In this document: positions 1 to 64,000 of the stretch, piece after piece
Position numbering within the stretch: position 1 is the first letter of the stretch
Layout of the letters: each line of letters starts with the position of its first letter
Assembly: GCA_024372625.1 (NCBI GenBank)
Contig: CP099607.1
Location: 360,036 to 424,035 of the forward strand
Source: Comamonadaceae bacterium OTU4NAUVB1
Lineage (GTDB): Bacteria > Pseudomonadota > Gammaproteobacteria > Burkholderiales > Burkholderiaceae_C
Length of the DNA stretch: 64,000 nt
Reading direction: 5' to 3'
The notes under the pieces: generated by a model
Seen by the model: the letters and a program-made list of their open reading frames with translations, nothing else
Databases searched by the model: none
Told to the model about the DNA's origin: nothing
Program-made: the position numbers and the translations under genes

Positions 1-724
1 CGGCCAGCCCCGCGCACAGCCCGCACACCGCGTAGGCGCCGACGACCAGGCGCCGGGCGTTCACGCCGGCCACGCGCGCCGCCGTCGGGTTGATGCCCAC
101 GGCCTGCAGGAACAGCCCGAGCGCGCTGCGCGTGGCCGCGAGGTGCAGCGCGCAGAAGACGCCCGCCACGACGAAGATCGAGAACGGCAGGCCCAGCAGG
201 TGGCCCCCGCCGATGAAGAAGAACGGCGGGTGGTAGATGGTGAGGATCTGGCCGTCCGTGACGAGCTGCGCGACGCCCCGGCCGGCCACCATCAGGATGA
301 GCGTGGCGATGATGGGCTGCATGCCCGCGCCGGCCACCAGCGCGCCGTTCCACAGCCCGCACAGCAGCGCGACGCCCAGCGCCGCGCCCATGGCCAGCGG
401 CAGGCCGAAGCGGCTCGTGCCGTCGGCCGCGCCGCCGATCATCCAGGCCGCCACGGCCGCCGAGATCGCCACCACCGCGCCCACCGAGATGTCGATGCCG
501 CGCGTGGCGATCACCAGCGTCATGCCCAGCGACACCAGCATCAGCGGCGCGGCGCGGTTGAGGATGTCGATCAGGCTGCCGTAGAGATGGCCGTCGCGCC
601 ATTCGAGGCGCAGGAAACTCGGATTGAAGGCCGCGTTGACGGCCAGCAGCAGCGCCAGCGTGACCAGGGGCCAGGCCAGGGAATGGCGCAGCGCACGCAG
701 CAGGGGGGAGGAGGCGTCGGACAT
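1..724 (-). CDS. Sugar ABC transporter permease, YtfT/RbsC type (C-terminus cut by window edge)
   Basis: Inner-membrane permease of a sugar ABC importer. The visible N-terminal 241 residues start MSDASSPLLRALRHSLAWPL and contain several hydrophobic segments plus the family motif region GMTLVIATRGIDISVGAV, typical of the RbsC/YtfT/YjfF permease family. Reading continues off the left edge, so the C-terminal third is missing and a second permease could follow outside the window. It is the third gene of a minus-strand run binding protein - ATPase - permease and begins 34 nt after the ATPase stop. Substrate specificity cannot be read from the permease. The binding protein resembles YtfQ (galactofuranose), and the neighbouring catabolic genes suggest galactose or arabinose. 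Confidence 0.88.
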   Translation of the reverse strand, partial: MSDASSPLLRALRHSLAWPLVTLALLLAVNAAFNPSFLRLEWRDGHLYGSLIDILNRAAPLMLVSLGMTLVIATRGIDISVGAVVAISAAVAAWMIGGAADGTSRFGLPLAMGAALGVALLCGLWNGALVAGAGMQPIIATLILMVAGRGVAQLVTDGQILTIYHPPFFFIGGGHLLGLPFSIFVVAGVFCALHLAATRSALGLFLQAVGINPTAARVAGVNARRLVVGAYAVCGLCAGLA

Positions 725-758
725 CGGGGATGGCGGGGGAGGAATGAGGGCCCGGCGG

Positions 759-2435
759 TCAGGCCGGCTGGGCCGCGATGAGTTCGTAGACCGCGTCCTC
801 GGTGCAGCCGCCGGGCAGCTCCCCGACCTTCACGCGGTCACGCAGCACCACGATGCGGTGCGCCACGCGCACCACCTCGGCGATCTCCGAGGAGATGAAG
901 AGCACCGCCATGCCGCCCTGGGCCAGCTTCAGGATCTGTTCCATGATGTCCTGCTTGGCGGCGACGTCGATGCCCCGCGTGGGCTCGTCCAGGATCAGCA
1001 GGCGCGGCCCGGTGGCCAGCCAGCGCGCGATCACCGCCTTCTGCTGGTTGCCGCCCGACAGCAGGCCGATCGGCGTCTCGATGCTCGCGGTGCGGATGCC
1101 CAGCAGCGCGACGAAGTGCTCGGCCAGCCTGGCCTGCTCGGCGAGCGGCAGGAAGCGGCCGGCGCCCATGCGCGCCTGCAGGGCCAGCGCGATGTTCTCG
1201 CGCACCGACAGCTCCGCGACGATGCCATCGGTCTTGCGCTCCTCCGGACACAGCGCGAGCCCGGCGGCGATGGCGTCGGCCGGGCTGGCGAAGCGCACCT
1301 CGCGCCCGTCGATGCGCAGCACCCCGGCGTCGGGCGCCTCCAGCCCGAAAAGCAGGCGCGCGAGTTCCGTGCGGCCGGCGCCCAGCAGCCCGGCCAGGCC
1401 GACCACCTCCCCGGCGCGCAGCCTGAGGTCGATCGGCTGGAGCTGGCCGGCCTGCGCCAGGCCGCGCGCCTCCAGCAGCGCGGCGCCGTCGTCGTCGGCC
1501 ACCTCCGGCGGCGCCCGCCGCGCCTGCTGCGCGGCGAGTTCGCGCCCGAGCATGGCGGCGATCAGCGCCGGCGCGGGCAGCTCGGCCACCGGCCATTCGC
1601 CGACCCAGCCGCCGTTGCGCAGCACCGTGATGCGGTCGGACACCGCGTAGACCTGGGCCATGAAGTGCGTGACGAAGACGATCGCCAGGCCCTCGCCGCG
1701 CAGCCGGCGCAGCACGGCGAAGAGCTTCCGCACCTCGTCGTCGTCCAGGCTGGAGGTCGGCTCGTCGAGGATCAGCACCTTCGAGCGCAGGCCCAGCGCG
1801 CGCGCGATGGCCACCATCTGCTGCACCGCCACGGGGTAGCTCGACAGCAGCCGGGTGACGTCGATGTCCAGGCCGATGCGCGCGAGCAGCGCGCGCGCCT
1901 GGTCCTCGACCCGCGTCCAGTCGATGCGCCGGGCCTGCGCCCAGCCCCGGCGCGGGTAGCGCCCGGCGAAGACGTTCTCGGCGACCGAGAGGTTCGGGCA
2001 CAGGTTCACCTCCTGGTAGACCGTGCTGATGCCCAGGCGCTGCGCGTCCACCGGCGTGGCGGGCCGGATCACCCGGCCGTCGAGCCGCACCTCGCCCGCG
2101 CTGGCGGGGAAGACGCCCGTGAGCACCTTGATGAGGGTCGACTTGCCCGCCCCGTTCTGCCCCATCAGCGCGTGGATCTCGCCGGGGTACAGGCGCAGGC
2201 GCACGTCGCGCAGCACGTCGATGGCGCCGAAGCGCTTGCCGATGCCGGCCAGCTCCAGCACCGGCGTGGCCGGCGCGGCCCGCGCGGCGGGTTCCGACGT
2301 GTCGATCGAGACGAAACCGTCCGCCGTCGCGGACGCCTCGGTCGTGGGAGGGAGGTTCATCGCCGTCGGCCCGGGGGTCCGGACGTCGCCGTGGCGGCGA
2401 TCGTCCCGGGAAAGGTGCGTGGTGGGGGAAGCCAT
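759..2435 (-). CDS. Sugar ABC transporter ATP-binding protein (two ATPase domains)
   Basis: Cytoplasmic energy-coupling subunit of a monosaccharide importer (RbsA/MglA/YtfR family), 558 aa, with the two fused nucleotide-binding domains usual for this family. Domain 1 has Walker A GQNGAGKST (residues 92-100) and Walker B VLILDEPTS. Domain 2 carries the PEERKTDG region, the signature LLSGGNQQK and LILDEPTRGIDV. Family members are usually about 500 aa; the first ~55 residues are a low-complexity extension, so the true start may be the internal ATG at 2360 (MNLPPTTEA). Neither start has a convincing ribosome-binding site. It lies between the binding protein (49 nt gap) and the permease, in one operon. 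Confidence 0.93.
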   Translation of the reverse strand: MASPTTHLSRDDRRHGDVRTPGPTAMNLPPTTEASATADGFVSIDTSEPAARAAPATPVLELAGIGKRFGAIDVLRDVRLRLYPGEIHALMGQNGAGKSTLIKVLTGVFPASAGEVRLDGRVIRPATPVDAQRLGISTVYQEVNLCPNLSVAENVFAGRYPRRGWAQARRIDWTRVEDQARALLARIGLDIDVTRLLSSYPVAVQQMVAIARALGLRSKVLILDEPTSSLDDDEVRKLFAVLRRLRGEGLAIVFVTHFMAQVYAVSDRITVLRNGGWVGEWPVAELPAPALIAAMLGRELAAQQARRAPPEVADDDGAALLEARGLAQAGQLQPIDLRLRAGEVVGLAGLLGAGRTELARLLFGLEAPDAGVLRIDGREVRFASPADAIAAGLALCPEERKTDGIVAELSVRENIALALQARMGAGRFLPLAEQARLAEHFVALLGIRTASIETPIGLLSGGNQQKAVIARWLATGPRLLILDEPTRGIDVAAKQDIMEQILKLAQGGMAVLFISSEIAEVVRVAHRIVVLRDRVKVGELPGGCTEDAVYELIAAQPA

Positions 2436-2484
2436 CGTTCGGGGGCGTCGCGGTGGTCGCGGGGGCCGGCGCGAGGCCCGGGAC

Positions 2485-3453
2485 TCAGTACTTCCGCTTC
2501 GGGAACTCGGCCGCCGCCGTCTCCATCGGGAAGATGCCTTCCTCGGTCAGGATGCGCTTGGGCACCGGCTTGCCCGCCAGGATGTCCTTGACGGCGGTCA
2601 TCAGCTGCGGGCCGAGCAGCGGGCTGCATTCGACCGACACGTTGAGCTTGCCGGCCATCATGGCCTGGAAGGCGCCCTTGACGCCGTCGATCGAGACGAT
2701 GGTGATGTCCTGCGCCGGCTTGAGCCCGGCCTCCTCGATGGCCTGGATGGCGCCGATGGCCATGTCGTCGTTGTGCGCGTAGAGGACGTTGATGTTCTTC
2801 CCCTCGGCCTTCAGGAAGGCTTCCATCACCTCCTTGCCCTTGGCGCGCGTGAAATCCCCGGTCTGCGATCGCACGATCTTGAATTTCGGATCGGCCTTGA
2901 CGATCTCCTCGAAGCCCTTCTTGCGGTCGATGGCCGGCGCCGAGCCCACCGTGCCCTGCAGTTCGACGATGCGTACCTCGCCGGTCTTGCCCTTCATGCG
3001 CTCGACCAGCCAGCGCCCGGCCTTGCGGCCCTCCTCGACGAAGTCCGAGCCCATGAACGTGACGTAGAGCGAGGTGTCCTTGGCGTTGACGGCGCGGTCG
3101 GTCAGCACCACCGGGATCTTCGCCGCCTGGGCCTCGCGCAGCACGTTGTCCCAGCCCGACTCCACGACCGGCGAGAAGGCGATCACGTCGACCTTCTGCG
3201 CGATGAAGGCGCGCAGCGCCTTGATCTGGTTCTCCTGCTTCTGCTGGGCGTCGGAGAACTTCAGCTCGATGCCCGCGTCCTTCGCCGCCGACTTGATCGA
3301 CTCCGTGTTGGCGGTGCGCCATTCGCTCTCCGCGCCGACCTGGCTGAAGCCGAGCACGATCTTCTTCTGCGCGAAGGCGAAGCCCGGCAGGAGGGCCGAC
3401 GCGCCCAGCGTCGTGGCGGCCGCGGCGATGAGGTGTCTGCGATGGGTGTCCAT
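2485..3453 (-). CDS. Periplasmic sugar-binding protein, YtfQ-like
   Basis: Substrate-binding protein of the sugar ABC importer, 322 aa, type I periplasmic-binding fold. The N-terminus MDTHRRHLIAAAATTLGASA ending in GFAFAQ looks like an export signal. The mature part starts KKIVLGFSQVGAESEWR, and the motifs FSPVVESGWDNVLREA and VYAHNDDMAIG-type text (here LYAHNDDMAIGA) match the YtfQ/RbsB group. The start at 3453 is chosen because AGGAGA lies 8 nt upstream; an in-frame ATG at 3534 would add 27 unrelated residues. It is the first gene of the transporter operon and faces the LysR regulator across a region with a palindromic candidate operator. YtfQ binds galactofuranose in E. coli; the ligand here is inferred. 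Confidence 0.93.
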   Translation of the reverse strand: MDTHRRHLIAAAATTLGASALLPGFAFAQKKIVLGFSQVGAESEWRTANTESIKSAAKDAGIELKFSDAQQKQENQIKALRAFIAQKVDVIAFSPVVESGWDNVLREAQAAKIPVVLTDRAVNAKDTSLYVTFMGSDFVEEGRKAGRWLVERMKGKTGEVRIVELQGTVGSAPAIDRKKGFEEIVKADPKFKIVRSQTGDFTRAKGKEVMEAFLKAEGKNINVLYAHNDDMAIGAIQAIEEAGLKPAQDITIVSIDGVKGAFQAMMAGKLNVSVECSPLLGPQLMTAVKDILAGKPVPKRILTEEGIFPMETAAAEFPKRKY

Positions 3454-3533
3454 GGGTCGGTCTCCTGTGGCCGCGTCGGCGGCGCTGTTGTTGTCGGCGG
3501 AACTCGGTGGGCAGTGTAAGAATGGAATTGGCA

Positions 3534-3566
3534 TTGATCAAATATCTTTTTGATCAAAACAGATAT
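3534..3566. promoter_or_regulatory. Candidate operator between sugar importer and LysR gene
   Basis: TTGATCAA occurs twice, at 3534-3541 and 3550-3557, 16 bp apart. The second copy is the centre of the symmetrical block TTTTGATCAAAA, flanked by ATATCT (3542-3547) and AGATAT (3561-3566), which are inverted repeats of each other. The block lies between the divergent starts at 3453 and 3592, where a LysR regulator usually binds to control itself and its target. The AT-rich composition stands out in this GC-rich window. The binding protein is inferred. Confidence 0.55.
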
Positions 3567-3591
3567 CGATCCACGCATCCACGCAAACCCC

Positions 3592-4560
3592 ATGTCCGCA
3601 CCAACCGACAACATTCACTGGTTCCTCCGGGCGCGCCTGAAGACGCGCCAGCTGCTGCTGCTCTCGGCCCTGGCCGACGAGGGCAACATCCACGGCGCCG
3701 CCCGGGTGCTGCACATGACGCAGCCCGCCGCCTCCAAGCTGCTCAAGGACCTCGAGGACGCGCTGGAGGTGCCGCTGTTCGAGCGCCTGCCGCGCGGCAT
3801 GCGCCCGACCTGGTACGGCGAGACCATGATCCGCCACGCGCGCGAGGCGCTCGCCAGCCTGAACATGGCGCACGAGGAACTGACCGCGCTCAAGTCCGGG
3901 CGCTTCGGCCAGGTGGGGGTGGGGGCCATCACCTCGCCGGCGCTGGCCCTGCTGCCGCCGGCCGTCGCCCTGGTCAAGCGCGAGCAGCCGAGCCTGCGCG
4001 TGGTGCTGGAGATCGAGACCAGCCCGGTGCTGATCGAGCGGCTGCGCCAGGGACGCCTGGACATCCTGGTCGCGCGCTTCCTGGGCGAGGAGGACAAGGC
4101 CAACCTGCGCTACGAGCCGCTCACGGGCGAGCCGGTGTGCGCGGTGGCGCGCCCGGGCCATCCGCTCGCCGGCCAGAGCGGGCTGGCGCTGCGCGACGTC
4201 GTCGGCGCGAGCTGGATCGTGCCGCCGGCGGGCAGCGTGCTGCGCCACCGCTTCGACCTGATGTTCCAGGAGGCGGCCCTCACGCCGCCGTTCAACGTCG
4301 TGGAGTCCGCCGCGCTGCTGTTCATCACGCGCATGCTCCAGCAGAGCGACATGCTGTGCGTGATGGCCGCCGAGGTCGCGCGCTACTACGCCTCGCACGG
4401 CATCCTGGAGATCCTGCCGCTCGCCATGCCCTGCCACATGGACGACTTCGGCTTCATCACCCGCACCGACCGGGTGCTGTCGCCCGGCGCGGCGCTGCTG
4501 CTGCAGGCGCTCCGGACGGCCAGCCTGCCGGTCTACGGCCGGCGGCCCGAGCCGGCCTGA
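3592..4560 (+). CDS. LysR-family regulator, GbpR-like
   Basis: Transcription factor of 322 aa with an N-terminal winged helix-turn-helix (about residues 15-75, DEGNIHGAARVLHMTQPAAS then LLKDLEDALEVPLFERLPRG) and a LysR substrate-binding domain. The text resembles GbpR, the LysR regulator of galactose-binding-protein genes in Agrobacterium and Azospirillum. The ATG at 3592 is preferred to an upstream TTG at 3550 because it puts the helix-turn-helix at the usual distance from the N-terminus. It is divergent from the sugar importer and convergent with the SDR gene, so it probably senses the imported sugar or an oxidation product and controls both promoters. Regulator identity is by family; targets are inferred from position. 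Confidence 0.9.
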   Translation: MSAPTDNIHWFLRARLKTRQLLLLSALADEGNIHGAARVLHMTQPAASKLLKDLEDALEVPLFERLPRGMRPTWYGETMIRHAREALASLNMAHEELTALKSGRFGQVGVGAITSPALALLPPAVALVKREQPSLRVVLEIETSPVLIERLRQGRLDILVARFLGEEDKANLRYEPLTGEPVCAVARPGHPLAGQSGLALRDVVGASWIVPPAGSVLRHRFDLMFQEAALTPPFNVVESAALLFITRMLQQSDMLCVMAAEVARYYASHGILEILPLAMPCHMDDFGFITRTDRVLSPGAALLLQALRTASLPVYGRRPEPA

Positions 4561-4581
4561 ATCCCGGCCGGCGCCCGGCGC

Positions 4582-5400
4582 CTAGACCCAGCCGGCGTCG
4601 ACCGTGAACTCCTGCGCCGTGCACATCGCCGCGTCGTCGGAGGCCAGGAACAGCACCATGCGCGCGATGTCGTGCGGCTGCAGCTTGTCGGGCAGGCACT
4701 GGTTGCGCTGCAGTTCGCGCTCGCCCTCCTCGTCGAGCCACAACGCGATCTGGCGCTCGGTCATGACCCAGCCGGGCGAGACCGTGTTGATGCGGATGCG
4801 GTCGCGTCCCAGCGTGCGCGCCAGCCCGCGCGTGAGGCCGTTGACCGACGACTTGGCGATGGCGTAGCACGGGTAGCCCGCGCCCTTGCCCTGCCAGCCG
4901 GTCGAGCCCAGGTTGATCACCGACCCCGCGCCCCGCCGGCGCATGCCCGCCACCACCGCCTGGATGGCGAAGAAGGCCGGCCGCTCGTTGATGGCCATGC
5001 GGTCGTCGTAGTAGCCGGGCGTGACCGATTCGAGCGTGTGGCGGTCGTCGCTCGCCACGTTGTTGACCAGCACGGCGAAGTCGCCGAGCGCCTCGGCCGC
5101 CTCCGCGATCGCGGCCTGCAGCGCCGCGACGTCGCGCACGTCGCACGCGCGCCACCACGGCGCGGGGTCGCCGGCGGCCTCGACGGCGGCGGCGAGCGCG
5201 CGGCTGGGCGCCTCGGCGATGTCGACGAAGGCGACCCGCGCGCCCTGCGCGGCGAACGCCCGCACGATCGCCGCGCCGATGCCGCTGCCCCCGCCGGTGA
5301 CGAAGACCGCGCGGCCGCGCAGGCTCGGATGGGTGGCGGAAGGGGAAGGCGCGTCGCCCGCGCCGGCGCCGGTGGCTCCGGGCGTTGTCTCTTCGTTCAT
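4582..5400 (-). CDS. SDR-family oxidoreductase, probable aldose 1-dehydrogenase
   Basis: NAD(P)-dependent short-chain dehydrogenase of 272 aa. It shows the cofactor motif TGGGSGIG (residues 35-42), NNVAS at 113-117, catalytic Ser near 166 and the pair Y179/K183 (YAIAK). About 25 Ala/Gly/Pro-rich residues precede the Rossmann fold. Beside a lactonase, an aldose epimerase and a sugar importer, the likely reaction is oxidation of an aldose (galactose or arabinose) to its lactone, the first step of the non-phosphorylative sugar pathways. Other SDR substrates are possible from sequence alone. It is divergent from the lactonase gene, with a 111-nt AT-rich region holding inverted repeats between them. 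It converges on the LysR gene. Confidence 0.88.
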   Translation of the reverse strand: MNEETTPGATGAGAGDAPSPSATHPSLRGRAVFVTGGGSGIGAAIVRAFAAQGARVAFVDIAEAPSRALAAAVEAAGDPAPWWRACDVRDVAALQAAIAEAAEALGDFAVLVNNVASDDRHTLESVTPGYYDDRMAINERPAFFAIQAVVAGMRRRGAGSVINLGSTGWQGKGAGYPCYAIAKSSVNGLTRGLARTLGRDRIRINTVSPGWVMTERQIALWLDEEGERELQRNQCLPDKLQPHDIARMVLFLASDDAAMCTAQEFTVDAGWV

Positions 5401-5411
5401 TGCAAACCTTG

Positions 5412-5451
5412 TATTGATATATATTGAAAACGCTTCTTTTCATTATCAATA
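5412..5451. promoter_or_regulatory. Nested inverted repeats between dehydrogenase and lactonase genes
   Basis: TATTGATA at 5412-5419 is mirrored by TATCAATA at 5444-5451. Inside lies TGAAAA (5425-5430) mirrored by TTTTCA (5437-5442). The pair spans almost the whole AT-rich gap between the divergent starts at 5400 and 5512, and shares the TTGAT core with the block at 3534-3566. A shared regulator is inferred. Confidence 0.5.
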
Positions 5452-5511
5452 TGCCTTGATACGATCCGACGCGTCAAGCGACTCCTCCGGCGCCCCCCGC
5501 CGACACGCCCC

Positions 5512-6474
5512 GTGAACACAGACCGCGCCGCGCCGCCCGCTCCCCTCCCCCTCGGCCCGCCGCGCTGCGTGTGGGACGCCGGCGCCCTGCTCGGTGAAGG
5601 CGCCCTGTGGTCGCCCCGGCTGCAGGCGCTGTGGTGGGTCGACATCCTCGGCCGGCGGCTGCATCGCCTGCGGCCGGCCGACGGGGACCGCGCCAGCTGG
5701 ACCTTCGACGAGGAGATCTCGGCGGTGGCCGAGTTCGCCGACGACGCGGCGGGGGCGGGGCGGGACGGCCGCGCGGCCGCGCCGGGCCTGCTGCTGGTCA
5801 CGCTGCGGCGCGGCTTCGCCACCTTCGACCCGGCGACCGGCGAGACGCGCTACCGCCACCGGCCGGACGAGCCCGCCACCAACCGCTTCAACGACGGCAG
5901 GTGCGACGCGCGCGGCCGCTTCTGGGGCGGCACCATGGACTTCGACTGCGTGGCGCCCGCCGGCGCGCTCTACCGCCACGACCCCGACGGCGCCACCACC
6001 CGCCACGACGCCGGCTTCGCCGTCACCAACGGCCCGACGTGGTCGGCCGACGGCGCCACGATGTACTTCAACGACACGGTGCGCGGCACCGTGCTGGCCT
6101 ACGACTTCGACGCCGTCGCCGGCACCCTGTCGAACCGCCGGCCCTGGCTGCGCCTGCCGCGCGGCGACGGCCTGCCCGACGGCATGACGACCGACGCGGC
6201 CGGCCGCGTGTGGATCGCGCGCTGGGGCGCCGGCTGCGTGAGCTGCCACGACCCGGTCAGCGCCTCCGAGCTGGGCCGCATCGCGCTGCCGGCACGCCAG
6301 ATCACCAGTTGCGCCTTCGGCGGCCCCGACCTGCGCACGCTCTACGTCACCAGCGCCGCCACCGGGCTGGACGCCGCCGACCGCGCGGCGCAACCGCTCG
6401 CGGGCGGCCTCTTCGCCATCGAGCTCGACGGCCCCGGCCGGCCGGCCCACCGCTTCGGACCCCACGCCCCATGA
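5512..6474 (+). CDS. SMP-30/gluconolactonase-family sugar lactonase
   Basis: Metal-dependent six-bladed beta-propeller lactonase, 320 aa, predicted to open the aldonolactone made by the SDR enzyme. Seen: the first-blade motif LLGEGALWSP with the metal-ligand Glu at about residue 29, the NRFNDGRCDARGRFWGGTMD block, TNGPTWSADGATMYFNDT and LPDGMTTDAAGRVWIA, all characteristic of the SMP-30/LRE family. The start is GTG; no earlier in-frame start fits. Its TGA overlaps the ATG of the epimerase by 4 nt, which indicates translational coupling. The upstream inverted repeats may control it together with the divergent dehydrogenase. Confidence 0.92.
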   Translation: MNTDRAAPPAPLPLGPPRCVWDAGALLGEGALWSPRLQALWWVDILGRRLHRLRPADGDRASWTFDEEISAVAEFADDAAGAGRDGRAAAPGLLLVTLRRGFATFDPATGETRYRHRPDEPATNRFNDGRCDARGRFWGGTMDFDCVAPAGALYRHDPDGATTRHDAGFAVTNGPTWSADGATMYFNDTVRGTVLAYDFDAVAGTLSNRRPWLRLPRGDGLPDGMTTDAAGRVWIARWGAGCVSCHDPVSASELGRIALPARQITSCAFGGPDLRTLYVTSAATGLDAADRAAQPLAGGLFAIELDGPGRPAHRFGPHAP

Positions 6475-7400
6475 CCTCCCCGACGACCCATCCTGTCACC
6501 TGGCTGCGGCACGCCGGCCAGCGGCTCGGCCTCGTGCCCACGCTCGGCGGCGGGGTCGCCGCCTGGGTCCGCGAGGCGGCCGACGGCGGCGCGCCGCTGG
6601 ACCTCTGGCGGCCCTGGGACGGCGTCACGCCCGACCGCTACCGGCTGGCCTCGTTCGCGATGGTGCCGTGGTCCAACCGCATCGGCGGCGGCGGCTTCGC
6701 GCACGACGGCGCGTTCCATCCCATGCGCCCGAACCGCGCGGGCGAGCCCTACCCGATCCACGGCGACGGCTGGCTGCAGCCGTGGACGCTCGCGCAGCCG
6801 GACGACGACACGATGGTCATGGCGCTGGCCTCGCGCCGCTTCGACGGCAACCCCCACGACTACGACGCGGTGCAGACCTTCCGCCTGGTCGAGGGCGGGC
6901 TCGACCAGCGCGTGGAAGTCACCCACCGGGGCGCCGACCCGCTGCCCTACGGCCTGGGCCTGCACCCCTGGTTCCCGCGCACCGCGGCCACGCGCGTGCG
7001 GGCGCCGGTGCGCGGCGTCTGGCGATGCGGCGCCGACCCGATGCCGACCGGGCACACGCGCGAGCTGCCCGAGGGCTGGACGCTGGACGCCGGCATGTCG
7101 GCCTGGGGCGGGCTGATCGACAACGGCTTCACCGGCTGGGACGGCCACGCGCACGTCGACTGGCCCGAGCACCGGCTGCGGCTGCGCGTCGCGCAGCGCG
7201 CGCCGGCCCTCGGCGGCGGCGCCGTCGCCACCGAAGGTTTCTGCCTGGTCTACCGGCCACCGGAGGGACCGGCCTTCTGCTTCGAACCGATCACCCATCC
7301 CATCGACGCCTTCCACCTGCCGGGACGGCCCGGCCTGCGCGTGCTGGCCACGGGCGAGTCGATGCGGCTGGACGTCGCCTGGCGCTTCGAGGCGCTCTAG
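6471..7400 (+). CDS. Aldose 1-epimerase (mutarotase)
   Basis: Predicted to interconvert alpha and beta anomers of an aldose so that the dehydrogenase receives the right form; 309 aa, galactose-mutarotase-like fold. Seen: MVPWSNRIGGGGF, PIHGDGW with the family His, LGLHPWFPRT carrying the second conserved His, and CFEPITHPIDAFH near the C-terminus with a conserved Glu. The start ATG at 6471 overlaps the lactonase stop. Members of this subgroup often sit in sugar-oxidation operons. It is the last gene of the plus-strand pair, and the converging kdp-side genes begin 25 nt beyond it. Confidence 0.9.
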   Translation: MTSPTTHPVTWLRHAGQRLGLVPTLGGGVAAWVREAADGGAPLDLWRPWDGVTPDRYRLASFAMVPWSNRIGGGGFAHDGAFHPMRPNRAGEPYPIHGDGWLQPWTLAQPDDDTMVMALASRRFDGNPHDYDAVQTFRLVEGGLDQRVEVTHRGADPLPYGLGLHPWFPRTAATRVRAPVRGVWRCGADPMPTGHTRELPEGWTLDAGMSAWGGLIDNGFTGWDGHAHVDWPEHRLRLRVAQRAPALGGGAVATEGFCLVYRPPEGPAFCFEPITHPIDAFHLPGRPGLRVLATGESMRLDVAWRFEAL

Positions 7401-7425
7401 GCGGGCCGCGCCGGGCCGCCCGCCC

Positions 7426-7665
7426 TCAGTCCTCCAGGTCGAAGCGCATCTGCAGCTGCCGCACGATGCGCGCGATGTCGGTGCGGTAGCGCCCGGGGTC
7501 GCTCACGACGCGCACGGTCCAGTTCGGGCCGCCCTCCTCGGCCTCGATGCCCACGACGCCGCCCGCGTGCACGTCGGTGGACCGGCCCCGCAGTTCGGGG
7601 ATGGCCTCGATGCGTTCGATCAGCAGGGCCTGTAGTTCGGCGGCGGTGCGGGTGGGTCGGTTCAT
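7426..7665 (-). CDS. Conserved small protein of unknown function
   Basis: A 79-aa soluble, charged protein (MNRPTRTAAELQALLIERIE at the start) without signal peptide or membrane segment. It begins 25 nt after the kdpE stop on the same strand, so it may be the last gene of the kdp transcript. Similar short proteins of this layout (an ELQ..I..IPEL start and a W-V-V core) are found in many proteobacteria, but no function is recognised. Coding is supported by its isolated position in the gap and by its codon use. Confidence 0.6.
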   Translation of the reverse strand: MNRPTRTAAELQALLIERIEAIPELRGRSTDVHAGGVVGIEAEEGGPNWTVRVVSDPGRYRTDIARIVRQLQMRFDLED

Positions 7666-7690
7666 GGACGCGGGGGTGGTGCGGGGACGC

Positions 7691-8391
<701 letters not shown>

Positions 8392-8395
<4 letters not shown>

Positions 8396-11244
8396 GGGGC
8401 CGCTCCAGGGGGCCGGGCCGTCACCGCCGCCCCGGACGGCTCGGCCGTCTCGGCCGGCTCCGGGACGCCGGGCGGCGCGCGGCGCGGCAGGACGAGGGTG
8501 AATTCCGCGCCGCCGTGCGCGCCGTCGGCCGCCGCGATCGTGCCGCCGTGCGCCTGGACGATCGCCTTGCAGATGGCCAGGCCGAGGCCGACGCCCGGCG
8601 TGGCCGATTCGGCCTGGCCGCGCGTGAACTTGTCGAACAGGGCGTGCGCGCGGCCGCGCATCGACGGCGGCAGTCCGGGGCCGTGGTCGCGCACCGCGAC
8701 CACCAGGGCGGCGTCGGTGGCGTGCGCCGCGATCACGATCGGCGGCGCGCCGTACTTCGCGGCGTTCTCCAGCAGGTTGACCAGCACGCGCTCCATCAGC
8801 ACGGCGTCGAACTCCACCAGCGGCAGGTCGGGCGCGAGGTCGGTCGCCACCACGCGCTCGCCGAGCGCGGGACGCGCCACGCGGATCGCCGCGCCGACCA
8901 CCTCCTCCACCGACTGCCATTCGCGCCGGAGCGCCACGGCGGCGCCGCCGCCGGCCTCCAGGCGCGCCATGTCCAGCAGGTTGCCCACCAGCGCATGCAG
9001 GGCGCGCGCCTGCGCCACGATGGCGCGCGCCGTCTCCGCGCGCGCGCGGTCGGCCGGCGACCCGGCCGTCTCCGTTTCCGGTGCCTGCAGCGAGTCGGCC
9101 AGCCCGACGAGCGCGGTCAGCGGCGTGCGCACGTCGTGCGAGATCGCCGCGAGCAGCGTGTTGCGCAGCGACTCCGATTCCATCTCCACCACCGCCCGCT
9201 GCGCCACCTCGACGTAGTGGACGCGTTCCAGCGCGATGGCGATCTGGCGCGCGAGCGTCTCCAGCTGCCGCGCCTGCTCCGGGATGCGCAGCCAGCGCGG
9301 CCGCGCCGGGCGCAGCGCCAGCACGCCGCGCACCCGCATCGGCGCGGCGAGCGGCACGCAGTGCCACGGCTGCGCGGCGAGCGTGGCGGTGCCCAGGCCG
9401 GCGCTGCGGCCCTGGGCGAAGGCCCATTCGGCCACGCCCATGTCGAAGCCCTCGGGCAGCGGCTCGGGTGGCACGAGGCGATCGGCCGCGTCGGCCACCA
9501 GCACCCGCGCCGCGCCGCCGAAGTGGCGCTGCACGGCCGCCGCGCCCAGCGCCGCCACCTGCGCGTGTTCCAGCGCGCCGGACAGTTCGCGCGTCAGCTC
9601 GAACAGCGACTGCGCGCGCCGCTCGCGGCTCGCCGACACGCGCGCGGTGAAGCGCAAGCCGGCGGTGAGCTGGCCCACCAGCAGCCCGACGGCGAGCATG
9701 ACGGCGAAGGTCACGAGGTACTGCACGTCGCTGATGGCGAAGGACCAGCGCGGCGTGACGAAGAAGAAGTCGAAGGCGGCCACGTCGAGCAGCGCCGCCA
9801 GCGCCGCCGGCCCGCGCCCGAAGCGCATCGCGATGCCGACCACGCCCAGCAGGAACAGCATGACGATGTTGACCTCCTCCAGCACGCCCGACAGCGGCGT
9901 GGCGACCAGCGTCACGGCGACGGCGGCGACCACCGCCCAGACGTGGCCGTGCCTGCGCCCGGACGCGCCGTCGGCGGCGTCGGCGCCGTCCGTGTCCCCT
10001 CCGGGCGCGTCGGGCGCGTCCTCCGGCGCGCCCGTGCGGCGGCCGGCGAGCCGGCGCGCGTCCGGCGCCGTGGCGGCCTCCACGATGTCGAGCGACGGCG
10101 CGCGGCGCGCCAGCGCGCGGGCGAGCGACGCCCGGGGCCAGGCGCGGCGCCAGCCGGTCGCCGCGCCGGGCCGTCCGATCACCAGCGTGGCGCAGTTCAG
10201 GCGCCGGGCCTCGGCGGCCAGGGCGCGGGCCACGTCGGCCCCGGTCAGCACCGCCGTCGCCGCGCCCAGCTCGCCCGCGAGTTCGAGCACCGCCAGGATG
10301 CGGTCGCGCCGCCACGCCGGCAGGCGCTGCAGGGCGGGCGTCTCCACGTAGGCCGCGTGCCAGCGCACGTTGAGCCGCGCGGCCAGGCGGGCGGCCGCGC
10401 GCACGGTCTGCGCCGCGTCCTCGCGCGGGCCGACGCACGCCAGGATCGCGCCGGAGGTGTCCCAGGCCTGCAGGCCGCCCTCGCCGGCCCCGTCCCCGGA
10501 CGCGCTGCCGGACTGCGCCACGCGCCAGCCGCGCATGTCGTCCTCCACGTGCTCGGCGGTACGCCGCAGGGCGATCTCGCGCAGCGCGATCAGGTTGCCC
10601 TTGCGGAAGAAGTTGCGCGCCGCCCGCTCGGCCTGCGCCGGCAGGTAGACCTTGCCGGCCGCCAGCCTCGCAGTGAGCTCGTCGGGCGTGACGTCGACCA
10701 GCACCACCTCGTCGGCCTCGTCGAGCACGCGGTCGGGCACCGTCTCCTGGACGCGCACGCCGGTGATGGCGCCGATGGTGCCGTTCAGGCCCTCCAGGTG
10801 CTGCACGTTGAGCGCCGACCATACCTCGATGCCGGCGTCGAGCAGCTCGCGCACGTCCTGCCAGCGCTTGGCATGGCGCGAGCCCGGCGCATTCGAATGC
10901 GCCAGCTCGTCGACCAGCAGCACCTCGGGCCGGCGCGCCAGCGCGGCGTCGAGGTCGAACTCGCCCAGCGCGTGGCCGCGCCGCGCGACCTCCCGCAGCG
11001 GCAGCCGCGCCAGGCCCTCGAGCAGGGCGGCGGTCTCGGCGCGGCCGTGCGTCTCGACCACCCCGATCAGCACGTCGCGGCCGGCGGCGTGCTCGCGGCG
11101 GGCGGCGACGAGCATCGCCCAGGTCTTGCCGACACCGGCGTTGGCGCCGAAGTAGATGCGCAGGCGGCCCCGCGCGGCGCGCGCCGTCTCGCCGCGCCAC
11201 TGGGCGAGCAGCGCGTCGGGGTCGGGGCGGAGGGGTTCGGGCAT
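8392..11244 (-). CDS. kdpD: Sensor histidine kinase KdpD
   Basis: Membrane sensor kinase for K+ limitation and turgor, 950 aa (E. coli KdpD is about 890). Domains in order: N-terminal KdpD domain with Walker-A-like GANAGVGKT near residue 33 and DELAHSNAPGSRH; a Usp-like domain (about 275-390); four close membrane helices (about 425-520, starting HVWAVVAAVAVTLVATPLSG); a GAF-like region; the dimerisation domain with phospho-acceptor H703 (AISHDVRTPLTAL); and a C-terminal ATPase domain with N-box LLENAAKYG and DHGPGLPP. An Asp/Gly/Ala-rich linker (around 400-420) before the first helix is an unusual extra. It lies between kdpC and kdpE in one operon. Confidence 0.97.
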
Positions 11245-11259
11245 GGGACGGACGGACGG

Positions 11260-11412
11260 TCAGGGCGCGCGCGGGCGGCGCGCGCCGGCCGAGCGTACCG
11301 CGCCGTGCCGATGCCGGCGCACCGTGCGCCGCAGCACGAACCACGCGAAGCCCAACGGCAGGCAGAAGGTCGCGCACGCGCAGAGCACGCGGAGCAGGTC
11401 GAGGCGGTCCAT
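11260..11412 (-). CDS. Small predicted membrane protein between kdpC and kdpD
   Basis: A 50-codon ORF that fits exactly in the kdpC-kdpD gap: its ATG is 12 nt after the kdpC stop and its TGA is 15 nt before the kdpD start. The product (MDRLDLLRVLCACATFCLPL then GFAWFVLRRTVRRHRHG) has one hydrophobic stretch at about residues 5-28 followed by a strongly basic tail, the layout of a single-pass inner-membrane peptide. No family is recognised. It could be a Kdp accessory peptide or a chance ORF; only the tight spacing and the membrane-like layout support it. Confidence 0.42.
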   Translation of the reverse strand: MDRLDLLRVLCACATFCLPLGFAWFVLRRTVRRHRHGAVRSAGARRPRAP

Positions 11413-11424
11413 GCGCCCGGTCCC

Positions 11425-11997
11425 TCAGCGCAGGGCGTCGAGCGCCAGGTTCAGCGCCAGCACGTTGACGCGGGGCTCGCCCAGCACGCCGGCCCAGCGC
11501 GGCTCGGTCCCGCGCTCGACCAGCGCCGCGACCCGCTCCACCGGCAGGCCCCGCGCACGGGCGACGCGGGCGATCTGGTAGCGCGCGGCGGCCGGGCTGA
11601 TGTCCGGGTCCAGCCCGCTCGCCGAGGTCGTCACCAGGTCCACCGGCACCGGCGCCGTGTTGCCCGGATCGGCCGCACGCAGCGCCGCGACGCGGCCTCG
11701 CACGGCCTCCACCAGCGCCGGGTTGAGCGGCCCCAGGTTGGCGCCGCCGGACGCGTTCGCGTCGTAGGGCGCCGGCGCCGTCGCCGAGGGCCGGCCCCAG
11801 AAGTGCCGGGGCTCGGTGAACGACTGGCCGATCAGGCGCGAGCCGACGACGCGGCCGTCGCGCTCGATCAGGCTGCCGGCGGCCTGGGCGGGGAAGGCGG
11901 CGCGCGCGACACCCGCGACGGCCAGCGGATAGAGCAGGCCGGTGAGCGCGCTGAACAGCGCGAGCAGCACGAGCGCGGGACGGAGGATGGAGGTCAT
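11425..11997 (-). CDS. kdpC: K+-transporting ATPase subunit KdpC
   Basis: Small membrane-anchored subunit of the KdpFABC potassium pump, 190 aa, the normal length. One N-terminal membrane helix ([21 protein letters not shown]) is followed by a periplasmic domain containing the family text [33 protein letters not shown] and [18 protein letters not shown]. KdpC stabilises the complex and influences ATP affinity of KdpB. It begins 37 nt after the kdpB stop. Confidence 0.97.
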
Positions 11998-12034
11998 GGC
12001 GTGGAGGTTCCGGTGGGAGGGGCGGGTCGCGGGC

Positions 12035-14143
12035 CTAGGCCAGGCCGAGCGCGACCAGCAGGAGGTCGATGAGCTTGATGCCGGCGAAGGGCACCACCAG
12101 GCCGCCCAGGCCGTAGATGGCGAGGTTGCGGCGCAGCAGCGCGGCCGCGCCCACCGGCCGGTAGCGCACGCCCTTCAGCGCCAGCGGGATCAGGAAGACG
12201 ATCACCAGCGCGTTGAAGATCACCGCGCTCAGGATGGCCGACGACGGGCTGCCCAGGCGCATCACGTCGAGCGCGCCGAGCTGCGGGTAGGTGCCCACGA
12301 AGATCGCCGGGATGATGGCGAAGTACTTGGCCACGTCGTTGGCGATGGAGAAGGTGGTGAGCGAGCCGCGCGTCATCAGCAGCGCCTTGCCGGTCTCCAC
12401 CACCTCCAGCAGCTTGGTCGGGTTGGAGTCGAGGTCGACCATGTTGCCGGCCTCCTTGGCGGCCTGCGTGCCGCTGCCCATGGCCACCGCCACGTCGGCC
12501 TGGGCCAGCGCGGGGGCGTCGTTGGTGCCGTCGCCGGTCATGGCGACCAGGCGGCCCTCGGCCTGGTAGCGGCGGATCAGCGCGAGCTTGTCCTCGGGCG
12601 TGGCCTCGGCCAGGAAGTCGTCGACGCCGGCCTCCGCCGCGATGGCGGCGGCGGTGAGCGGGTTGTCGCCGGTGATCATGATGGTGCGGATGCCCATCGC
12701 GCGCAGTTCGGCGAAGCGCTCGCGGATGCCGGCCTTGACGATGTCCTTGAGCTCGACGACGCCCAGCGCGCGCGCGCCCTCGGCCACGGCCAGCGGCGTG
12801 CCGCCACGCCGCGCGACGTCCTCGGCGGCGCGCAGGACCTCGGGGGCCATCGTGCCGCCGAGCGCCTCGACGTGCCGGCGCACCGCCGCCACCGCGCCCT
12901 TGCGCAACGCCCCCGTGCCGCCGTCGCCCGCCGGCGCGCCGGGCGCGCCGGACGCGGCCGGCAGGTCGGCGCCGCTCATGCGCGTGTGGGCCGTGAAGGC
13001 CACCGGGCGCGCGCCCTCGACCGCGGCGTCCGACACGCCCTGGCGCCGCGCCAGCTCGACGATGCTGCGGCCCTCGGGCGTCTCGTCGGCCAGCGAGGCC
13101 AGCAACGCCACGCGCGCCAGCCGCGCGGGCTCGACGCCCGGGGCCGGCAGGAAGGCGTCGGCCTGGCGGTGGCCGTGCGTGATGGTGCCGGTCTTGTCCA
13201 GCAGCAGCACGTCGACGTCGCCCGCCGCCTCGACCGCGCGGCCCGAGGTCGCGATCACGTTGGCCTGCATCATCCGGCTCATGCCGGCCACGCCCACGGC
13301 CGCCAGCAGCCCGCCGATGGTCGTGGGGATCAGGCAGACCAGCAGCGCGACCAGCGCGGTCAGCGACACCACCGTGCCCGCGCCCATCGCGCCGACGGCG
13401 AAGACCGAGAACGGCAGCAGCGTGACGGTGACCATCAGGAACACCAGCGTCAGCGCCACCAGCAGAACGGTCAGCGCGACCTCGTTGGGCGTGCGCTGGC
13501 GCCGGGCGGTCTCGACCATGCCGATCATGCGGTCGAGGAACGATTCGCCCGGGTTCACGCCCACGCGCACCACCAGCCAGTCCGACAGCACGCGGGTGCC
13601 GCCGGTGACGGCGCTGAAGTCGCCGCCCGACTCGCGCACCACCGGCGCCGACTCGCCCGTGATGGCGCTCTCGTCGACCGCGGCCACGCCCTCGATCACC
13701 TCGCCGTCGAGCGGGATCACGTCGCCGGCCTCGACCCACACGACGTCGTCGCGGCGCAGTTCGCTCGCGCGCACCGGCAGGAAGCCGCCGTCGCGGCGCG
13801 GCGTCTTCAGCTTGCGCGCCCAGGTGTCCTGGCGCAGGCCGCGCAGCGACGCCGCCTGCGCCTTGCCGCGCCCCTCGGCCAGCGCCTCGGCGAAATTGGC
13901 GAACAGCACCGTGAACCACAGCCACACCGCGGTGGCGCCGGCGAAGGACGGCGGCATGCCGCCGTCCTCCGGGTGGGTCAGCGCGTGCACCCACAGCAGC
14001 GTGGTCAGCACGCTGCCGACGTAGACGATGAACATGACCGGATTGCGCCACTGCACGCGCGGATCGAGCTTGGCCACCGCGCCGCGCAGCGCCGGGACGA
14101 CCAGGGCCGCGTCGAACAGGGAAAGGGACGAACTGCCTGACAT
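12035..14143 (-). CDS. kdpB: K+-transporting P-type ATPase subunit KdpB
   Basis: Catalytic subunit of the KdpFABC pump, 702 aa, in the inner membrane. Seen: the actuator-domain motif TGESAPV, phosphorylated Asp D316 in [12 protein letters not shown], the nucleotide-binding region with a Gly/Ala-rich insertion ([12 protein letters not shown]), [14 protein letters not shown] and the hinge [21 protein letters not shown]. An AAGGAT ribosome-binding site precedes the chosen ATG at 14143. It follows kdpA by 11 nt. All key P-type residues are present, so the pump should be active. Confidence 0.98.
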
Positions 14144-14154
14144 GGGGAGATCCT

Positions 14155-15936
14155 TCAGTGGCGCGATGCCATGAGTTGTTCGACGACCGGGCCGAGGGCG
14201 AGCGCCGGCACGTAGTTCAGCAGGCCCACCAGCACCACCGTGCCCACCAGCAGCGCGACGAACAGCGGCCCGTGCGTGGGCATGGTGCCGGCCGTGGCGG
14301 GCAGGCGCGGCTTGGCCGCCAGCGCCCCCGCGATGGCCAGCACCGGCACGATCATCCCGAAGCGGCCCAGCCACATCGCCACCGCCAGCAGCGCGTTGTA
14401 GAACGGCGTGTTGGCCGAGAGCCCGGCGAACGCGCTGCCGTTGTTGTTGGCCGCCGAGGTCAGCGCGTAGAGGATTTCCGAGAACCCGTGCGGCCCCGGA
14501 TTGGCGATGCCCGCGCGGCCCGCCCCCAGGCTCACCGCGAGCGCGGTGCCCGCGAGCACCAGCATCGGCGTGACCAGGATGGCCACGGAGGTCAGCTTCA
14601 TCTCGTGCACCTCGATCTTCTTGCCGAGGTACTCCGGCGTGCGGCCGATCATCAGGCCGGCGATGAAGACCGCCAGGATGGCGAAGACCAGCATGCCGTA
14701 GAGCCCGCTGCCGACGCCGCCGAAGACCACCTCCCCCAGCTGCATCAGCACCATCGGCACCATGCCGCCCAGCGGCGTGAAGGCGTCGTGCATGCCGTTG
14801 ACCGCGCCCACGGAGGCCGCCGTCGTCACGGTCGCGAACAGCGCCGTGCCCGCGATGCCGAAGCGCGTCTCCTTGCCTTCCATGTTGCCGCCGGCCTGCA
14901 GCGCGCCCGCCGCCTGGTCCACGCCCAGGGGCGTCAGCAGCGGATTGCCCGCCTGCTCGGCCGGCACGATGACCGCCACGGCGGCGACGAACAGCACCGT
15001 CATGGCCGCCAGCAGCGCCCAGCCCTGGCGCCGGTCGCCCACCACCCGGCCGAACGCGAAGCACAGGGCGGTCGGGATCAGGAACATCGCCAGCATCTGC
15101 GCGAAGTTGGTCAGCGCCGTCGGGTTCTCGAAGGGATGGGCCGAGTTGGCGTTGAAGAAGCCGCCGCCGTTGGTGCCCAGCACCTTGATCGCCTCCTGCG
15201 AGGCCACCGGCCCCATGGCGATGGCCTGCGTCGCGAACGTGCCGGTGGCCGTCGCGGTGGCCGCCAGCGGGGTCGCCGCGCGCGGCGCGTCGAAGTTCTG
15301 GACCACGCCCTGGCCGGCCAGGAACAGCGCGAACACGAAGGCCAGCGGCAGCAGCAGCCAGAGCGTGATGCGCGTGACGTCGACCCAGAAGTTGCCGATG
15401 GCGCCGCGCGGCGCCGCGTCGCCGCCCCCGGCCTCGGTCCCGGTGCCCTTGCCGGCGCCGCGCGCGGCGAAGCCCCGGGCCAGCGCGAAGGCGACCGCGA
15501 TGCCGGTGGCCGCCGACAGGAAGTTCTGCACCGCCAGGCCGAGCATCTGCGTGAGGTGGCTCATCGTCGCCTCCCCCGCGTAGCCCTGCCAGTTGGTGTT
15601 GGAGACGAAGCTCACGGCGGTGTCGAAGGCCGAATCCGCCGACACCGGCCCCAGGCCCGCCGGATTGAGCGGCAGCAGCGCCTGGCCGCGCTGCAGGGCG
15701 TACACGGCCGCCACGCCCAGCGCGTTGAAGGCCAGCAGCGAGAAGGCGTAGTCGCGCCAGTGCATCGGGCGTCCGGGCACGACCCCGGCCAGCCGGTAGA
15801 GCGGCGCCTCCACGCGCGCCGTCCAGCGCGGCAGCCGGCCCTCGCACAGCGCCGCGACGAAGCGCCCGAGCGGCCAGCCCAGCACGACCAGCAGGGCGAG
15901 CAGCGCCGTCGTCAGGCCCCAGGCGGTGGCGTCCAT
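14155..15936 (-). CDS. kdpA: K+-transporting ATPase subunit KdpA
   Basis: Potassium-selective channel-like subunit, 593 aa with about ten membrane segments, in the inner membrane. Family text seen: [57 protein letters not shown] and [12 protein letters not shown]; the NGG and NNN segments belong to the four selectivity-filter-like loops. Normal length for KdpA (E. coli 557) with a short Gly-rich insert near residues 165-180. It starts 1 nt after the kdpF stop. Confidence 0.98.
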
Positions 15937-15937
15937 G

Positions 15938-16036
15938 TCAGAACGCCTCCGCGCGGATCAGCGCGACGACCAGGTAGGCGAACAGCAGCAGGGCGACCAG
16001 GCCGCCGACGCCGTAGAGCACGTCCATGGCGATCAT
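15938..16036 (-). CDS. kdpF: KdpF, single-helix stabilising peptide
   Basis: A 32-aa (or 29-aa if the ATG at 16027 is used) hydrophobic peptide, [20 protein letters not shown] followed by a short polar tail RAEAF. Length, single helix and position immediately before kdpA match KdpF, which stabilises the pump in the membrane. The upstream start at 16036 makes an ATGA overlap with the preceding small ORF, which suggests coupled translation from there. Confidence 0.88.
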
Positions 16037-16167
16037 TCGCGCGCTCCCGTCGCCGAGGGCGCCGCGCCCGCCGTCCGTCCCACCCCGGCGAGCCGGTCGA
16101 GCCCGACCACCATGCCGGCGACCCCGGCCCACAAAGCGGCCCCGGCCGCGATCCATGCGATGTCCAT
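16033..16167 (-). CDS. Small predicted membrane protein leading the kdp operon
   Basis: A 44-aa ORF starting MDIAWIAAGAALWAGVAGMV, with one hydrophobic helix (about residues 3-22) and a polar Gly/Ala-rich tail. Its TGA overlaps the first KdpF start by 4 nt (ATGA), strong evidence that it is translated as the first gene of the kdp transcript. The candidate regulatory repeats lie just upstream. No named family is recognised. It may be a leader peptide, a second KdpF-like subunit or a stabiliser. Confidence 0.6.
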   Translation of the reverse strand: MDIAWIAAGAALWAGVAGMVVGLDRLAGVGRTAGAAPSATGARE

Positions 16168-16218
16168 CTCTCGTTCCCGCGCCTGTTTGCGGCGCAGGCG
16201 GAAGTCTCGCGAGACGTC

Positions 16219-16270
16219 CGTAAAAACGGGGAAGAGATGGCGGGCGGCGGCGTAAAGAAAGCGTAAAAAC
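16219..16270. promoter_or_regulatory. CGTAAA direct repeats upstream of kdp operon (candidate KdpE site)
   Basis: CGTAAAAAC occurs at 16219-16227 and again at 16262-16270, with CGTAAAGAA at 16251-16259. All face the same way and lie 52-103 nt upstream of the first kdp-operon start. The last two copies are 11 bp apart, one helical turn, as expected for an OmpR-type dimer. On the transcribed strand they read TTTTTACG, reminiscent of T-rich KdpE boxes. KdpE binding is inferred. Confidence 0.5.
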
Positions 16271-16312
16271 CCGGCCGTGACGGCGCCGGCCCGGGCGTGG
16301 GGCGCGGCCCCG

Positions 16313-17200
16313 TCAGGCGCTCGCGCCGGGGCCGTCCGCCGACAGCGCGCGCGCCAGCCAGTCGCACAGCGCGCTGTCCGGGTCCTCGAAGCCGTGGATG
16401 GCCGAGAAGTGCTGCGCGTCGGGCTGGTCGAGCAGCTCGACCCGGTTGCCCGCCGCCCGCCACGCGTCGCGCCAGGCGAGCGACTGGCGCGCGAACTCGG
16501 CCTGCTCCCGGCCGCCCCAGGTCACGAGCACGGGCGTGGGGCACGCGCGCATCGCCAGCAGGGCCGGCGAGCAGCGCCGCACGATCTCCTCGGTCAGCTG
16601 GATCTTGGGCTGCAGGTAGCTGAAGCGCAGCGGCGCGAGGTCGTACAGCCCGCTGGCGAGCACCGCGCCGGCGAACGGGTCGGCCGGCAGGCCGTAGTCG
16701 CGCGCCCACTCGGTCTGCAGGCACATCGCCGCGAGGTGGCCGCCGGCCGAACTGCCGCCCACCGCCACCCGCGCCGGGTCGCCGCCGTGCGCGCCGATGT
16801 GGCGCAGCACCCAGGCGCAGGCCGCGCGCGCCTGGCGCACGATCTCGTCGAGCGTGACCGTGGGGCACAGCGCGTAGTCGGGCACCACCACCGTGATGCC
16901 GCGCCGCTGCAGGCCCAGCGCGACGCAGCCGAAATCCGCCGCCGACAGCGCGCGCCAGTAGCCGCCGTGGATGAAGACGAACACCGGCGCGTCCGGCCGG
17001 TCGGCCGGGAAGATGTCCAGCGTCTCGGCGCGCGTCGGGCCGTAGGGCACGCCCGTGCGGCAGGCCAGCGTCGCGCGGGCGTGCGCGCTGCGCTCGGCAT
17101 AGTGGCGGATCTCCGCCGCCCGGTCGGCCACCGGCAGGGCGGGGTCGTACTGGGCGTCGATCTGTTCCTGGGTCTGGAAGTCGCGGTAGAGGCGGGGCAT
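16313..17200 (-). CDS. Alpha/beta hydrolase, esterase / kynurenine-formamidase-like
   Basis: Soluble serine hydrolase, 295 aa. Seen: oxyanion-hole motif HGGYW (residues 78-82), nucleophile elbow GSSAG with Ser at about 151, and a C-terminal His in AQHFSAIHGF. This combination is typical of the HSL-like and arylformamidase-like alpha/beta hydrolases; substrates are short acyl esters or amides. It is the last gene of the run downstream of a complete Liv-type importer (37 nt after livF), so the imported compound may be its substrate or the parent of it. Exact substrate unknown. Confidence 0.85.
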   Translation of the reverse strand: MPRLYRDFQTQEQIDAQYDPALPVADRAAEIRHYAERSAHARATLACRTGVPYGPTRAETLDIFPADRPDAPVFVFIHGGYWRALSAADFGCVALGLQRRGITVVVPDYALCPTVTLDEIVRQARAACAWVLRHIGAHGGDPARVAVGGSSAGGHLAAMCLQTEWARDYGLPADPFAGAVLASGLYDLAPLRFSYLQPKIQLTEEIVRRCSPALLAMRACPTPVLVTWGGREQAEFARQSLAWRDAWRAAGNRVELLDQPDAQHFSAIHGFEDPDSALCDWLARALSADGPGASA

Positions 17201-17237
17201 GGGACGGTTCCTCGAAGAAGGGACGGTGAAGCGGGCG

Positions 17238-17978
17238 TCAGACCCCGATGTAGGTCTGCCAGAGGTCGGGCTGCGCCGCCAGGGCGGCCGAATCGCCCTG
17301 CCAGACGACGCGCCCGCGCTGCACGATGGTGTGGGTGTCGGCCAGCGCGATCAGGCGCTGCACGTACTTGTCGATCACCAGGATGCTCTGGCCCCCGGCG
17401 CGCAGCCGCGCGAGGCAGCGCCAGATCTCCTCGCGCACCAGCGGCGCCAGGCCCTCGGTGGCCTCGTCGAGCACCAGCAGGTGCGGGTTGGTCATCAGCG
17501 CCCGGCCGATGGCGAGCATCTGCTGCTCGCCGCCGGAGAGCTGGTCGCCCCGGTTGCGCGCGCGCTCGGCCAGCCGGGGGAACAGGTCGTGCACGCGATC
17601 GAGCGTCCACGGATCGGCCGAGCGGTTGCGGTTGGCGGCGAAGGCGCGCAGGTTCTCCGTCACCGACAGGTTGGGGAAGATCTGCCGGCCCTCGGGCACC
17701 ACCGCCAGGCCCATGCGGGCGATGCGGTCGGGCTCCAGGCGCTCGATGCGCTCGCCCAGGAAACGCACCGTGCCGCCGGCCGGGCGCAGCAGGCCGAGCA
17801 GCGCGCGCACGGTGGTGGTCTTGCCCATGCCGTTGCGCCCCAGCAGCGTGGCGACGTCGCCCGCGCCGATGCGCAGGCCGACGCCGAACAGCACCTGGCT
17901 GCTGCCGTAGGACGCCTGCAGGTCGTCGACCTCCAGCAGCGCCGGCCGCGCGGTGCCCGACCCCTCGGCCGCGCTCAC
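17238..17978 (-). CDS. livF: Branched-chain-type ABC transporter ATPase LivF
   Basis: ATP-binding subunit of a HAAT-family importer, 246 aa. Walker A GRNGMGKTT, signature LSGGEQQMLAIGRALMTNP and Walker B LLVLDEATEGLAP are intact; GRNGMGKTTTVRALLGLL is typical of LivF. Its ATG overlaps the livG stop by 4 nt, and every gene in this five-gene transporter set is similarly coupled. Substrate could be a branched-chain amino acid, an amide, urea or an aromatic acid; the binding protein decides. Confidence 0.93.
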   Translation of the reverse strand: MSAAEGSGTARPALLEVDDLQASYGSSQVLFGVGLRIGAGDVATLLGRNGMGKTTTVRALLGLLRPAGGTVRFLGERIERLEPDRIARMGLAVVPEGRQIFPNLSVTENLRAFAANRNRSADPWTLDRVHDLFPRLAERARNRGDQLSGGEQQMLAIGRALMTNPHLLVLDEATEGLAPLVREEIWRCLARLRAGGQSILVIDKYVQRLIALADTHTIVQRGRVVWQGDSAALAAQPDLWQTYIGV

Positions 17979-18745
17979 GAGACGGCCTCCGCCGGCGACG
18001 CGTCGCCCAGGTAGGCGCGCCGCACCGCCGGATGGGCGCGGATGTGCGCCGGCGCGCCCTCGGCGATCACGCGCCCCGACACCAGCACCGAGATGCGGTC
18101 GGCCAGCCGGAACACCGCGTCCATGTCGTGCTCCACCAGCAGCATCGTGGTCGTGCCGCGCAGCGACTCGAGCAGCGCCAGCATGCGCTCGGACTCGTCC
18201 GGCCCCATGCCGGCCATCGGCTCGTCGAGCAGCAGCAGGCGCGGCGACGTCGCCAGCGCCAGGCCGACCTCGAGCTGGCGCTGCTCGCCGTGGGCCAGGG
18301 CGCCGGCAATCGCCCGCTCCCGCCCGCCCAGGCCGACGCGCGCGGCGACCGCGTCGGCCTCGGCGTAGCGGGCGGTCTCCGCGCGCGCCGGACGCCAGAA
18401 GCGCAGGCTCGAGCCCTGGCGCGCCTGCACCGCCAGCGCCAGGTTGTCGCGCACCGACAGGCGGCGGAAGACGCTGGTGATCTGGTAGGAGCGGGCCAGC
18501 CCGCCCAGCACGCGGCGCGGCATCGACGACCGCGTGACGTCCTCGCCGCCGAAGACGATGCGCCCGGCGTCGGGCGCCAGCGCGCCGGAGAGCTGGTGGA
18601 TCAGCGTCGTCTTGCCCGCGCCGTTGGGGCCGATGAGCGCGTGCAGCTCGCCCGGCATGACGCGCAGCTCGGCGTGGTCGGTGGCGACCAGGCCGCCGAA
18701 ACGCTTCACCAGGCCCTCGACGTGCAGCAGCGGCGCCGCGCTCAT
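17975..18745 (-). CDS. livG: Branched-chain-type ABC transporter ATPase LivG
   Basis: Second ATP-binding subunit, 256 aa, starting MSAAPLLHVEGLVKRFGGLV. Walker A GPNGAGKTTLIHQLSG, signature LAHGEQRQLEVGLALATSP and Walker B LLLLDEPMAGMGPDES are seen; the C-terminal LivG extension (GRVIAEGAPAHIRAHPAVRRAYLG) is present. The ATG at 18745 overlaps livM by 4 nt, and the C-terminus overlaps livF by 4 nt. It pairs with LivF on the cytoplasmic face of LivHM. Confidence 0.93.
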   Translation of the reverse strand: MSAAPLLHVEGLVKRFGGLVATDHAELRVMPGELHALIGPNGAGKTTLIHQLSGALAPDAGRIVFGGEDVTRSSMPRRVLGGLARSYQITSVFRRLSVRDNLALAVQARQGSSLRFWRPARAETARYAEADAVAARVGLGGRERAIAGALAHGEQRQLEVGLALATSPRLLLLDEPMAGMGPDESERMLALLESLRGTTTMLLVEHDMDAVFRLADRISVLVSGRVIAEGAPAHIRAHPAVRRAYLGDASPAEAVS

Positions 18746-19719
18746 GCGCCCTCCCCCCGCCGCGTCCAGCCCGCGAGCCCGCGCGGCGCGGCCAGCACCA
18801 CCGCCAGCAGCACCGCGCCGAGCGCGAACTGCCAGTGGATCGTGTGGGCCGACAGCACCTCCTCCAGCAGCAGGAACGCCGCCGCGCCGACGAAACCGCC
18901 CCAGAGGTGGCCGACCCCGCCCAGGATGATCATCACCAGCAGCAGGCCCGACTGGTTCCACTGCAGCAGCGCCGGGCTGACGAAGCCCGACTGGTTGGCC
19001 AGCAGCGCCCCGGCCAGCCCGGCGAGTCCGCCGGCCAGGGTGAAGGCGACGAGGCGGTAGCGGTAGACCGGGAAGCCGATGGCGGCCATGCGCGTCTCGT
19101 TCTCGCGCGCGGCCTGCAGCACGTGGCCGAAGCGCGCGGCCAGCAGGCGCTGGATGCCCATGAAGGCGAGCGCGAAGAGCGCCAGCACGACGTAGTAGAA
19201 GCGCGTGTCGCTCGCGAGGTCGAAGCCCGCGGCCACCACCGAGCGGCCCGGCAGCGTCAGGCCGTCGTCGCCGCCCCAGGCCTTCACCGACACCGCCAGG
19301 TAGTACAGCATCTGCGCGAACGCCAGCGTGATCATGATGAAGTAGACGCCCCGCGTGCGCAGGCTGACCGCGCCCACCGCCAGGGCGAACAGCGCGCCGG
19401 CCGCGACCGCCGCCGGCCAGGCGACCCACGCCGAGGCCACGCCCTGCTGCATCAGGATGCCCACCGCGTAGGCGCCCAGGCCGACGAACGCGGCATGACC
19501 GAAGCTCACCAGTCCGCCGAAGCCCACGACCAGGTTCAGGCTGGTCGCGGCCAGCGCGAAGATCAGGATGCGGGTCGCCAGGCCGATGTAGAAGTCCTCG
19601 CCCAGGGCCGAGGCGGCGGGCGGCAGCGCGGCCAGCAGCACCAGCACGGCGAGGCCGCCGCGCGCGCGCAGCGGGTGGTCGAGCACGCCGGGGGATGGGG
19701 TGGATGGGTTCGTCGTCAT
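18742..19719 (-). CDS. livM: Branched-chain-type ABC transporter permease LivM
   Basis: Inner-membrane permease, 325 aa, with about eight to ten hydrophobic segments and the family signatures LNLVVGFGGLVSFGHAAFVGLGAY and AARENETRMAAIGFPVYRYR (the cytoplasmic coupling loop EAA-like region). It ends in a basic tail (WTRRGEGA). It overlaps livG by 4 nt and follows livH by 19 nt. Confidence 0.93.
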   Translation of the reverse strand: MTTNPSTPSPGVLDHPLRARGGLAVLVLLAALPPAASALGEDFYIGLATRILIFALAATSLNLVVGFGGLVSFGHAAFVGLGAYAVGILMQQGVASAWVAWPAAVAAGALFALAVGAVSLRTRGVYFIMITLAFAQMLYYLAVSVKAWGGDDGLTLPGRSVVAAGFDLASDTRFYYVVLALFALAFMGIQRLLAARFGHVLQAARENETRMAAIGFPVYRYRLVAFTLAGGLAGLAGALLANQSGFVSPALLQWNQSGLLLVMIILGGVGHLWGGFVGAAAFLLLEEVLSAHTIHWQFALGAVLLAVVLAAPRGLAGWTRRGEGA

Positions 19720-19738
19720 CGGCGCGGGTCCATCGGCC

Positions 19739-20665
19739 TCAGCCGTGCGCCGGGAACAGCCCGCGCGGTTTCCAGAACAGCACGGCGGCCATCAGCAGGT
19801 AGATCAGGATCGACGCGAGCGCCGGGCCGGCGCTCGCGGCCGCCTCCGCGCCCAGCCAGCGGTCGAAGGCCAGCGGGATCAGGGCGCGCCCGGCGGTGTC
19901 GACCACGCCGACCAGCAGCGCGCCGAAGAGCGCGCCCCGGATCGAGCCGATGCCGCCGATGACGATCACCACGAAGGCCAGGATCAGGATGCTCTCGCCC
20001 ATGCCGACCTGCACCGCCAGCAGCGGCCCCAGCATGCCGCCGGCGACCGCGCACAGCGCCGCGCCCACGCCGAAGACGGCCGTGAACAGGCGCCGCACGT
20101 CCACGCCCATGGCGCGCGCCATCTCGCGGTTGGACGCGCCGGCGCGCACCTGCATGCCCAGCCGCGTGCGCGCGACCCCCACGTAGAGCAAGGCCGCCAC
20201 CGCCAGCCCGACGCCGATGATCAGCAGCCGGTAGGCCGGGTAGGAGAAGCCCGGCAGCAGCTCGACCGGTCCCGCCAGGAACGCCGGCGGGTTCAGCGCG
20301 ATCGGCTGGGAGCCCCACAGCATGCGCACGCCCTCGTTGGCCATCAGCAGGATCGCGAAGGTGCCCAGCACCTGGGAAAGGTGGTCGCGCCGGTAGAGCC
20401 GGCGCAGCACCGTCACCTCCAGCAGCATGCCGACGACGGCGGTGCCCGCCACGCCGGCGAGCAGGCCGATCCAGAACGAGCCGGTGGCCGCCGCGGCGGT
20501 GGCGATCAGGTAGGCGCCCACCATGTAGAGCGAGCCGTGGGCCAGGTTGATCATGTCCATGATGCCGAAGACCAGCGTCAGGCCAGCGGCCAGCAGGAAC
20601 AGCATCAGCCCGAACTGCAGGCCGTTGAGCGCCTGCTCCAGGACCAGCACCCCGGCCCCGGTCAT
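19739..20665 (-). CDS. livH: Branched-chain-type ABC transporter permease LivH
   Basis: Inner-membrane permease, 308 aa, starting MTGAGVLVLEQALNGLQFGL. Family text: AAGLTLVFGIMDMINLAHGSLYMVGAY near the N-terminus, REMARAMGVDVRRLFTAVFG in the coupling loop and IVIGGIGSIRGALFGALLVG near the C-terminus. The chosen ATG at 20665 makes an ATGA overlap with the binding-protein gene. A longer upstream reading in this frame is only the shadow of that gene. Confidence 0.93.
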   Translation of the reverse strand: MTGAGVLVLEQALNGLQFGLMLFLLAAGLTLVFGIMDMINLAHGSLYMVGAYLIATAAAATGSFWIGLLAGVAGTAVVGMLLEVTVLRRLYRRDHLSQVLGTFAILLMANEGVRMLWGSQPIALNPPAFLAGPVELLPGFSYPAYRLLIIGVGLAVAALLYVGVARTRLGMQVRAGASNREMARAMGVDVRRLFTAVFGVGAALCAVAGGMLGPLLAVQVGMGESILILAFVVIVIGGIGSIRGALFGALLVGVVDTAGRALIPLAFDRWLGAEAAASAGPALASILIYLLMAAVLFWKPRGLFPAHG

Positions 20666-21861
20666 GCCGCCGGCATCTTGCAGGCGCCGACGTAGGCGTC
20701 GGCGTGGTTCTTGAAGACGGTGCTTAGGGTGCGGTTGGTCACGCGGCCCTGGGCGTCCTTGGTGACCACGCGCAGGACGTAGTCCTGGATCGGGAAGTGG
20801 TTGGTGTTGAAGCGGAAGGCGCCGCGCACCGATTCGAAGCGCGCCGCCTCCAGCGCCTTGCGCACGGCGGCCTTGTCGTCGAGCCGGCCCTTGACGTCGC
20901 GCACCGCCCCGTCGATCAGCCGCGCGGCGTCGTAGCCCTGCGCCGCGTAGAGCGTGGGCAGGCGGCCGTACGCCTTCTGGAAGTCGGCGACGAAGCGCCG
21001 GTTGGCCGCGTTGTCGAGGTCGTGCGCCCACAGCGAGCTGTTGAACATGCCCAGCATCGGCTCGCCGACCGCCTTGATCACGTCCTCGTCGGCCGAGAAG
21101 CCGGGCCCGAACAGCGTCATGTCCTTGGACAGGCCCGCGCCGACGAACTGCTTGATGAAGTTGATGCCCAGGCCGCCGGGCAGGAAGATGTAGACGGCGT
21201 CGGGCTTCGCCGCGCGCATCTTCGCGATCTCGGCGCCGTAGTCGAGCTGGTTGAGCGGGGTGTAGCTCTCCAGCGCGACCTCGCCCTTGTAGAAGCGCTT
21301 GAAGCCGGCCAGGGCGTCCTTGCCGGCGGGGTAGTTGGGCGCGAGCAGGGCGACCCGCCTGAAGCCCTTGTCGGCCACCGTCTTGCCCACCGCCTCGTGC
21401 AGGTTGTCGTTCTGGTAGCTGGCGCTGAAGAAGTACGGGTTGCACTGCTCGCCGGCGTACTGCGACGGCCCGGCGTTGGCGCTGACGTAGAAGGTCTTCG
21501 ACTGGAAGGTCGGCGCGCCCACGGCCAGCATCACGTTGGAGAACACGATGCCGGTCATGAAGTCGACCCTGTCGCGCTTGATCAGGCGGTCGGCGGTCTG
21601 GCGGGCCACGTCGGGACTCTGCTGGTCGTCGGCCACCACCACCTCGGCCGGCAGCCCGCCGAGCTTGCCGCCGCCCTGCTGCACCGCCAGCTGGAAGCCG
21701 TCGCGGATGTCCACGCCCAGGCCGGCACCGGGGCCCGACAGGGTGCTGAGCAGGCCGATCCTGACCGCGTCGGCGGCCCGGGCGGGCGACGCGGCGAGCG
21801 TCAGCGCGGCGAGCGCGGCCAGTGCCAGCGGACGGAACGGGGAGGCGGGAGCGGTCTGCAT
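20662..21861 (-). CDS. Periplasmic binding protein of the Liv-type importer
   Basis: Type I periplasmic-binding protein, 399 aa, first gene of the Liv operon. Signal peptide MQTAPASPFRPLALAALAAL ending near ASPARA. The mature protein starts ADAVRIGLLSTLSGPGAGLG, characteristic of the HAAT family, followed by DDQQSPDVARQTADRLIKRD. The start at 21861 has AAAGG about 10 nt upstream; an earlier ATG at 21981 would add 40 residues without a signal peptide. The segment ATFQSKTFYVSANAGPSQYAG-like (here TFQSKTFYVSANAGPSQYAG) is typical of members that bind aromatic acids or amides rather than leucine, but specificity is inferred. Confidence 0.9.
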   Translation of the reverse strand: MQTAPASPFRPLALAALAALTLAASPARAADAVRIGLLSTLSGPGAGLGVDIRDGFQLAVQQGGGKLGGLPAEVVVADDQQSPDVARQTADRLIKRDRVDFMTGIVFSNVMLAVGAPTFQSKTFYVSANAGPSQYAGEQCNPYFFSASYQNDNLHEAVGKTVADKGFRRVALLAPNYPAGKDALAGFKRFYKGEVALESYTPLNQLDYGAEIAKMRAAKPDAVYIFLPGGLGINFIKQFVGAGLSKDMTLFGPGFSADEDVIKAVGEPMLGMFNSSLWAHDLDNAANRRFVADFQKAYGRLPTLYAAQGYDAARLIDGAVRDVKGRLDDKAAVRKALEAARFESVRGAFRFNTNHFPIQDYVLRVVTKDAQGRVTNRTLSTVFKNHADAYVGACKMPAA

Positions 21862-21968
21862 GGAGATGACCTTTCTTTTGTCGGTGGAGCCGGAACGGGC
21901 GGCGCAGCGTAGCAGTTCCGGCGTGCGCCGGCCGGCCGGCGGACCCGCCACAGCGCCAGAGCCGATCC

Positions 21969-21989
21969 CAATTGCAAACAATTCTCATC
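21969..21989. promoter_or_regulatory. Candidate Fur box upstream of the TonB receptor
   Basis: CAATTGCAAACAATTCTCAT at 21969-21988 resembles betaproteobacterial Fur sites, which commonly read TGCAAATNATTCTCATT. It lies about 150 nt upstream of the TonB-dependent receptor start in the gap that separates it from the divergent Liv operon, so iron repression of the receptor is likely. Match judged by eye. Confidence 0.5.
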
Positions 21990-22135
21990 GAGACCTAGAA
22001 TCGCGCGCCCCGCCACCCATCGGCACGCGGGCATCGCGTCCCGTTCCCCGACGGCCGCCGACCTTCCCTGTCCTCTCGCTCCACGCATCGCCGTGTGCGT
22101 GCGCGCGATCGCCTTCCCTTCACCATTCCGTGCCG

Positions 22136-24247
22136 ATGCCCGCTCCTTTCTCCCCATTCCCGCTTCGCGCCGTTCCGCTGCGCGCCGCCGTCCTGGCGCT
22201 GTGCGCCGCCACCGCCCAGGCCCAGACCGCTCCCACGCTCGAGGAGATCGAGGTCCGTGACACCACCGGCGCCACCGGCTACGACGGCACCCGGCGCAAC
22301 ACCGCCGCGACCCGCACCGACACGCCGCTCATCGAGACCCCGCAGTCGGTGCGCGTCGTGCCGCGCCAGCTGATGGACGACCTGGGCGCCACGCGCCTGT
22401 CCGACACGATCGACTACGTCAGCGGCATCGCCCGCCTCAACGACTTCGGCGGCACCTGGGACAACTACGCCATCCGCGGCTTCAGCAACACCGATAGCGG
22501 CTCGCTGCTCAACGGCTTCGCCTCGGGGCGCGGCTACGGGCCGCAGCGCGACGTGGCCAGCGTCGAGCGCATCGAGTTCCTCAAGGGCCCGGCCGCCGCG
22601 CTCTACGGCAGCAGCGAGCCCGGCGGCACGCTCAACGTCGTCACCAAGAAGCCGCAGTTCACGCCCTCGCACGCGGCCGGCCTGCAGGTCGGCGGCCTGG
22701 GCTTCCGGCGCGCCACGCTCGACACCACCGGCCCCCTGGGCGGCAACGTGGCCTATCGCCTGAACGTCGCGGCCGAGGACGGCGCGAGCCGCACCAGCCT
22801 GGTGGACAGCCGCAAGGTCGTGGTCGCCCCGGCGCTGACCTGGGTCATCGACGCCGACACCGTGCTGCATTACGAGGCCGAATTCATCCGCATCCGCACG
22901 CCGCTCGACCGGGGTCTGGTACAGGTCGGCGGCAACGCCCTGGCCCTGCCGCGCGACCGCTACCTGGGCGAGCCCGCGCGCGACAACCTGCGCGTGGCCG
23001 GCGACACGCACCAGCTGGCGCTGGACCGCGAACTGGGCGGCGGCTGGCGCGCGCGCGTGGGCGCCTCCTATCGAGAGACCGAGCTGGAGGGCGACGCCGT
23101 CGACCTCAACGGCACCCTGCGCGCCGACGGCCGCACGCTGACGCGGCGCGACAGCTGGCGCACGCTGCCCGCGCGCGATGTCTCGCTGCAGGCCGAGGTG
23201 GAAGGCAGGTTCCGCACCGCCGGCCTGGGACACACGCTGCTGGCGGGGGTCGAGTCGTGGCGGCTGGCGATGGGACAGGGCATCGACTACTCCACCCTGG
23301 CGACGCAGCCCTTCGCCATCGACATCCTCGACCCCGTCTACGGCCAGCCCCGGGGGGTCCTGCGGCCGGGGTTCTCGACCGACGACCGCCAGCGCGCCAC
23401 CGGCGTCTTCGTGCAGGACCAGGTCGACCTGGGCGCGCGCTGGAAACTGCTCGCCGGCGTGCGCGTCGACCGCTTCCACCAGGACTTCAAGGACTTCCTG
23501 GCCGGCACGCGGCAGGTGCAGGACCACGCGGCGGCCACGCCGCGCGTCGGCCTGACCTACCTGCCGACGCCCGACACCTCGCTCTACGTCTCTGCCGGCC
23601 GCTCGTTGCGTCCCAACGCCGGCGCCGACGAGACCGGCACCGCCTTCGCGCCGCAGAAGGGCCAGGCGTTCGAGGTCGGCGCCAAGTGGCAGTCGAGCGA
23701 CCAGCGCATGAACGCGGCACTGGCGGCCTTCGACATCCAGAAGACCAACGTGCTCACGCGCAGCCCGACCAACGTCAACTTCAACATCGCCGCCGGGGAG
23801 GTGCGCAGCCGCGGCGTGGAAGCCGACGTGGCCGGCCAGCTCGACGCGAACTGGCGCATGACGGCCAACGTCGCCTTCACCGACGCCGAGGTCACGCGCG
23901 ACAACAACCCCGCCCTGGTCGGCAAGCGCCTGGCCAACATCCCGCGCGTGAGCGCCGGCCTGTTCGCCATCCGCGAGGACCGCCTGCCCGGCGGCGGGCG
24001 CTACGGCGTGGGCGGCGGCGTGGTGCACGTGGGCGAACGCACCGGCACCGCCACCGACACCTACCGCCTGCCGGCCTACACCACCGTGCGCCTGACGAGC
24101 TACTGGCAGGTCGATCCCCGCACGCGGCTCGGCCTGGAGCTGCACAACGCCTTCGACAGGCACTACGCGCTGGCCTCCTGGGGCGCGCTGACGGTGATCC
24201 CGGGCCTCGGCCGCCAGCTGGTGGCGAGCGTGCAGGTGAAGTTCTGA
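22136..24247 (+). CDS. TonB-dependent siderophore receptor
   Basis: Outer-membrane ferric-siderophore receptor, 703 aa. Signal peptide to about ATAQAQ; short TonB-box-like stretch EEIEVRDT; plug domain with TPLIETPQSVRVVPRQLMDD, YVSGIARLNDFGGTWDNYAIRG and IEFLKGPAAALYGSSEPGGTLNVVTKKP; then a 22-strand-type barrel ending with the aromatic terminal residue F (VASVQVKF), as outer-membrane proteins do. Length and motifs match the FhuA/FoxA/FpvA subgroup without the N-terminal signalling domain, so no ECF sigma partner is expected. The start ATG at 22136 gives a normal signal peptide. A candidate Fur box lies upstream. Siderophore identity unknown. Confidence 0.95.
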   Translation: MPAPFSPFPLRAVPLRAAVLALCAATAQAQTAPTLEEIEVRDTTGATGYDGTRRNTAATRTDTPLIETPQSVRVVPRQLMDDLGATRLSDTIDYVSGIARLNDFGGTWDNYAIRGFSNTDSGSLLNGFASGRGYGPQRDVASVERIEFLKGPAAALYGSSEPGGTLNVVTKKPQFTPSHAAGLQVGGLGFRRATLDTTGPLGGNVAYRLNVAAEDGASRTSLVDSRKVVVAPALTWVIDADTVLHYEAEFIRIRTPLDRGLVQVGGNALALPRDRYLGEPARDNLRVAGDTHQLALDRELGGGWRARVGASYRETELEGDAVDLNGTLRADGRTLTRRDSWRTLPARDVSLQAEVEGRFRTAGLGHTLLAGVESWRLAMGQGIDYSTLATQPFAIDILDPVYGQPRGVLRPGFSTDDRQRATGVFVQDQVDLGARWKLLAGVRVDRFHQDFKDFLAGTRQVQDHAAATPRVGLTYLPTPDTSLYVSAGRSLRPNAGADETGTAFAPQKGQAFEVGAKWQSSDQRMNAALAAFDIQKTNVLTRSPTNVNFNIAAGEVRSRGVEADVAGQLDANWRMTANVAFTDAEVTRDNNPALVGKRLANIPRVSAGLFAIREDRLPGGGRYGVGGGVVHVGERTGTATDTYRLPAYTTVRLTSYWQVDPRTRLGLELHNAFDRHYALASWGALTVIPGLGRQLVASVQVKF

Positions 24248-24604
24248 GGCCGACGGCCATCCGCTGACGCCTGGCGTCGTACCCTGCGTCCGGCGCACCG
24301 CATCCACGGCGAGACGGTGCACGGCGCCCACGCATGGACTCGGTCCGGTGGTGTGGGTGGTCCGGCAGTGGTTCCCGGCGACGTCAAGGGCAGCGCGCCG
24401 GCCCCGGCGACGCGCGGGTTCCGACATCGGACGACATGGGCAGGAAGTCTTCGTGGGGGAAGATCTTCGGGCGGACCGTCGAACCCCCGGGCCTCCAACG
24501 CCATTCGTTCCAGCGCCCACGACGCCATCGTCGGTCCTCGCAACCCGATCATCCCTGCCGCTCACGGGCGCCCGCGCCCAGGCGGCGCCGCGAAAGCCCG
24601 TGCC
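24248..24604. other. Intergenic region before the PQQ dehydrogenase
   Basis: A 357-nt gap. No convincing ORF, repeat or strong hairpin with T-run seen on either strand. It probably holds the receptor terminator and the dehydrogenase promoter. Confidence 0.4.
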
Positions 24605-27088
24605 ATGAAGACGCCTCCCGCCCTTCCGCCCCGCTTCCCCGTCCGCTCGGCCGGTGGCTGGCGCCTCGCAGGGCTGGGGGCGCAGACGCTGGCGGGACTG
24701 CTGGGGCTGGCGATGCTGGGCCTGGGCCTCTGGCTGGCGACGCTTGGCGGCAGCGCCTACTACGCGCTGTGCGGCGCCGTGCTGGCGGGCGGCGCGCTCG
24801 CGGCCTGGCGCGGCCGGCCGGGGCTGGGCGTCGGACTGCTCGCGGTTGCGCTGGTGTCGAGCATCGGCTGGGCTTTCTGGGAGATCGCGGGCAAGGGCTG
24901 GCAGCCCGTCTGGGCGATCGACCTGGCGGCACGCGTGGGCGTGATCGCCGGCCTGTTCGCGGTGACGCTGCTGGCGTGGCTGCTGGGTCGGCCCCTGGCA
25001 CGATCGCGTCGCCGGACCGTGCATGCCGGCGCGTGGGCGACGGCGGGAGCGCTGGCCGGCGCCGTGGCGTTCGCCTGGGAACGGCCGATGGCGCCCGCCG
25101 GCGCGTCCGGGACCGCCGGTCCGCCACCGGCGACGATGGCATCCGCCCCGCCCTCACCTTCCGCGCCCCCCGCCGACACCGACTGGACCGCCTTCGGCGG
25201 CACCAACGCCGGCCGGCGCTTCTCCCCCGCCGCGCAGATCACGCCGGCCAACGTCGCGACGCTCGGGGAGGCGTGGCGTTTCCACACCGGCGACACCGCG
25301 CCCAGCGACCGCGTCTCCTACGCCGCGCAGAACACGCCCCTGAAGGTCGGCGACGCGCTGTTCGTGTGCTCGCCGGGCAACCGGGTCTTCGCGCTCGACC
25401 CGGCCACGGGCGCGGAACGCTGGCGCTTCGACCCCCACGTCGCGCCGCGCGCGATGGAGTCGATGTTCAGCGCGGCCTGTCGCGCGGTGGGCCACCACGC
25501 CCGCCCCGACGCGGACGCCCTGACGCCGCCGCTGGCGTGCGCGCGCCGCGTCTTCGTCGCCGCCGCCGACGGCCGCCTCCTCGCGCTGGACGCCGCGCGC
25601 GGCACGCCCTGCACCGGCTTCGGGCAGGACGGCACGGTCGACCTGACCGCCGGGCTGGGCCAGACCGAGCCCGGCCACGCGTCGAGCAACTCGGGCCCGG
25701 CGGTGGTCGGCGACCTGGTGCTGGTCGGCCAGCAGGTCAGCGACAACCAGCGCCGCGATGCGCCCTCGGGCGTGGTGCGCGCCTACGACGCGACCACCGG
25801 CGCGTTGCGCTGGGCCTGGGACGCCCGGCGCGCCGACCGGCCCGGCGAGCCGCTGGCGCCGGGCGAGCTGTGGCCCCGGGGCACGCCCAACGTCTGGAAC
25901 GTGATCTCCGCCGACGAGGGCCTGGGGCTGGTGTTCCTGGGCACGGGCAACGCCGGCAACGACCACTTCGGCGGCGACCGCGCGCCCGAGGACGACCGCT
26001 TCGGCGCCGCCGTGGTCGCGCTCGACGCGGCCAGCGGCGCGGTGCGCTGGGTGTTCCGCACCGTCGAGCGCGACCGCTTCGACTACGACATCGGCGCGCA
26101 GCCGGTGGTCACGGACCTGACCATCGACGGCCGCGCGCGGCGCGTGGTGATTCAGGGCACCAAGACCGGTTCGCTGTTCGTGCTGGACGCGCAGACCGGC
26201 CAGCCGGTGCGCCCGGTGGCGCGGGTGGCGGCGCCCCGCGGCGGCATGCAGGGCGAGACGCTGTCGCCGACGCAGCCGCAATCGGTCTTCTATCCGAACT
26301 TCGCCGGCCTGCCCGGGCGCGAGCCGGAGCGCCTCGACGCGCGCCACGCCTTCGGCCTCACGCCGGTCGACGCGGCGCTGTGCCGCATCCAGTTCCACCG
26401 CATGCGCTACGAAGGCATGTACACCCCGCCCACCTACCAGGGCCTGGGCACGCTGCTCTACCCGGGCACGATCGGCGGGCTCAACTGGGGCGGCTTGGCC
26501 ATCGACCCGGCGCGCGGGCTGGTCGTGACCAACCACAGCCGGCTGGCCAACCGGGTGCGGCTGGTTCCGCGCGCGGACGTCGCGGACCCGGCCATCGGCG
26601 ACGGCGGGCGGCGGCCCGACCAGACGGTCGCGCCGCAGAAGGGCGCGCCGTGGGGCGTCGACCGGCCGATCTGGCTGTCGCCGCTGGGCGTGCCGTGCAA
26701 CACGCCGCCCTGGGGCTTCCTGGCGGCGACCGACCTGGCCACCGGCGCGCTGGCCTGGAGCCGGCCGCTGGGCACCGGTTTCGACGCCGGCCCGCTGGAG
26801 GTCCCGATGCGCCTGCGCATCCCGCTGGGCACGCCCAACCTCGGCGGGGCGGTGACCACCGCCAGCGGCCTGACCTTCATCGCCGCCGCCCAGGACGACT
26901 ACCTGCGCGCCTTCGAGACCGCCACCGGGCGCCTGCTGTGGTCCGGCCGGCTGCCGGCGGGCGGGCAGGCCTCGGCCATGACGTACATGCACCGGGGCCG
27001 CCAGTACGTCGCCATCGGGGCCACCGGCCACAAGCAGCTCAAGACCCGGGCGGGCGACGCGCTGGTGGTCTACGCGCTGCCGCCCTGA
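24605..27088 (+). CDS. Membrane-bound PQQ-dependent dehydrogenase (glucose/quinate/shikimate family)
   Basis: Quinoprotein dehydrogenase, 827 aa (E. coli Gcd 796). The N-terminal ~150 residues form about five membrane helices (LGLWLATLGGSAYYALCGAV, LAVALVSSIGWAFWEIAGKG, VGVIAGLFAVTLLAWLLG). The C-terminal periplasmic eight-bladed propeller begins near residue 195 (DWTAFGGTNAGRRFSPAAQI) and contains GTGNAGNDHFGGDR, FRTVERDRFDYDIGAQPVV, IQGTKTGSLFVLD and the terminal MTYMHRGRQYVAIGATGHKQ. It oxidises a sugar or cyclic polyol in the periplasm and passes electrons to ubiquinone. Glucose versus quinate/shikimate cannot be separated by eye. No PQQ biosynthesis genes are in the window. Confidence 0.93.
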   Translation: MKTPPALPPRFPVRSAGGWRLAGLGAQTLAGLLGLAMLGLGLWLATLGGSAYYALCGAVLAGGALAAWRGRPGLGVGLLAVALVSSIGWAFWEIAGKGWQPVWAIDLAARVGVIAGLFAVTLLAWLLGRPLARSRRRTVHAGAWATAGALAGAVAFAWERPMAPAGASGTAGPPPATMASAPPSPSAPPADTDWTAFGGTNAGRRFSPAAQITPANVATLGEAWRFHTGDTAPSDRVSYAAQNTPLKVGDALFVCSPGNRVFALDPATGAERWRFDPHVAPRAMESMFSAACRAVGHHARPDADALTPPLACARRVFVAAADGRLLALDAARGTPCTGFGQDGTVDLTAGLGQTEPGHASSNSGPAVVGDLVLVGQQVSDNQRRDAPSGVVRAYDATTGALRWAWDARRADRPGEPLAPGELWPRGTPNVWNVISADEGLGLVFLGTGNAGNDHFGGDRAPEDDRFGAAVVALDAASGAVRWVFRTVERDRFDYDIGAQPVVTDLTIDGRARRVVIQGTKTGSLFVLDAQTGQPVRPVARVAAPRGGMQGETLSPTQPQSVFYPNFAGLPGREPERLDARHAFGLTPVDAALCRIQFHRMRYEGMYTPPTYQGLGTLLYPGTIGGLNWGGLAIDPARGLVVTNHSRLANRVRLVPRADVADPAIGDGGRRPDQTVAPQKGAPWGVDRPIWLSPLGVPCNTPPWGFLAATDLATGALAWSRPLGTGFDAGPLEVPMRLRIPLGTPNLGGAVTTASGLTFIAAAQDDYLRAFETATGRLLWSGRLPAGGQASAMTYMHRGRQYVAIGATGHKQLKTRAGDALVVYALPP

Positions 27089-28206
27089 GCGGCGCCCCGG
27101 CCCTTGGCCGGCCCCGGACGCCGGCGCGCCCAGTCGGCGAAGTCGGCCTCGACGCACGCCACGGCCCGTGCGGCGGCATCGGCCAGCCAGTGGCGGTCGC
27201 GGCGCGCCAGGTCCGCGCCGACGGCGGCGGCCGCGCCCTCGTCGCCGGCGTGCACGTTGGCGAGCTCGTGGCCCATGGCGGCCAGCAGGTCGTGCTCGAA
27301 GATCCAGCGGCCCATGACGTCCATCTCGATCTTGTGGTTGTTGGGCGACAGCCGGCGCACCAGCACGCCGCCGGCGTCGAGCCGGTAGCCCGGGTCCGGC
27401 GCGCGGTGGCGGCCCCGGGCGATGGCCTCGATGCGCGGCGCCGATGGCGCCAGACCGTGGGCGTAGGCCCAGCCCGACGGCACGGCCGCCTTGGCCTCGC
27501 GCACCACTGGCCCGCCGCGCCACTCGGCCGAGGCCACCCAGCGCGGCCGCCCCAGGCTGCCGACCCCGGCCGTGCGCGGCCAGTGCCGCACCGCTTCGGC
27601 GCCCTCGGGCAGCGCCCGGTCGAGGGCGGCGCGAAAGCGCGCCGGCACGTCGCCGCGCGCGGCCGAGGCGTTCTTCTCCATCTTCCGCCAGAAGGCGGCC
27701 CGGTCCTCCTCGCTGGCGATGAACCGCGCGCGCATGCGCGGGTGGTCGCGGTCGAGCACGTAGGGCCGGGGGTCCGCCAGCCCGGCGCGATAGCCCCGCT
27801 CCACGTCGTCGCAGATCGACGCCAGCGAGGCCGGCGCCGGCTCGCCCAGGTCGGCCATGCCCAGGAAGGCGCTCACCGCCAGGCGCAGCAGGTCGAAGGC
27901 GTAGGGCATCCCGAAAGCCTCGTCGAAGTCGTTGAGGCCCCAGACCAGGCGGCCGTCGGCGTCGCGCCAGGTGCCGAAGTTCTCCACGTGGACGTCGCCC
28001 ACGGCGAGCACCGCGGGCGCCTCGGCCAGTTCGGGCGCGACCGCCGGCATCACCTCGGCCCAGCGCCAGTAGGTGGCGCGCAGGAAGACGAACCGGCCCG
28101 AGCGCATGCGGGCGTGCTTCTTCGACAGGTCGGCCTCGACCACCCCGTCGGGGAGTTGGCGGTGCAGCCAGGCTTCGTAGGCGGTGGTGGACTGGTCGAT
28201 GTTCAT
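27070..28206 (-). CDS. DUF2252-family protein
   Basis: A 378-aa soluble protein with the DUF2252 hallmarks VLAVGDVHVENFGTWRDADG and VWGLNDFDEAFGMPYAFDLL, which resemble the catalytic core of aminoglycoside-phosphotransferase-like kinases; the biochemical role of the family is not established. Start MNIDQSTTAYEAWLH at 28206. Its C-terminus overlaps the 3' end of the convergent PQQ dehydrogenase gene by 19 nt. The last residues are low-complexity (PAKGRGAAQGGSA). Confidence 0.88.
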   Translation of the reverse strand: MNIDQSTTAYEAWLHRQLPDGVVEADLSKKHARMRSGRFVFLRATYWRWAEVMPAVAPELAEAPAVLAVGDVHVENFGTWRDADGRLVWGLNDFDEAFGMPYAFDLLRLAVSAFLGMADLGEPAPASLASICDDVERGYRAGLADPRPYVLDRDHPRMRARFIASEEDRAAFWRKMEKNASAARGDVPARFRAALDRALPEGAEAVRHWPRTAGVGSLGRPRWVASAEWRGGPVVREAKAAVPSGWAYAHGLAPSAPRIEAIARGRHRAPDPGYRLDAGGVLVRRLSPNNHKIEMDVMGRWIFEHDLLAAMGHELANVHAGDEGAAAAVGADLARRDRHWLADAAARAVACVEADFADWARRRPGPAKGRGAAQGGSA

Positions 28207-28418
28207 GGGGGTCGGAGAGGATGCGGGGGATCGGAAGGCGCCGCAGGCGCGGAGGCGCGGAGGTTCGGGGCCGGCGGACGAGGCGGGGCGCCGGACGAGG
28301 CGGCGCACGGGCGCATTCTCCGCGCGCCGTCGCCGACGGCGGAGCGACCGGGCGACCCACGGCATCGCGACGACGCGTCCGACGGCCCGTGGCGTCCGCC
28401 CGGGCCCAGCATCGGACG

Positions 28419-29090
28419 ATGTGCAATCGCTACGAATCCCCGTCCGAGGCCGAGGTGCGGCGCTACTGGCGCGTCGAGGCACCGGCGCCGGCCGCGCCCT
28501 GGCCGCACGGCGTCTTCCCGCGCTCGCCCGGGCCCTTCGTGCGGCGGGCGCGCGACGTGACGGGCTACGCGCGCGAACTGGTGGTCGGCCAGTGGGGCCT
28601 CATCCCCTGGTTCGCGAAGGAACCCAGGCTCAGGTTCCCGACCAACAACGCCCGCGCCGAGGAACTGGCGCAGAAGGCCAGTTACAAGGACCCGTGGCGG
28701 CGCGGCCAGCGCTGCATCATCCCGGCGGCCACCTTCGACGAGCCCAACTGGGAAACGGGGAAGAACGTCTGGTGGCGCTTCCGCCGCGCCGACGGCGATC
28801 CCTGGGGCCTGGCCGGCCTGTGGAACACCTGGACCGACAAGGCCACCGGCGAGGTGCACGAGAGCTACACCATGCTCACCCTCAACGCCGACGACCACCC
28901 GCTGATGCGGCGCATGCACAAGCCCGATCCGAAGGCGCCGGCGGACCGTCCGGACAAGCGTTCCGTCGTTCCCCTCGAGCCGGCGGATTTCGACACGTGG
29001 CTCGAAGGAACGACGGCGCAGGCGCAGGAACTGCTCCGGATCCCACCCGCGGGGGTGTTCGACGCCGGGCCGCTGGAAGGCGTTGGCTGA
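28419..29090 (+). CDS. SOS response-associated peptidase, YedK/HMCES family
   Basis: Protects abasic sites in single-stranded DNA by forming a thiazolidine DNA-protein crosslink; 223 aa. The catalytic residues are in place: Cys2 (MCNRY, exposed after Met removal), Asn near 77 (PTNNARAE), acidic residues D107/E108 (AATFDE, where many members have GYYEW) and H160 (NADDHPLMRRMH). The ATG at 28419 is fixed by the need for Cys2. It stands alone, divergent from the DUF2252 gene. Confidence 0.93.
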   Translation: MCNRYESPSEAEVRRYWRVEAPAPAAPWPHGVFPRSPGPFVRRARDVTGYARELVVGQWGLIPWFAKEPRLRFPTNNARAEELAQKASYKDPWRRGQRCIIPAATFDEPNWETGKNVWWRFRRADGDPWGLAGLWNTWTDKATGEVHESYTMLTLNADDHPLMRRMHKPDPKAPADRPDKRSVVPLEPADFDTWLEGTTAQAQELLRIPPAGVFDAGPLEGVG

Positions 29091-29169
29091 CAGCCGAAGG
29101 CAGCGCCGGGCGATGTCCCGGGCCCGGCGCCCGGGCCAGGGTGAAGGTCCACTTCCGAACCGGACCGCC

Positions 29170-30111
29170 ATGCACCCGCCCGCTCCCTCCCCGACGGCCC
29201 CTCGTGGATTCCATCCTCCCCGCGTGCCCGGCCGCCCCCGCACCTGGCGCATTGGCGCGACGCGCCTGGTCGCCGCGCTGGCCCTGGGCGCGGCCCTGGG
29301 TGGCTGCAGCGCCGTCAAGCTGAGCTACAACAACGCCCCCGAGATGGGCTACTGGTGGCTCGACAACCACGTGGACTTCCGCGACGACCAGACGCCGGCG
29401 GCGCGCGCGCGGCTGGCCGAGCTGCTCGCCTGGCACCGCGCCAACGAACTGCCCGAACTGGCCGGCCTGCTGGAGGACGCCGCCCGCCGGGCCCCGGACG
29501 CCCTGGCGCCGGCCGAGGTCTGCGCGGTCGACGACGCGGTGCGCCAGCGCATCCTGGCGACCGCCCGCCAGGCCTCGGCATCGGCCGCCACCCTGGTGGC
29601 GGGGCTGGACGCGGCGCAGGTGCGGCGGCTGGAGGAGAAGTTCGCGAAGAGCAACGCCGACTACGCCAAGGAATGGCTCGCGCCCGGACCCGAGGGCCAG
29701 CGCCGCAAGCGCTACGACAAGGACGTGGAGCGCTTCGAGGACTTCTACGGCCGCCTGGACGCGTCCCAGCGCGACGTGCTGCGCGAGTTCGCCGAGCGCT
29801 CGGTGTCCGACCCGCAGCGCACCGACGCCGAGCGTCGCCGCCAGCAGCAGGAGGTGCTGACCTGGCTGCGCGACCCGGCGCACCGGACGTGGTCCGAGGG
29901 CGAGGTGCGCGCCGCCGTCGACGCCTACGCGCGGCGCGGCATCCAGCCGGAGACCGGTGCCTGGGGCACCTACCGGCAGGCGCTGCGCCAGGAGAACTGC
30001 CGCAAGATCGCCGCGCTGCACGGCACCACGCGGCCCGAGCAGCGCGAGCGCGCGGCGCGCCGGCTCCAGGGCTACGCGCAGGACCTGCGCGAGCTGGCCG
30101 CCACGCCCTGA
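29170..30111 (+). CDS. DUF6279-type lipoprotein
   Basis: A 313-aa predicted lipoprotein. A basic, Pro-rich N-terminus leads into a hydrophobic segment and lipobox ALGGCSAVK (lipid-modified Cys at about 46). The mature part is Arg/Glu-rich and helical (KLSYNNAPEMGYWWLDNHVD; KSNADYAKEWLAPGPEGQRRKRYDKD), typical of the DUF6279 lipoproteins common in Burkholderiales. No enzyme motif seen. The start at 29170 is used because it gives a shorter pre-sequence than the upstream ATG at 29083. The response regulator follows after 70 nt and could be co-transcribed. Confidence 0.8.
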   Translation: MHPPAPSPTAPRGFHPPRVPGRPRTWRIGATRLVAALALGAALGGCSAVKLSYNNAPEMGYWWLDNHVDFRDDQTPAARARLAELLAWHRANELPELAGLLEDAARRAPDALAPAEVCAVDDAVRQRILATARQASASAATLVAGLDAAQVRRLEEKFAKSNADYAKEWLAPGPEGQRRKRYDKDVERFEDFYGRLDASQRDVLREFAERSVSDPQRTDAERRRQQQEVLTWLRDPAHRTWSEGEVRAAVDAYARRGIQPETGAWGTYRQALRQENCRKIAALHGTTRPEQRERAARRLQGYAQDLRELAATP

Positions 30112-30181
30112 GCGCGGCGGACGTCGCGGCCACCCGCCTTCACCATCCCATCGAACCCGAGGACCCGACCAGGGAGAACCC

Positions 30182-30595
30182 ATGACCGAGACCCCCGCCC
30201 CGGCCGCCCGCCGTCGCATCGCCATCGTGGAGGACGACGCCGCCCTGCGCGAGACGCTCGCCGCCCTGCTGCGCGAATGCCCGGACGTCGACATCGTGCT
30301 GACCACCGGCGTCGAGGCCGAGGCCGACCACTGGCTCGGCGCGCACTACGACGCCTGGGACGTGGCCATCGTCGATGTCTTCATCCAGGCGGGCAACGGC
30401 ATCCGGCTGCTCGGGGCGCACCGCCACCGGCCCGAAGGCCGGCGCATCGCCATCTTCACGGGCTTCGCCACCCCGCAGGCGCGCGCCTCGTGCGAACTGC
30501 TCGGCGCCGATGCCGTGTTCGACAAGACGACCGACCTCGAGGCGCTGATCCGCTTCTGCAGCGCCGACGCGACGCGCCCGGCGCGCCCGGCCTGA
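30182..30595 (+). CDS. Single-domain response regulator
   Basis: A 137-aa receiver-only protein: acidic pocket E17/D18/D19 (IVEDDA), phosphoacceptor D65 (AIVDVFIQAGNG), Thr in IFTGFA and conserved Lys near 115 (AVFDKTTDLEAL). No output domain, so it acts as a phosphate-transfer partner or through protein contact. A hybrid kinase starts 95 nt downstream on the same strand, its probable partner. GGAGAACCC precedes the ATG. Confidence 0.9.
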   Translation: MTETPAPAARRRIAIVEDDAALRETLAALLRECPDVDIVLTTGVEAEADHWLGAHYDAWDVAIVDVFIQAGNGIRLLGAHRHRPEGRRIAIFTGFATPQARASCELLGADAVFDKTTDLEALIRFCSADATRPARPA

Positions 30596-30690
30596 GACCC
30601 GCGGACGTGTCCCGGCGCGCAGGCGCCACCACCCGGATTTGGAGACCCCTTCGTCGCGCGCACCGACGGCGACGAGAAAACGACGACGAC

Positions 30691-32607
30691 ATGAACGACC
30701 CAGCACCCACCCCATCGGAAGACTCGATGCTTCGCAAGGTGTTCGAGGCGTCCCCATCGTTCCTGCACGTCCTGCGCGGACCCGATTTCATCTTCGAGTA
30801 CGCGAACGACGCCTACTACCGGATGGTCGGCCAGCGCGACCTGATCGGGCGGCCCGCGTTCGAGGCCATGCCCGAGGCCGCCGGCGACTTTCCGGCCCTG
30901 ATCGCGCGCGTCATGGCCACGCGGGAGCCGTTCCACGGTCACGGCATCCCGGTGATGCTGGCGCGGACGGCCGATGCGGCGCCGGAGGAGCGCCTGATCG
31001 ACCTGGTCTACGTGCCGCTGATCGATCCGGACGGGCGCTGCACGCGCGTCCTGGGCCATGGAACCGACGTCACGGAGAACGTCCTGTCGCGTCGGCGCGC
31101 CGAGGAGGCCGAGCGATTGTCCTTCCAGCGCCTGACCGACGCCCTGTCGGCCGGCCGCATGATCGCCTGGGAGTGGGACGTCCGCACGGACGCGCTGACG
31201 AGCCGCGGCGCCTGGCTGGAGCTGTTCGGACAGGCCCAGCCGCTGTTCACCACCGGCCGCGGAGCGCGGGCGTTCCTGCACCCGGACGACCGGGCCACGC
31301 GGGCCGAGACGGTGCGCGCGGCCGTGGCGTCGGACACGTCCTGGCACATGCAGTACCGCGCCCTCCACCCGGACGGCCACGACGTGTGGCTGGAGGAGCG
31401 CGCCTCCTCGTGCCGCGATGCCGCCACCGGGCACGCCATCGTCACGGGCCTGGTCTGGGACATCAGCGCGCGCAAGCAGGCCGAGTTCGAGTTGCAGCTG
31501 GCCGACCAGCGCAAGAACGACTTCCTCGCGACCCTGTCGCACGAGCTGCGCAATCCCCTGGCGCCGATCCGCAGCGGCCTGCAGATCCTCAAGCGCCTTG
31601 CGCCCGACGACGAGCGGATCAACCGCACCCGGTCGGTCATGGAGCGCCAGATGACCCACCTCGTGCGGCTGATCGACGACCTGATGGAGGTCAGCCGCAT
31701 CAGCCGCGGCAAGGTGGTGCTGCGCCCCCGGCCGCTGCTGCTGGGCTCGGTCCTGTCGACCGCCGTCGAATCGGTGTGGCCCGCGATCGAGGCGAAATCG
31801 CTGCGGCTGCGACAGCTGTTCGGGGAGACGCTGACGGTCCACGGCGACCACGACCGGCTGACGCAGGTGTTCGCCAACCTGCTGGGCAACGCGGTGAAGT
31901 TCAGTCCGCCCGGCTCGACCATCACGCTGCGCATGCACCGCGAGGACGCCGAGGCCGTGGTGGTCGTGGAGGACGAGGGCCAGGGCATCGACGCCGCCTC
32001 GCTGGAGACGGTGTTCGACCTTTTCGCGCAGGGCCCCTCGCACCAGATGAGCGGCAGCCTGGGCATCGGTCTCGCGCTGGTGAAGCAGCTGGTCGAGCTC
32101 CACCAGGGCCGCATCACGGCGCGCAGCGAGGGCAGGGACCGGGGCAGCGCGTTCACCGTGCGCCTGCCCCTCGCGCCGTCCGCGCCGCCCGCGCCGGACC
32201 CGGTCGAGGCCGACGAACCGTTCGGCGCGGACGCCGCGGACCTGCCGCGCGTGCTGGTGGTGGACGACAACCAGGACGCGGCCGACACGCTGGTGACCTG
32301 CCTGCGGCTGGAGGGCTACACGGTCGACGTGGCCTACGGCGGCCAGGCGGCGATCGAGGCCTTCGAGCGGTCGAACCCGGGGCTGGTGATGCTGGACATC
32401 GGCATGCCCGACGTCGACGGCTACCAGGTCGCGCGGCACATCCGGCGCGCCGCGTCGGGCCGGCAGGTCCGGCTCGTCGCGCTGACCGGGTGGGGCCAGC
32501 CGGAGGACCGGGCGCGGGTCATGGCCGCGGGGTTCGATGCGCACCTGGTCAAGCCGGTGGACCTGAGGGCGCTGGCCAGCGCGATGCGGCTCGAGGCCCG
32601 GCGCTGA
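30691..32607 (+). CDS. PAS-containing hybrid histidine kinase with C-terminal receiver
   Basis: Cytoplasmic signalling kinase of 638 aa without membrane helices. Domains in order: PAS 1 (about 12-130, VFEASPSFLHVLRGPDFIFE), PAS 2 (about 145-265, ending GLVWDISARKQAE), HisKA with H284 (TLSHELRNPLAPI), HATPase (about 390-505; N-box ANLLGNAVKFS, VEDEGQGID, GSLGIGLALVKQLV) and a receiver (about 525-636) with phosphoacceptor D569 (LVMLDIGMPDVDGY) and Lys in LVKPVD. The layout matches soluble hybrid kinases that relay to single-domain regulators, such as the one just upstream. Stimulus unknown. Confidence 0.93.
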   Translation: MNDPAPTPSEDSMLRKVFEASPSFLHVLRGPDFIFEYANDAYYRMVGQRDLIGRPAFEAMPEAAGDFPALIARVMATREPFHGHGIPVMLARTADAAPEERLIDLVYVPLIDPDGRCTRVLGHGTDVTENVLSRRRAEEAERLSFQRLTDALSAGRMIAWEWDVRTDALTSRGAWLELFGQAQPLFTTGRGARAFLHPDDRATRAETVRAAVASDTSWHMQYRALHPDGHDVWLEERASSCRDAATGHAIVTGLVWDISARKQAEFELQLADQRKNDFLATLSHELRNPLAPIRSGLQILKRLAPDDERINRTRSVMERQMTHLVRLIDDLMEVSRISRGKVVLRPRPLLLGSVLSTAVESVWPAIEAKSLRLRQLFGETLTVHGDHDRLTQVFANLLGNAVKFSPPGSTITLRMHREDAEAVVVVEDEGQGIDAASLETVFDLFAQGPSHQMSGSLGIGLALVKQLVELHQGRITARSEGRDRGSAFTVRLPLAPSAPPAPDPVEADEPFGADAADLPRVLVVDDNQDAADTLVTCLRLEGYTVDVAYGGQAAIEAFERSNPGLVMLDIGMPDVDGYQVARHIRRAASGRQVRLVALTGWGQPEDRARVMAAGFDAHLVKPVDLRALASAMRLEARR

Positions 32608-32717
32608 CCCCCGTCGGCGGACGGCCGCGCGAACGGCCCGGGTGGAGGGCGGCGGCACGCGCCGCCGCGTCCCGATAATCGACCGCCCCGCCAAGGTTCC
32701 GACCTCCCCCGCCGCCC

Positions 32718-33506
32718 GTGACCGCACCCTCCACCCTGTCCGCCCTCCCCACCGACCCGCCGACCCTGCGCCGCATGACGGCCGCGCGATGGCGGGCGGT
32801 GCTCGACGCGCCCGCGCCGGACGCCCTGGCCTGGATGACCGACGCCGCGCGCGCGGGTCATGCCGGCGCGCAGGCGCTGCTGGGTCAGTGGCTGCTCGAC
32901 GGCCGGGGCACCGCGCCACGGCCCCGCGACGCCTTCGCGTGGTTCCTCAAGGCCGCGCAGCAGGGCGACGCGATGGGCATGAACATGGCCGGGCGCTGCT
33001 ACGAGAACGGCTGGGGCACGGCGCGCGACCTGGTCGCGGCGGTCCGCTGGTACCGGCGCGCGGCGGACCGGAACCTCGACGCCGGCCTCTACAACCTGGC
33101 CAACCAGCTCGCCTCCGGCGAAGGCCTGCCGCGCGACGATGCCGCCGCGCTGGCGCTGTACGAGCGGGCCGCCGCGATGGGCCATGCCAAGTCGGCGACC
33201 AAGGCCGGGCGCCATCACGAGGAGGGACGCGGCGTGCCGGTCGATGCCGAGGCCGCCTTCGCGCGCTACCGCCAGGGTGCCGAGGGCGGCGACTTCCGGG
33301 GCCAGTACCACGTCGCGCGCCTGCTGGCGGCGCGCGGCCGCGTCGACGAGGCCCTGGCCTGGCTCGGGCGCGTGCCGGCGACGGCCACCCCGGGCTTCCT
33401 CGACGAGGTGGGCCGCCTGCTGTCGGCGTCGCCCGACCCGCGCTTCCGGGCGGTCGGCATCGGCATGCGCGAGCGCGCCGCGAGCGCGGCCCCGGCGTCG
33501 CGCTGA
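32718..33506 (+). CDS. Sel1-repeat (TPR-like) protein
   Basis: A 262-aa alpha-solenoid protein built of Sel1-like repeats, for example AHAGAQALLGQWLLDGRGTA-type (residues about 50-70), MGMNMAGRCYENGWGTARDL, AGLYNLANQLASGEGLPRDD and SATKAGRHHEEGRGVPVDAE. These are scaffolds for protein contacts. No signal peptide, so probably cytoplasmic. GTG start. It follows the hybrid kinase by 110 nt on the same strand and may be part of the same signalling unit, but that is only position-based. Confidence 0.85.
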   Translation: MTAPSTLSALPTDPPTLRRMTAARWRAVLDAPAPDALAWMTDAARAGHAGAQALLGQWLLDGRGTAPRPRDAFAWFLKAAQQGDAMGMNMAGRCYENGWGTARDLVAAVRWYRRAADRNLDAGLYNLANQLASGEGLPRDDAAALALYERAAAMGHAKSATKAGRHHEEGRGVPVDAEAAFARYRQGAEGGDFRGQYHVARLLAARGRVDEALAWLGRVPATATPGFLDEVGRLLSASPDPRFRAVGIGMRERAASAAPASR

Positions 33507-33579
33507 GCGCCCCGGGTCGCCGGCGGCGCGGGCCGCCGGGCGGCTCCGTACTACGATCGCACGACACCCGGGCCGTCCC

Positions 33580-34536
33580 ATGCACCTCCACATCGACGAA
33601 GCGATCACCTTCCGCAGGCTGGAGGTGCTGCTGGCCTTCATGGAGACCGGCAACCTCACGCGCGCGGCCGAGCTGCTGCAGATCAGCCCGGTCAGCGTGC
33701 ACCGCGCCCTGCACGCGCTGGAGACCGGCCTGCGCTGCACGCTGTTCCGCCACGAGGGCCGCAACCTGCACCCGACCGACGCCGCGCAGGCGCTGGCCGA
33801 GGTCGCGCGCGAGGTGCTCCACACCATGGCCGAGGGCGTGCGCTCCACGCGCGAGCTGGCCGGCTATTCGGCCGACCGCATCCGCATCGGCTCGCTCTAC
33901 TCGCTGACCGACCGCACCGTGCCGACGCTGGTGATGGGCATGAAGCTGCGCAAGCCCGACGTGCAGACCGAACTCGTGCTGGGCTCGAACGCCGACCTGC
34001 TGCAGAAGCTGCGCGACGGTGCGATCGACGCCGCGCTGATGGGCCGCCCGGAAGGCGCGCCGGACGTCGAGTCCGAGCCGCTGTTCGAGGACGACATCCA
34101 TTTCGCCGCGCCCGTGGGCTCGCGCTACGCGGGGCTGGCCGAGGTCGATCTGGCGCAGTGCGCGCAGGAGCGCTTCGTCACCCTCACCGACGGCTTCGTC
34201 ACCTACGGCGGCTTCGTCGAGGCGTTCCGCATCGCCGGCTTCACCCCCGACGTGGTGATGCGCACCGGCGACATCTTCTCGCTCATGAACCTCGTGGGCG
34301 GCGGCGTGGGCTGCAGCCTGCTGCCCGGGCGGGTGCGCGACGCGATGCCGCAGAAGGTGCAGCTCATCCCGCTGCAGGCGCGCTACCCGATGCGCCAGAC
34401 CATCGCCCTGAGCTTCCTGCGCACGCGCGAGCGCGACCCCAACCTGCTGGCCCTGCTGGCGGTGTGCCGCACCGCGCGCGCCGGATCGGGCGACGCGGCC
34501 TCGGGGGTTAACCCTCGATCGTTTCGCGGCGCGTAA
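33580..34536 (+). CDS. mdcR: LysR-family regulator of malonate genes (MdcR-like)
   Basis: LysR regulator, 318 aa, with helix-turn-helix FMETGNLTRAAELLQISPVS in the first 65 residues and the substrate-binding domain after residue 90. It lies 109 nt upstream of, and on the same strand as, the malonate carrier and malonate decarboxylase genes. LysR regulators called MdcR control such operons in other bacteria. Unlike the usual divergent arrangement it points the same way as its presumed targets. The palindrome GGGTTAACCC lies in its last codons (34505-34514) and could serve as a binding site. Confidence 0.85.
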   Translation: MHLHIDEAITFRRLEVLLAFMETGNLTRAAELLQISPVSVHRALHALETGLRCTLFRHEGRNLHPTDAAQALAEVAREVLHTMAEGVRSTRELAGYSADRIRIGSLYSLTDRTVPTLVMGMKLRKPDVQTELVLGSNADLLQKLRDGAIDAALMGRPEGAPDVESEPLFEDDIHFAAPVGSRYAGLAEVDLAQCAQERFVTLTDGFVTYGGFVEAFRIAGFTPDVVMRTGDIFSLMNLVGGGVGCSLLPGRVRDAMPQKVQLIPLQARYPMRQTIALSFLRTRERDPNLLALLAVCRTARAGSGDAASGVNPRSFRGA

Positions 34537-34645
34537 GGGTCCGGGCGCGGGCTTCATTGATCGGGGCGGGCGGGCTGCGTAACGTCCGCTTCCGGATGCG
34601 CCGCCGAGCGCGCCGCCAAGAACAAGAACTCCCGGAGACTTCCCG

Positions 34646-36028
34646 ATGACCCCCCACTGGATCTCGATCTGCGCCCTGATCGCCATGTTCGTGCTGGCCA
34701 CCGCCCTGCCCATCAACATGGGCGTGATCGCCTTCGTTGGCGCCTTCCTGGTGGGCACGCTGGTCGCGGGCATGAACGCCAAGGCGATCATGGGCGGCTT
34801 CCCGGCCGACCTGTTCCTCACGCTGGTGGGGATCACCTACCTGTTCGCGCTGGCGCAGAACAACGGCACCATCGACTGGCTGGTCCGGCTGGCGGTGCGC
34901 GCGGTGCGCGGGCGCATCGCCGCCATCCCGTGGATCATGTTCCTCATCGCCGCGCTGCTGACGGCGGTCGGCGCGGTCAGCCCGGCGGCGGTGGCGATCA
35001 TCGCGCCCATCGCCCTGGGCTTCGCCGCCAGGTACGGCATCAACCCGCTGATGATGGGCCTGATGGTGGTGCACGGCGCCCAGGGCGGCGGCTTCTCGCC
35101 GATCAGCATCTACGGCGGCATCACCAACAAGATCGTCGCCAAGGCCGGCCTGCCCCTGAACGAGACGGTCACCATGCTGGCCAGCCTGGGCGTCAACCTG
35201 AGCGTGGCGCTGCTGCTGTTCCTGGTCTTCGGCGGCGCGAAGCTGATGCGCCAGCGCGCCGGCGCCGACGGCGCCGTGGACGCGGTGCCCGCGGTGCCCC
35301 GCGTCGCGCACGGCCAGGGCGGCGCGCAGGTCTACGGCGACGCCGAGGGCGAGTCCTTCGCCGAGGAACGCCGCGCCGCCGCGCCCGGCGCCGACTCGCT
35401 CCTGGACGCCCCGGGCGCCGGCCCCGCCGCCACGGGCTCGCCCCTGGAGCGCATGGCCACGGTCGTCGGCCTGGTCGCCCTGGCCGTGCTGACGCTGTTC
35501 TTCAAGCAGGACATCGGCTTCGTCTCGATCACCATCGGCCTGGTCCTCACGCTGATGTCGCCCAACCTGCAGAAACGCGCGCTCGGCCAGGTGTCGTGGC
35601 CGGAGATCATGCTGATCGTCGGCGTCAGCACCTACGTCGGCGTGATGGACAAGATGGGCACGATCGATTTCGTGGGACACAGCGTCGCCGGTCTGACCTC
35701 GCCCCTGGTGGCGGCCTTGCTGCTGTGCTTCGTCGGCGCGGTGGTGTCGGCCTTCGCCTCCTCGACGGCGGTGCTCGGCTCGCTGATCCCGCTGGCCGTG
35801 CCCTTCCTGCAGGGCGACGCCGGCGTCGGCGCGGTCGGCTTCATCGCGGCGATGGCGGTGTCCTCCACCATCGTCGACGTGAGTCCGTTCTCCACCAACG
35901 GCGCGCTCGTGCTGGCCAACGCCCGGGGCATCGACCGCGACGTCTTCTTCCGCCAGCTGATGGTGTACGGCGCCATCGTCACGGTGGTGGCGCCGGTGGT
36001 GGTGTGGCTGCTCTTCGTGGTGCTCTGA
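34646..36028 (+). CDS. Malonate carrier, MatC-like
   Basis: Inner-membrane carrier of 460 aa with about 11-12 helices, DASS/SLC13-like fold. The N-terminal MatC domain (ICALIAMFVLATALPINMGV, VSPAAVAIIAPIALGFAARYG) and the C-terminal SSTIVDVSPFSTNGALVLAN motif match the MatC family, whose members take up malonate. A hydrophilic central loop of about 65 residues (around 205-270) is rich in Ala, Gly and acidic residues. Position between mdcR and mdcA supports malonate as substrate. Confidence 0.9.
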   Translation: MTPHWISICALIAMFVLATALPINMGVIAFVGAFLVGTLVAGMNAKAIMGGFPADLFLTLVGITYLFALAQNNGTIDWLVRLAVRAVRGRIAAIPWIMFLIAALLTAVGAVSPAAVAIIAPIALGFAARYGINPLMMGLMVVHGAQGGGFSPISIYGGITNKIVAKAGLPLNETVTMLASLGVNLSVALLLFLVFGGAKLMRQRAGADGAVDAVPAVPRVAHGQGGAQVYGDAEGESFAEERRAAAPGADSLLDAPGAGPAATGSPLERMATVVGLVALAVLTLFFKQDIGFVSITIGLVLTLMSPNLQKRALGQVSWPEIMLIVGVSTYVGVMDKMGTIDFVGHSVAGLTSPLVAALLLCFVGAVVSAFASSTAVLGSLIPLAVPFLQGDAGVGAVGFIAAMAVSSTIVDVSPFSTNGALVLANARGIDRDVFFRQLMVYGAIVTVVAPVVVWLLFVVL

Positions 36029-36111
36029 GCGCACTGCCCGCCCCGCCCGTGCCACCCGCCCGCGCGCCATCGACCGCCCCGCCCCACCGCACTTCTTCTT
36101 CCAACGCCACC

Positions 36112-37794
36112 ATGAACCCCAGATCCTGGACCACCAAGGCCGACGACCGGGCCGCGCGCCTGGCGCGCGCGGCCGCCGCGCTCGGCCCCCGGCTCGCCGG
36201 CCGGCGCGTCGACACCGACGCCATCGGCGCGCTGCTCGAGGCCGTGCTCGTGCCCGGCGACCGCGTCTGCCTCGAGGGCAACAACCAGAAGCAGGCCGAC
36301 TTCCTCGCGCGCGCGCTGGTGCGGCTCGATCCGCAGAAGGTGCACGACCTGCATATGGTGCAGTCGGTGCTGGCCCTGCCGGAGCACCTGGACGTGTTCG
36401 CGAACGGCATCGCCTCGCGCCTGGACTTCAGCTTCTCCGGGCCGCAAGGCGCGCGGCTGGCCCGGCTGGTGTCGGGCGGACGCATCCGGATCGGGGCCAT
36501 CCACACCTACCTGGAGCTGTTCGCGCGCTACTTCATCGACCTCACGCCGCAGGTGGCGCTGGTGGCGGCCCACGCGGCGGACGCCGAGGGCAACCTCTAC
36601 ACCGGCCCCAACACCGAGGACACGCCCGTCATCGTCGAGGCGACGGCGTTCTCCGGGGGCATCGTGATCGCCCAGGTCAACGAGCTGGTCGACGGCACCA
36701 CCACCACGCTGCCGCGCATCGACGTGCCGGCCGACTGGGTGAGCTTCGTGGTGAAGGCGCCCAAGCCCAACTTCATCGAGCCGCTGTTCACGCGCGACCC
36801 GGCGCAGATCAGCGAGATCCAGGTGCTGATGGCGATGATGGCCATCAAGGGCATCTACGCCGAGTACGGCGTGCAGCGCCTGAACCACGGCATCGGCTTC
36901 GACACCGCCGCCATCGAGCTGCTGCTGCCGACGTACGCCGAATCGCTGGGCCTGAAGGGGAAGATCGGCAGGCACTGGGCGCTCAACCCGCACCCGGCGC
37001 TGATTCCGGCGATCGAGGCGGGCTGGGTCGAGTCGGTGCACTCCTTCGGCTCGGAGCTGGGCATGGAGGACTACATCCGCGCGCGCTCCGACGTCTTCTT
37101 CACCGGCCCGGACGGCAGCCTGCGCAGCAACCGGGCCTTCTGCCAGGCCGCCGGGCACTACGCCTGCGACATGTTCATCGGCTCGACCCTGCAGATCGAC
37201 CTCGACGGCAACAGCTCGACCGCCACGCTGGGGCGCATCGCCGGCTTCGGCGGCGCCCCCAACATGGGCGCCGACGCGCGCGGGCGCCGGCATTCGAGCC
37301 CGGCCTGGCTCAAGGCCGGGCGCGAGGCGCGCGCCGGGCGCACCGGCGCGGCCGGCACGCCGCGCGGCCAGAAGCTGGTGGTGCAGATGGTGGAGACCTT
37401 CCGCGAGCACATGCAGCCCGCCTTCGTCGACCGGCTCGATGCCTGGACCCTGCAGGAACAGGCCGGCATGGACCTGCCGCCGATCATGATCTACGGCGAC
37501 GACGTGACCCACGTCCTGACCGAGGAAGGCATCGCCAACCTGCTGCTGTGCCGCAGCGACGCGGAGCGCGAGCAGGCCATCCGGGGCGTGGCGGGCTACA
37601 CCGCCGTGGGCCTGGGGCGCGACCGGCGCGCGGTGGAGAACCTGCGCGACCGCGGCGTGATCCGCCGGCCGCAGGACCTGGGCATCGACCCGCGCCAGGC
37701 CACGCGCAACCTGCTGGCCGCGCGCAGCATGCGCGACCTGGTGCGCGCCTCCGGCGGGCTGTACCAGCCGCCGCGGCGTTTCAGAAACTGGTAA
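36112..37794 (+). CDS. mdcA: Malonate decarboxylase subunit alpha
   Basis: Acyl-carrier-protein transferase subunit, 560 aa (usual about 550): it exchanges acetyl for malonyl on the MdcC thiol. Seen: the CoA-transferase-like text CLEGNNQKQADFLARAL, AADAEGNLYTGPNTEDTPVI, VNELVDGTTTTLPRIDVPAD and GFGGAPNMGADARGRRH. First gene of the tightly spaced mdcACDEGBH operon, 83 nt after the carrier. Cytoplasmic. Confidence 0.97.
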   Translation: MNPRSWTTKADDRAARLARAAAALGPRLAGRRVDTDAIGALLEAVLVPGDRVCLEGNNQKQADFLARALVRLDPQKVHDLHMVQSVLALPEHLDVFANGIASRLDFSFSGPQGARLARLVSGGRIRIGAIHTYLELFARYFIDLTPQVALVAAHAADAEGNLYTGPNTEDTPVIVEATAFSGGIVIAQVNELVDGTTTTLPRIDVPADWVSFVVKAPKPNFIEPLFTRDPAQISEIQVLMAMMAIKGIYAEYGVQRLNHGIGFDTAAIELLLPTYAESLGLKGKIGRHWALNPHPALIPAIEAGWVESVHSFGSELGMEDYIRARSDVFFTGPDGSLRSNRAFCQAAGHYACDMFIGSTLQIDLDGNSSTATLGRIAGFGGAPNMGADARGRRHSSPAWLKAGREARAGRTGAAGTPRGQKLVVQMVETFREHMQPAFVDRLDAWTLQEQAGMDLPPIMIYGDDVTHVLTEEGIANLLLCRSDAEREQAIRGVAGYTAVGLGRDRRAVENLRDRGVIRRPQDLGIDPRQATRNLLAARSMRDLVRASGGLYQPPRRFRNW

Positions 37795-37817
37795 ATCCCT
37801 TTGGAGGAGATGCGACG

Positions 37818-38183
37818 ATGAGCGATGTACCGGCGGGACTCGAAACCCTGCGCTTCACCTACCCCGGCGGCACGCCCGCCGGGTCGTTCGCCCCGGTGCT
37901 GGTCGGCGTGGTCGGCTCCGGCAACCTGGAAGTCATGCTGGAGGCGGCCGAGCCCGGCCGCGACGGCTGCGAGGTGAGCGTGGCGACTTCGGCGCGCGGC
38001 TTCGGCGCGATCTGGCGGGCCGTGATGGACGACTTCCACGCGCGCCACCCGCTGGGCGGCCTGCGCGTGTCGATCAACGACATGGGCGCCACGCCCGCCG
38101 TGGTGAGCCTGCGGCTGGACCAGGCCGTGGCCGAGATCGCCGCGCGCGCGCCCGGCGCGACCGGTGGAGGGGACCGGCCATGA
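37818..38183 (+). CDS. mdcC: Malonate decarboxylase acyl-carrier subunit delta
   Basis: Acyl carrier protein of the complex, 121 aa. Ser at about 34 in VGVVGSGNLEVM is the expected attachment point of the 2'-(5''-phosphoribosyl)-3'-dephospho-CoA prosthetic group. A strong GGAGGA site precedes the ATG, and the stop overlaps the mdcD start (ATGA). Family members are about 100 aa; the extra length is in a short C-terminal tail. Confidence 0.95.
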   Translation: MSDVPAGLETLRFTYPGGTPAGSFAPVLVGVVGSGNLEVMLEAAEPGRDGCEVSVATSARGFGAIWRAVMDDFHARHPLGGLRVSINDMGATPAVVSLRLDQAVAEIAARAPGATGGGDRP

Positions 38184-39082
38184 CCAGCTACGCCGAATGC
38201 TCGGCGCGCGAGCGCCTGGCGCTGCTGCTGGACGCCGGCAGCTTCCACGAATGGCTGCCGCCGTGCGAGCGCGTGACGAGTCCGCACCTGGCGCAGCTGG
38301 GCGTGCCGTCGGCCTTCGACGACGGCGTGGCGGTGGGCCGCGCGACGCTCGACGGCCACGCCGTCTTCGTGGCCGCCCAGGAGGGCGAGTTCATGGGCGG
38401 CGGCGTCGGCGAGGTGCACGGCGCGAAGCTGGTGGGCCTGCTGCGCCGCGCACTGCGCGACCGGCCGCACGCCGTGCTGCTGCTGGCCGAGTCGGGCGGC
38501 GTGCGGCTGCACGAGGCCAACGCCGGGCTGATCGCGGTGTCGGAGGTGATGCGCGCCCTGCTCGACGTGCGCGCCGCCGGCGTGCCGGTGGTGGTGCTGA
38601 TCGGTGGGGCCAACGGCTGCTTCGGCGGCATGGGCATCGTGGCGCGCTGCGCCGACCGCGTCGTGATGAGCGACATCGGCCGCCTGGCGATGTCCGGGCC
38701 GGAGGTCATCGAGGCCTCGCACGGGGTCGAGGAGTTCGACGCGCGCGACCGCGCGCTGGTCTGGCGCACCACCGGAGGAACCCACCGCTGGCTCACCGGC
38801 GACTGCGACGCGCTGGTGGAGGACGACGTGGACGCCTTCCGCGCCGCCACCGTCGCCCTGCTGGCGGCCCCGGACCGCTCCACGCCCCCGACCCCGGCCA
38901 CGCTGGAGGCCGAGCACGCGCTGCTCGAGCGGCGCCTGCGCGTCCTGGACGCCCTGCCGGCCGGGGACGACGGCACCGGCCGCGACGACGCCTTCGCGCT
39001 GTGGAGCGCCCTGGGCATCGCTGACCCCGCCCGCGTGCCCGACCTGCCGGTGGACGCCGTGCGCGCGCTGCGCCGGCCCTGA
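38180..39082 (+). CDS. mdcD: Malonate decarboxylase subunit beta
   Basis: Decarboxylating subunit, 300 aa, related to the carboxyltransferase subunit of acetyl-CoA carboxylase (crotonase-like fold). Seen: LLDAGSFHEWLPP, AAQEGEFMGGGVGEVHGAKL, LLLAESGGVRLHEANAGL and GGANGCFGGMGIVA, where the Gly pairs form oxyanion holes. It pairs with MdcE to release CO2 from malonyl-S-MdcC. Overlaps mdcC by 4 nt. Confidence 0.96.
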   Translation: MTSYAECSARERLALLLDAGSFHEWLPPCERVTSPHLAQLGVPSAFDDGVAVGRATLDGHAVFVAAQEGEFMGGGVGEVHGAKLVGLLRRALRDRPHAVLLLAESGGVRLHEANAGLIAVSEVMRALLDVRAAGVPVVVLIGGANGCFGGMGIVARCADRVVMSDIGRLAMSGPEVIEASHGVEEFDARDRALVWRTTGGTHRWLTGDCDALVEDDVDAFRAATVALLAAPDRSTPPTPATLEAEHALLERRLRVLDALPAGDDGTGRDDAFALWSALGIADPARVPDLPVDAVRALRRP

Positions 39083-39099
39083 GGAACACGGAGCACTTC

Positions 39100-39801
39100 A
39101 TGCACTGGAACGAACTCGTCACCCGCCTCTTCGGCACCGGCCACGGCCTGGTCGCCGAGGGCGATTTCATCCGCGGCGACGTCGCCTTCGACGGCGCGAC
39201 GCTCGCGGTCGTCGGCACCACGAACCACGCGCCGATCGGCGTGCGGCTGGCCCTGGCGCAGGCGCGCGGCGTGCTCGACACGATGGCACGCCATCCGGGC
39301 CGACCGATCCTGCTGCTGATCGACACGCAGGGCCAGCAGCTGCGCCGGCGCGACGAACTGCTGGGCATCAACCGCGCCATGGCGCACCTGGGCACCTGCA
39401 TCGACCTGGCCCGCCGCCGGGGCCATCCGGTGATCGGCCTGGTGTACGACCAGGCGCTGTCGGGCGGCTTCATCACCTCCGGCCTGATCGCCGACGCCTG
39501 CTACGCGCTGCCGGAGGCCGAGATCCGGGTCATGCGGATTCCCGCCATGGCGCGCGTCACCAAGCTGAGCGAGGACCTGCTGACCGCGCTGTCGGCGTCC
39601 AACCCGGTGTTCGCGCCCGGCGTGGGCAACTACGTGGCGATGGGCGGGGTGCGCGCGACCTGGGAGGGCGACCTGCCCGCCGCGCTGCGCGACGCGCTGG
39701 CCCACACGCCCACCGAGGACCTGCGCGCGCGCGACGGCGCGGCGCGCGGCGGCCGCCGGCTCGCCGCCGACGTCGCCCGACGCGTGCTCGACGCCGCCTG
39801 A
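39100..39801 (+). CDS. mdcE: Malonate decarboxylase subunit gamma
   Basis: Partner of the beta subunit, 233 aa, also carboxyltransferase-like. Seen: ILLLIDTQGQQLRRRDELLG, VYDQALSGGFITSGL and the C-terminal MARVTKLSEDLL. A GGAACACGGAGC stretch upstream provides the ribosome-binding site. It lies 17 nt after mdcD and 8 nt before mdcG. Confidence 0.95.
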   Translation: MHWNELVTRLFGTGHGLVAEGDFIRGDVAFDGATLAVVGTTNHAPIGVRLALAQARGVLDTMARHPGRPILLLIDTQGQQLRRRDELLGINRAMAHLGTCIDLARRRGHPVIGLVYDQALSGGFITSGLIADACYALPEAEIRVMRIPAMARVTKLSEDLLTALSASNPVFAPGVGNYVAMGGVRATWEGDLPAALRDALAHTPTEDLRARDGAARGGRRLAADVARRVLDAA

Positions 39802-39809
39802 GGCCCGCC

Positions 39810-40523
39810 GTGCGACCCGGGCTCGCCGCCACCCCGCCCCCGCTGCGCCGCCACCGGCTCGCCCGCCTCACCGACGCCGGCTGGGCCGACGTGCTGGCCA
39901 GGGCCTGGGACGCGCAGGCGCGGGCCTGCCTGACGCTCTGGGCGGCGCGACGCCTGCCGCTGGTGATCGCGCGCCAGCCGGCCGAGGCGGTGGCCGGAGG
40001 CCGGGTCGCGCTGGGCCTGAGCGCGCCCGGGTGCTGGGACCGCCGCCGGCTGGCGCTGCGCGTGCCGTCCTCGGCGATCGACGGCTTCGAGGAGTTCCCG
40101 TGCCTGGACGGCGCGTGGGCCCCGGACGGAGCGCCTTCCGCGTCCGTGCGCGCGCTTGCCGCCGAGGTCGGCGCCGCGCTGGGCGCCCGGCAGGCCGTGG
40201 CGCATGTCTTCGGCAGCCACGGCTGGCGGGCGATCACCGGGCTCGATCACGTGCGGCCCACGTCCGACCTCGACCTGTGGATCGCCGTCGACGGCGCCGC
40301 GCACGCGGACGGCGTCGCGGCGGCGCTGGCGGCGTTCGAGGGATCGCGACCGCGCCTGGACGGCGAACTCGTCTTCGCCGACGGCGCGGCGGTGGCGTGG
40401 CGCGAGTGGATCGAATGGCGCGCCGGCCGCGCGCGCGCCGTGCTGGTCAGACACCTCGAGGGCATCGCGCTGCGGCACGACACCGGGTGGTGCGCGGCCC
40501 CGGCGGCGGAGCGCGGCGCATGA
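39810..40523 (+). CDS. mdcG: Phosphoribosyl-dephospho-CoA transferase MdcG
   Basis: Attaches the prosthetic group to the MdcC serine; 237 aa. A nucleotidyltransferase-type core is seen in AHVFGSHGWRAITGLDHVRP followed by TSDLDLWIAVD, the paired Asp residues expected to bind metal. GTG start; the stop overlaps mdcB by 4 nt. Its presence with mdcB shows that the operon makes and loads its own cofactor. Confidence 0.93.
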   Translation: MRPGLAATPPPLRRHRLARLTDAGWADVLARAWDAQARACLTLWAARRLPLVIARQPAEAVAGGRVALGLSAPGCWDRRRLALRVPSSAIDGFEEFPCLDGAWAPDGAPSASVRALAAEVGAALGARQAVAHVFGSHGWRAITGLDHVRPTSDLDLWIAVDGAAHADGVAAALAAFEGSRPRLDGELVFADGAAVAWREWIEWRAGRARAVLVRHLEGIALRHDTGWCAAPAAERGA

Positions 40524-41383
40524 GCGCGCCGGCACGCCGCCGGGCGGCGCGCCCCGGTCCGACGCCGGCCGACCTCGGCCGCGCGGCCGTGCTGGCGCTG
40601 CACGACGAACTGTCGCTCGCGCCCAAGCCCGGCCTGGTGACGCCGCTGGACCGTGGCAGCCACGACGACATGGACGCCCACACCTTCATGCGCAGCCTGT
40701 TCGCGCTGCGCCACTACTTCGTGGAGATCGCCGGCGCCGGCTTCGACGGGGCGGCGTTCGACACCCTGGAGCGCCTGGGCATCGCGGCGGAGGCGCGCAT
40801 GCTGGCCGCGACGGGTGGCGTCAACACGCACCGTGGCGCGATCTTCATGCTCGGGCTGCTGTGCGCGGCGGCCGGCGCGGTGGTGCGCGCGCACGGGACG
40901 GTCGCGCAACCCGGCCTGCTGCGCGAGGCGCTGCGCCAGCACTGGGGCGCGGCGCTGGCGCGGCGCGGCGCGCGCGCGCCGACCCTGCCCGGTGGCATCG
41001 CGGCGCGGCGCCTGGGCCTGCGCGGGGCCTCGCAGGAAGCGGCCCTGGGGTTCCCGGTGGTGTTCGACACCGCCCTGCCTGCCCTGGCGTCGGGGCTGGC
41101 GCGTGGGCTGGACGCGCGGCGCGCCCGCCTCGACGCCCTGTTCCACGTCATGGCGGTGCTCGACGACAGCAACCTCGCGCACCGTGGCGGCCTCGCCGGC
41201 CTGCGCGAGGTGCAGGCGCTGGCGCGGCGCTTCGTCGCGCGCGGCGGCATCGCCCGACCCGACGGCCCGCGCGAGGCGCAGGCCATCGCCGAGCACTGCG
41301 TGGCGCGGCGCCTGTCGCCCGGTGGCGCCGCCGACACGCTCGCCGCCGCGTGCTGGCTGCTGCGGGTGGGAGGCGGCGCGTGA
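40520..41383 (+). CDS. mdcB: Triphosphoribosyl-dephospho-CoA synthase MdcB
   Basis: Makes the prosthetic-group precursor from dephospho-CoA and ATP; 287 aa, CitG family. Seen: LSLAPKPGLVTPLDRGSHDD, DAHTFMRSLFAL and ATGGVNTHRGAIFMLGLLCA, the family core. The ATGA overlap with mdcG fixes the start. mdcH follows after 22 nt. Confidence 0.95.
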   Translation: MSAPARRRAARPGPTPADLGRAAVLALHDELSLAPKPGLVTPLDRGSHDDMDAHTFMRSLFALRHYFVEIAGAGFDGAAFDTLERLGIAAEARMLAATGGVNTHRGAIFMLGLLCAAAGAVVRAHGTVAQPGLLREALRQHWGAALARRGARAPTLPGGIAARRLGLRGASQEAALGFPVVFDTALPALASGLARGLDARRARLDALFHVMAVLDDSNLAHRGGLAGLREVQALARRFVARGGIARPDGPREAQAIAEHCVARRLSPGGAADTLAAACWLLRVGGGA

Positions 41384-41405
41384 CGACCGTGGCGCGGGTG
41401 CGCCG

Positions 41406-42320
41406 GTGAGCTTCGCCCTGCTCTTCTCGGGCCAGGGTGCCCAGCATCCGGCCATGCTGCCCTGGCTGGCCGACGACGACGCGCTGGTGCGGGACGTGCG
41501 CGCGCGGCTGGGCGTCGACGACTGGCGCGCCGCGCTGGCCGATGCGCACTGGGCCGCGCGCAACGATCATGCGCAGGTCCTGCTGACGGGGCTCGGGCTC
41601 GCGGCCTGGGCCCGGCTCGCGCCCCTGGTCGCGGCGGCACCGGCCGCGATCGCGGGCTACAGCGTGGGCGAGCTGGCGGCCTTCGCCGCCGCCGGCGTGC
41701 TGGCGCCCGGGACGGCGCTCGCGCTGGCGTCGCGGCGCGCCGCCGCCATGGACGCGGCCGCCGCGCGCGAGCCCGGCGGGCTGCTGGCCGTCAGCGGCCT
41801 GTCGGGCGAGCGGCTGGAACGCCTGCGCGCCGCCACCGGCCTCGCCCTGGCCATCCGCAACGCCGAGGACGGCGTGATCCTGGGCGGGCCGGTCGCGGCC
41901 CTGGAGGCCGCGTCCGAGCTGGGCACGCAGGCCGGCGCGCAGTGCCGGCGCCTGCCCGTCGGCGTGGCCTCGCACACGCCCTGGATGCGCGTGGCGGCCG
42001 AGCGGTTCGCGCGGGAGATCGCGCAGGTGCCCTTCGCCGCGCCGCGCGTGCTCCTGTTCGCCAACACCGGCGACCGGGTCCACGACGCGGCGTCCGCCCG
42101 GCGGGCGCTGGCCGCGCAGATCGCCACCACCGTGCACTGGGACGCCTGCATGGACGACGTCATGGCGCGGCAGGTCGACTGCGTGCTGGAGATCGGCCCC
42201 GGACAGGGGCTCGCGCGCCTGTGGAACGCGCGCCATCCCGCCGTGCCGGCGCGCGCCTGCGACGAGTTCCGCAGCGCCGCGGCCGTCGCGGCCTGGGTGG
42301 CGCGTCACGACGGCGCGTGA
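41406..42320 (+). CDS. mdcH: Malonate decarboxylase subunit epsilon (malonyl transferase)
   Basis: Primes the complex by moving malonyl from CoA to MdcC; 304 aa, FabD-like acyltransferase. Seen: N-terminal FSGQGAQHPAM, nucleophile Ser near 86 in AGYSVGELAAFAAAG, and the catalytic His in VGVASHTPWM. The start is GTG at 41406, chosen because the protein then begins directly with the FabD strand. Last gene of the mdc operon. Confidence 0.94.
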   Translation: MSFALLFSGQGAQHPAMLPWLADDDALVRDVRARLGVDDWRAALADAHWAARNDHAQVLLTGLGLAAWARLAPLVAAAPAAIAGYSVGELAAFAAAGVLAPGTALALASRRAAAMDAAAAREPGGLLAVSGLSGERLERLRAATGLALAIRNAEDGVILGGPVAALEAASELGTQAGAQCRRLPVGVASHTPWMRVAAERFAREIAQVPFAAPRVLLFANTGDRVHDAASARRALAAQIATTVHWDACMDDVMARQVDCVLEIGPGQGLARLWNARHPAVPARACDEFRSAAAVAAWVARHDGA

Positions 42321-42337
42321 GCGCCGCCCGGGGCGTG

Positions 42338-42547
42338 TCAGGCGCGGTGGCCGTCCATCGCGCGGCCGGCGGCCCGGAAGCGGGCGGCCAGGGCGGGCTG
42401 GCCGAGCTGATGGTGATCGGCCAGGGTGGCCAGTTCGCCGGACGTGCAGCGACGGGCGAGGCGTTCGGCCGCGCGCCAGAACGCCGAGCGCGCGGGGCGC
42501 TCGCCGGCGTGGACGCCAGCGCGGGAAAGCGTGGAAGGTCGGGTCAT
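42338..42547 (-). CDS. Small basic protein of unknown function
   Basis: A 69-aa Ala/Arg-rich ORF (MTRPSTLSRAGVHAGERPAR) with a good GAGGAA ribosome-binding site 6-8 nt before the ATG. No recognisable domain, signal peptide or membrane helix. It faces the end of mdcH. GGGTTTACCCC lies at 42596-42606 upstream of it. Coding is plausible from the ribosome-binding site; composition alone would not prove it. Confidence 0.4.
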   Translation of the reverse strand: MTRPSTLSRAGVHAGERPARSAFWRAAERLARRCTSGELATLADHHQLGQPALAARFRAAGRAMDGHRA

Positions 42548-42647
42548 GGAAGTTCCTCGAAGGCCGCGGACCGGGCGCCGCGACAGAAACTTTAAGGGTT
42601 TACCCCATGTCCCTGCGCGCCGGAGAGGAATCCCCGGCGCCTGCCGT

Positions 42648-43655
42648 TCACTCGAGCCTGGCGTCCGCCGCCTCGACCAGCGCCTTCCAGATCGGCATGT
42701 CGTGGCGGTAGTTGCGCTGGAATTCCTGCGGGCTGTTGAACAGCGGCATGAAGCCGGCGCCCGCGACGCGTTCGAGCACCTTGGGGTCGCGCGCGACCTC
42801 GCGCAGGTGGCCGTGGAGCGCCTCCACGATGTCGCGCGGCGTGCCCGCCGGCGCGCCCATGGCGACCCAGCCGAAGATCGAATAGGCGTCGTCGGTCACG
42901 CCCTGCTCGTGGATGGTGGGGAGCTGCGGCAGGATCTGCATGCGCTCGCGTCCCGTGACGCCGATCGCCTTCAGGCGCCCCGCCTCGATGAAGGGCTTGG
43001 TGTTGAGCGCGCTGGAGAAGCAGAACTGCAGCTGCCCGCCGATCAGGTCCTGGATCATGGGCGCCTCGCCCTTGTAGGGCGAGTGGGTCATGTCCGAGCC
43101 GGTGGTCTTGCTCATGTAGGCACCCGCGAGGTGCGCGTACGAGCCCGTCCCCCAGGAGCCATAGGACAGCTTGCCCCGGTTGGCGCGGGCGTGGGCGAGG
43201 AGTTCCTTCATGTCGTTGGCCGGGACCGACGGATGGACCACCAGCGTCACCGGCGCCGCCGCGATCTGGGAGACCAGCGCCAGGTCCTTCTGCGGGTCGT
43301 AGGGCAGCTTCGCGTAGAGGAACTGGTTGATCAGCATCGACGTGCTCAGCGAGAGCAGCAGCGTGTGGCCGTCCGGCGCGGCCTTGGCCACGGCGTCGGT
43401 GCCCAGGATGCCCGCCGCCCCGCCCTTGTTGTCCACCACGACCGGCTGGCCGATGCGCTGGGACAGCGCCTCGCCGACGGTGCGCGCGATGATGTCCGTG
43501 GCGCCGCCCGCGTTGAAGGGCACCACCAGCCGGATCGGCCGGGTCGGCCAGGGCGTCCTGGCGCCCTGGGCGTGCGCCGTGGCCAGCAGCCCGCCGCCGC
43601 CCAGCGCGGCCAGGCCCTGCAGCATCGCGCGGCGGTTGATGTGCGTGATTTCCAT
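42648..43655 (-). CDS. Bug/TctC-family periplasmic binding protein
   Basis: Tripartite-tricarboxylate-type solute receptor, 335 aa, one of the large Bug family of Burkholderiales. Signal peptide with a twin-arginine-like start (MEITHINRRAMLQGLAALGG, cleaved near TAHAQG); mature start PTRPIRLVVPFNAGGATDII; and LSYGSWGTGSYAHLAGAYM. The ATG at 43655 has GGAGAC about 10 nt upstream and is preferred to 43676. It follows a CoA-transferase gene by 44 nt, an arrangement that suggests uptake of a dicarboxylate-like acid activated by that enzyme. No membrane TctAB genes are nearby. Confidence 0.9.
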   Translation of the reverse strand: MEITHINRRAMLQGLAALGGGGLLATAHAQGARTPWPTRPIRLVVPFNAGGATDIIARTVGEALSQRIGQPVVVDNKGGAAGILGTDAVAKAAPDGHTLLLSLSTSMLINQFLYAKLPYDPQKDLALVSQIAAAPVTLVVHPSVPANDMKELLAHARANRGKLSYGSWGTGSYAHLAGAYMSKTTGSDMTHSPYKGEAPMIQDLIGGQLQFCFSSALNTKPFIEAGRLKAIGVTGRERMQILPQLPTIHEQGVTDDAYSIFGWVAMGAPAGTPRDIVEALHGHLREVARDPKVLERVAGAGFMPLFNSPQEFQRNYRHDMPIWKALVEAADARLE

Positions 43656-43699
43656 GTCGGTGTCTCCGTTGGTCATGAGGGTCGATCCGTGGTCCGGCA

Positions 43700-44926
43700 T
43701 CAGGCCGGCGGCAGCGTCAGCACGCCCTGGGCCCGCAGCGCCTCCAGTTGCGCGTCGCTCATCGACAGCAGTTGCTGCAGCACCTCGCGCGTGCCCTCGC
43801 CGAGCGTCGGCGGCGCGTTGCGGATCGGCAGACGCTGGCCGTCGAGCCGGTAGGGCGGCGCGAACACCGGCGTGGTGCCCACCACCGGATGGGGCATGTC
43901 CTGGACCAGTCGGCCGCGCCGCGTGCGCTCGGAGGTCAGGGCCTCGTGCAGGCCCGCCACGCGGCCGCACGGGATGCCGGCGGCCGTCAGGCGCTGGAGC
44001 AGCAGGTCGCGCGGGAAGGTGCGGATCAGCGCCGCCAGCATCGGGCCGAGCGCGACGCGGTTGGCGGCGCGCTGGACGTTGGTGGCGAAGCGCGGGTCCT
44101 CCACGATGTCGGGCCGCTCGACGACCTGGCGGCAGAACTTGTCGAACTGCGCGTTGTTGCCCACGGCGATGATGAGCGGACCGTCCGCCGCCTCGTACAT
44201 CCCGTAGGGCACGATGGACGGGTGGGCGTTGCCGTAGCGCTCGGGATCGCGGCCGAGCTCGAGCGCGTCGAGCCCGTAGTAGCCGGTGATCATCACGCCG
44301 CAGTCGTAGAGCGCCATCTCGATGAGCCGGCCCTGCCCGGTCTTCTCGCGCCGATAGAGCGCGGCCAGCACGGCCTGCGCGGCGTACATGCCGGTCATCA
44401 GGTCCACCACCGCGACGCCGAACTTCAGCGGCGGCGTGCCGGCCACGCCGTTGAGCGCCATCAGACCCGCCTCGCCCTGGATCACCAGGTCGTAGCCGGG
44501 GCGCTTCGCCTCGGGGCCGCTGGCGTCGTAGCCGGCCACGGCGCAGTAGATGAGGCCGGGCCTGAGCGCCTTGAGCTGCTCGTAGCCCAGGCCCAGCTTC
44601 TCGGCGCCGCCGGTCTTGAAGTTGTGGATCACCACGTCGCACAGCGGCAGCAGCCCGCGCACGATCTCCAGCCCCTCGGGGCTCTGCAGGTCGATGGTCA
44701 CGGACCGCTTGTTGCGGTTCATGCTGTTGTAGTAGGTGGTCTCGGTCTTGCCGATGCGCAGGCCCCAGTCGCGCGTGTCGTCGCCGCGGCCCGGGTGCTC
44801 CACCTTGATCACCTCGGCGCCGAAGTCGGCCAGCACCTGGCCGCACAGCGGCCCCGCGAACACGCGCGAGAGGTCCAGCACGCGCACGCCTTCCAGCGGC
44901 AGGTCCATGTCGTTCGAGGCTGTCAT
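43700..44926 (-). CDS. CaiB/BaiF-family CoA-transferase
   Basis: Family III CoA-transferase, 408 aa. Seen: VRVLDLSRVFAGPLCGQVLA, GAEVIKVEHPGRGDDTRDWG, NRNKRSVTIDL, and IQGEAGLMALNG with VVDLMTGMYAAQAVLAALY carrying the conserved Asp that forms the acyl intermediate. It moves CoA between carboxylic acids; the substrate is unknown. AAGGAGAC lies 8-9 nt before the ATG at 44926. Co-transcribed with the Bug receptor. Confidence 0.92.
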   Translation of the reverse strand: MTASNDMDLPLEGVRVLDLSRVFAGPLCGQVLADFGAEVIKVEHPGRGDDTRDWGLRIGKTETTYYNSMNRNKRSVTIDLQSPEGLEIVRGLLPLCDVVIHNFKTGGAEKLGLGYEQLKALRPGLIYCAVAGYDASGPEAKRPGYDLVIQGEAGLMALNGVAGTPPLKFGVAVVDLMTGMYAAQAVLAALYRREKTGQGRLIEMALYDCGVMITGYYGLDALELGRDPERYGNAHPSIVPYGMYEAADGPLIIAVGNNAQFDKFCRQVVERPDIVEDPRFATNVQRAANRVALGPMLAALIRTFPRDLLLQRLTAAGIPCGRVAGLHEALTSERTRRGRLVQDMPHPVVGTTPVFAPPYRLDGQRLPIRNAPPTLGEGTREVLQQLLSMSDAQLEALRAQGVLTLPPA

Positions 44927-45210
44927 CGGTCTTGTCTCCTTGCAATGGGTTTGGGATGGCACGGCCGTGGCCGGGTTGCCACCGTAGTGTGCCGCCGAGG
45001 GCGGCGCGCGCCAGTCGCCTTCGTCCAGGCACGGCCCGCGGGCGCCGCGCGCGACGGCCGACGCCGGCGCGTGTTCGTCCGGGCCGTCGGGTCAATTCCT
45101 GACACGTCCAGGGCGTGAAAATCCATGGACGTGCCTGCCGGACCGCCCAAGATGAGTGCCTTCGCCGGTTCGCCCAGAACCCTTTTCCCCTCCATTTTTC
45201 CGGACCCGCC

Positions 45211-45855
45211 ATGGAAAACAACAAGCCCATCGCCAATTTCCCAGCCGCTTCGAACAACACCGCCAACGCCTTCAACGACGCGTCGAAGGACCAGAAGACG
45301 CCCGCCACCGCGTCGTCGGCCGAGATCCGCAAGGACGTCGAACGTGCCACAGGCAAGGTCGCGGACACCACCAGGGACGCCAAGGATCAGGCGGTCGACA
45401 AGGCCAGGGACGTGAAGGACCAGGTCGTCGACAAGGCGAAGGACGTCAAGGACCAGGCCGTCGACGCGAAGGACCAGATCGCGGACAAGGCCGAGGAGGT
45501 CAAGGACCAGGCAGCCGACAAGGTCGAGGAAGTCAAGGGTGAGATCGTCGACGGCGTACAGGACGTCAAGGAAAAGGCCGCCCAGGTCGCCGGCGATGCC
45601 AAGGAGACCGTGTCCCGCGTGGCCGACAAGGTCCAGCGCTCGGGCGCGAAGGCCGTCGAGGCCACCCGCACCTATGCCAGCCACGCCGTGGACGCCACGG
45701 GACAGAAGGTGCGCGAGGCGCAAGACCGCTTCGAAGCCGCCCGGCAGACCGCCAGCGACTACATCCACGAAGACCCGGTGCGCGCGGTCGCCTACACGGC
45801 GCTCGGCACGGCCGTGCTGACCGCCGCGGCGATCGTCCTGCTGCGCCGCCGCTGA
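45211..45855 (+). CDS. DUF883/YqjD-like protein with LEA-type 11-residue repeats
   Basis: A 214-aa protein. Residues about 40-125 are built of 11-residue repeats such as DAKDQAVDKARDVKDQVVDK and DKAKDVKDQAVDAKDQIADK, typical of group-3 LEA-like amphipathic helices. The C-terminus has the ElaB/YqjD membrane anchor DYIHEDPVRAVAYTALGTAV followed by a hydrophobic stretch and RRR. Such proteins associate with the inner membrane and are often stress-induced. It is monocistronic and converges with the signalling operon. Confidence 0.88.
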   Translation: MENNKPIANFPAASNNTANAFNDASKDQKTPATASSAEIRKDVERATGKVADTTRDAKDQAVDKARDVKDQVVDKAKDVKDQAVDAKDQIADKAEEVKDQAADKVEEVKGEIVDGVQDVKEKAAQVAGDAKETVSRVADKVQRSGAKAVEATRTYASHAVDATGQKVREAQDRFEAARQTASDYIHEDPVRAVAYTALGTAVLTAAAIVLLRRR

Positions 45856-45874
45856 AGGCGGGGCTGGCGTCGCG

Positions 45875-48848
45875 TCACGCGGCCACGGCCCGCTCGTCCG
45901 ACCGGCACGCCAGCAGGAAAGCGTCCGGCGGCATCGGCCGGCCATGCAGCCAGCCCTGCTGCGAGGGGCAGCCGTGCTGGGTGAGGAACAGCGCCTGCTC
46001 GGGCGTCTCGACGCCCTCGGCCACCACGTGCAGGCCCAGGTGCGAACCCATCGACAGGATCGAGCACACGATGCCGGCGCTCGCCACGTCGTTGGGCAGT
46101 CCGACGATGAAGCTGCGATCGATCTTGATCTCGTGCAACGGCAGCTGGCGCAGGTAGCCCAGGCTGGAGAAGCCGGTGCCGAAGTCGTCGATCGAGAACC
46201 GCACGCCCAGCGCGACCAGTTCACGCAGGCGCTCGGTGACCTGGGCGACGTCGGTGATCAGGAGCCCCTCGGTGATTTCCAGGATCAGGCCGTCGGCGGG
46301 TGCATGGTTCACGTGCAGCGCTTCGCGCACCTGCGCGACGAAATCCGGGTGGTTGAACTGAACCGGGCTGATGTTGATGGCGAGCGTCTGGTGGCCGTGC
46401 CCACGGCGCAGTTCGACCAGGATGCGGCACCCCGCGTGCAGCACCCACAGGCCCAGCTCCACGATGGCGCCGCACGACTCGGCCAGCGGGATGAACTGGT
46501 CGGGCGGCACCAGTCCACGCTCGGGGTGACGCCAGCGCAGCAGCGCCTCGCCCCCGCCCACCGTCCCCCACCGGTCGACCTGCGGCTGCACGTGCAGGAA
46601 CAATTGGGGCGAGCCGATGGCCGCGCGCAGGTCCTCCTCCAGCGCGAGCCGTTCGTGGAAGCCGGCCATCATGGCGTGCTCGAAGACGATCAGGCCGCCA
46701 CGCCCGGCGGTCTTCGAGCGGCGCAGTGCGAGCTGCGCCTCGCGCAGCACGACCAGGCCGTCGACGGTGTGCGCGTCGATCAGGCTGGCGCCCGCGCTGG
46801 CGTGGATGGCGAGCGTGCAGGTGCTCATGCGGAACGGCTCGTGCAGGCTGTCGAGCAGCTTGCGCGCCACGACCTCGGTCGTGCGCCGCGCCGCCACCGC
46901 CTTCCGAGGCGACGAGCGCGACGAACTCGTCGCTGCCCGTGCGCGCGATCAGGTCGCCGCGGCGCAGCACGCCCTGGAAGCGGCGGGCCACCTCGCACAG
47001 CACCTCGTCGCCGATGTGGGCACCGTGCGCCACGTTGAGCAGCTTGAAGCGGTCGATGTCCAGGCAGACCACGGCCATGGGCGCTTCCCCCGCGATCACG
47101 CGCGCCTGCGCGGCCGCGAGCCGGTCGACCAGCGCGCGGCGGTCGCACAGGCCGGTGAGCGCGTCGCGATGCCCGGCGGCGAAATCGGACGCCACCGGCA
47201 TCGCCGGCATGTCGGCGCGCGCGGCGTGCGAGGTCGCCGGGCCGGTGTCGGCGATCACGAAGCCGCCCTTGCCCGACTGCTTGACCGCGTACATGGCGGC
47301 GTCGGCGGCATGGATCAGCGTCTTGGAATTGGCGGCGTGCAGCGGGTAGCTGGCCACGCCGACGCTCGCGCCGACGCGCGCGCGCTCGCCGTTGGGCAGC
47401 ACGAAGGCGGCGCCGAAACGCTCGATGAGCTGCCGGGCGAGTTCGCCGATGCTCGGGTCGGTGGCCTCGACGCCGACGATCATCACCACCAGTTCGTCGC
47501 CCCCCAGGCGCCCGACGATGTCGCACGGCCGATGGAACAGCGTGCGCAGGCGCTGCGCCGCCTCCACCAGCACCGCGTCGCCCGCCGCGTGGCCCCAGCG
47601 GTCGTTGACGCCCTTGAAGCCGTCGAGGTCGATGAACATGAGCGTGACCGCGCCCTCGTCGCGGCGCGCGGTGTAGAGGTGCTGGCCGAGCGACGATTCG
47701 ATGTACGCGCGGCTCTTGAGTCCGGTCAGCGCGTCGTGCTCGGCGCGGTGCTGCGCGGCGTGCTCCTGCACCTTGCGCTGCGTGATGTCGTAGAGCACCC
47801 CCTCGATGCGCTGCAGTCCCGAGGCCGCGTCCGCCAGGACCGACACCATGCAGTGCGCCCACAGCGTGCTGCCGTCGTCGCGCACCAGTTCCAGGTCCCC
47901 CGCCTCGGGCTGCGCCGAGGACCGGGCCTGTTCGACGAGCCGCCACAGGCGCGTGGGCAGCACGAACACGCTCGCGGCGAAATCCGGCAGGGAGGCGGCG
48001 TCGACGTCCTCGGCCTGTCGCCCCAGCAGTCGGCTGAGCGCGGGGTTGGCCTGCAGCAGTTCGCCGGCCGCCGAGAGGATGAAGATGCCGGCGCTGGTGG
48101 AGTCGAAGATGCCGCGATAGCGCGCTTCCAGGGCGGCGATCTCGCCGCGCATGGCGCGCTCGCGCTCCAGCGCCTGCTGCTGGAGGTCGAGCAGCCGGTT
48201 GGCCGCGGCGGTCACGACGCCGACCTCGTCGTTCGCGTGGCGCGGCGCGGTGGTCAGGCGCTCGGACGAACCCGGCCGCAGGCGTTCCAGGGCTTCGGCC
48301 AGCCGGTGCATCGGACGCGACAGCAGCCGGCTCGCCAGGGCGTTGAAGACCATCAGCACGCCCGCGAGCATCACGATCAGCGCCGCGACCAGGATGGCGG
48401 CCTGACGGCGCGCCTCGGCCGCGAGCCGGGTCGTGTCCAGCCAGACGCACAACCGCCCCACCTCCTCGGCGGGATTGAAAGGCGAGGACAACGTGGACTC
48501 GAAGGACGGCGCGCGCGCCGCGGCGGCGCCACGGTCGGCGCTGGCGGTCGCGCCGTCGGCCGTGGCCATCACGCCGCCCTGGGCGTCCAGCACCCGGACC
48601 CGCGAGACCGAGGGGTGATGGGCCACCCCGCCGATCAGTTCGCCCAGCAGCACGTCGTCGCGCGCGTAGGCGCCGACGGCCACGGTCTGCTGGACGGCCG
48701 CGACGATGGCGCGCGCGGACGTCTCCCCGGCTTCCATGTAGTGCGCGCGGGCGCTGACGTAGACCACGGTCGCGACCAGCGCCGCCAGCACGGCGGCGAT
48801 GCCGAAGACGACGGTCCTGAAACGGGCGTGGAGGCTGCGGCTGGGCAT
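45875..48848 (-). pseudogene. Frameshifted membrane GGDEF-GGDEF-EAL protein (c-di-GMP turnover)
   Basis: Two overlapping reading frames together make one protein of about 990 aa. The first (start 48848) has a membrane helix (about 11-30), a CHASE8-like periplasmic region, a second helix (about 155-175), HAMP, PAS (about 245-360), a GGDEF domain (site GRLGGDEL) and a second GGDEF-like domain with a degenerate site GSDEF. It goes out of frame near 46900. The rest of that domain and an EAL domain (EALLRWRHPERGLVPP; EITEGLL; IDDFGTGFSSLGYLRQLP; VVAEGVETPEQ) continue in another frame to 45875. A one-base loss or two-base gain in the GC run at about 46885-46910 explains it; a sequencing error is possible. 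Third gene of the porin/binding-protein operon, 23 nt downstream. Confidence 0.8.
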
Positions 48849-48871
48849 CGTGGAGCGGCGGTTCGTGGCGT

Positions 48872-49324
48872 TCAGGGCAGCCGAAGGACGACCCGCACCG
48901 AGCTGTCCTGCGGCTCGCGCGTGAGGTAGCCGATGGCCGTGGGATCGGCGCGCAGGCGCTGGAGCATGGCCGGATCGTCCTCGACGGTGCGCGGGGGCTG
49001 CACCTGGCCCGTGAAGTGGAGCCGGGCCCAGTAGCTGTTGATCCGGGCGATGTCCATGCCGGTCAGCGCCAGATAGAAGTCCGCGCGCGCCGCGCCGTCG
49101 CGCTGCTGGTCGAGCGGGGTGGCGACCTCGCCCCCGGGCAGGGTCCGGGTGCGTCCGGTGTAGAGCGCGAGCACGTCCTTCTGGGCCAGCGCACGCACGG
49201 GGCTCTGCGCCGACACCACCACGTAGAGCGGCTCGACCGCCCGGGCCGGGGCGAACGGGCCCGCGAGCATCAGCAGCAGGAGTGCCATCGAAGGCCGGCG
49301 ACGGCGTGAAGGCGTGCGCATCAT
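48872..49324 (-). CDS. PstS-like periplasmic protein
   Basis: A 150-aa secreted protein: Arg-rich start MMRTPSRRRRPSMALLLLML, hydrophobic core, cleavage near ARAVEP. The mature part YVVVSAQSPVRALAQKDVLA ... LYTGRTRTLPGG resembles short phosphate-binding-like domains that accompany sensor proteins. It is much too short for a full transport receptor, so a sensing role with the downstream c-di-GMP protein is more likely. The ATG at 49324 overlaps the porin stop (ATGA). Confidence 0.78.
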   Translation of the reverse strand: MMRTPSRRRRPSMALLLLMLAGPFAPARAVEPLYVVVSAQSPVRALAQKDVLALYTGRTRTLPGGEVATPLDQQRDGAARADFYLALTGMDIARINSYWARLHFTGQVQPPRTVEDDPAMLQRLRADPTAIGYLTREPQDSSVRVVLRLP

Positions 49325-50700
49325 TGTCCCCACACGAAGTCGACCAGCACGGACACCAGGGTGCCCCGGCCGCTGCGCCCGTCGGCGAAACGCCATCCGG
49401 CCGCGCCGTCGGTGCGCACGTCGAAGCGATCGACCTGCAGCTTCAGTGCGGCGGTGGGCGTGAAGTCCCAGCGCAGGCCGACGCCCAGCGTGGTCTGGTC
49501 GTAGCGGTAGTTGTGGCCGGCCGCGGCGGCGAGGCCGATCAGCCCCTGGGCTTCCTGGGCGCCCTCGGCGCCGATCAGCGGCGTCAGTGAACCGGCCGCG
49601 TCGGGCGCGGCGAAGGGGGCCTGGTCGGGCCTGACGCGGCTCGCGATGCCGTAGTAGGTGAGCGAGCCCTGGCGATAGCCCGCGCTGACGTAGGCACGCT
49701 TCGCGTTCAGCGGGCTGCGCGCGATCCGCAGCTGACTGCCCTCGGCGATGAAGGTCCACGGTCCCGTGTCGTACTGCGCCGCCAGGGCCATGTAGCTCGA
49801 AGGCCCGCCGCTCCACAGGTTCTGGCTCAGGGTGTCGAGCGCGCCGGCGAGTCCCGGCACCGGCAGCTGGCCCAGCTGGCCGAGGCCCTCGCGCAACTGC
49901 GAGGGGCCGTCGCCGACGTCGACCCGGAACCGGCTGCGCAGGTAGCTGGCCTTGAGCAGCAGACCGCCCTCCTCCCGCGACAGCCCCAGCGCCAGGGCGT
50001 CGCGGCCCTTGACCGGCAACCGTCGGCCTTCGACATCGGTCACGCCGGTGCGCACCGAACCGGCCGTGAGCCGGGCGCGCCAGGACGTGTCGTCGCCCGA
50101 CCATCGCTGTTCCAGGTCGGCGCCGTCGATCGACACCAGCGGCGCGAAGCCGTAGAAGTCCACCGGAGGACGCGCCCACGGCAGCGCGAAGCCGACGTTG
50201 CGGCTGTCCGCGAACAGGAAGATGTCGGGGCTGGTGCGGCCGACGCGCAGCCGCGTGTCGGGCAGGACGCGGTAGCCGACGTAGGCCCAGTCGATGTTCT
50301 CGGCCCGGGGGGTACCGGACGGCTTGGACAGGACGACGCCCTGGACCCCGGCCTCCCACTGCGTGCCCGGGTTCCAGTTCAGCTGGACGCCCAGCCGGCT
50401 GTCGGGCGTCGCGCTGAGCCGCGACCCCGCGCCGAGCTGGGTGCTGTTGCGCACGAAGCCCCAGTCGTTGCCTCCGGACTGACCGACCACGCCCAGCGTG
50501 CCGAAGCCACTGAGCTTCCAGGGCGAGTCGAACATCGGCTCCGTCGGTGCCGGGGTCTGCGTCTGCGTCTGCGTTTGCGCCTGGGTCGATGTCGCCAGCA
50601 CGAGCACCAGCGCGGCCGCCCACGGCCGCCGTCGTCGCGGCGCGTGCGGGAGTGTGGGGAAGGCCCTGGGAGAGTGCATGTCGGTTCGGAGGCTGCGCAT
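49321..50700 (-). CDS. Predicted outer-membrane porin-like protein
   Basis: A 459-aa secreted beta-barrel protein. After a basic N-terminus and hydrophobic core (AAALVLVLATSTQAQ) comes a Gln-Thr repeat (QTQTQTQT). Alternating strands follow (WKLSGFGTLGVVGQSGGNDW; LRVGRTSPDIFLFADSRNVG), ending in the outer-membrane-type C-terminus LVSVLVDFVWGQ. No specific porin family is recognised. First gene of a three-gene operon with the PstS-like protein and the GGDEF/EAL protein, a combination seen in Burkholderiales as a surface-sensing unit. The ATG at 50679 is an alternative start. Confidence 0.75.
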   Translation of the reverse strand: MRSLRTDMHSPRAFPTLPHAPRRRRPWAAALVLVLATSTQAQTQTQTQTPAPTEPMFDSPWKLSGFGTLGVVGQSGGNDWGFVRNSTQLGAGSRLSATPDSRLGVQLNWNPGTQWEAGVQGVVLSKPSGTPRAENIDWAYVGYRVLPDTRLRVGRTSPDIFLFADSRNVGFALPWARPPVDFYGFAPLVSIDGADLEQRWSGDDTSWRARLTAGSVRTGVTDVEGRRLPVKGRDALALGLSREEGGLLLKASYLRSRFRVDVGDGPSQLREGLGQLGQLPVPGLAGALDTLSQNLWSGGPSSYMALAAQYDTGPWTFIAEGSQLRIARSPLNAKRAYVSAGYRQGSLTYYGIASRVRPDQAPFAAPDAAGSLTPLIGAEGAQEAQGLIGLAAAAGHNYRYDQTTLGVGLRWDFTPTAALKLQVDRFDVRTDGAAGWRFADGRSGRGTLVSVLVDFVWGQ

Positions 50701-50842
50701 TCGCTGTGTCCTCAGTGATCGACACGCGGTGGGAGAAATTGAGAGAAAACCCGCACATCGAGAAGAAATATTTCGGACGTGGGCTGCGGCGGCGAGATTC
50801 GTCGCTTCCAGTGTTTCGATGCCGGCGCCGATGCGGGTGCCG

Positions 50843-50866
50843 GTGCGAGTGCGAGTGCGAGTGCGA
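50843..50866. repeat. GTGCGA hexamer repeat, four copies
   Basis: Four perfect tandem copies of GTGCGA, preceded by diverged copies (GATGCGGGTGCCG). No gene is assigned here. Slippage-prone. Confidence 0.85.
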
Positions 50867-51465
50867 ATGCCGTGAAAGGAAGCGGCAGGGGTGCGCAGCT
50901 CTCACGTGGCAGCCCGCGTGAGTTCGCCGGCTGCCGACGATGCTTTGGGTCCACTCTTCGCCGCGCCAAAGTGTTTGTGTTCACTAACTTCATTTATCGA
51001 GTATTCGTTGCCTTTGGTCCTGAAGTACCAATCGAAGAGTGGCTCACCGACTGACGTGTGTGCCCGCATGGCGATGAATTCGGCTCGATCGCTGACACGC
51101 CGGCGTCTGAAGACAAGCGCTGACCCCTTGACAGGACATGCGCCAGAAACTCCGGCGGTGGCCAACCGGCGCGCTCTTGGTGTCCGATCGATGCCCAGGG
51201 GTGCCGGTCACTGGCTGCGCCAGGTCGATGAGGCGCGATCCTGAGGAGGGGAGTCACGAACAATCCGGCGAGTTCGCGCGGCGTGAGTCGATCCAAATCA
51301 CCGGTGTGGGTTCCACGTCTCAAAAGCCGGCATGGTCCATTTCTCGATTGAGATCCATACGTCGTCAGACGGGCCAGATGGCCTTCGCAACGACGCAGGA
51401 CATCATTCGACACGTGACAGTCGCTGGGATGAGCGAGCAAACTCGGCCGTCACGCCCTCGCAAAG

Positions 51466-51501
51466 AAAAAAAAGGGGGGGGTAGGACCGTCCTACCCCCC
51501 C
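51466..51501 (-). terminator. Intrinsic terminator of parAB, built on the GTAGGAC palindrome
   Basis: Read on the minus strand, a perfect hairpin with 13-bp arms (seven G, then TAGGAC, one central base, GTCCTA, seven C; 51475-51501) is followed by a run of eight T (51473-51466). It begins 22 nt after the parB stop. The same core recurs inside parB at 52152-52188. Confidence 0.8.
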
Positions 51502-51523
51502 GACCGCCAACGCGAACGCGCTC

Positions 51524-52585
51524 CTATTTGAGGAACGATTCGATCAACGCCGCAAGTTTCTGTCTGCGGCTCTCGTCGAGCTTCTGATTGATCTTCACGT
51601 TCACCTGGCCGATGGCGGACGTGGAGATCGTCGCGACGACGGTGCCGTCGCGTTCGATGTCGATCCTGTTGGGCGGCGCGTAGGCCGCCGGCGTGCCCTG
51701 CACCGCGCCCGTCAGGACGGCCAGGACTTCCTTGGCATTCATGCCCTTGCCGTTGATCGACTTGGCCCGACGCAGCAGGCCTTCCGGATCGCTCTGCTGG
51801 ACATCGTTCAGGGGTTTCGCCCAACGGAATTGCAGGTCGAGCGGAGAATGGAATGCATCGATCACCGCTTGTGGAAGGCGCGCCAGGGAGATCGCCTTGC
51901 CGACGTCCGCGACGTCCCGCCCGATGGCCGACGCGAGCTGGCGATTGGAAGCGTACAGCCCATGGTCGAGTGCGCGCGTGTACATCACGCCCTGTTCCCA
52001 GGCGGAGAGATCGGCGCGGTTACGGTTCTCCCGCTCCATCTGCACGAACAACTCCTGCTCGCTGGCCGATTCGATCAGCGCGAGGACCGGCAGGCCGAGT
52101 TCGAGGCAAGCGCGATGGCGCCGGTGACCAAAGACGATTTCGTACGACGGCCCCCCGGGGGGGTAGGACGGTCCTACCCCCCCGGGGGCGCCCTCCGGGA
52201 TCGGCCGCACCTTGATCGGCTGCACGTTACCCCCGGCACGTCCGATCTCGTCCTTCAGGGCGGCGAAGTCCGCGGATTCGAAAGACGAACTGTGCCGGTT
52301 GGCCCACCGCGACGGCACAACCTTGGTCGCATCGAGCAGCCGGGTGGGCTCGGCACCCTCGAAACGGGCCGCCTGCGTGCGCAGCAGCTCGTTCTCCTTC
52401 ATCGCCTCCGACTGGTTGGCCATGAAACCCATCAGCGTACCGGGCGCCGTCTTGGGCTTGACCGCCAGGCTGCCTCTCTCGGGCGCCGCCGGCGCGACCG
52501 GCCGGGATGCGGCGTCGCCGGAGACTTCGACCTTGGGCGGCGGGATCATCACCCGCCCCGCCTTCGCCAACAGATTGCGCGCCAT
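51524..52585 (-). CDS. parB: Partition protein ParB with a palindrome-encoded insert
   Basis: Centromere-binding protein, 353 aa. Seen: N-terminal ParA-interaction region with low-complexity linker; LKDEIGRAGGNVQPIKVRPI leading to VFGHRRHRACLELGLPVLAL (arginine-rich clamp-type motif of the ParB family, CTPase core); helix-turn-helix around YASNRQLASAIGRDVADVGK; and C-terminal dimerisation domain. Between RPIPEGA and SYEIVFGHRRHR lies a Gly/Pro-rich insert PGGVGPSYPPGGP, encoded by a 37-nt perfect palindrome (52152-52188). The ATG at 52585 overlaps the parA TGA by one base (TGATG), so translation is coupled. A terminator follows the stop. Confidence 0.93.
   Translation of the reverse strand: MARNLLAKAGRVMIPPPKVEVSGDAASRPVAPAAPERGSLAVKPKTAPGTLMGFMANQSEAMKENELLRTQAARFEGAEPTRLLDATKVVPSRWANRHSSSFESADFAALKDEIGRAGGNVQPIKVRPIPEGAPGGVGPSYPPGGPSYEIVFGHRRHRACLELGLPVLALIESASEQELFVQMERENRNRADLSAWEQGVMYTRALDHGLYASNRQLASAIGRDVADVGKAISLARLPQAVIDAFHSPLDLQFRWAKPLNDVQQSDPEGLLRRAKSINGKGMNAKEVLAVLTGAVQGTPAAYAPPNRIDIERDGTVVATISTSAIGQVNVKINQKLDESRRQKLAALIESFLK
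52152..52188. repeat. 37-nt GC-rich perfect palindrome inside parB
   Basis: Two 18-nt arms around one central base (52170): five C, seven G, TAGGAC, central G, then the mirror image. The inner 27 nt repeat the parAB terminator hairpin at 51475-51501, apart from the central base, which is inverted as expected for opposite orientation. Here no T-run follows. The codons stay in frame and give the Gly/Pro-rich insert of ParB. Confidence 0.9.
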
Positions 52586-53805
52586 CACTTGACTCCTTTC
52601 TTTGCAGTCGCTCGCACCGACTCGTCGAGCTGCCGGTCCCATACCGTCCGGATCGAGCCCTCGACCAGCGAGACGAACTGGTCGTAGGCGTCTCTGGCAC
52701 GCTTGAACGTCCGTGCGTTCCCGTCGTAGCGCGACACGTCGTACACCGTCCCGAACTCGGCGCTGGCCGTGGCCGTCACCGCCGTCTTGGGGATCTCGAT
52801 CGGCAGCACCTTTTCCGCGTACGTCGACCCGATCCACTGGCGCACCACGCCGCTCGCCGCGTCCGAGGAATCGACCCGCGACAACAGGACGTTGATGAAA
52901 TCGAACTCTTTGGTCAATCCCCGCTCGGTCAACAGCGAATTCGTCAATTCCGAGAACATGCTCCAGAACTGCGCGGCCGACGCGAAGTCCAGCGCACTGG
53001 GCGGAAGGGGCATCACGATCCCGTTCGACGCCATGAACGCATTGATCGTCACGTAGGAAAGGGAAGGTGGCGTGTCGATCACGATCACGTCGTAGTCGGA
53101 ACGGACGTCGTCGATTCCCAGATCGAGCACACGCCAGAATTCGAAGCCCGGCTCCTGGGACTGGCGAGCGGGGAGGGCGAACTCGGCACCGAACAAGAGC
53201 GGCGCCGCCGCGACCAGATCGATGCCGTCCCAGTACGTCGACCGGATCGCGTAACGGATGGACGTCTCGGACCCCATCGCCAGCGGAAGGATGGTCTCCT
53301 CTTCATTGACCTCGGTGTCCGGAAGGATGCCGAACAACGTCGTCAAGGACCCCTGCGGATCGGTGTCGATCACCAGCACCCGATGTCCGAGCAGCGACAG
53401 TCCCTGGGCCAGGGTGACCGCCGTGGTGGTCTTCGACACCCCCCCCTTGAAATTGCCGATGCTGATCGTCACCGCTTCCGCACCCACTGGCCGGAGAAAC
53501 TCCTTGCGGTACTCCTTGACCCACGACCGTGACTCCTGCAGCGTGAATTCCCGCCGGCTGCCGGAACTGTTCAGTTGCCCAGCCGGCAGGTCGCCCTTGG
53601 CGATCCGGTGACTGACGGAACCCTTCTCGGCCGAGCACATCGCTGCAAGCTGGCTGAGGTTGAAGACCGGCGGTGACTTGCGTGCCGACGGCGCCAGCAT
53701 GGCCACCCTGATCTCTCCCATCATCGCGATCGCCCGCTCGGCCTGATCGGCGATGTTCGCGAGCGTGATCCGACGCGGACGAGTCAAATTCAATTTGTTC
53801 AACAC
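52585..53805 (-). CDS. parA: Partition ATPase ParA (type Ia-like)
   Basis: Chromosome/plasmid segregation ATPase, 406 aa. An N-terminal helix-turn-helix-like region (about 45-95, PVFNLSQLAAMCSAEKGSVS) is followed by deviant Walker A KGGVSKTT (120-127), Walker A' LVIDTDPQGSLT, Walker B VIVIDTPPSLS and a C-terminal helix rich in basic residues. The size and N-terminal domain point to type Ia, whose members autorepress the operon. Ser at the fifth Walker position is a variable site in this class (SopA has Tyr). Start GTG at 53805 with CAGGAGC 4-10 nt upstream; that stretch also resembles the iteron core near 54.05 kb. Confidence 0.93.
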   Translation of the reverse strand: MLNKLNLTRPRRITLANIADQAERAIAMMGEIRVAMLAPSARKSPPVFNLSQLAAMCSAEKGSVSHRIAKGDLPAGQLNSSGSRREFTLQESRSWVKEYRKEFLRPVGAEAVTISIGNFKGGVSKTTTAVTLAQGLSLLGHRVLVIDTDPQGSLTTLFGILPDTEVNEEETILPLAMGSETSIRYAIRSTYWDGIDLVAAAPLLFGAEFALPARQSQEPGFEFWRVLDLGIDDVRSDYDVIVIDTPPSLSYVTINAFMASNGIVMPLPPSALDFASAAQFWSMFSELTNSLLTERGLTKEFDFINVLLSRVDSSDAASGVVRQWIGSTYAEKVLPIEIPKTAVTATASAEFGTVYDVSRYDGNARTFKRARDAYDQFVSLVEGSIRTVWDRQLDESVRATAKKGVK

Positions 53806-54049
53806 AATGCTCCTGATGAAACGGATGCCGGACCTTTTACGGAAAGCGGCGGTTCACCGTACATTGTGTCAACTAAGGTCCCTGCAGAGAAGGTTGGAAC
53901 TCGTTTTAGAGAGATGCTCAGGTCTTCTTTTGCACATATCAGACACCCTGAGGATTTATAAAGTATCAACCCTTTAGTTCCTTTAATACATTTAGAGAAA
54001 AAAAAGTTCATACGGATCAATGGGTTAACTCATATTTTGCAGGTGGATA

Positions 54050-54103
54050 CAGGAGCATCCGGCGACTTTTCAGGAGCGTCCGTATGCATCTACAGGAACA
54101 CGC
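54050..54103. repeat. Iteron set A: CAGGAGCATCC-type, three copies
   Basis: CAGGAGCATCC at 54050-54060, CAGGAGCGTCC at 54071-54081 and the diverged CAGGAACACGC at 54093-54103. The starts are 21 and 22 bp apart, two helical turns, as in plasmid iterons bound by a Rep protein. They flank the AT-rich segment. Confidence 0.7.
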
Positions 54104-54124
54104 ATGCAGGGCGGCAGGACCTGA

Positions 54125-54323
54125 CGTGAGGGTCTTCGTGAGTCCGGTCGAGTGGTGGGCAAGTGCTGCAGGTTTTCATCTGCTTCCCCCGGAATCGGGT
54201 CCCATCAGGCATCGGAGAGAGCCTGTGACGCGGCAACGCAATGCCACAGCGAGCGCAGAGGTGAGGGTTTTCAGGAGTCACTTCCTCGCTCATGGCTTCG
54301 CACACGTGAGGGTTTTCAGGAGT
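54125..54323. repeat. Iteron set B: CGTGAGGGTTTTCAGGAGT-type, three copies
   Basis: The 19-mer CGTGAGGGTTTTCAGGAGT at 54305-54323 recurs with one change (first base) at 54260-54278, and in diverged form at 54125-54143 (GTCTTCGTGAGT at the right end). The 3' part shares CAGGAG with set A. The last copy ends 76 nt before the rep start, so Rep may also autoregulate from here. A further copy lies at 56276-56290. Confidence 0.7.
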
Positions 54324-54399
54324 TGAAAGTCGTTTTCCTCGACGTGTCTTGATGTGAGTCGCGGTTTCTCCTGAAGCGACGCTGCGGTAGAGTGCCCCA

Positions 54400-55794
54400 A
54401 TGGATCTCCCGACCGAAGCCCCGCCCCTTCCTCGGCCCCGCAGACGGGCTGCTTTGTCCGGCGATGCGCAGATCGCCCTGTTCCAGCAACCTCTGCTCAA
54501 GCCGGTCAACACGCTCGGTTGGACGCCCAAGGAAAAGAAGATCACCATTCTTGCGCGCAAGAGCTGGAACGTCCTCCTGCATCTGGCCCAGAACCAGGGA
54601 CTGGACAAGGAAGTCTTCACCGCCACGCTGTCGCGGGTCGTCAAGAGCATCGACTACGGCTCCAACGACCTGGAACTGATCAAGAAGCACCTGCGCGGCA
54701 TGGTCTCCACGACGGTCGAGTGGCAGTCGCCCACGTCAGGGGAGGGCGGATACTGGACCGTTTGCGGCCTGCTCTCGCATGCGAAGCTCACGAAGGTGCG
54801 CGGTGAGATCTGGGTCGAATGGTCCTACGCCGTGAACATGCGTCAGGAGCTGCTGGAGCCGCGCGTTTTCGCGCGTCTGCAATTGCCGATCCTCTCGCAG
54901 TTGCGCACGCACGCGGGCTTGGCCCTCTACGAGATCTGCACACGTTACAAGGACATCGGGCGCACGGCCCGCCAATCCTGGCATTGGTGGCGGCCGGTGC
55001 TCACGGGACGGCCGGACAACGAGAAGACGGCCCGCATGGAATACCGCGTCTTCAAGCGCGACTGCCTGCGCCTCGCCATCGCCGAGATCTCCGCGGTCAC
55101 CGACATCGAGATCGAACTGGTCGAGTACAAGGCCGGTCGCTTCATCTCGGACCTGCAGTTCCTCGTCAAGCCGAAGTCGCAGCAGGACCTTCCCCTGATC
55201 GCATCGACCCGACCCGTGGACATCGCCGTGATCGAACGCGCCGGGCGCCAGGGCATCGACAGCGATCGCGCGGAATCGCTGCTGGAAGAGTTCGGCGAAG
55301 CGTCACTGGCGGCGGGCCTGGACGCGCTCGAACGACGCGTCGCCTCGGGGTTTCCGGAGCCCTTGCGTGATCCCTACCGCTACCTGAAGTCGCTCATGCC
55401 GGGAGAAGCCAAACGCGTCCAGACCGAGCAGGTCGCGCAAGCGGCCAGGATCGACCCCGCAAGCCCGGTCGTCCGCGCCGCACAGGCGATGCGCCACGCG
55501 AAGTGGGCCGAGCAATGGCTGAGGGAGCGGCGCACGCAGGTGATCGAGGAGATCCAGCAACTCTCCCAGGACGCGCAGAACGACCTGGAGCGCGCGTTGC
55601 TGCAGGACATGGAACAGCGCAATGTCCATCCATCGATCCGCAAGCGCCTGCAGTCGAGCGGCTGGGAACACCAAATCGTCGTGCAGGACATGGTCCGCTA
55701 CTACGCGCAAGCCACCCATGGTCCGGCATGGGACCAACCCACCGATCGCGACCTGCTGGACATCGCTTCGCGGGCCGGCGGTGTCTCAGGGTGA
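54400..55794 (+). CDS. Replication initiator protein (Rep_3-like)
   Basis: A 464-aa initiator of the kind that starts replication of secondary replicons in Burkholderiales. The N-terminal half (SGDAQIALFQQPLLKPVNTL; KKITILARKSWNVLLHLAQN) leads to a winged-helix-type DNA-binding region (LPILSQLRTHAGLALYEICT), typical of the Rep_3/RepA superfamily. The C-terminal ~130 residues are helical and charged (WAEQWLRERRTQVIEEIQQL). It starts beside the iterons and is divergent from parAB, the classical rep-iteron-par layout. Longer than many plasmid initiators (about 300 aa), as in large replicons. Confidence 0.88.
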   Translation: MDLPTEAPPLPRPRRRAALSGDAQIALFQQPLLKPVNTLGWTPKEKKITILARKSWNVLLHLAQNQGLDKEVFTATLSRVVKSIDYGSNDLELIKKHLRGMVSTTVEWQSPTSGEGGYWTVCGLLSHAKLTKVRGEIWVEWSYAVNMRQELLEPRVFARLQLPILSQLRTHAGLALYEICTRYKDIGRTARQSWHWWRPVLTGRPDNEKTARMEYRVFKRDCLRLAIAEISAVTDIEIELVEYKAGRFISDLQFLVKPKSQQDLPLIASTRPVDIAVIERAGRQGIDSDRAESLLEEFGEASLAAGLDALERRVASGFPEPLRDPYRYLKSLMPGEAKRVQTEQVAQAARIDPASPVVRAAQAMRHAKWAEQWLRERRTQVIEEIQQLSQDAQNDLERALLQDMEQRNVHPSIRKRLQSSGWEHQIVVQDMVRYYAQATHGPAWDQPTDRDLLDIASRAGGVSG

Positions 55795-56275
55795 ATCGAA
55801 AGTGTCATTCGACAACACGAGACACATCGTTAACGCTGAAAATCCAAAATGGTTGATTATGTGATTTATCAACATGGAAGTTGGCTTAAGACACGTCAGA
55901 TGGTGTACGCATTCAAAGCGCGATCGGCGTCGGGCCCCCACTCGAAGTCATGAAGGTTCTCACCACAATCAAGGCTTTCAACTCGCCTCTCGCTGTAAGT
56001 TGGCCTGAGGGCGTCCAAGCAAGTCCCGCAACGGGGCGATGGCGTGAGCGCGGCTTCGTGGTCGACTCCAACGCATAACGGCTTCAGGTGCTGCCTGAAG
56101 CGCTGCCATGTTGGCCATGCGGCCGCATTCTGTTTGAAGTTCGGTCGAGGGCCCTGGCAGCCTTGGACTCTTTCGATCGCATTCGTCAGGCGCGCCAGCG
56201 TCACTGGGCAGGGCGCACTGAAGTGACGTAGAACGTCCCGCACCGATTTTTTCCACGGCCAGGGTCGTCTTGACG

Positions 56276-56290
56276 CGTGAGGGTTTCAGG
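56276..56290. repeat. Outlying iteron-like copy CGTGAGGGTTTCAGG
   Basis: Same orientation and sequence as set B near 54.3 kb, except for one missing T in the T-run and a diverged right end. It lies beyond the rep gene, about 2 kb from the array. Confidence 0.6.
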
Positions 56291-56419
56291 CTCGATGCCA
56301 CAGCAACGGACAGCCAAAGGCAATGTGCTGTCCCATCAACCCGGCGGAGCGGTGAGAGCAACCGACCCCTGGGGAAACACCGATTCCAAAGTATTGCGAC
56401 GTGCACACGTTCCAATTAA

Positions 56420-56438
56420 TATACTTAGCAAGCTAACT
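56420..56438. promoter_or_regulatory. Promoter-like patch with a 16-bp near-palindrome
   Basis: TATACT at 56420-56425 resembles a -10 element. It overlaps ACTTAGC-AA-GCTAACT (56423-56438), symmetrical at 14 of 16 positions. The size suits a MarR-type dimer, and a MarR gene closes the phthalate cluster downstream. Regulator assignment is inferred; no good -35 was found at normal spacing. Confidence 0.4.
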
Positions 56439-56473
56439 AAATGGCCGGATTCAAACAGACTCCGTCAACCCTC

Positions 56474-56962
56474 ATGAACGCCACGATGCCCGAACTGCTC
56501 GCTTGGTCCGACTCGATGTCGCTCGGACACCCGCGCTTGGACGACGAGCACCAGCGCCTTGCCGCACTGATCGCTCAACTTCAAAAAGCGCTCGACGACG
56601 ACCTCCACGCTGCGCTAAAGGCGGTGCTTGAAGAGGCCGCGGCGCATTTCGCGGTCGAGAACGACCTCATGACGGCAACCGGCTTTCCACCCCGCGAATG
56701 CCACATTAAGGAGCACGAGGCCGTGCTCGGCACGCTGCGCGGCGTCGCCGAGCGTCTGGCGCGGGGCGAACACGCGGTCGCGAGGCGACTGTCGGCGGAA
56801 CTTGCAGCATGGTTCCCGGCGCATGTGCAGCACCTCGATTCGGCGCTGTCCCATTGGCTGTGCAAGTTGCAGCACGGCGCCAAACCTGTCGTTCTCCGTC
56901 TCAGCGGCGACAGGGGCCGTGCAAGTCCGGGCCGTCGCGACGTCGTGACGGCCAGCGCCTGA
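56474..56962 (+). CDS. Bacteriohemerythrin
   Basis: A 162-aa four-helix di-iron protein that binds O2. All ligands are visible: H19 (LGHPRLDDEH), H26, H58 and E62 (HFAVEND), H77 and H81 (HIKEH), H117 and D122 (HVQHLD). Length is slightly above the usual ~130 because of a basic C-terminal tail. The start at 56474 (MNATMPELLAWSDSM) is preferred over 56441, since family members begin just before LLAWSDSM. It precedes the oxygen-dependent phthalate oxygenase by 36 nt on the same strand, so delivery or sensing of O2 for that enzyme is a plausible link but unproven. Confidence 0.9.
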   Translation: MNATMPELLAWSDSMSLGHPRLDDEHQRLAALIAQLQKALDDDLHAALKAVLEEAAAHFAVENDLMTATGFPPRECHIKEHEAVLGTLRGVAERLARGEHAVARRLSAELAAWFPAHVQHLDSALSHWLCKLQHGAKPVVLRLSGDRGRASPGRRDVVTASA

Positions 56963-56998
56963 TTTCGATTCGACAACAACACACCACGAGAAAACTCC

Positions 56999-58318
56999 AT
57001 GATGACTTCGGAAGAAAACGATCTGCTCTGCCGCGTTGAAGGCACGGCGCCGATGGGCCAACTGATGCGGCGCCACTGGACGCCCGTCTGCCTGCTGGAG
57101 GAGGTGAGCGAGCCCGACGGCGCGCCCGTGAAGGCGCGCGTCTTCGGCGAGGACCTGGTGGTGTTTCGCGACACCGACGGCCGGGTCGGCGTGATGGACG
57201 AGTACTGCCCGCACCGCCGTGCCTCGCTGGTCTACGGGCGCAACGAGGAAGGGGGCCTGCGCTGCCTCTATCACGGCTGGAAGATGGACGTCGATGGCAA
57301 CGTGCTTGAGATGGCTTCGGAGCCGTCTGCCAGCGGCATGGCCGAGAAGGTCAAGCACACGGCCTACCCGACGAGCGAGTGGGGTGGCCTGGTCTGGGCC
57401 TACATGGGTCCAAAGGACGACGTACCGGCGTTTAGGCCGCCGGCCTGGGCACCCACGGCCGAGACGCGCGTGAGCATCGCCAAGGTGCTGCTGCCGTGCA
57501 ACTGGGCGCAGATTCTGGAGGGCGCCATCGATTCGGCGCACAGCTCCAGCCTGCATTCGTCGGACATGGTGCCCGCCCGCGTGGACGGCGCCCAGGCGAC
57601 CGCCAACACCTGGCTGCGCCCCTCCACCGACAAGGCGCCGCGCATGCAGGTGCAGCGCACCGGCTACGGCTTCCGCTACGCCGCGCTGCGCCGGCCGCTG
57701 ACCAACGCCGCCGTGAACGACTACGTGCGCTCGACCGTCTTCGTGGCGCCGGCCACCGCATTGATTCCGCCCAACAACCTCTACAACGTGGCCAACATCA
57801 ACGTGCCGATGGACGACACAAACACCGCGTTCTATTTCATCGCCTGGGGCCATCCCGCGCAGACGCCGGAGACCGAGACCTGGCGGCGCTTCCTGCGGCA
57901 GACCGTGGGCGTCGATCTGGACGCCCGGTATCGCCCGCTGCGCACGATGGACAACATGTTCTGGCAGGACCGCAACGCCATGAAGGCCGGCAACTTCACC
58001 GGCATCACCGGTTTCCCCAATCAGGACGTAGCGATGTGGCTGACCATGGGTCCAATCGCCGACCGGACGCACGACCGCCTGGGTGCCAGCGACCTGGCGA
58101 TCGTGGAGTTCCGCAAGCAGATGCTCGAGGCCGTGCAGGCCTTCGCACAGGGTGCGCCGGCCATCGGCACGGGCGCCGAGGCTGCCACGCCGGCGGTCTG
58201 CGCGTTCCAGGCGATCGTGCCCAAGACCACGGACTGGCGGGTCCACGAGACCCGCTTCATCTGGCACGAAGGCGTGGGTCACCCCGAATTCGAAGACTCC
58301 TATTCCGTGAAGGCCTGA
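56999..58318 (+). CDS. ophA2: Rieske aromatic oxygenase, phthalate 4,5-dioxygenase oxygenase-like
   Basis: Oxygenase component, 439 aa. The N-terminal Rieske [2Fe-2S] motif C70-P-H72 and C89-L-Y-H92 and the mononuclear iron site D178-S-A-H181-S-S-S-L-H186 are seen. No separate beta subunit is present, as in phthalate-type (single-subunit) oxygenases, and the partner reductase at 60.3 kb is of the matching phthalate type. It would convert phthalate to cis-4,5-dihydro-4,5-dihydroxyphthalate. Isophthalate or another aryl acid is possible, but the adjacent decarboxylase favours o-phthalate. Five nt separate it from the next gene. Confidence 0.87.
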   Translation: MMTSEENDLLCRVEGTAPMGQLMRRHWTPVCLLEEVSEPDGAPVKARVFGEDLVVFRDTDGRVGVMDEYCPHRRASLVYGRNEEGGLRCLYHGWKMDVDGNVLEMASEPSASGMAEKVKHTAYPTSEWGGLVWAYMGPKDDVPAFRPPAWAPTAETRVSIAKVLLPCNWAQILEGAIDSAHSSSLHSSDMVPARVDGAQATANTWLRPSTDKAPRMQVQRTGYGFRYAALRRPLTNAAVNDYVRSTVFVAPATALIPPNNLYNVANINVPMDDTNTAFYFIAWGHPAQTPETETWRRFLRQTVGVDLDARYRPLRTMDNMFWQDRNAMKAGNFTGITGFPNQDVAMWLTMGPIADRTHDRLGASDLAIVEFRKQMLEAVQAFAQGAPAIGTGAEAATPAVCAFQAIVPKTTDWRVHETRFIWHEGVGHPEFEDSYSVKA

Positions 58319-58322
58319 TCCC

Positions 58323-59312
58323 ATGAGCAAACTCCAGCTCTCCGTCGCCATGGGCAACTACGACCGCACGCGGGCGCTGTTCGACGGCCTGGTGCAGATC
58401 GACGGCGTCGATCCGGTCTACATGCTGCTCAATCCGGAAGAGATGTTCTTCCGCGCCATGCGCAGCGTCGATTTCGACGTCACCGAACTCTCGTTCTCCA
58501 GCTACCTGGTCAAGCATTCGCGCGGCGAGTGCCCCTACATCGCGCTGCCGGTGTTCCTGTCGCGGGCCTTTCGCCACACGTCGATCTACGTGCGCAAGGA
58601 CCGCATCGACCAGCCGGCCGACCTGAAGGGAAAGCGCATCGGCCTGCCCGAATACCAGCTCACCGCCAACGTCTGGGCGCGCGCGATCCTGGAAGACGAC
58701 TTCGGCGTGCGTCCCTCGGACGTGACCTGGGTGCGCGGCGGCATCGAGACGCCCGGCCGGCCTGAGAAGGTCAAGCTGCAGCTGCCCGGTGATGTCCGCA
58801 TCGAACAGGCACCGGCGGACACGACGATCTCGGAGCTGCTCGACCGGGGCGACATCGACGGCTTCATGGCCCCCCGGCCCCCCAGCCGGGCCGCGCTGGC
58901 CAACCCGAACATCGGGTGGCTGTTCGACGATCCGACTGCCGTCGCCAAGGACTATTTCCGCCGCACGGGCGTGTTCCCGATCATGCACGTCGCCGCCATC
59001 CGCAAGGAGCTGGCCGAACGGCATCCGTGGCTGCCAGGTGCCCTCGTCAAGGCCTTCACGCAGTCGAAGGCGGCGGCGCTGCAGCTGCTGTCGGACACCT
59101 CTGCGACCAAGGTGACGCTGCCCTTCGTCGAGGAGCAGCTGCAGGCCGCGCGCGAGACCATGGGCGAGGACTTCTGGTCCTACGGCGTCGCTCCGGCACG
59201 CCGGACGCTTGAGGCCTTCGTGCGCACGCACCACGCCCAGGGCCTGTCGTCGCGCGAGGTCCCCGTCGAGGAGCTGTTCCATCCCGCGACCTACGAGTCC
59301 TACAGCATCTGA
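58323..59312 (+). CDS. ophC: 4,5-dihydroxyphthalate decarboxylase-like protein
   Basis: A 329-aa cytoplasmic protein with a periplasmic-binding-protein-like fold but no signal peptide, as expected of the OphC/Pht5 decarboxylases. Seen: MSKLQLSVAMGNYDRTRALF, PEEMFFRAMRSVDFDVTELS and YVRKDRIDQPADLKGKRIGL. It would remove CO2 from 4,5-dihydroxyphthalate to give protocatechuate. Similar folds occur in thiamine-precursor and nitrate binding proteins, but the missing signal and the operon argue for the decarboxylase. Confidence 0.84.
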   Translation: MSKLQLSVAMGNYDRTRALFDGLVQIDGVDPVYMLLNPEEMFFRAMRSVDFDVTELSFSSYLVKHSRGECPYIALPVFLSRAFRHTSIYVRKDRIDQPADLKGKRIGLPEYQLTANVWARAILEDDFGVRPSDVTWVRGGIETPGRPEKVKLQLPGDVRIEQAPADTTISELLDRGDIDGFMAPRPPSRAALANPNIGWLFDDPTAVAKDYFRRTGVFPIMHVAAIRKELAERHPWLPGALVKAFTQSKAAALQLLSDTSATKVTLPFVEEQLQAARETMGEDFWSYGVAPARRTLEAFVRTHHAQGLSSREVPVEELFHPATYESYSI

Positions 59313-59347
59313 CGCTGCCATCCAGAAAACAACGGAGACACATTCCT

Positions 59348-60325
59348 ATGAAACAAACAATGCTGGGCTGGCTGGCCGCCTCGGCCGCCATGGCCTGCCT
59401 GATCCTCACCGCGCCGGCGCGGGCCGACACGTTCCCATCGCGTCCGGTGAAGCTGGTCGTGCCCTACTCGCCGGGCGGCCTGCCCGATACCGTGGCGCGG
59501 ATCCTGTCGCGCCCGCTCGGCGAGGCGCTGGGCCAGTCGGTGTTCGTCGAGAACAAGCCGGGCGCCGGCGGCGCCGGTGCCGCTTCCACGCTGACTCAGT
59601 CGCCGGCGGATGGCTACACATTGCTGGTCACCGATGGCCCGATGCTGTCGATCACGCCGCTGCTGATCAAGAAGATGAGCTACGACGCCACCGCCGATTT
59701 CATGCCGGTCTCGCTGGTCGGCAAGGCGCCGCTGTTCCTGGCCGTCAATCCGAGCGTCAAGGCCGACACCCTCGACGAGCTCATCGCGCTGGCCAAGGCC
59801 AAGCCCGGCGCGCTGAACTACGGGTCCTCGGGCACCGGCAGCATCCACCACCTGACCACCGAGGCCATGAATTCGAGGCTCGGGATCGTCATGACGCACG
59901 TGCCGTTCCGGGGCAGCGCCAATTCGGTGCCGGCCATGATCGGCGGGCAGGTCGACATGGTGTTCGCCTCGCCGCCCTCGCTCATGGGCTTCGTCAAGGC
60001 CGGCCAGGCCAAACTGCTGGCCACCAACGGCGCGGCCCGTTCGCCCTTGGCGCCGCAGATGCCTGCGCTGGTCGAGAAGATCCCGGGCTTCGACTTCGCT
60101 TTCAATGTCGCTGTGCTCGCCAAGACGGGCACGCCGGCCGGGGCCATCGCGCGCGTGAGCAGCGAGATCGCCCGGATCGTGAAGCGGCCCGACGTGATCG
60201 AGCAGCTGCGTCTGGCGGGTGTCGACCCGGTCGGCGGCTCGCCTGAGCAGCTCGCGCAGGCGTTGAAGAGCGAGACCGCGCGCGTCACCGATGCCGCCGG
60301 CCGCGCCAACCTGAAGGCCGAGTGA
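59348..60325 (+). CDS. Bug/TctC-family periplasmic binding protein of the phthalate cluster
   Basis: Secreted solute receptor, 325 aa: signal peptide MKQTMLGWLAASAAMACLIL to APARA; mature start FPSRPVKLVVPYSPGGLPDT; LNYGSSGTGSIHHLTTEAMN and GQVDMVFASPPSL. Such proteins capture aromatic acids (TphC for terephthalate) and work with a shared TctAB membrane pair encoded elsewhere. Its place inside the oxygenase operon suggests phthalate as ligand. GGAGAC lies 10 nt before the ATG. Confidence 0.92.
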   Translation: MKQTMLGWLAASAAMACLILTAPARADTFPSRPVKLVVPYSPGGLPDTVARILSRPLGEALGQSVFVENKPGAGGAGAASTLTQSPADGYTLLVTDGPMLSITPLLIKKMSYDATADFMPVSLVGKAPLFLAVNPSVKADTLDELIALAKAKPGALNYGSSGTGSIHHLTTEAMNSRLGIVMTHVPFRGSANSVPAMIGGQVDMVFASPPSLMGFVKAGQAKLLATNGAARSPLAPQMPALVEKIPGFDFAFNVAVLAKTGTPAGAIARVSSEIARIVKRPDVIEQLRLAGVDPVGGSPEQLAQALKSETARVTDAAGRANLKAE

Positions 60326-60335
60326 GAGCGTGGTC

Positions 60336-61307
60336 ATGACCGACATCCAGACCCATGCCGACACCAAGATGCCGCTGCGCGTCGCCCGCGCCTACGACGT
60401 CGCCGAAGGCATCCGCAGCTTCGAGCTGGTGCAGCCCGACGGCAGCGAACTGCCGCCGTTCACGCCCGGCTCGCACGTGAAGGTGCAGACGCCCAGCGGC
60501 GCGATGCGCAAGTATTCGCTGTCCAACGATCCGGCCGAGCGCGATCGCTACGTCATCACCGTCAAGCGCGACGCCGCTGGACAGGGCGGTTCGGTCAGCA
60601 TGCACGACGACGTGAAGGAGGGCGACACCCTGCCGACCTCCGTGCCCGACAACGCCTTCCCCCTGGTCGAGAAGGCGAAGGGCTACCTGTTCATCGCCGG
60701 CGGCATCGGCATCACGCCGATCCTGTCGATGATCCGTTCGTTCGGCGAGTTGCCGCCGGCGCCGTGGAAGCTTTTCTACCTGACCCGGTCGCCGGCCAGT
60801 ACTGCGTTCCTGGACGATCTGAGCCAGCCGGAGCTGAAGAAGCAGGTGCGCATCCATCACGACCAGGGCGACCCGGCGCGCACCTTCGATCTGTGGCCAG
60901 CGCTCGAGAAGCCGAACACGGCGCACGTCTACTGCTGCGGCCCGAGACCGCTGATGGAGGCCGTGCGTGACATGACCGGTCACTGGTCGCCGGCCAACGT
61001 GCATTTCGAGAGTTTCAACGAGGGCGGCGGCGTGCGTCCGGAGGACCAGCCGTTCAAGGTCAAGCTGGCGCGCAGCGGCGGCGAATACAACGTGCCGGTG
61101 GGCCAGTCGATCCTCTCGGTGCTGCGCGAGCACGGGTGCGACGCGGCGTCGTCTTGCGAGAGCGGCACCTGCGGCACCTGCCGCACGGGATTGCTCGGCG
61201 GCGAGGCCGATCACCGCGACATGGTGCTGATGCCCGAGGAGATGGAGCACCAGATCATGATCTGCGTCTCGCGCGCCAGATCGCCTGAACTGGTGCTCGA
61301 TCTGTGA
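60336..61307 (+). CDS. ophA1: Phthalate dioxygenase reductase-like protein
   Basis: Electron-transfer component, 323 aa, fused FMN - NADH - [2Fe-2S] order of the phthalate dioxygenase reductase family. FMN site [13 protein letters not shown] region [14 protein letters not shown]-terminal plant-type ferredoxin cluster CESGTCGTC with the fourth Cys expected a little further on (ICVSRARS). Its ATG at 60336 follows an in-frame GTG at 60330; either could serve. It supplies electrons to the Rieske oxygenase. Its end overlaps the dehydrogenase start by 4 nt. Confidence 0.9.
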
Positions 61308-62503
61308 CCGCGCCCACGACCGAGCATCGGCAGATCCGCCTGGGTGTCGCCGGTCTGGGCCGGGCCTTCACGCTGATGCTGCCGACGCTGCTGAGAGACA
61401 GCCGGGTGCGGCTGGTGGCCGCCTGCGATCCGCGCGAAGAGGCCCGCGCCCGCTTCGCGCGCGATTTCGATGCGCCGGTCTACACCGGCATAGAAGGCCT
61501 CGCCAGCGATCCCGAGGTCGAGGCGATCTACATCGCCAGTCCGCACCAGTTCCACGCGGCGCAGACCCGGATCGCCTCGCGTCACGGCAAGCACGTCCTG
61601 GTCGAGAAGCCGATGGCGCTGTCGCTGGCCGAGTGCGACGCCATGATCGAGGACTGCCGCGCGGCCGGCGTGCGGCTGATCGTCGGCCATTGCCACAGCT
61701 TCGATTCCCCGTACCTGCAGGCACGCGACATCATCGCCAGCGGTGAAGTCGGGCGGGTGCGCATGATCCAGGCATTGAACTACACCGACTTCCTCTATCG
61801 GCCGCGACGACCCGAGGAGCTGCGGACCGAGGAGGGCGGCGGCGTGGTCTTCAGCCAGGCGGCGCACCAGGTCGACGTGGTGCGGCTGCTCGCCGGATCG
61901 GCGGTCACGCGGGTGCGCGCCGTCACGGGCGACTGGGACCCGACGCGCTCGACGCAGGGGGCCTATTCGGCCCTGATGTGGTTCGACGACGGCGCCTTCG
62001 CCAGCCTGAGCTACAGCGGCTACGGGCATTTCGATTCCGACGAATGGTGCGGATGGATCGGCGAGATGGGGGCGGCCAAGTCGCCCGACGCCCATGGCGC
62101 GGCGCGTCGGCGACTGGCGGCGGTGAATTCCGCGCAGGACGAAGCGCGCCTCAAGGCCGCCGGCACCTACGGCGGCGCGGATTACGTGCCGCAGCCGCCG
62201 GATGCCGGCGGGCGCTGGCACCAGCACTTCGGGCCCGTGGTGGTGTCGTGCGAGCGGGGCGACGTGCGACCGATGCCCGACGGCACCTGGGTCTATGGCG
62301 ATCGCAAGAAGGCGAAGCGGCCACTGACTGCGCCTCCCGTTGCGCGCTTCGAGGTGATCGACGAGTTGTTCGAAGCCATCGTGCTGGGCCGGGCACCGCT
62401 GCACGACGGCGCGTGGGCCCGCTCGACTCTCGCCGTCTGCCTGGCGCTGCTGGCCTCGGCGGGCGCGGACCAAGACGTGGAGCTTGCGCCACGAGTCAGC
62501 TGA
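61304..62503 (+). CDS. ophB: Gfo/Idh/MocA oxidoreductase, probable phthalate dihydrodiol dehydrogenase
   Basis: NAD-dependent dehydrogenase, 399 aa. Rossmann text [20 protein letters not shown], motif [14 protein letters not shown] (residues about 95-107, Lys and Pro of the EKP motif) and [19 protein letters not shown]. In phthalate degraders the 4,5-dihydrodiol dehydrogenase belongs to this family, so the reaction is rearomatisation to 4,5-dihydroxyphthalate. GTG start, with GTGA overlapping the reductase stop. The gene for the MarR regulator follows after 38 nt. Confidence 0.86.
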
Positions 62504-62541
62504 CACAATAGGGACGATCCTCCACTCCCTCTCCTGCGCCC

Positions 62542-63057
62542 TTGTCCAAATCAGCCGAGAAGCACGAAGCCGAAGTCGCCGCACGAGTCCTCCGCCGCTG
62601 GCACGACGCCGTTCCCAACGACCGGATGGCGCATCTGGTGAAGGACGCCACGCGCGGGTTCATGCGTTCACTCCAGTCGCGCCTGGCCGAGCATCAGGTG
62701 CTGCCGGGCCATTGGACCTTCTTGCGCATCCTGTGGGAACGCGACGGCATCACCAAACGCGAACTGAGCGTCGAGGCCGGCGTCATGGAGCCCACCACCG
62801 TTATCGCCTTGCGGGCCATGGAATCGCTCGGGTACGTCAGTCTGGAACAACGCCCCGAGAACCGCAAAAACATCTACGTCCAACTGACACCTTACGGACG
62901 CAGGCTGCAGGACGAACTGGTGCCGCTGGCGCAGGAAGTCAATACATTGGCACTCGAAGGCATCAGCGATCGTGAGATCGCTACAGTACGCCGCGCACTT
63001 CTCATCATGATTGATAACCTCGCGCGCGATCAGACTAATTCGGACTTCACTAGATGA
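62542..63057 (+). CDS. MarR-family regulator of the phthalate cluster
   Basis: A 171-aa winged-helix regulator: QVLPGHWTFLRILWERDGIT, recognition-helix region KRELSVEAGVMEPTTVIALR, wing RPENRKNIYVQLTPYGRRL. Typical MarR length plus a short N-terminal extension. TTG start at 62542; the later ATGs would remove conserved sequence. MarR regulators often repress aromatic-acid operons and release DNA on binding the substrate or its CoA ester. The near-palindrome at 56423-56438 is a candidate site. Confidence 0.86.
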   Translation: MSKSAEKHEAEVAARVLRRWHDAVPNDRMAHLVKDATRGFMRSLQSRLAEHQVLPGHWTFLRILWERDGITKRELSVEAGVMEPTTVIALRAMESLGYVSLEQRPENRKNIYVQLTPYGRRLQDELVPLAQEVNTLALEGISDREIATVRRALLIMIDNLARDQTNSDFTR

Positions 63058-64000
63058 ATCGGATGGTCGACATCCGTTATCGAATGAAATTAGCGCTGGT
63101 CAAATGGCTCCTCTGACACTCTTTTAAATGGTTGCGGCTGGCGCCACTCAAGCGCCCTCGATGCCGTGCCGGCGCGTCGCTAACCCGGGTCAAAGCCTCC
63201 AAGCTTTGACTGTTGGTTCAATTGCTTACGACGAATTTCAATTGGGTAATTAACGCAGCTTCGCAACCGAGCCAGATCTTCCGTCAGCGTTCTTCCGTTC
63301 TAGTCCTGGCATTTGAAATGTCATCAAGCTAGAAGTGGTGCAGTACGGCGGCGCTATTCCGCCGGCCTGTCCCGAATTAGTTCGTTCGACGATGTTCCCG
63401 CCGGGACCGGCTGTCGATCGCGATGTAACCAGCACGTCCTTTGCGATGCCGAAAGTAGCACGCATCGCCGCGCAGCTGTAGCGCTTGCTGCCAGTTACGC
63501 CGGCCTTGTTGTACCGCGCCCTTCTGGTTCAGTCGGCGCAATGGCCGGCGTGGGCGGAAGGCATCTTTTCGGAACTGCGCTTTCCCGATCCGCAGCAGAC
63601 TCAAGCGCAGCGGCAACAGCTGACCGAGGCCTGCGGCGCAGACGCAGCCAAAACGATAGCGGCACAGAGGAAAGGTAAGGCGGTTGCCTATGGGGCGGCG
63701 AAGCTGGCGGGACGCGCTGGCTGAAGGCACCGCGGCGCCGCGAGGCGAAGGCACAGGAGCGGTGAAAACAGGCCGGCTCTTCGATCGGGAAACGCCAGTT
63801 TCTCAGACAACATGCCTGCACAACAACACGACAGAGAGACGATGGCGATTGCAAAAAGCCTTTGTGCAAGATGCTCACTTAATCAGGGTAATCTTAGGGC
63901 ATGGCGTAAAACTGAAGCTTAGTTGATGCTGTGATCTATGAACAGTAAGGGGCGTGTTATGTTCAAGCTCGCACAGTGGTGTCATTGCGTCGTTGGGCAA
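63058..64000. other. Region without a recognisable gene at the right end
   Basis: About 940 nt of visibly lower GC content. The plus-strand frame at 63485-63724 (79 codons, MLPVTPALLYRALLVQSAQW) and a minus-strand frame at 63377-63754 are open but lack a convincing ribosome-binding site and any known family. The pattern suggests decayed coding sequence or a mobile-element remnant, but no terminal repeats or transposase motifs were seen. Confidence 0.5.

Follow-up and report, generated by a model that had tools for sequence, protein, structure and literature searches.

How replicons that share a cell keep their centromeres distinct is a key issue in the biology of multipartite genomes. In the parAB locus analyzed here, a palindrome occurs twice, once shortly after parB and once inside the parB reading frame. 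The window (the whole stretch of 64,000 nt that was analyzed) is the final 64 kb of the 424-kb contig C5. The original prediction had named an intrinsic terminator as the role of the first copy, and for the pair of copies either a mobile repeat or a cis site bound by the ParB of the locus. The features are listed in Table 1.

Table 1. Features of the parAB locus of contig C5 (window positions)
Feature	Position	Strand	Remarks
T8 run past the copy 1 hairpin, parAB strand	51466..51473	-	one C between palindrome and T8
parS copy 1 (predicted)	51475..51501	.	27-nt perfect palindrome, core 51480-51496, 22 nt past parB
parB, 353 aa, ParB/RepB/Spo0J family partition protein	51524..52585	-	ATG overlaps parA stop
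Codon of Asp227, predicted recognition helix of ParB	51905..51907	-	co-varies with half-site base 5
parS copy 2 (predicted)	52152..52188	.	37-nt perfect palindrome, core 52162-52178, parB codons 133-145
parA, 406 aa, ParA/RepA/SopA-like ATPase	52585..53805	-	ORF and profile matches
Rep_3-type replication initiator adjoining parAB	54400..55794	+	ORF and profile match

The two perfect palindromes with a common core were confirmed. Both contain the 17-nt core GGTAGGACNGTCCTACC, with arms of 13 nt (copy 1) and 18 nt (copy 2) around a single centre base each, and the half-site (the seven-base arm) is GTAGGAC. They are the longest perfect palindromes in the window, the third being 25 nt (centre of 0-1 nt, arms of at least 9 nt), and the two predicted sites are 682 nt apart. 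Even when three mismatches were allowed, only these two matches to the core were found in the window, against a mean of 0.09 and a maximum of 1 in 100 shuffles. A search of the whole 4.66-Mb assembly, which had been proposed originally, was carried out with the 17-nt core and returned exactly two exact copies, both in the parAB locus; at up to three mismatches, 12 matches were obtained compared with 15 for a reversed control pattern, that is, no excess. A REP-like mobile repeat, for which many dispersed copies would be expected, was rejected on this count. No match was found when positions 50800-54500 were searched against Rfam at E values up to 1, and no relative was found in phage records and one viral_contigs scan. 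Elsewhere on the contig of the window, an identical 17-mer with three mismatches to the core was seen at 29346-29362 and 54453-54469 of C5 (genome G000), and this repeated 17-mer may be the mark of a duplicated element.

According to profile searches, ParA matched AAA_31 at residues 113-290, as well as RepA over 17-391 and SopA over 38-325, the latter two below their cut-offs. ParB matched TIGR00180 above the cut-off (80.8 vs. 58.45 bits), and matches to ParB_N, Pfam SoPB_HTH and RepB were all below cut-off. Spo0J, Noc and SopB chains could be aligned to the protein, and its helix-turn-helix (HTH) part matched the SopB chains 3mkz, 3mkw and 3mky (E 0.002-0.009). This likeness to SopABC of the F plasmid, where the sopC repeats form an array that lies beyond sopB, is weak. 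A Walker-type ParA ATPase with an N-terminal extension, an operon with parA upstream of parB, a ParB with an N-terminal ParB domain and an HTH, and a replicon-specific predicted palindromic parS near parAB were all found, and on these features the locus is predicted to work like a type Ia-like ParABS partition system. Within the same genome, each of contigs C1-C5 carried one ParB_N-type match (two of the five below cut-off), which is consistent with five separately partitioned replicons. The parAB locus on contig C4 had a different candidate palindrome, GTTGTACNGTACAAC, in a single occurrence.

A genus-level search of 101 genomes revealed a ParB homologue at E ≤ 1e-30 in 64 of them, and 91 non-redundant related parAB loci formed the first sample. 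A locus-specific palindrome with arms of at least 7 nt was present at least twice near parB in 75 of these loci, with a centre of one base in 74 of the 75; the other 16 loci were without a recurrent palindrome, and when all 91 were shuffled 20 times each, zero recurrent palindromes were obtained. The arms differed by locus (TTTGAAC, GTAGTAC, GTGGTAC, GTTGAAC, GGAAACC and others). With the loci added by a family-level ParB search (37 of 399 genomes, E ≤ 1e-72) and a pattern search (23 of 399), the total came to 138; 14 loci that had been fetched by DNA pattern and were without a family ParB (L163-L165, L172-L178, L182-L184 and L190) were dropped before the counts, leaving 124. A motif was assigned in 112 of these, 10 of them by hand from single or near copies, and 12 were without one; L168-L170 and L181 had been found via the motif and not via ParB. 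The motif definition required recurrence, and the counts are therefore too low for loci that have a single copy or whose palindrome is even (L085, for instance). GGGTCGGACNGTCCGACCC or near forms of it were observed in several genomes of the family (L172-L176, L182-L184), where the fetched stretch contained no family ParB. The largest array found, in L088, comprised 15 copies of GGAAACCNGGTTTCC in the parA-parB gap and the start of parB.

Next to the nearest ParBs from other genera (L134-L138), the symmetrically changed form GTTGGACNGTCCAAC was found, and every one of these loci has a copy in the parB loop where copy 2 lies. The exact core occurred in 13 stretches of the species-level genome collection, 12 of which belonged to bacteria or archaea of other groups. 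The remaining one, in Variovorax sp. ZS18.2.2 (L040), lies directly past parB (56% identity) and is followed by T6, and a second copy with one mismatch is in frame at the same parB loop. It had been reasoned that the mobile-repeat idea would fail if close relatives all lacked both copies; this relative has both.

The placement of copies within and around the operon would also suit an operator, on which ParB mainly represses parAB while the true centromere lies elsewhere, and proteins of the ParB type contribute to autoregulation, as RepB does together with RepA (available part of PMC4492784). However, in many loci the copies lie far beyond the downstream end of the operon or form arrays of up to 15, as would be more fitting for a centromere, and among perfect palindromes no second class was present at the window locus, so that the operator reading is very unlikely.

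Co-variation between ParB and the palindrome was analyzed in 74 ParBs that were mutually less than 85% identical. In 72 of the 74, residue 227 agreed with arm base 5 of the half-site: Asp227 went with G (12/12), Asn227 with T or C (26/26) and other residues with A (34/36), the exceptions being L119 and L083. When the base was predicted only from ParBs less than 50% identical, column 227 was right in 65 of 74 cases; the runner-up column reached 47, and always choosing the commonest base gave 34. A hold-out set of 30 further loci contained 23 new ones, 14 with and 9 without a recurrent palindrome, and the rule was correct in 13 of the 14; the miss, on a Cupriavidus oxalaticus plasmid (L199), has His227 and carries TATACATNATGTATA twice downstream of parB. 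Residue 227 aligns within the HTH of Spo0J, Noc and SopB, in the helix that is established as the recognition helix of ParB proteins. Thirteen of the top 25 residue-arm pairs fell within alignment residues 194-250 (46 of 284 columns). Residue 227 is not the only co-varying residue, because the strongest single pair was arm base 7 with alignment residue 194 (193 in ParB numbering). A quick tree built from 82 ParBs required 8 changes of the residue class, 8 of the base class and 10 for the two combined; only two or three independent tree pairs were available, none contrary and too few to reach significance. The 74 ParBs had 27 half-site types, some of which may be one site in another register. 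As judged from these comparisons, the palindrome tracks its ParB across loci.

Two near-identical palindromes, one of them within a coding frame, are what a mobile palindromic repeat inserted into parB and the terminator would leave behind. Nevertheless, this explanation is next to impossible, given that the assembly holds just the two copies in parAB, that the loop slot contains different palindromes in different lineages, and that the arms vary between replicons in step with ParB. The palindrome is instead very probably parS, the centromere-like site of the replicon's own ParB. The basis is comparative: the locus-specific recurrence, the symmetric arm changes, the residue-base co-variation together with the hold-out, the conservation of the loop copy as DNA and the association with T-runs strongly support the cis site that had been proposed as one of the possibilities.

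As predicted, copy 2 is in frame within parB, in the loop preceding YEIVFGHRR; the peptide PGGVGPSYPPGGP that had been noted corresponds to residues 134-146, one residue further on than the codons of the palindrome itself. In the AlphaFold2 model from the single ParB sequence (mean pLDDT 38.9), strands at 125-129 and 147-151 flank the insert, and the alignment and this low-pLDDT model place the in-gene copy in a loop of the N-terminal domain between two strands. A copy inside parB (at most one mismatch) was found in 62 of 112 loci and in 27 of 50 clusters (70% identity, with motif). By locus, the copies occupied the N-terminal region (29), the loop before YEIVFGHRR (19) or the linker after the HTH (19), one was unplaced and some loci had two; assignment to the N-terminal slot hinges on the start codons that the script selected, and 28 of its 29 loci have one motif in common. 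The loop insert, whose presence in related ParBs was to be checked according to the original prediction, was thus found in 19 of the 112 loci. It occurs in the genus of the window, under 11 further genus codes within the family, and on named plasmids from Ideonella dechloratans and Cupriavidus metallidurans. The view that this part of ParB tolerates only short variation was roughly right: the loop had a median length of 10 residues (5-19) in 92 ParBs without a loop parS vs. 18 (13-56) in the 19 that have one (p 2e-10, without correction for relatedness).

It might be supposed that the loop peptide is what is selected and that the palindrome is a by-product of its codons, since GVGPS-type peptides recur in the nearest relatives and the GTTGGAC loop copies are all in frame 0 (5/5). 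However, L064 has three loop copies, with one mismatch each, of which one is in another frame, so that the same DNA is read in two frames, and GTTGAAC copies likewise occupy two frames at either position, 10 and 1 for the loop and 8 and 1 for the linker. These in-gene copies in two reading frames led to the rejection of peptide-level selection as the main cause, which is extremely improbable. Because L064 has its three copies there in two frames, the comparison indicates that the in-gene loop copy is kept as DNA and not as peptide.

On the tree, the loop trait required at least 6 changes and the linker trait 10. Loop or linker copies went with overlap of parA and parB (median gap -2.5 vs. 47 nt, 24 vs. 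25 clusters, p 0.001), and clusters with such copies seldom had copies in the parA-parB gap (2/24 vs. 12/25, p 0.004). Copies in the parA frame were also observed, 34 in 33 loci; 29 of the 34 sit between 27 and 52 nt ahead of the parA stop codon, which means that the coding DNA of parA also harbours the site.

For copy 1, the distance past parB and the eight T on the parAB strand were as described originally, except that the T-run begins one base after the palindrome. The RNA of this copy folds into a 12-pair hairpin (-26.3 kcal/mol) followed by T8, and a G+C-rich hairpin with a T-run after the last gene is the layout of an intrinsic terminator. Terminator-like sites in 51000-55000 numbered 2, below the shuffle mean of 3.6. 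A T-run, defined as four or more consecutive T in the interval that starts 2 nt before the end of the palindrome and extends 13 nt past it, was found after 24 of 34 perfect copies located up to 60 nt past parB (window locus and relatives), compared with 6 of 110 further downstream, 0 of 64 inside parB and 1 of 150 upstream. Since the T-run usually adjoins the first copy and never an in-gene one, the first copy after parB probably doubles as the terminator of parAB, in agreement with the original prediction.

These data could also be read as RNA elements only, with copy 1 a plain terminator and copy 2 a hairpin or attenuator in the parB mRNA, neither of them bound by ParB. Both RNA folds are strong (-52.5 kcal/mol for copy 2), and T8 follows copy 1. 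Still, any self-complementary sequence could make a hairpin, but here the copies within a locus have the core in common and it tracks residue 227, and most copies are without a T-run, which makes an RNA-only role highly improbable.

The reading as parS suggests the following mechanism, in which ParB binding, segregation, termination and autoregulation through the in-gene site are inferred from sequence. A ParB dimer would place each HTH domain on one half-site, and Asp227 in the recognition helix would help to read base 5 of GTAGGAC. Once on parS, ParB would spread along adjacent DNA, and ParA would move it, in the manner of other ParABS systems. At copy 1, flanked by G/C and the T-run, the same DNA would give the hairpin and U-tail that end parAB transcription. 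At copy 2, the extra residues would be tolerated in the ParB loop between two strands of the N-terminal domain; in-gene sites are commoner where overlapping parA and parB leave no room between them. More tentatively, and perhaps rather doubtfully, parB may carry its own centromere as an evolving in-frame cassette in dispensable segments (the N-terminal region, the CTP-domain loop and the linker that follows the HTH). A site and its reader would then be passed on and diversify as one unit; ParB on the in-gene site might block parB transcription, and the 3' copy would be centromere and terminator. Independently of this cassette idea, one palindrome is likely to serve as centromere, terminator and coding sequence, and the predicted in-gene centromeres accompany operons without room between parA and parB. 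Since one residue predicts one base and 27 half-site types are present, a ParB-parS code would be directly testable.

Previous studies have already described parS inside parB or repB (available parts of PMC4442127, PMC4492784 and PMC9040568). In the chromosomal system of Bacillus subtilis, parS-359 lies within parB itself as it does here (PMC4442127), but one universal chromosomal parS, TGTTTCACGTGAAACA (PMC5450999), is used there and not a replicon-specific odd palindrome. The Bsr parS of secondary replicons in Burkholderiales is an even palindrome of 16 bp that has CG at its centre and is rich in T towards the 5' end (PMC5450999). The likeness lies in parAB genes of secondary replicons in the same order and in a palindromic, replicon-specific parS that must not cross-react within the cell, whereas in the window and its relatives the arms surround one centre base that varies, and G is often their first base. 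The odd palindrome of the window, with its one centre base, is distinct from the Bsr type.

In repABC plasmids of Alphaproteobacteria, whose RepA and RepB profiles match ParA and ParB of the window below cut-offs, the parS consensus is the even GTTNNNNGCNNNNAAC. There, parS lies within the operon or close to it; in pRleTA1b it is found in the coding sequence of repB, and in Rhizobiales at the 5' end of that gene (PMC9040568, PMC4492784). The window differs in having a Rep_3 initiator on the other strand and no RepC, and its palindrome is odd and has no central GC; neither loop or linker slots nor terminator fusion were found in the available parts of these repABC descriptions. The ParB of the Polaromonas plasmid pE5SP1 (H17) belongs to the ParB family of the window, with one GTAGTACNGTACTAC downstream of parB. 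Putative parS sites of pE5SP1 and related plasmids are listed in Table S6 of PMC6015842, where the ParA of the relatives was assigned to class Ib, and part of the parS family of the window may thus have been predicted earlier for a few relatives, as far as the available part of that paper indicates. Searches of the article texts in an open PMC library gave no earlier description of replicon-specific odd palindromes, of recurrent in-frame slots in loop and linker, of more than one copy in the loop, of the fusion with a terminator or of the residue-base rule. Among the related loci, GTGGTTT and GTAGTTT forms occur together in L109 and L110, and their close relative L120 has only GTAGTTT; the mixed forms look as if the site were changing.
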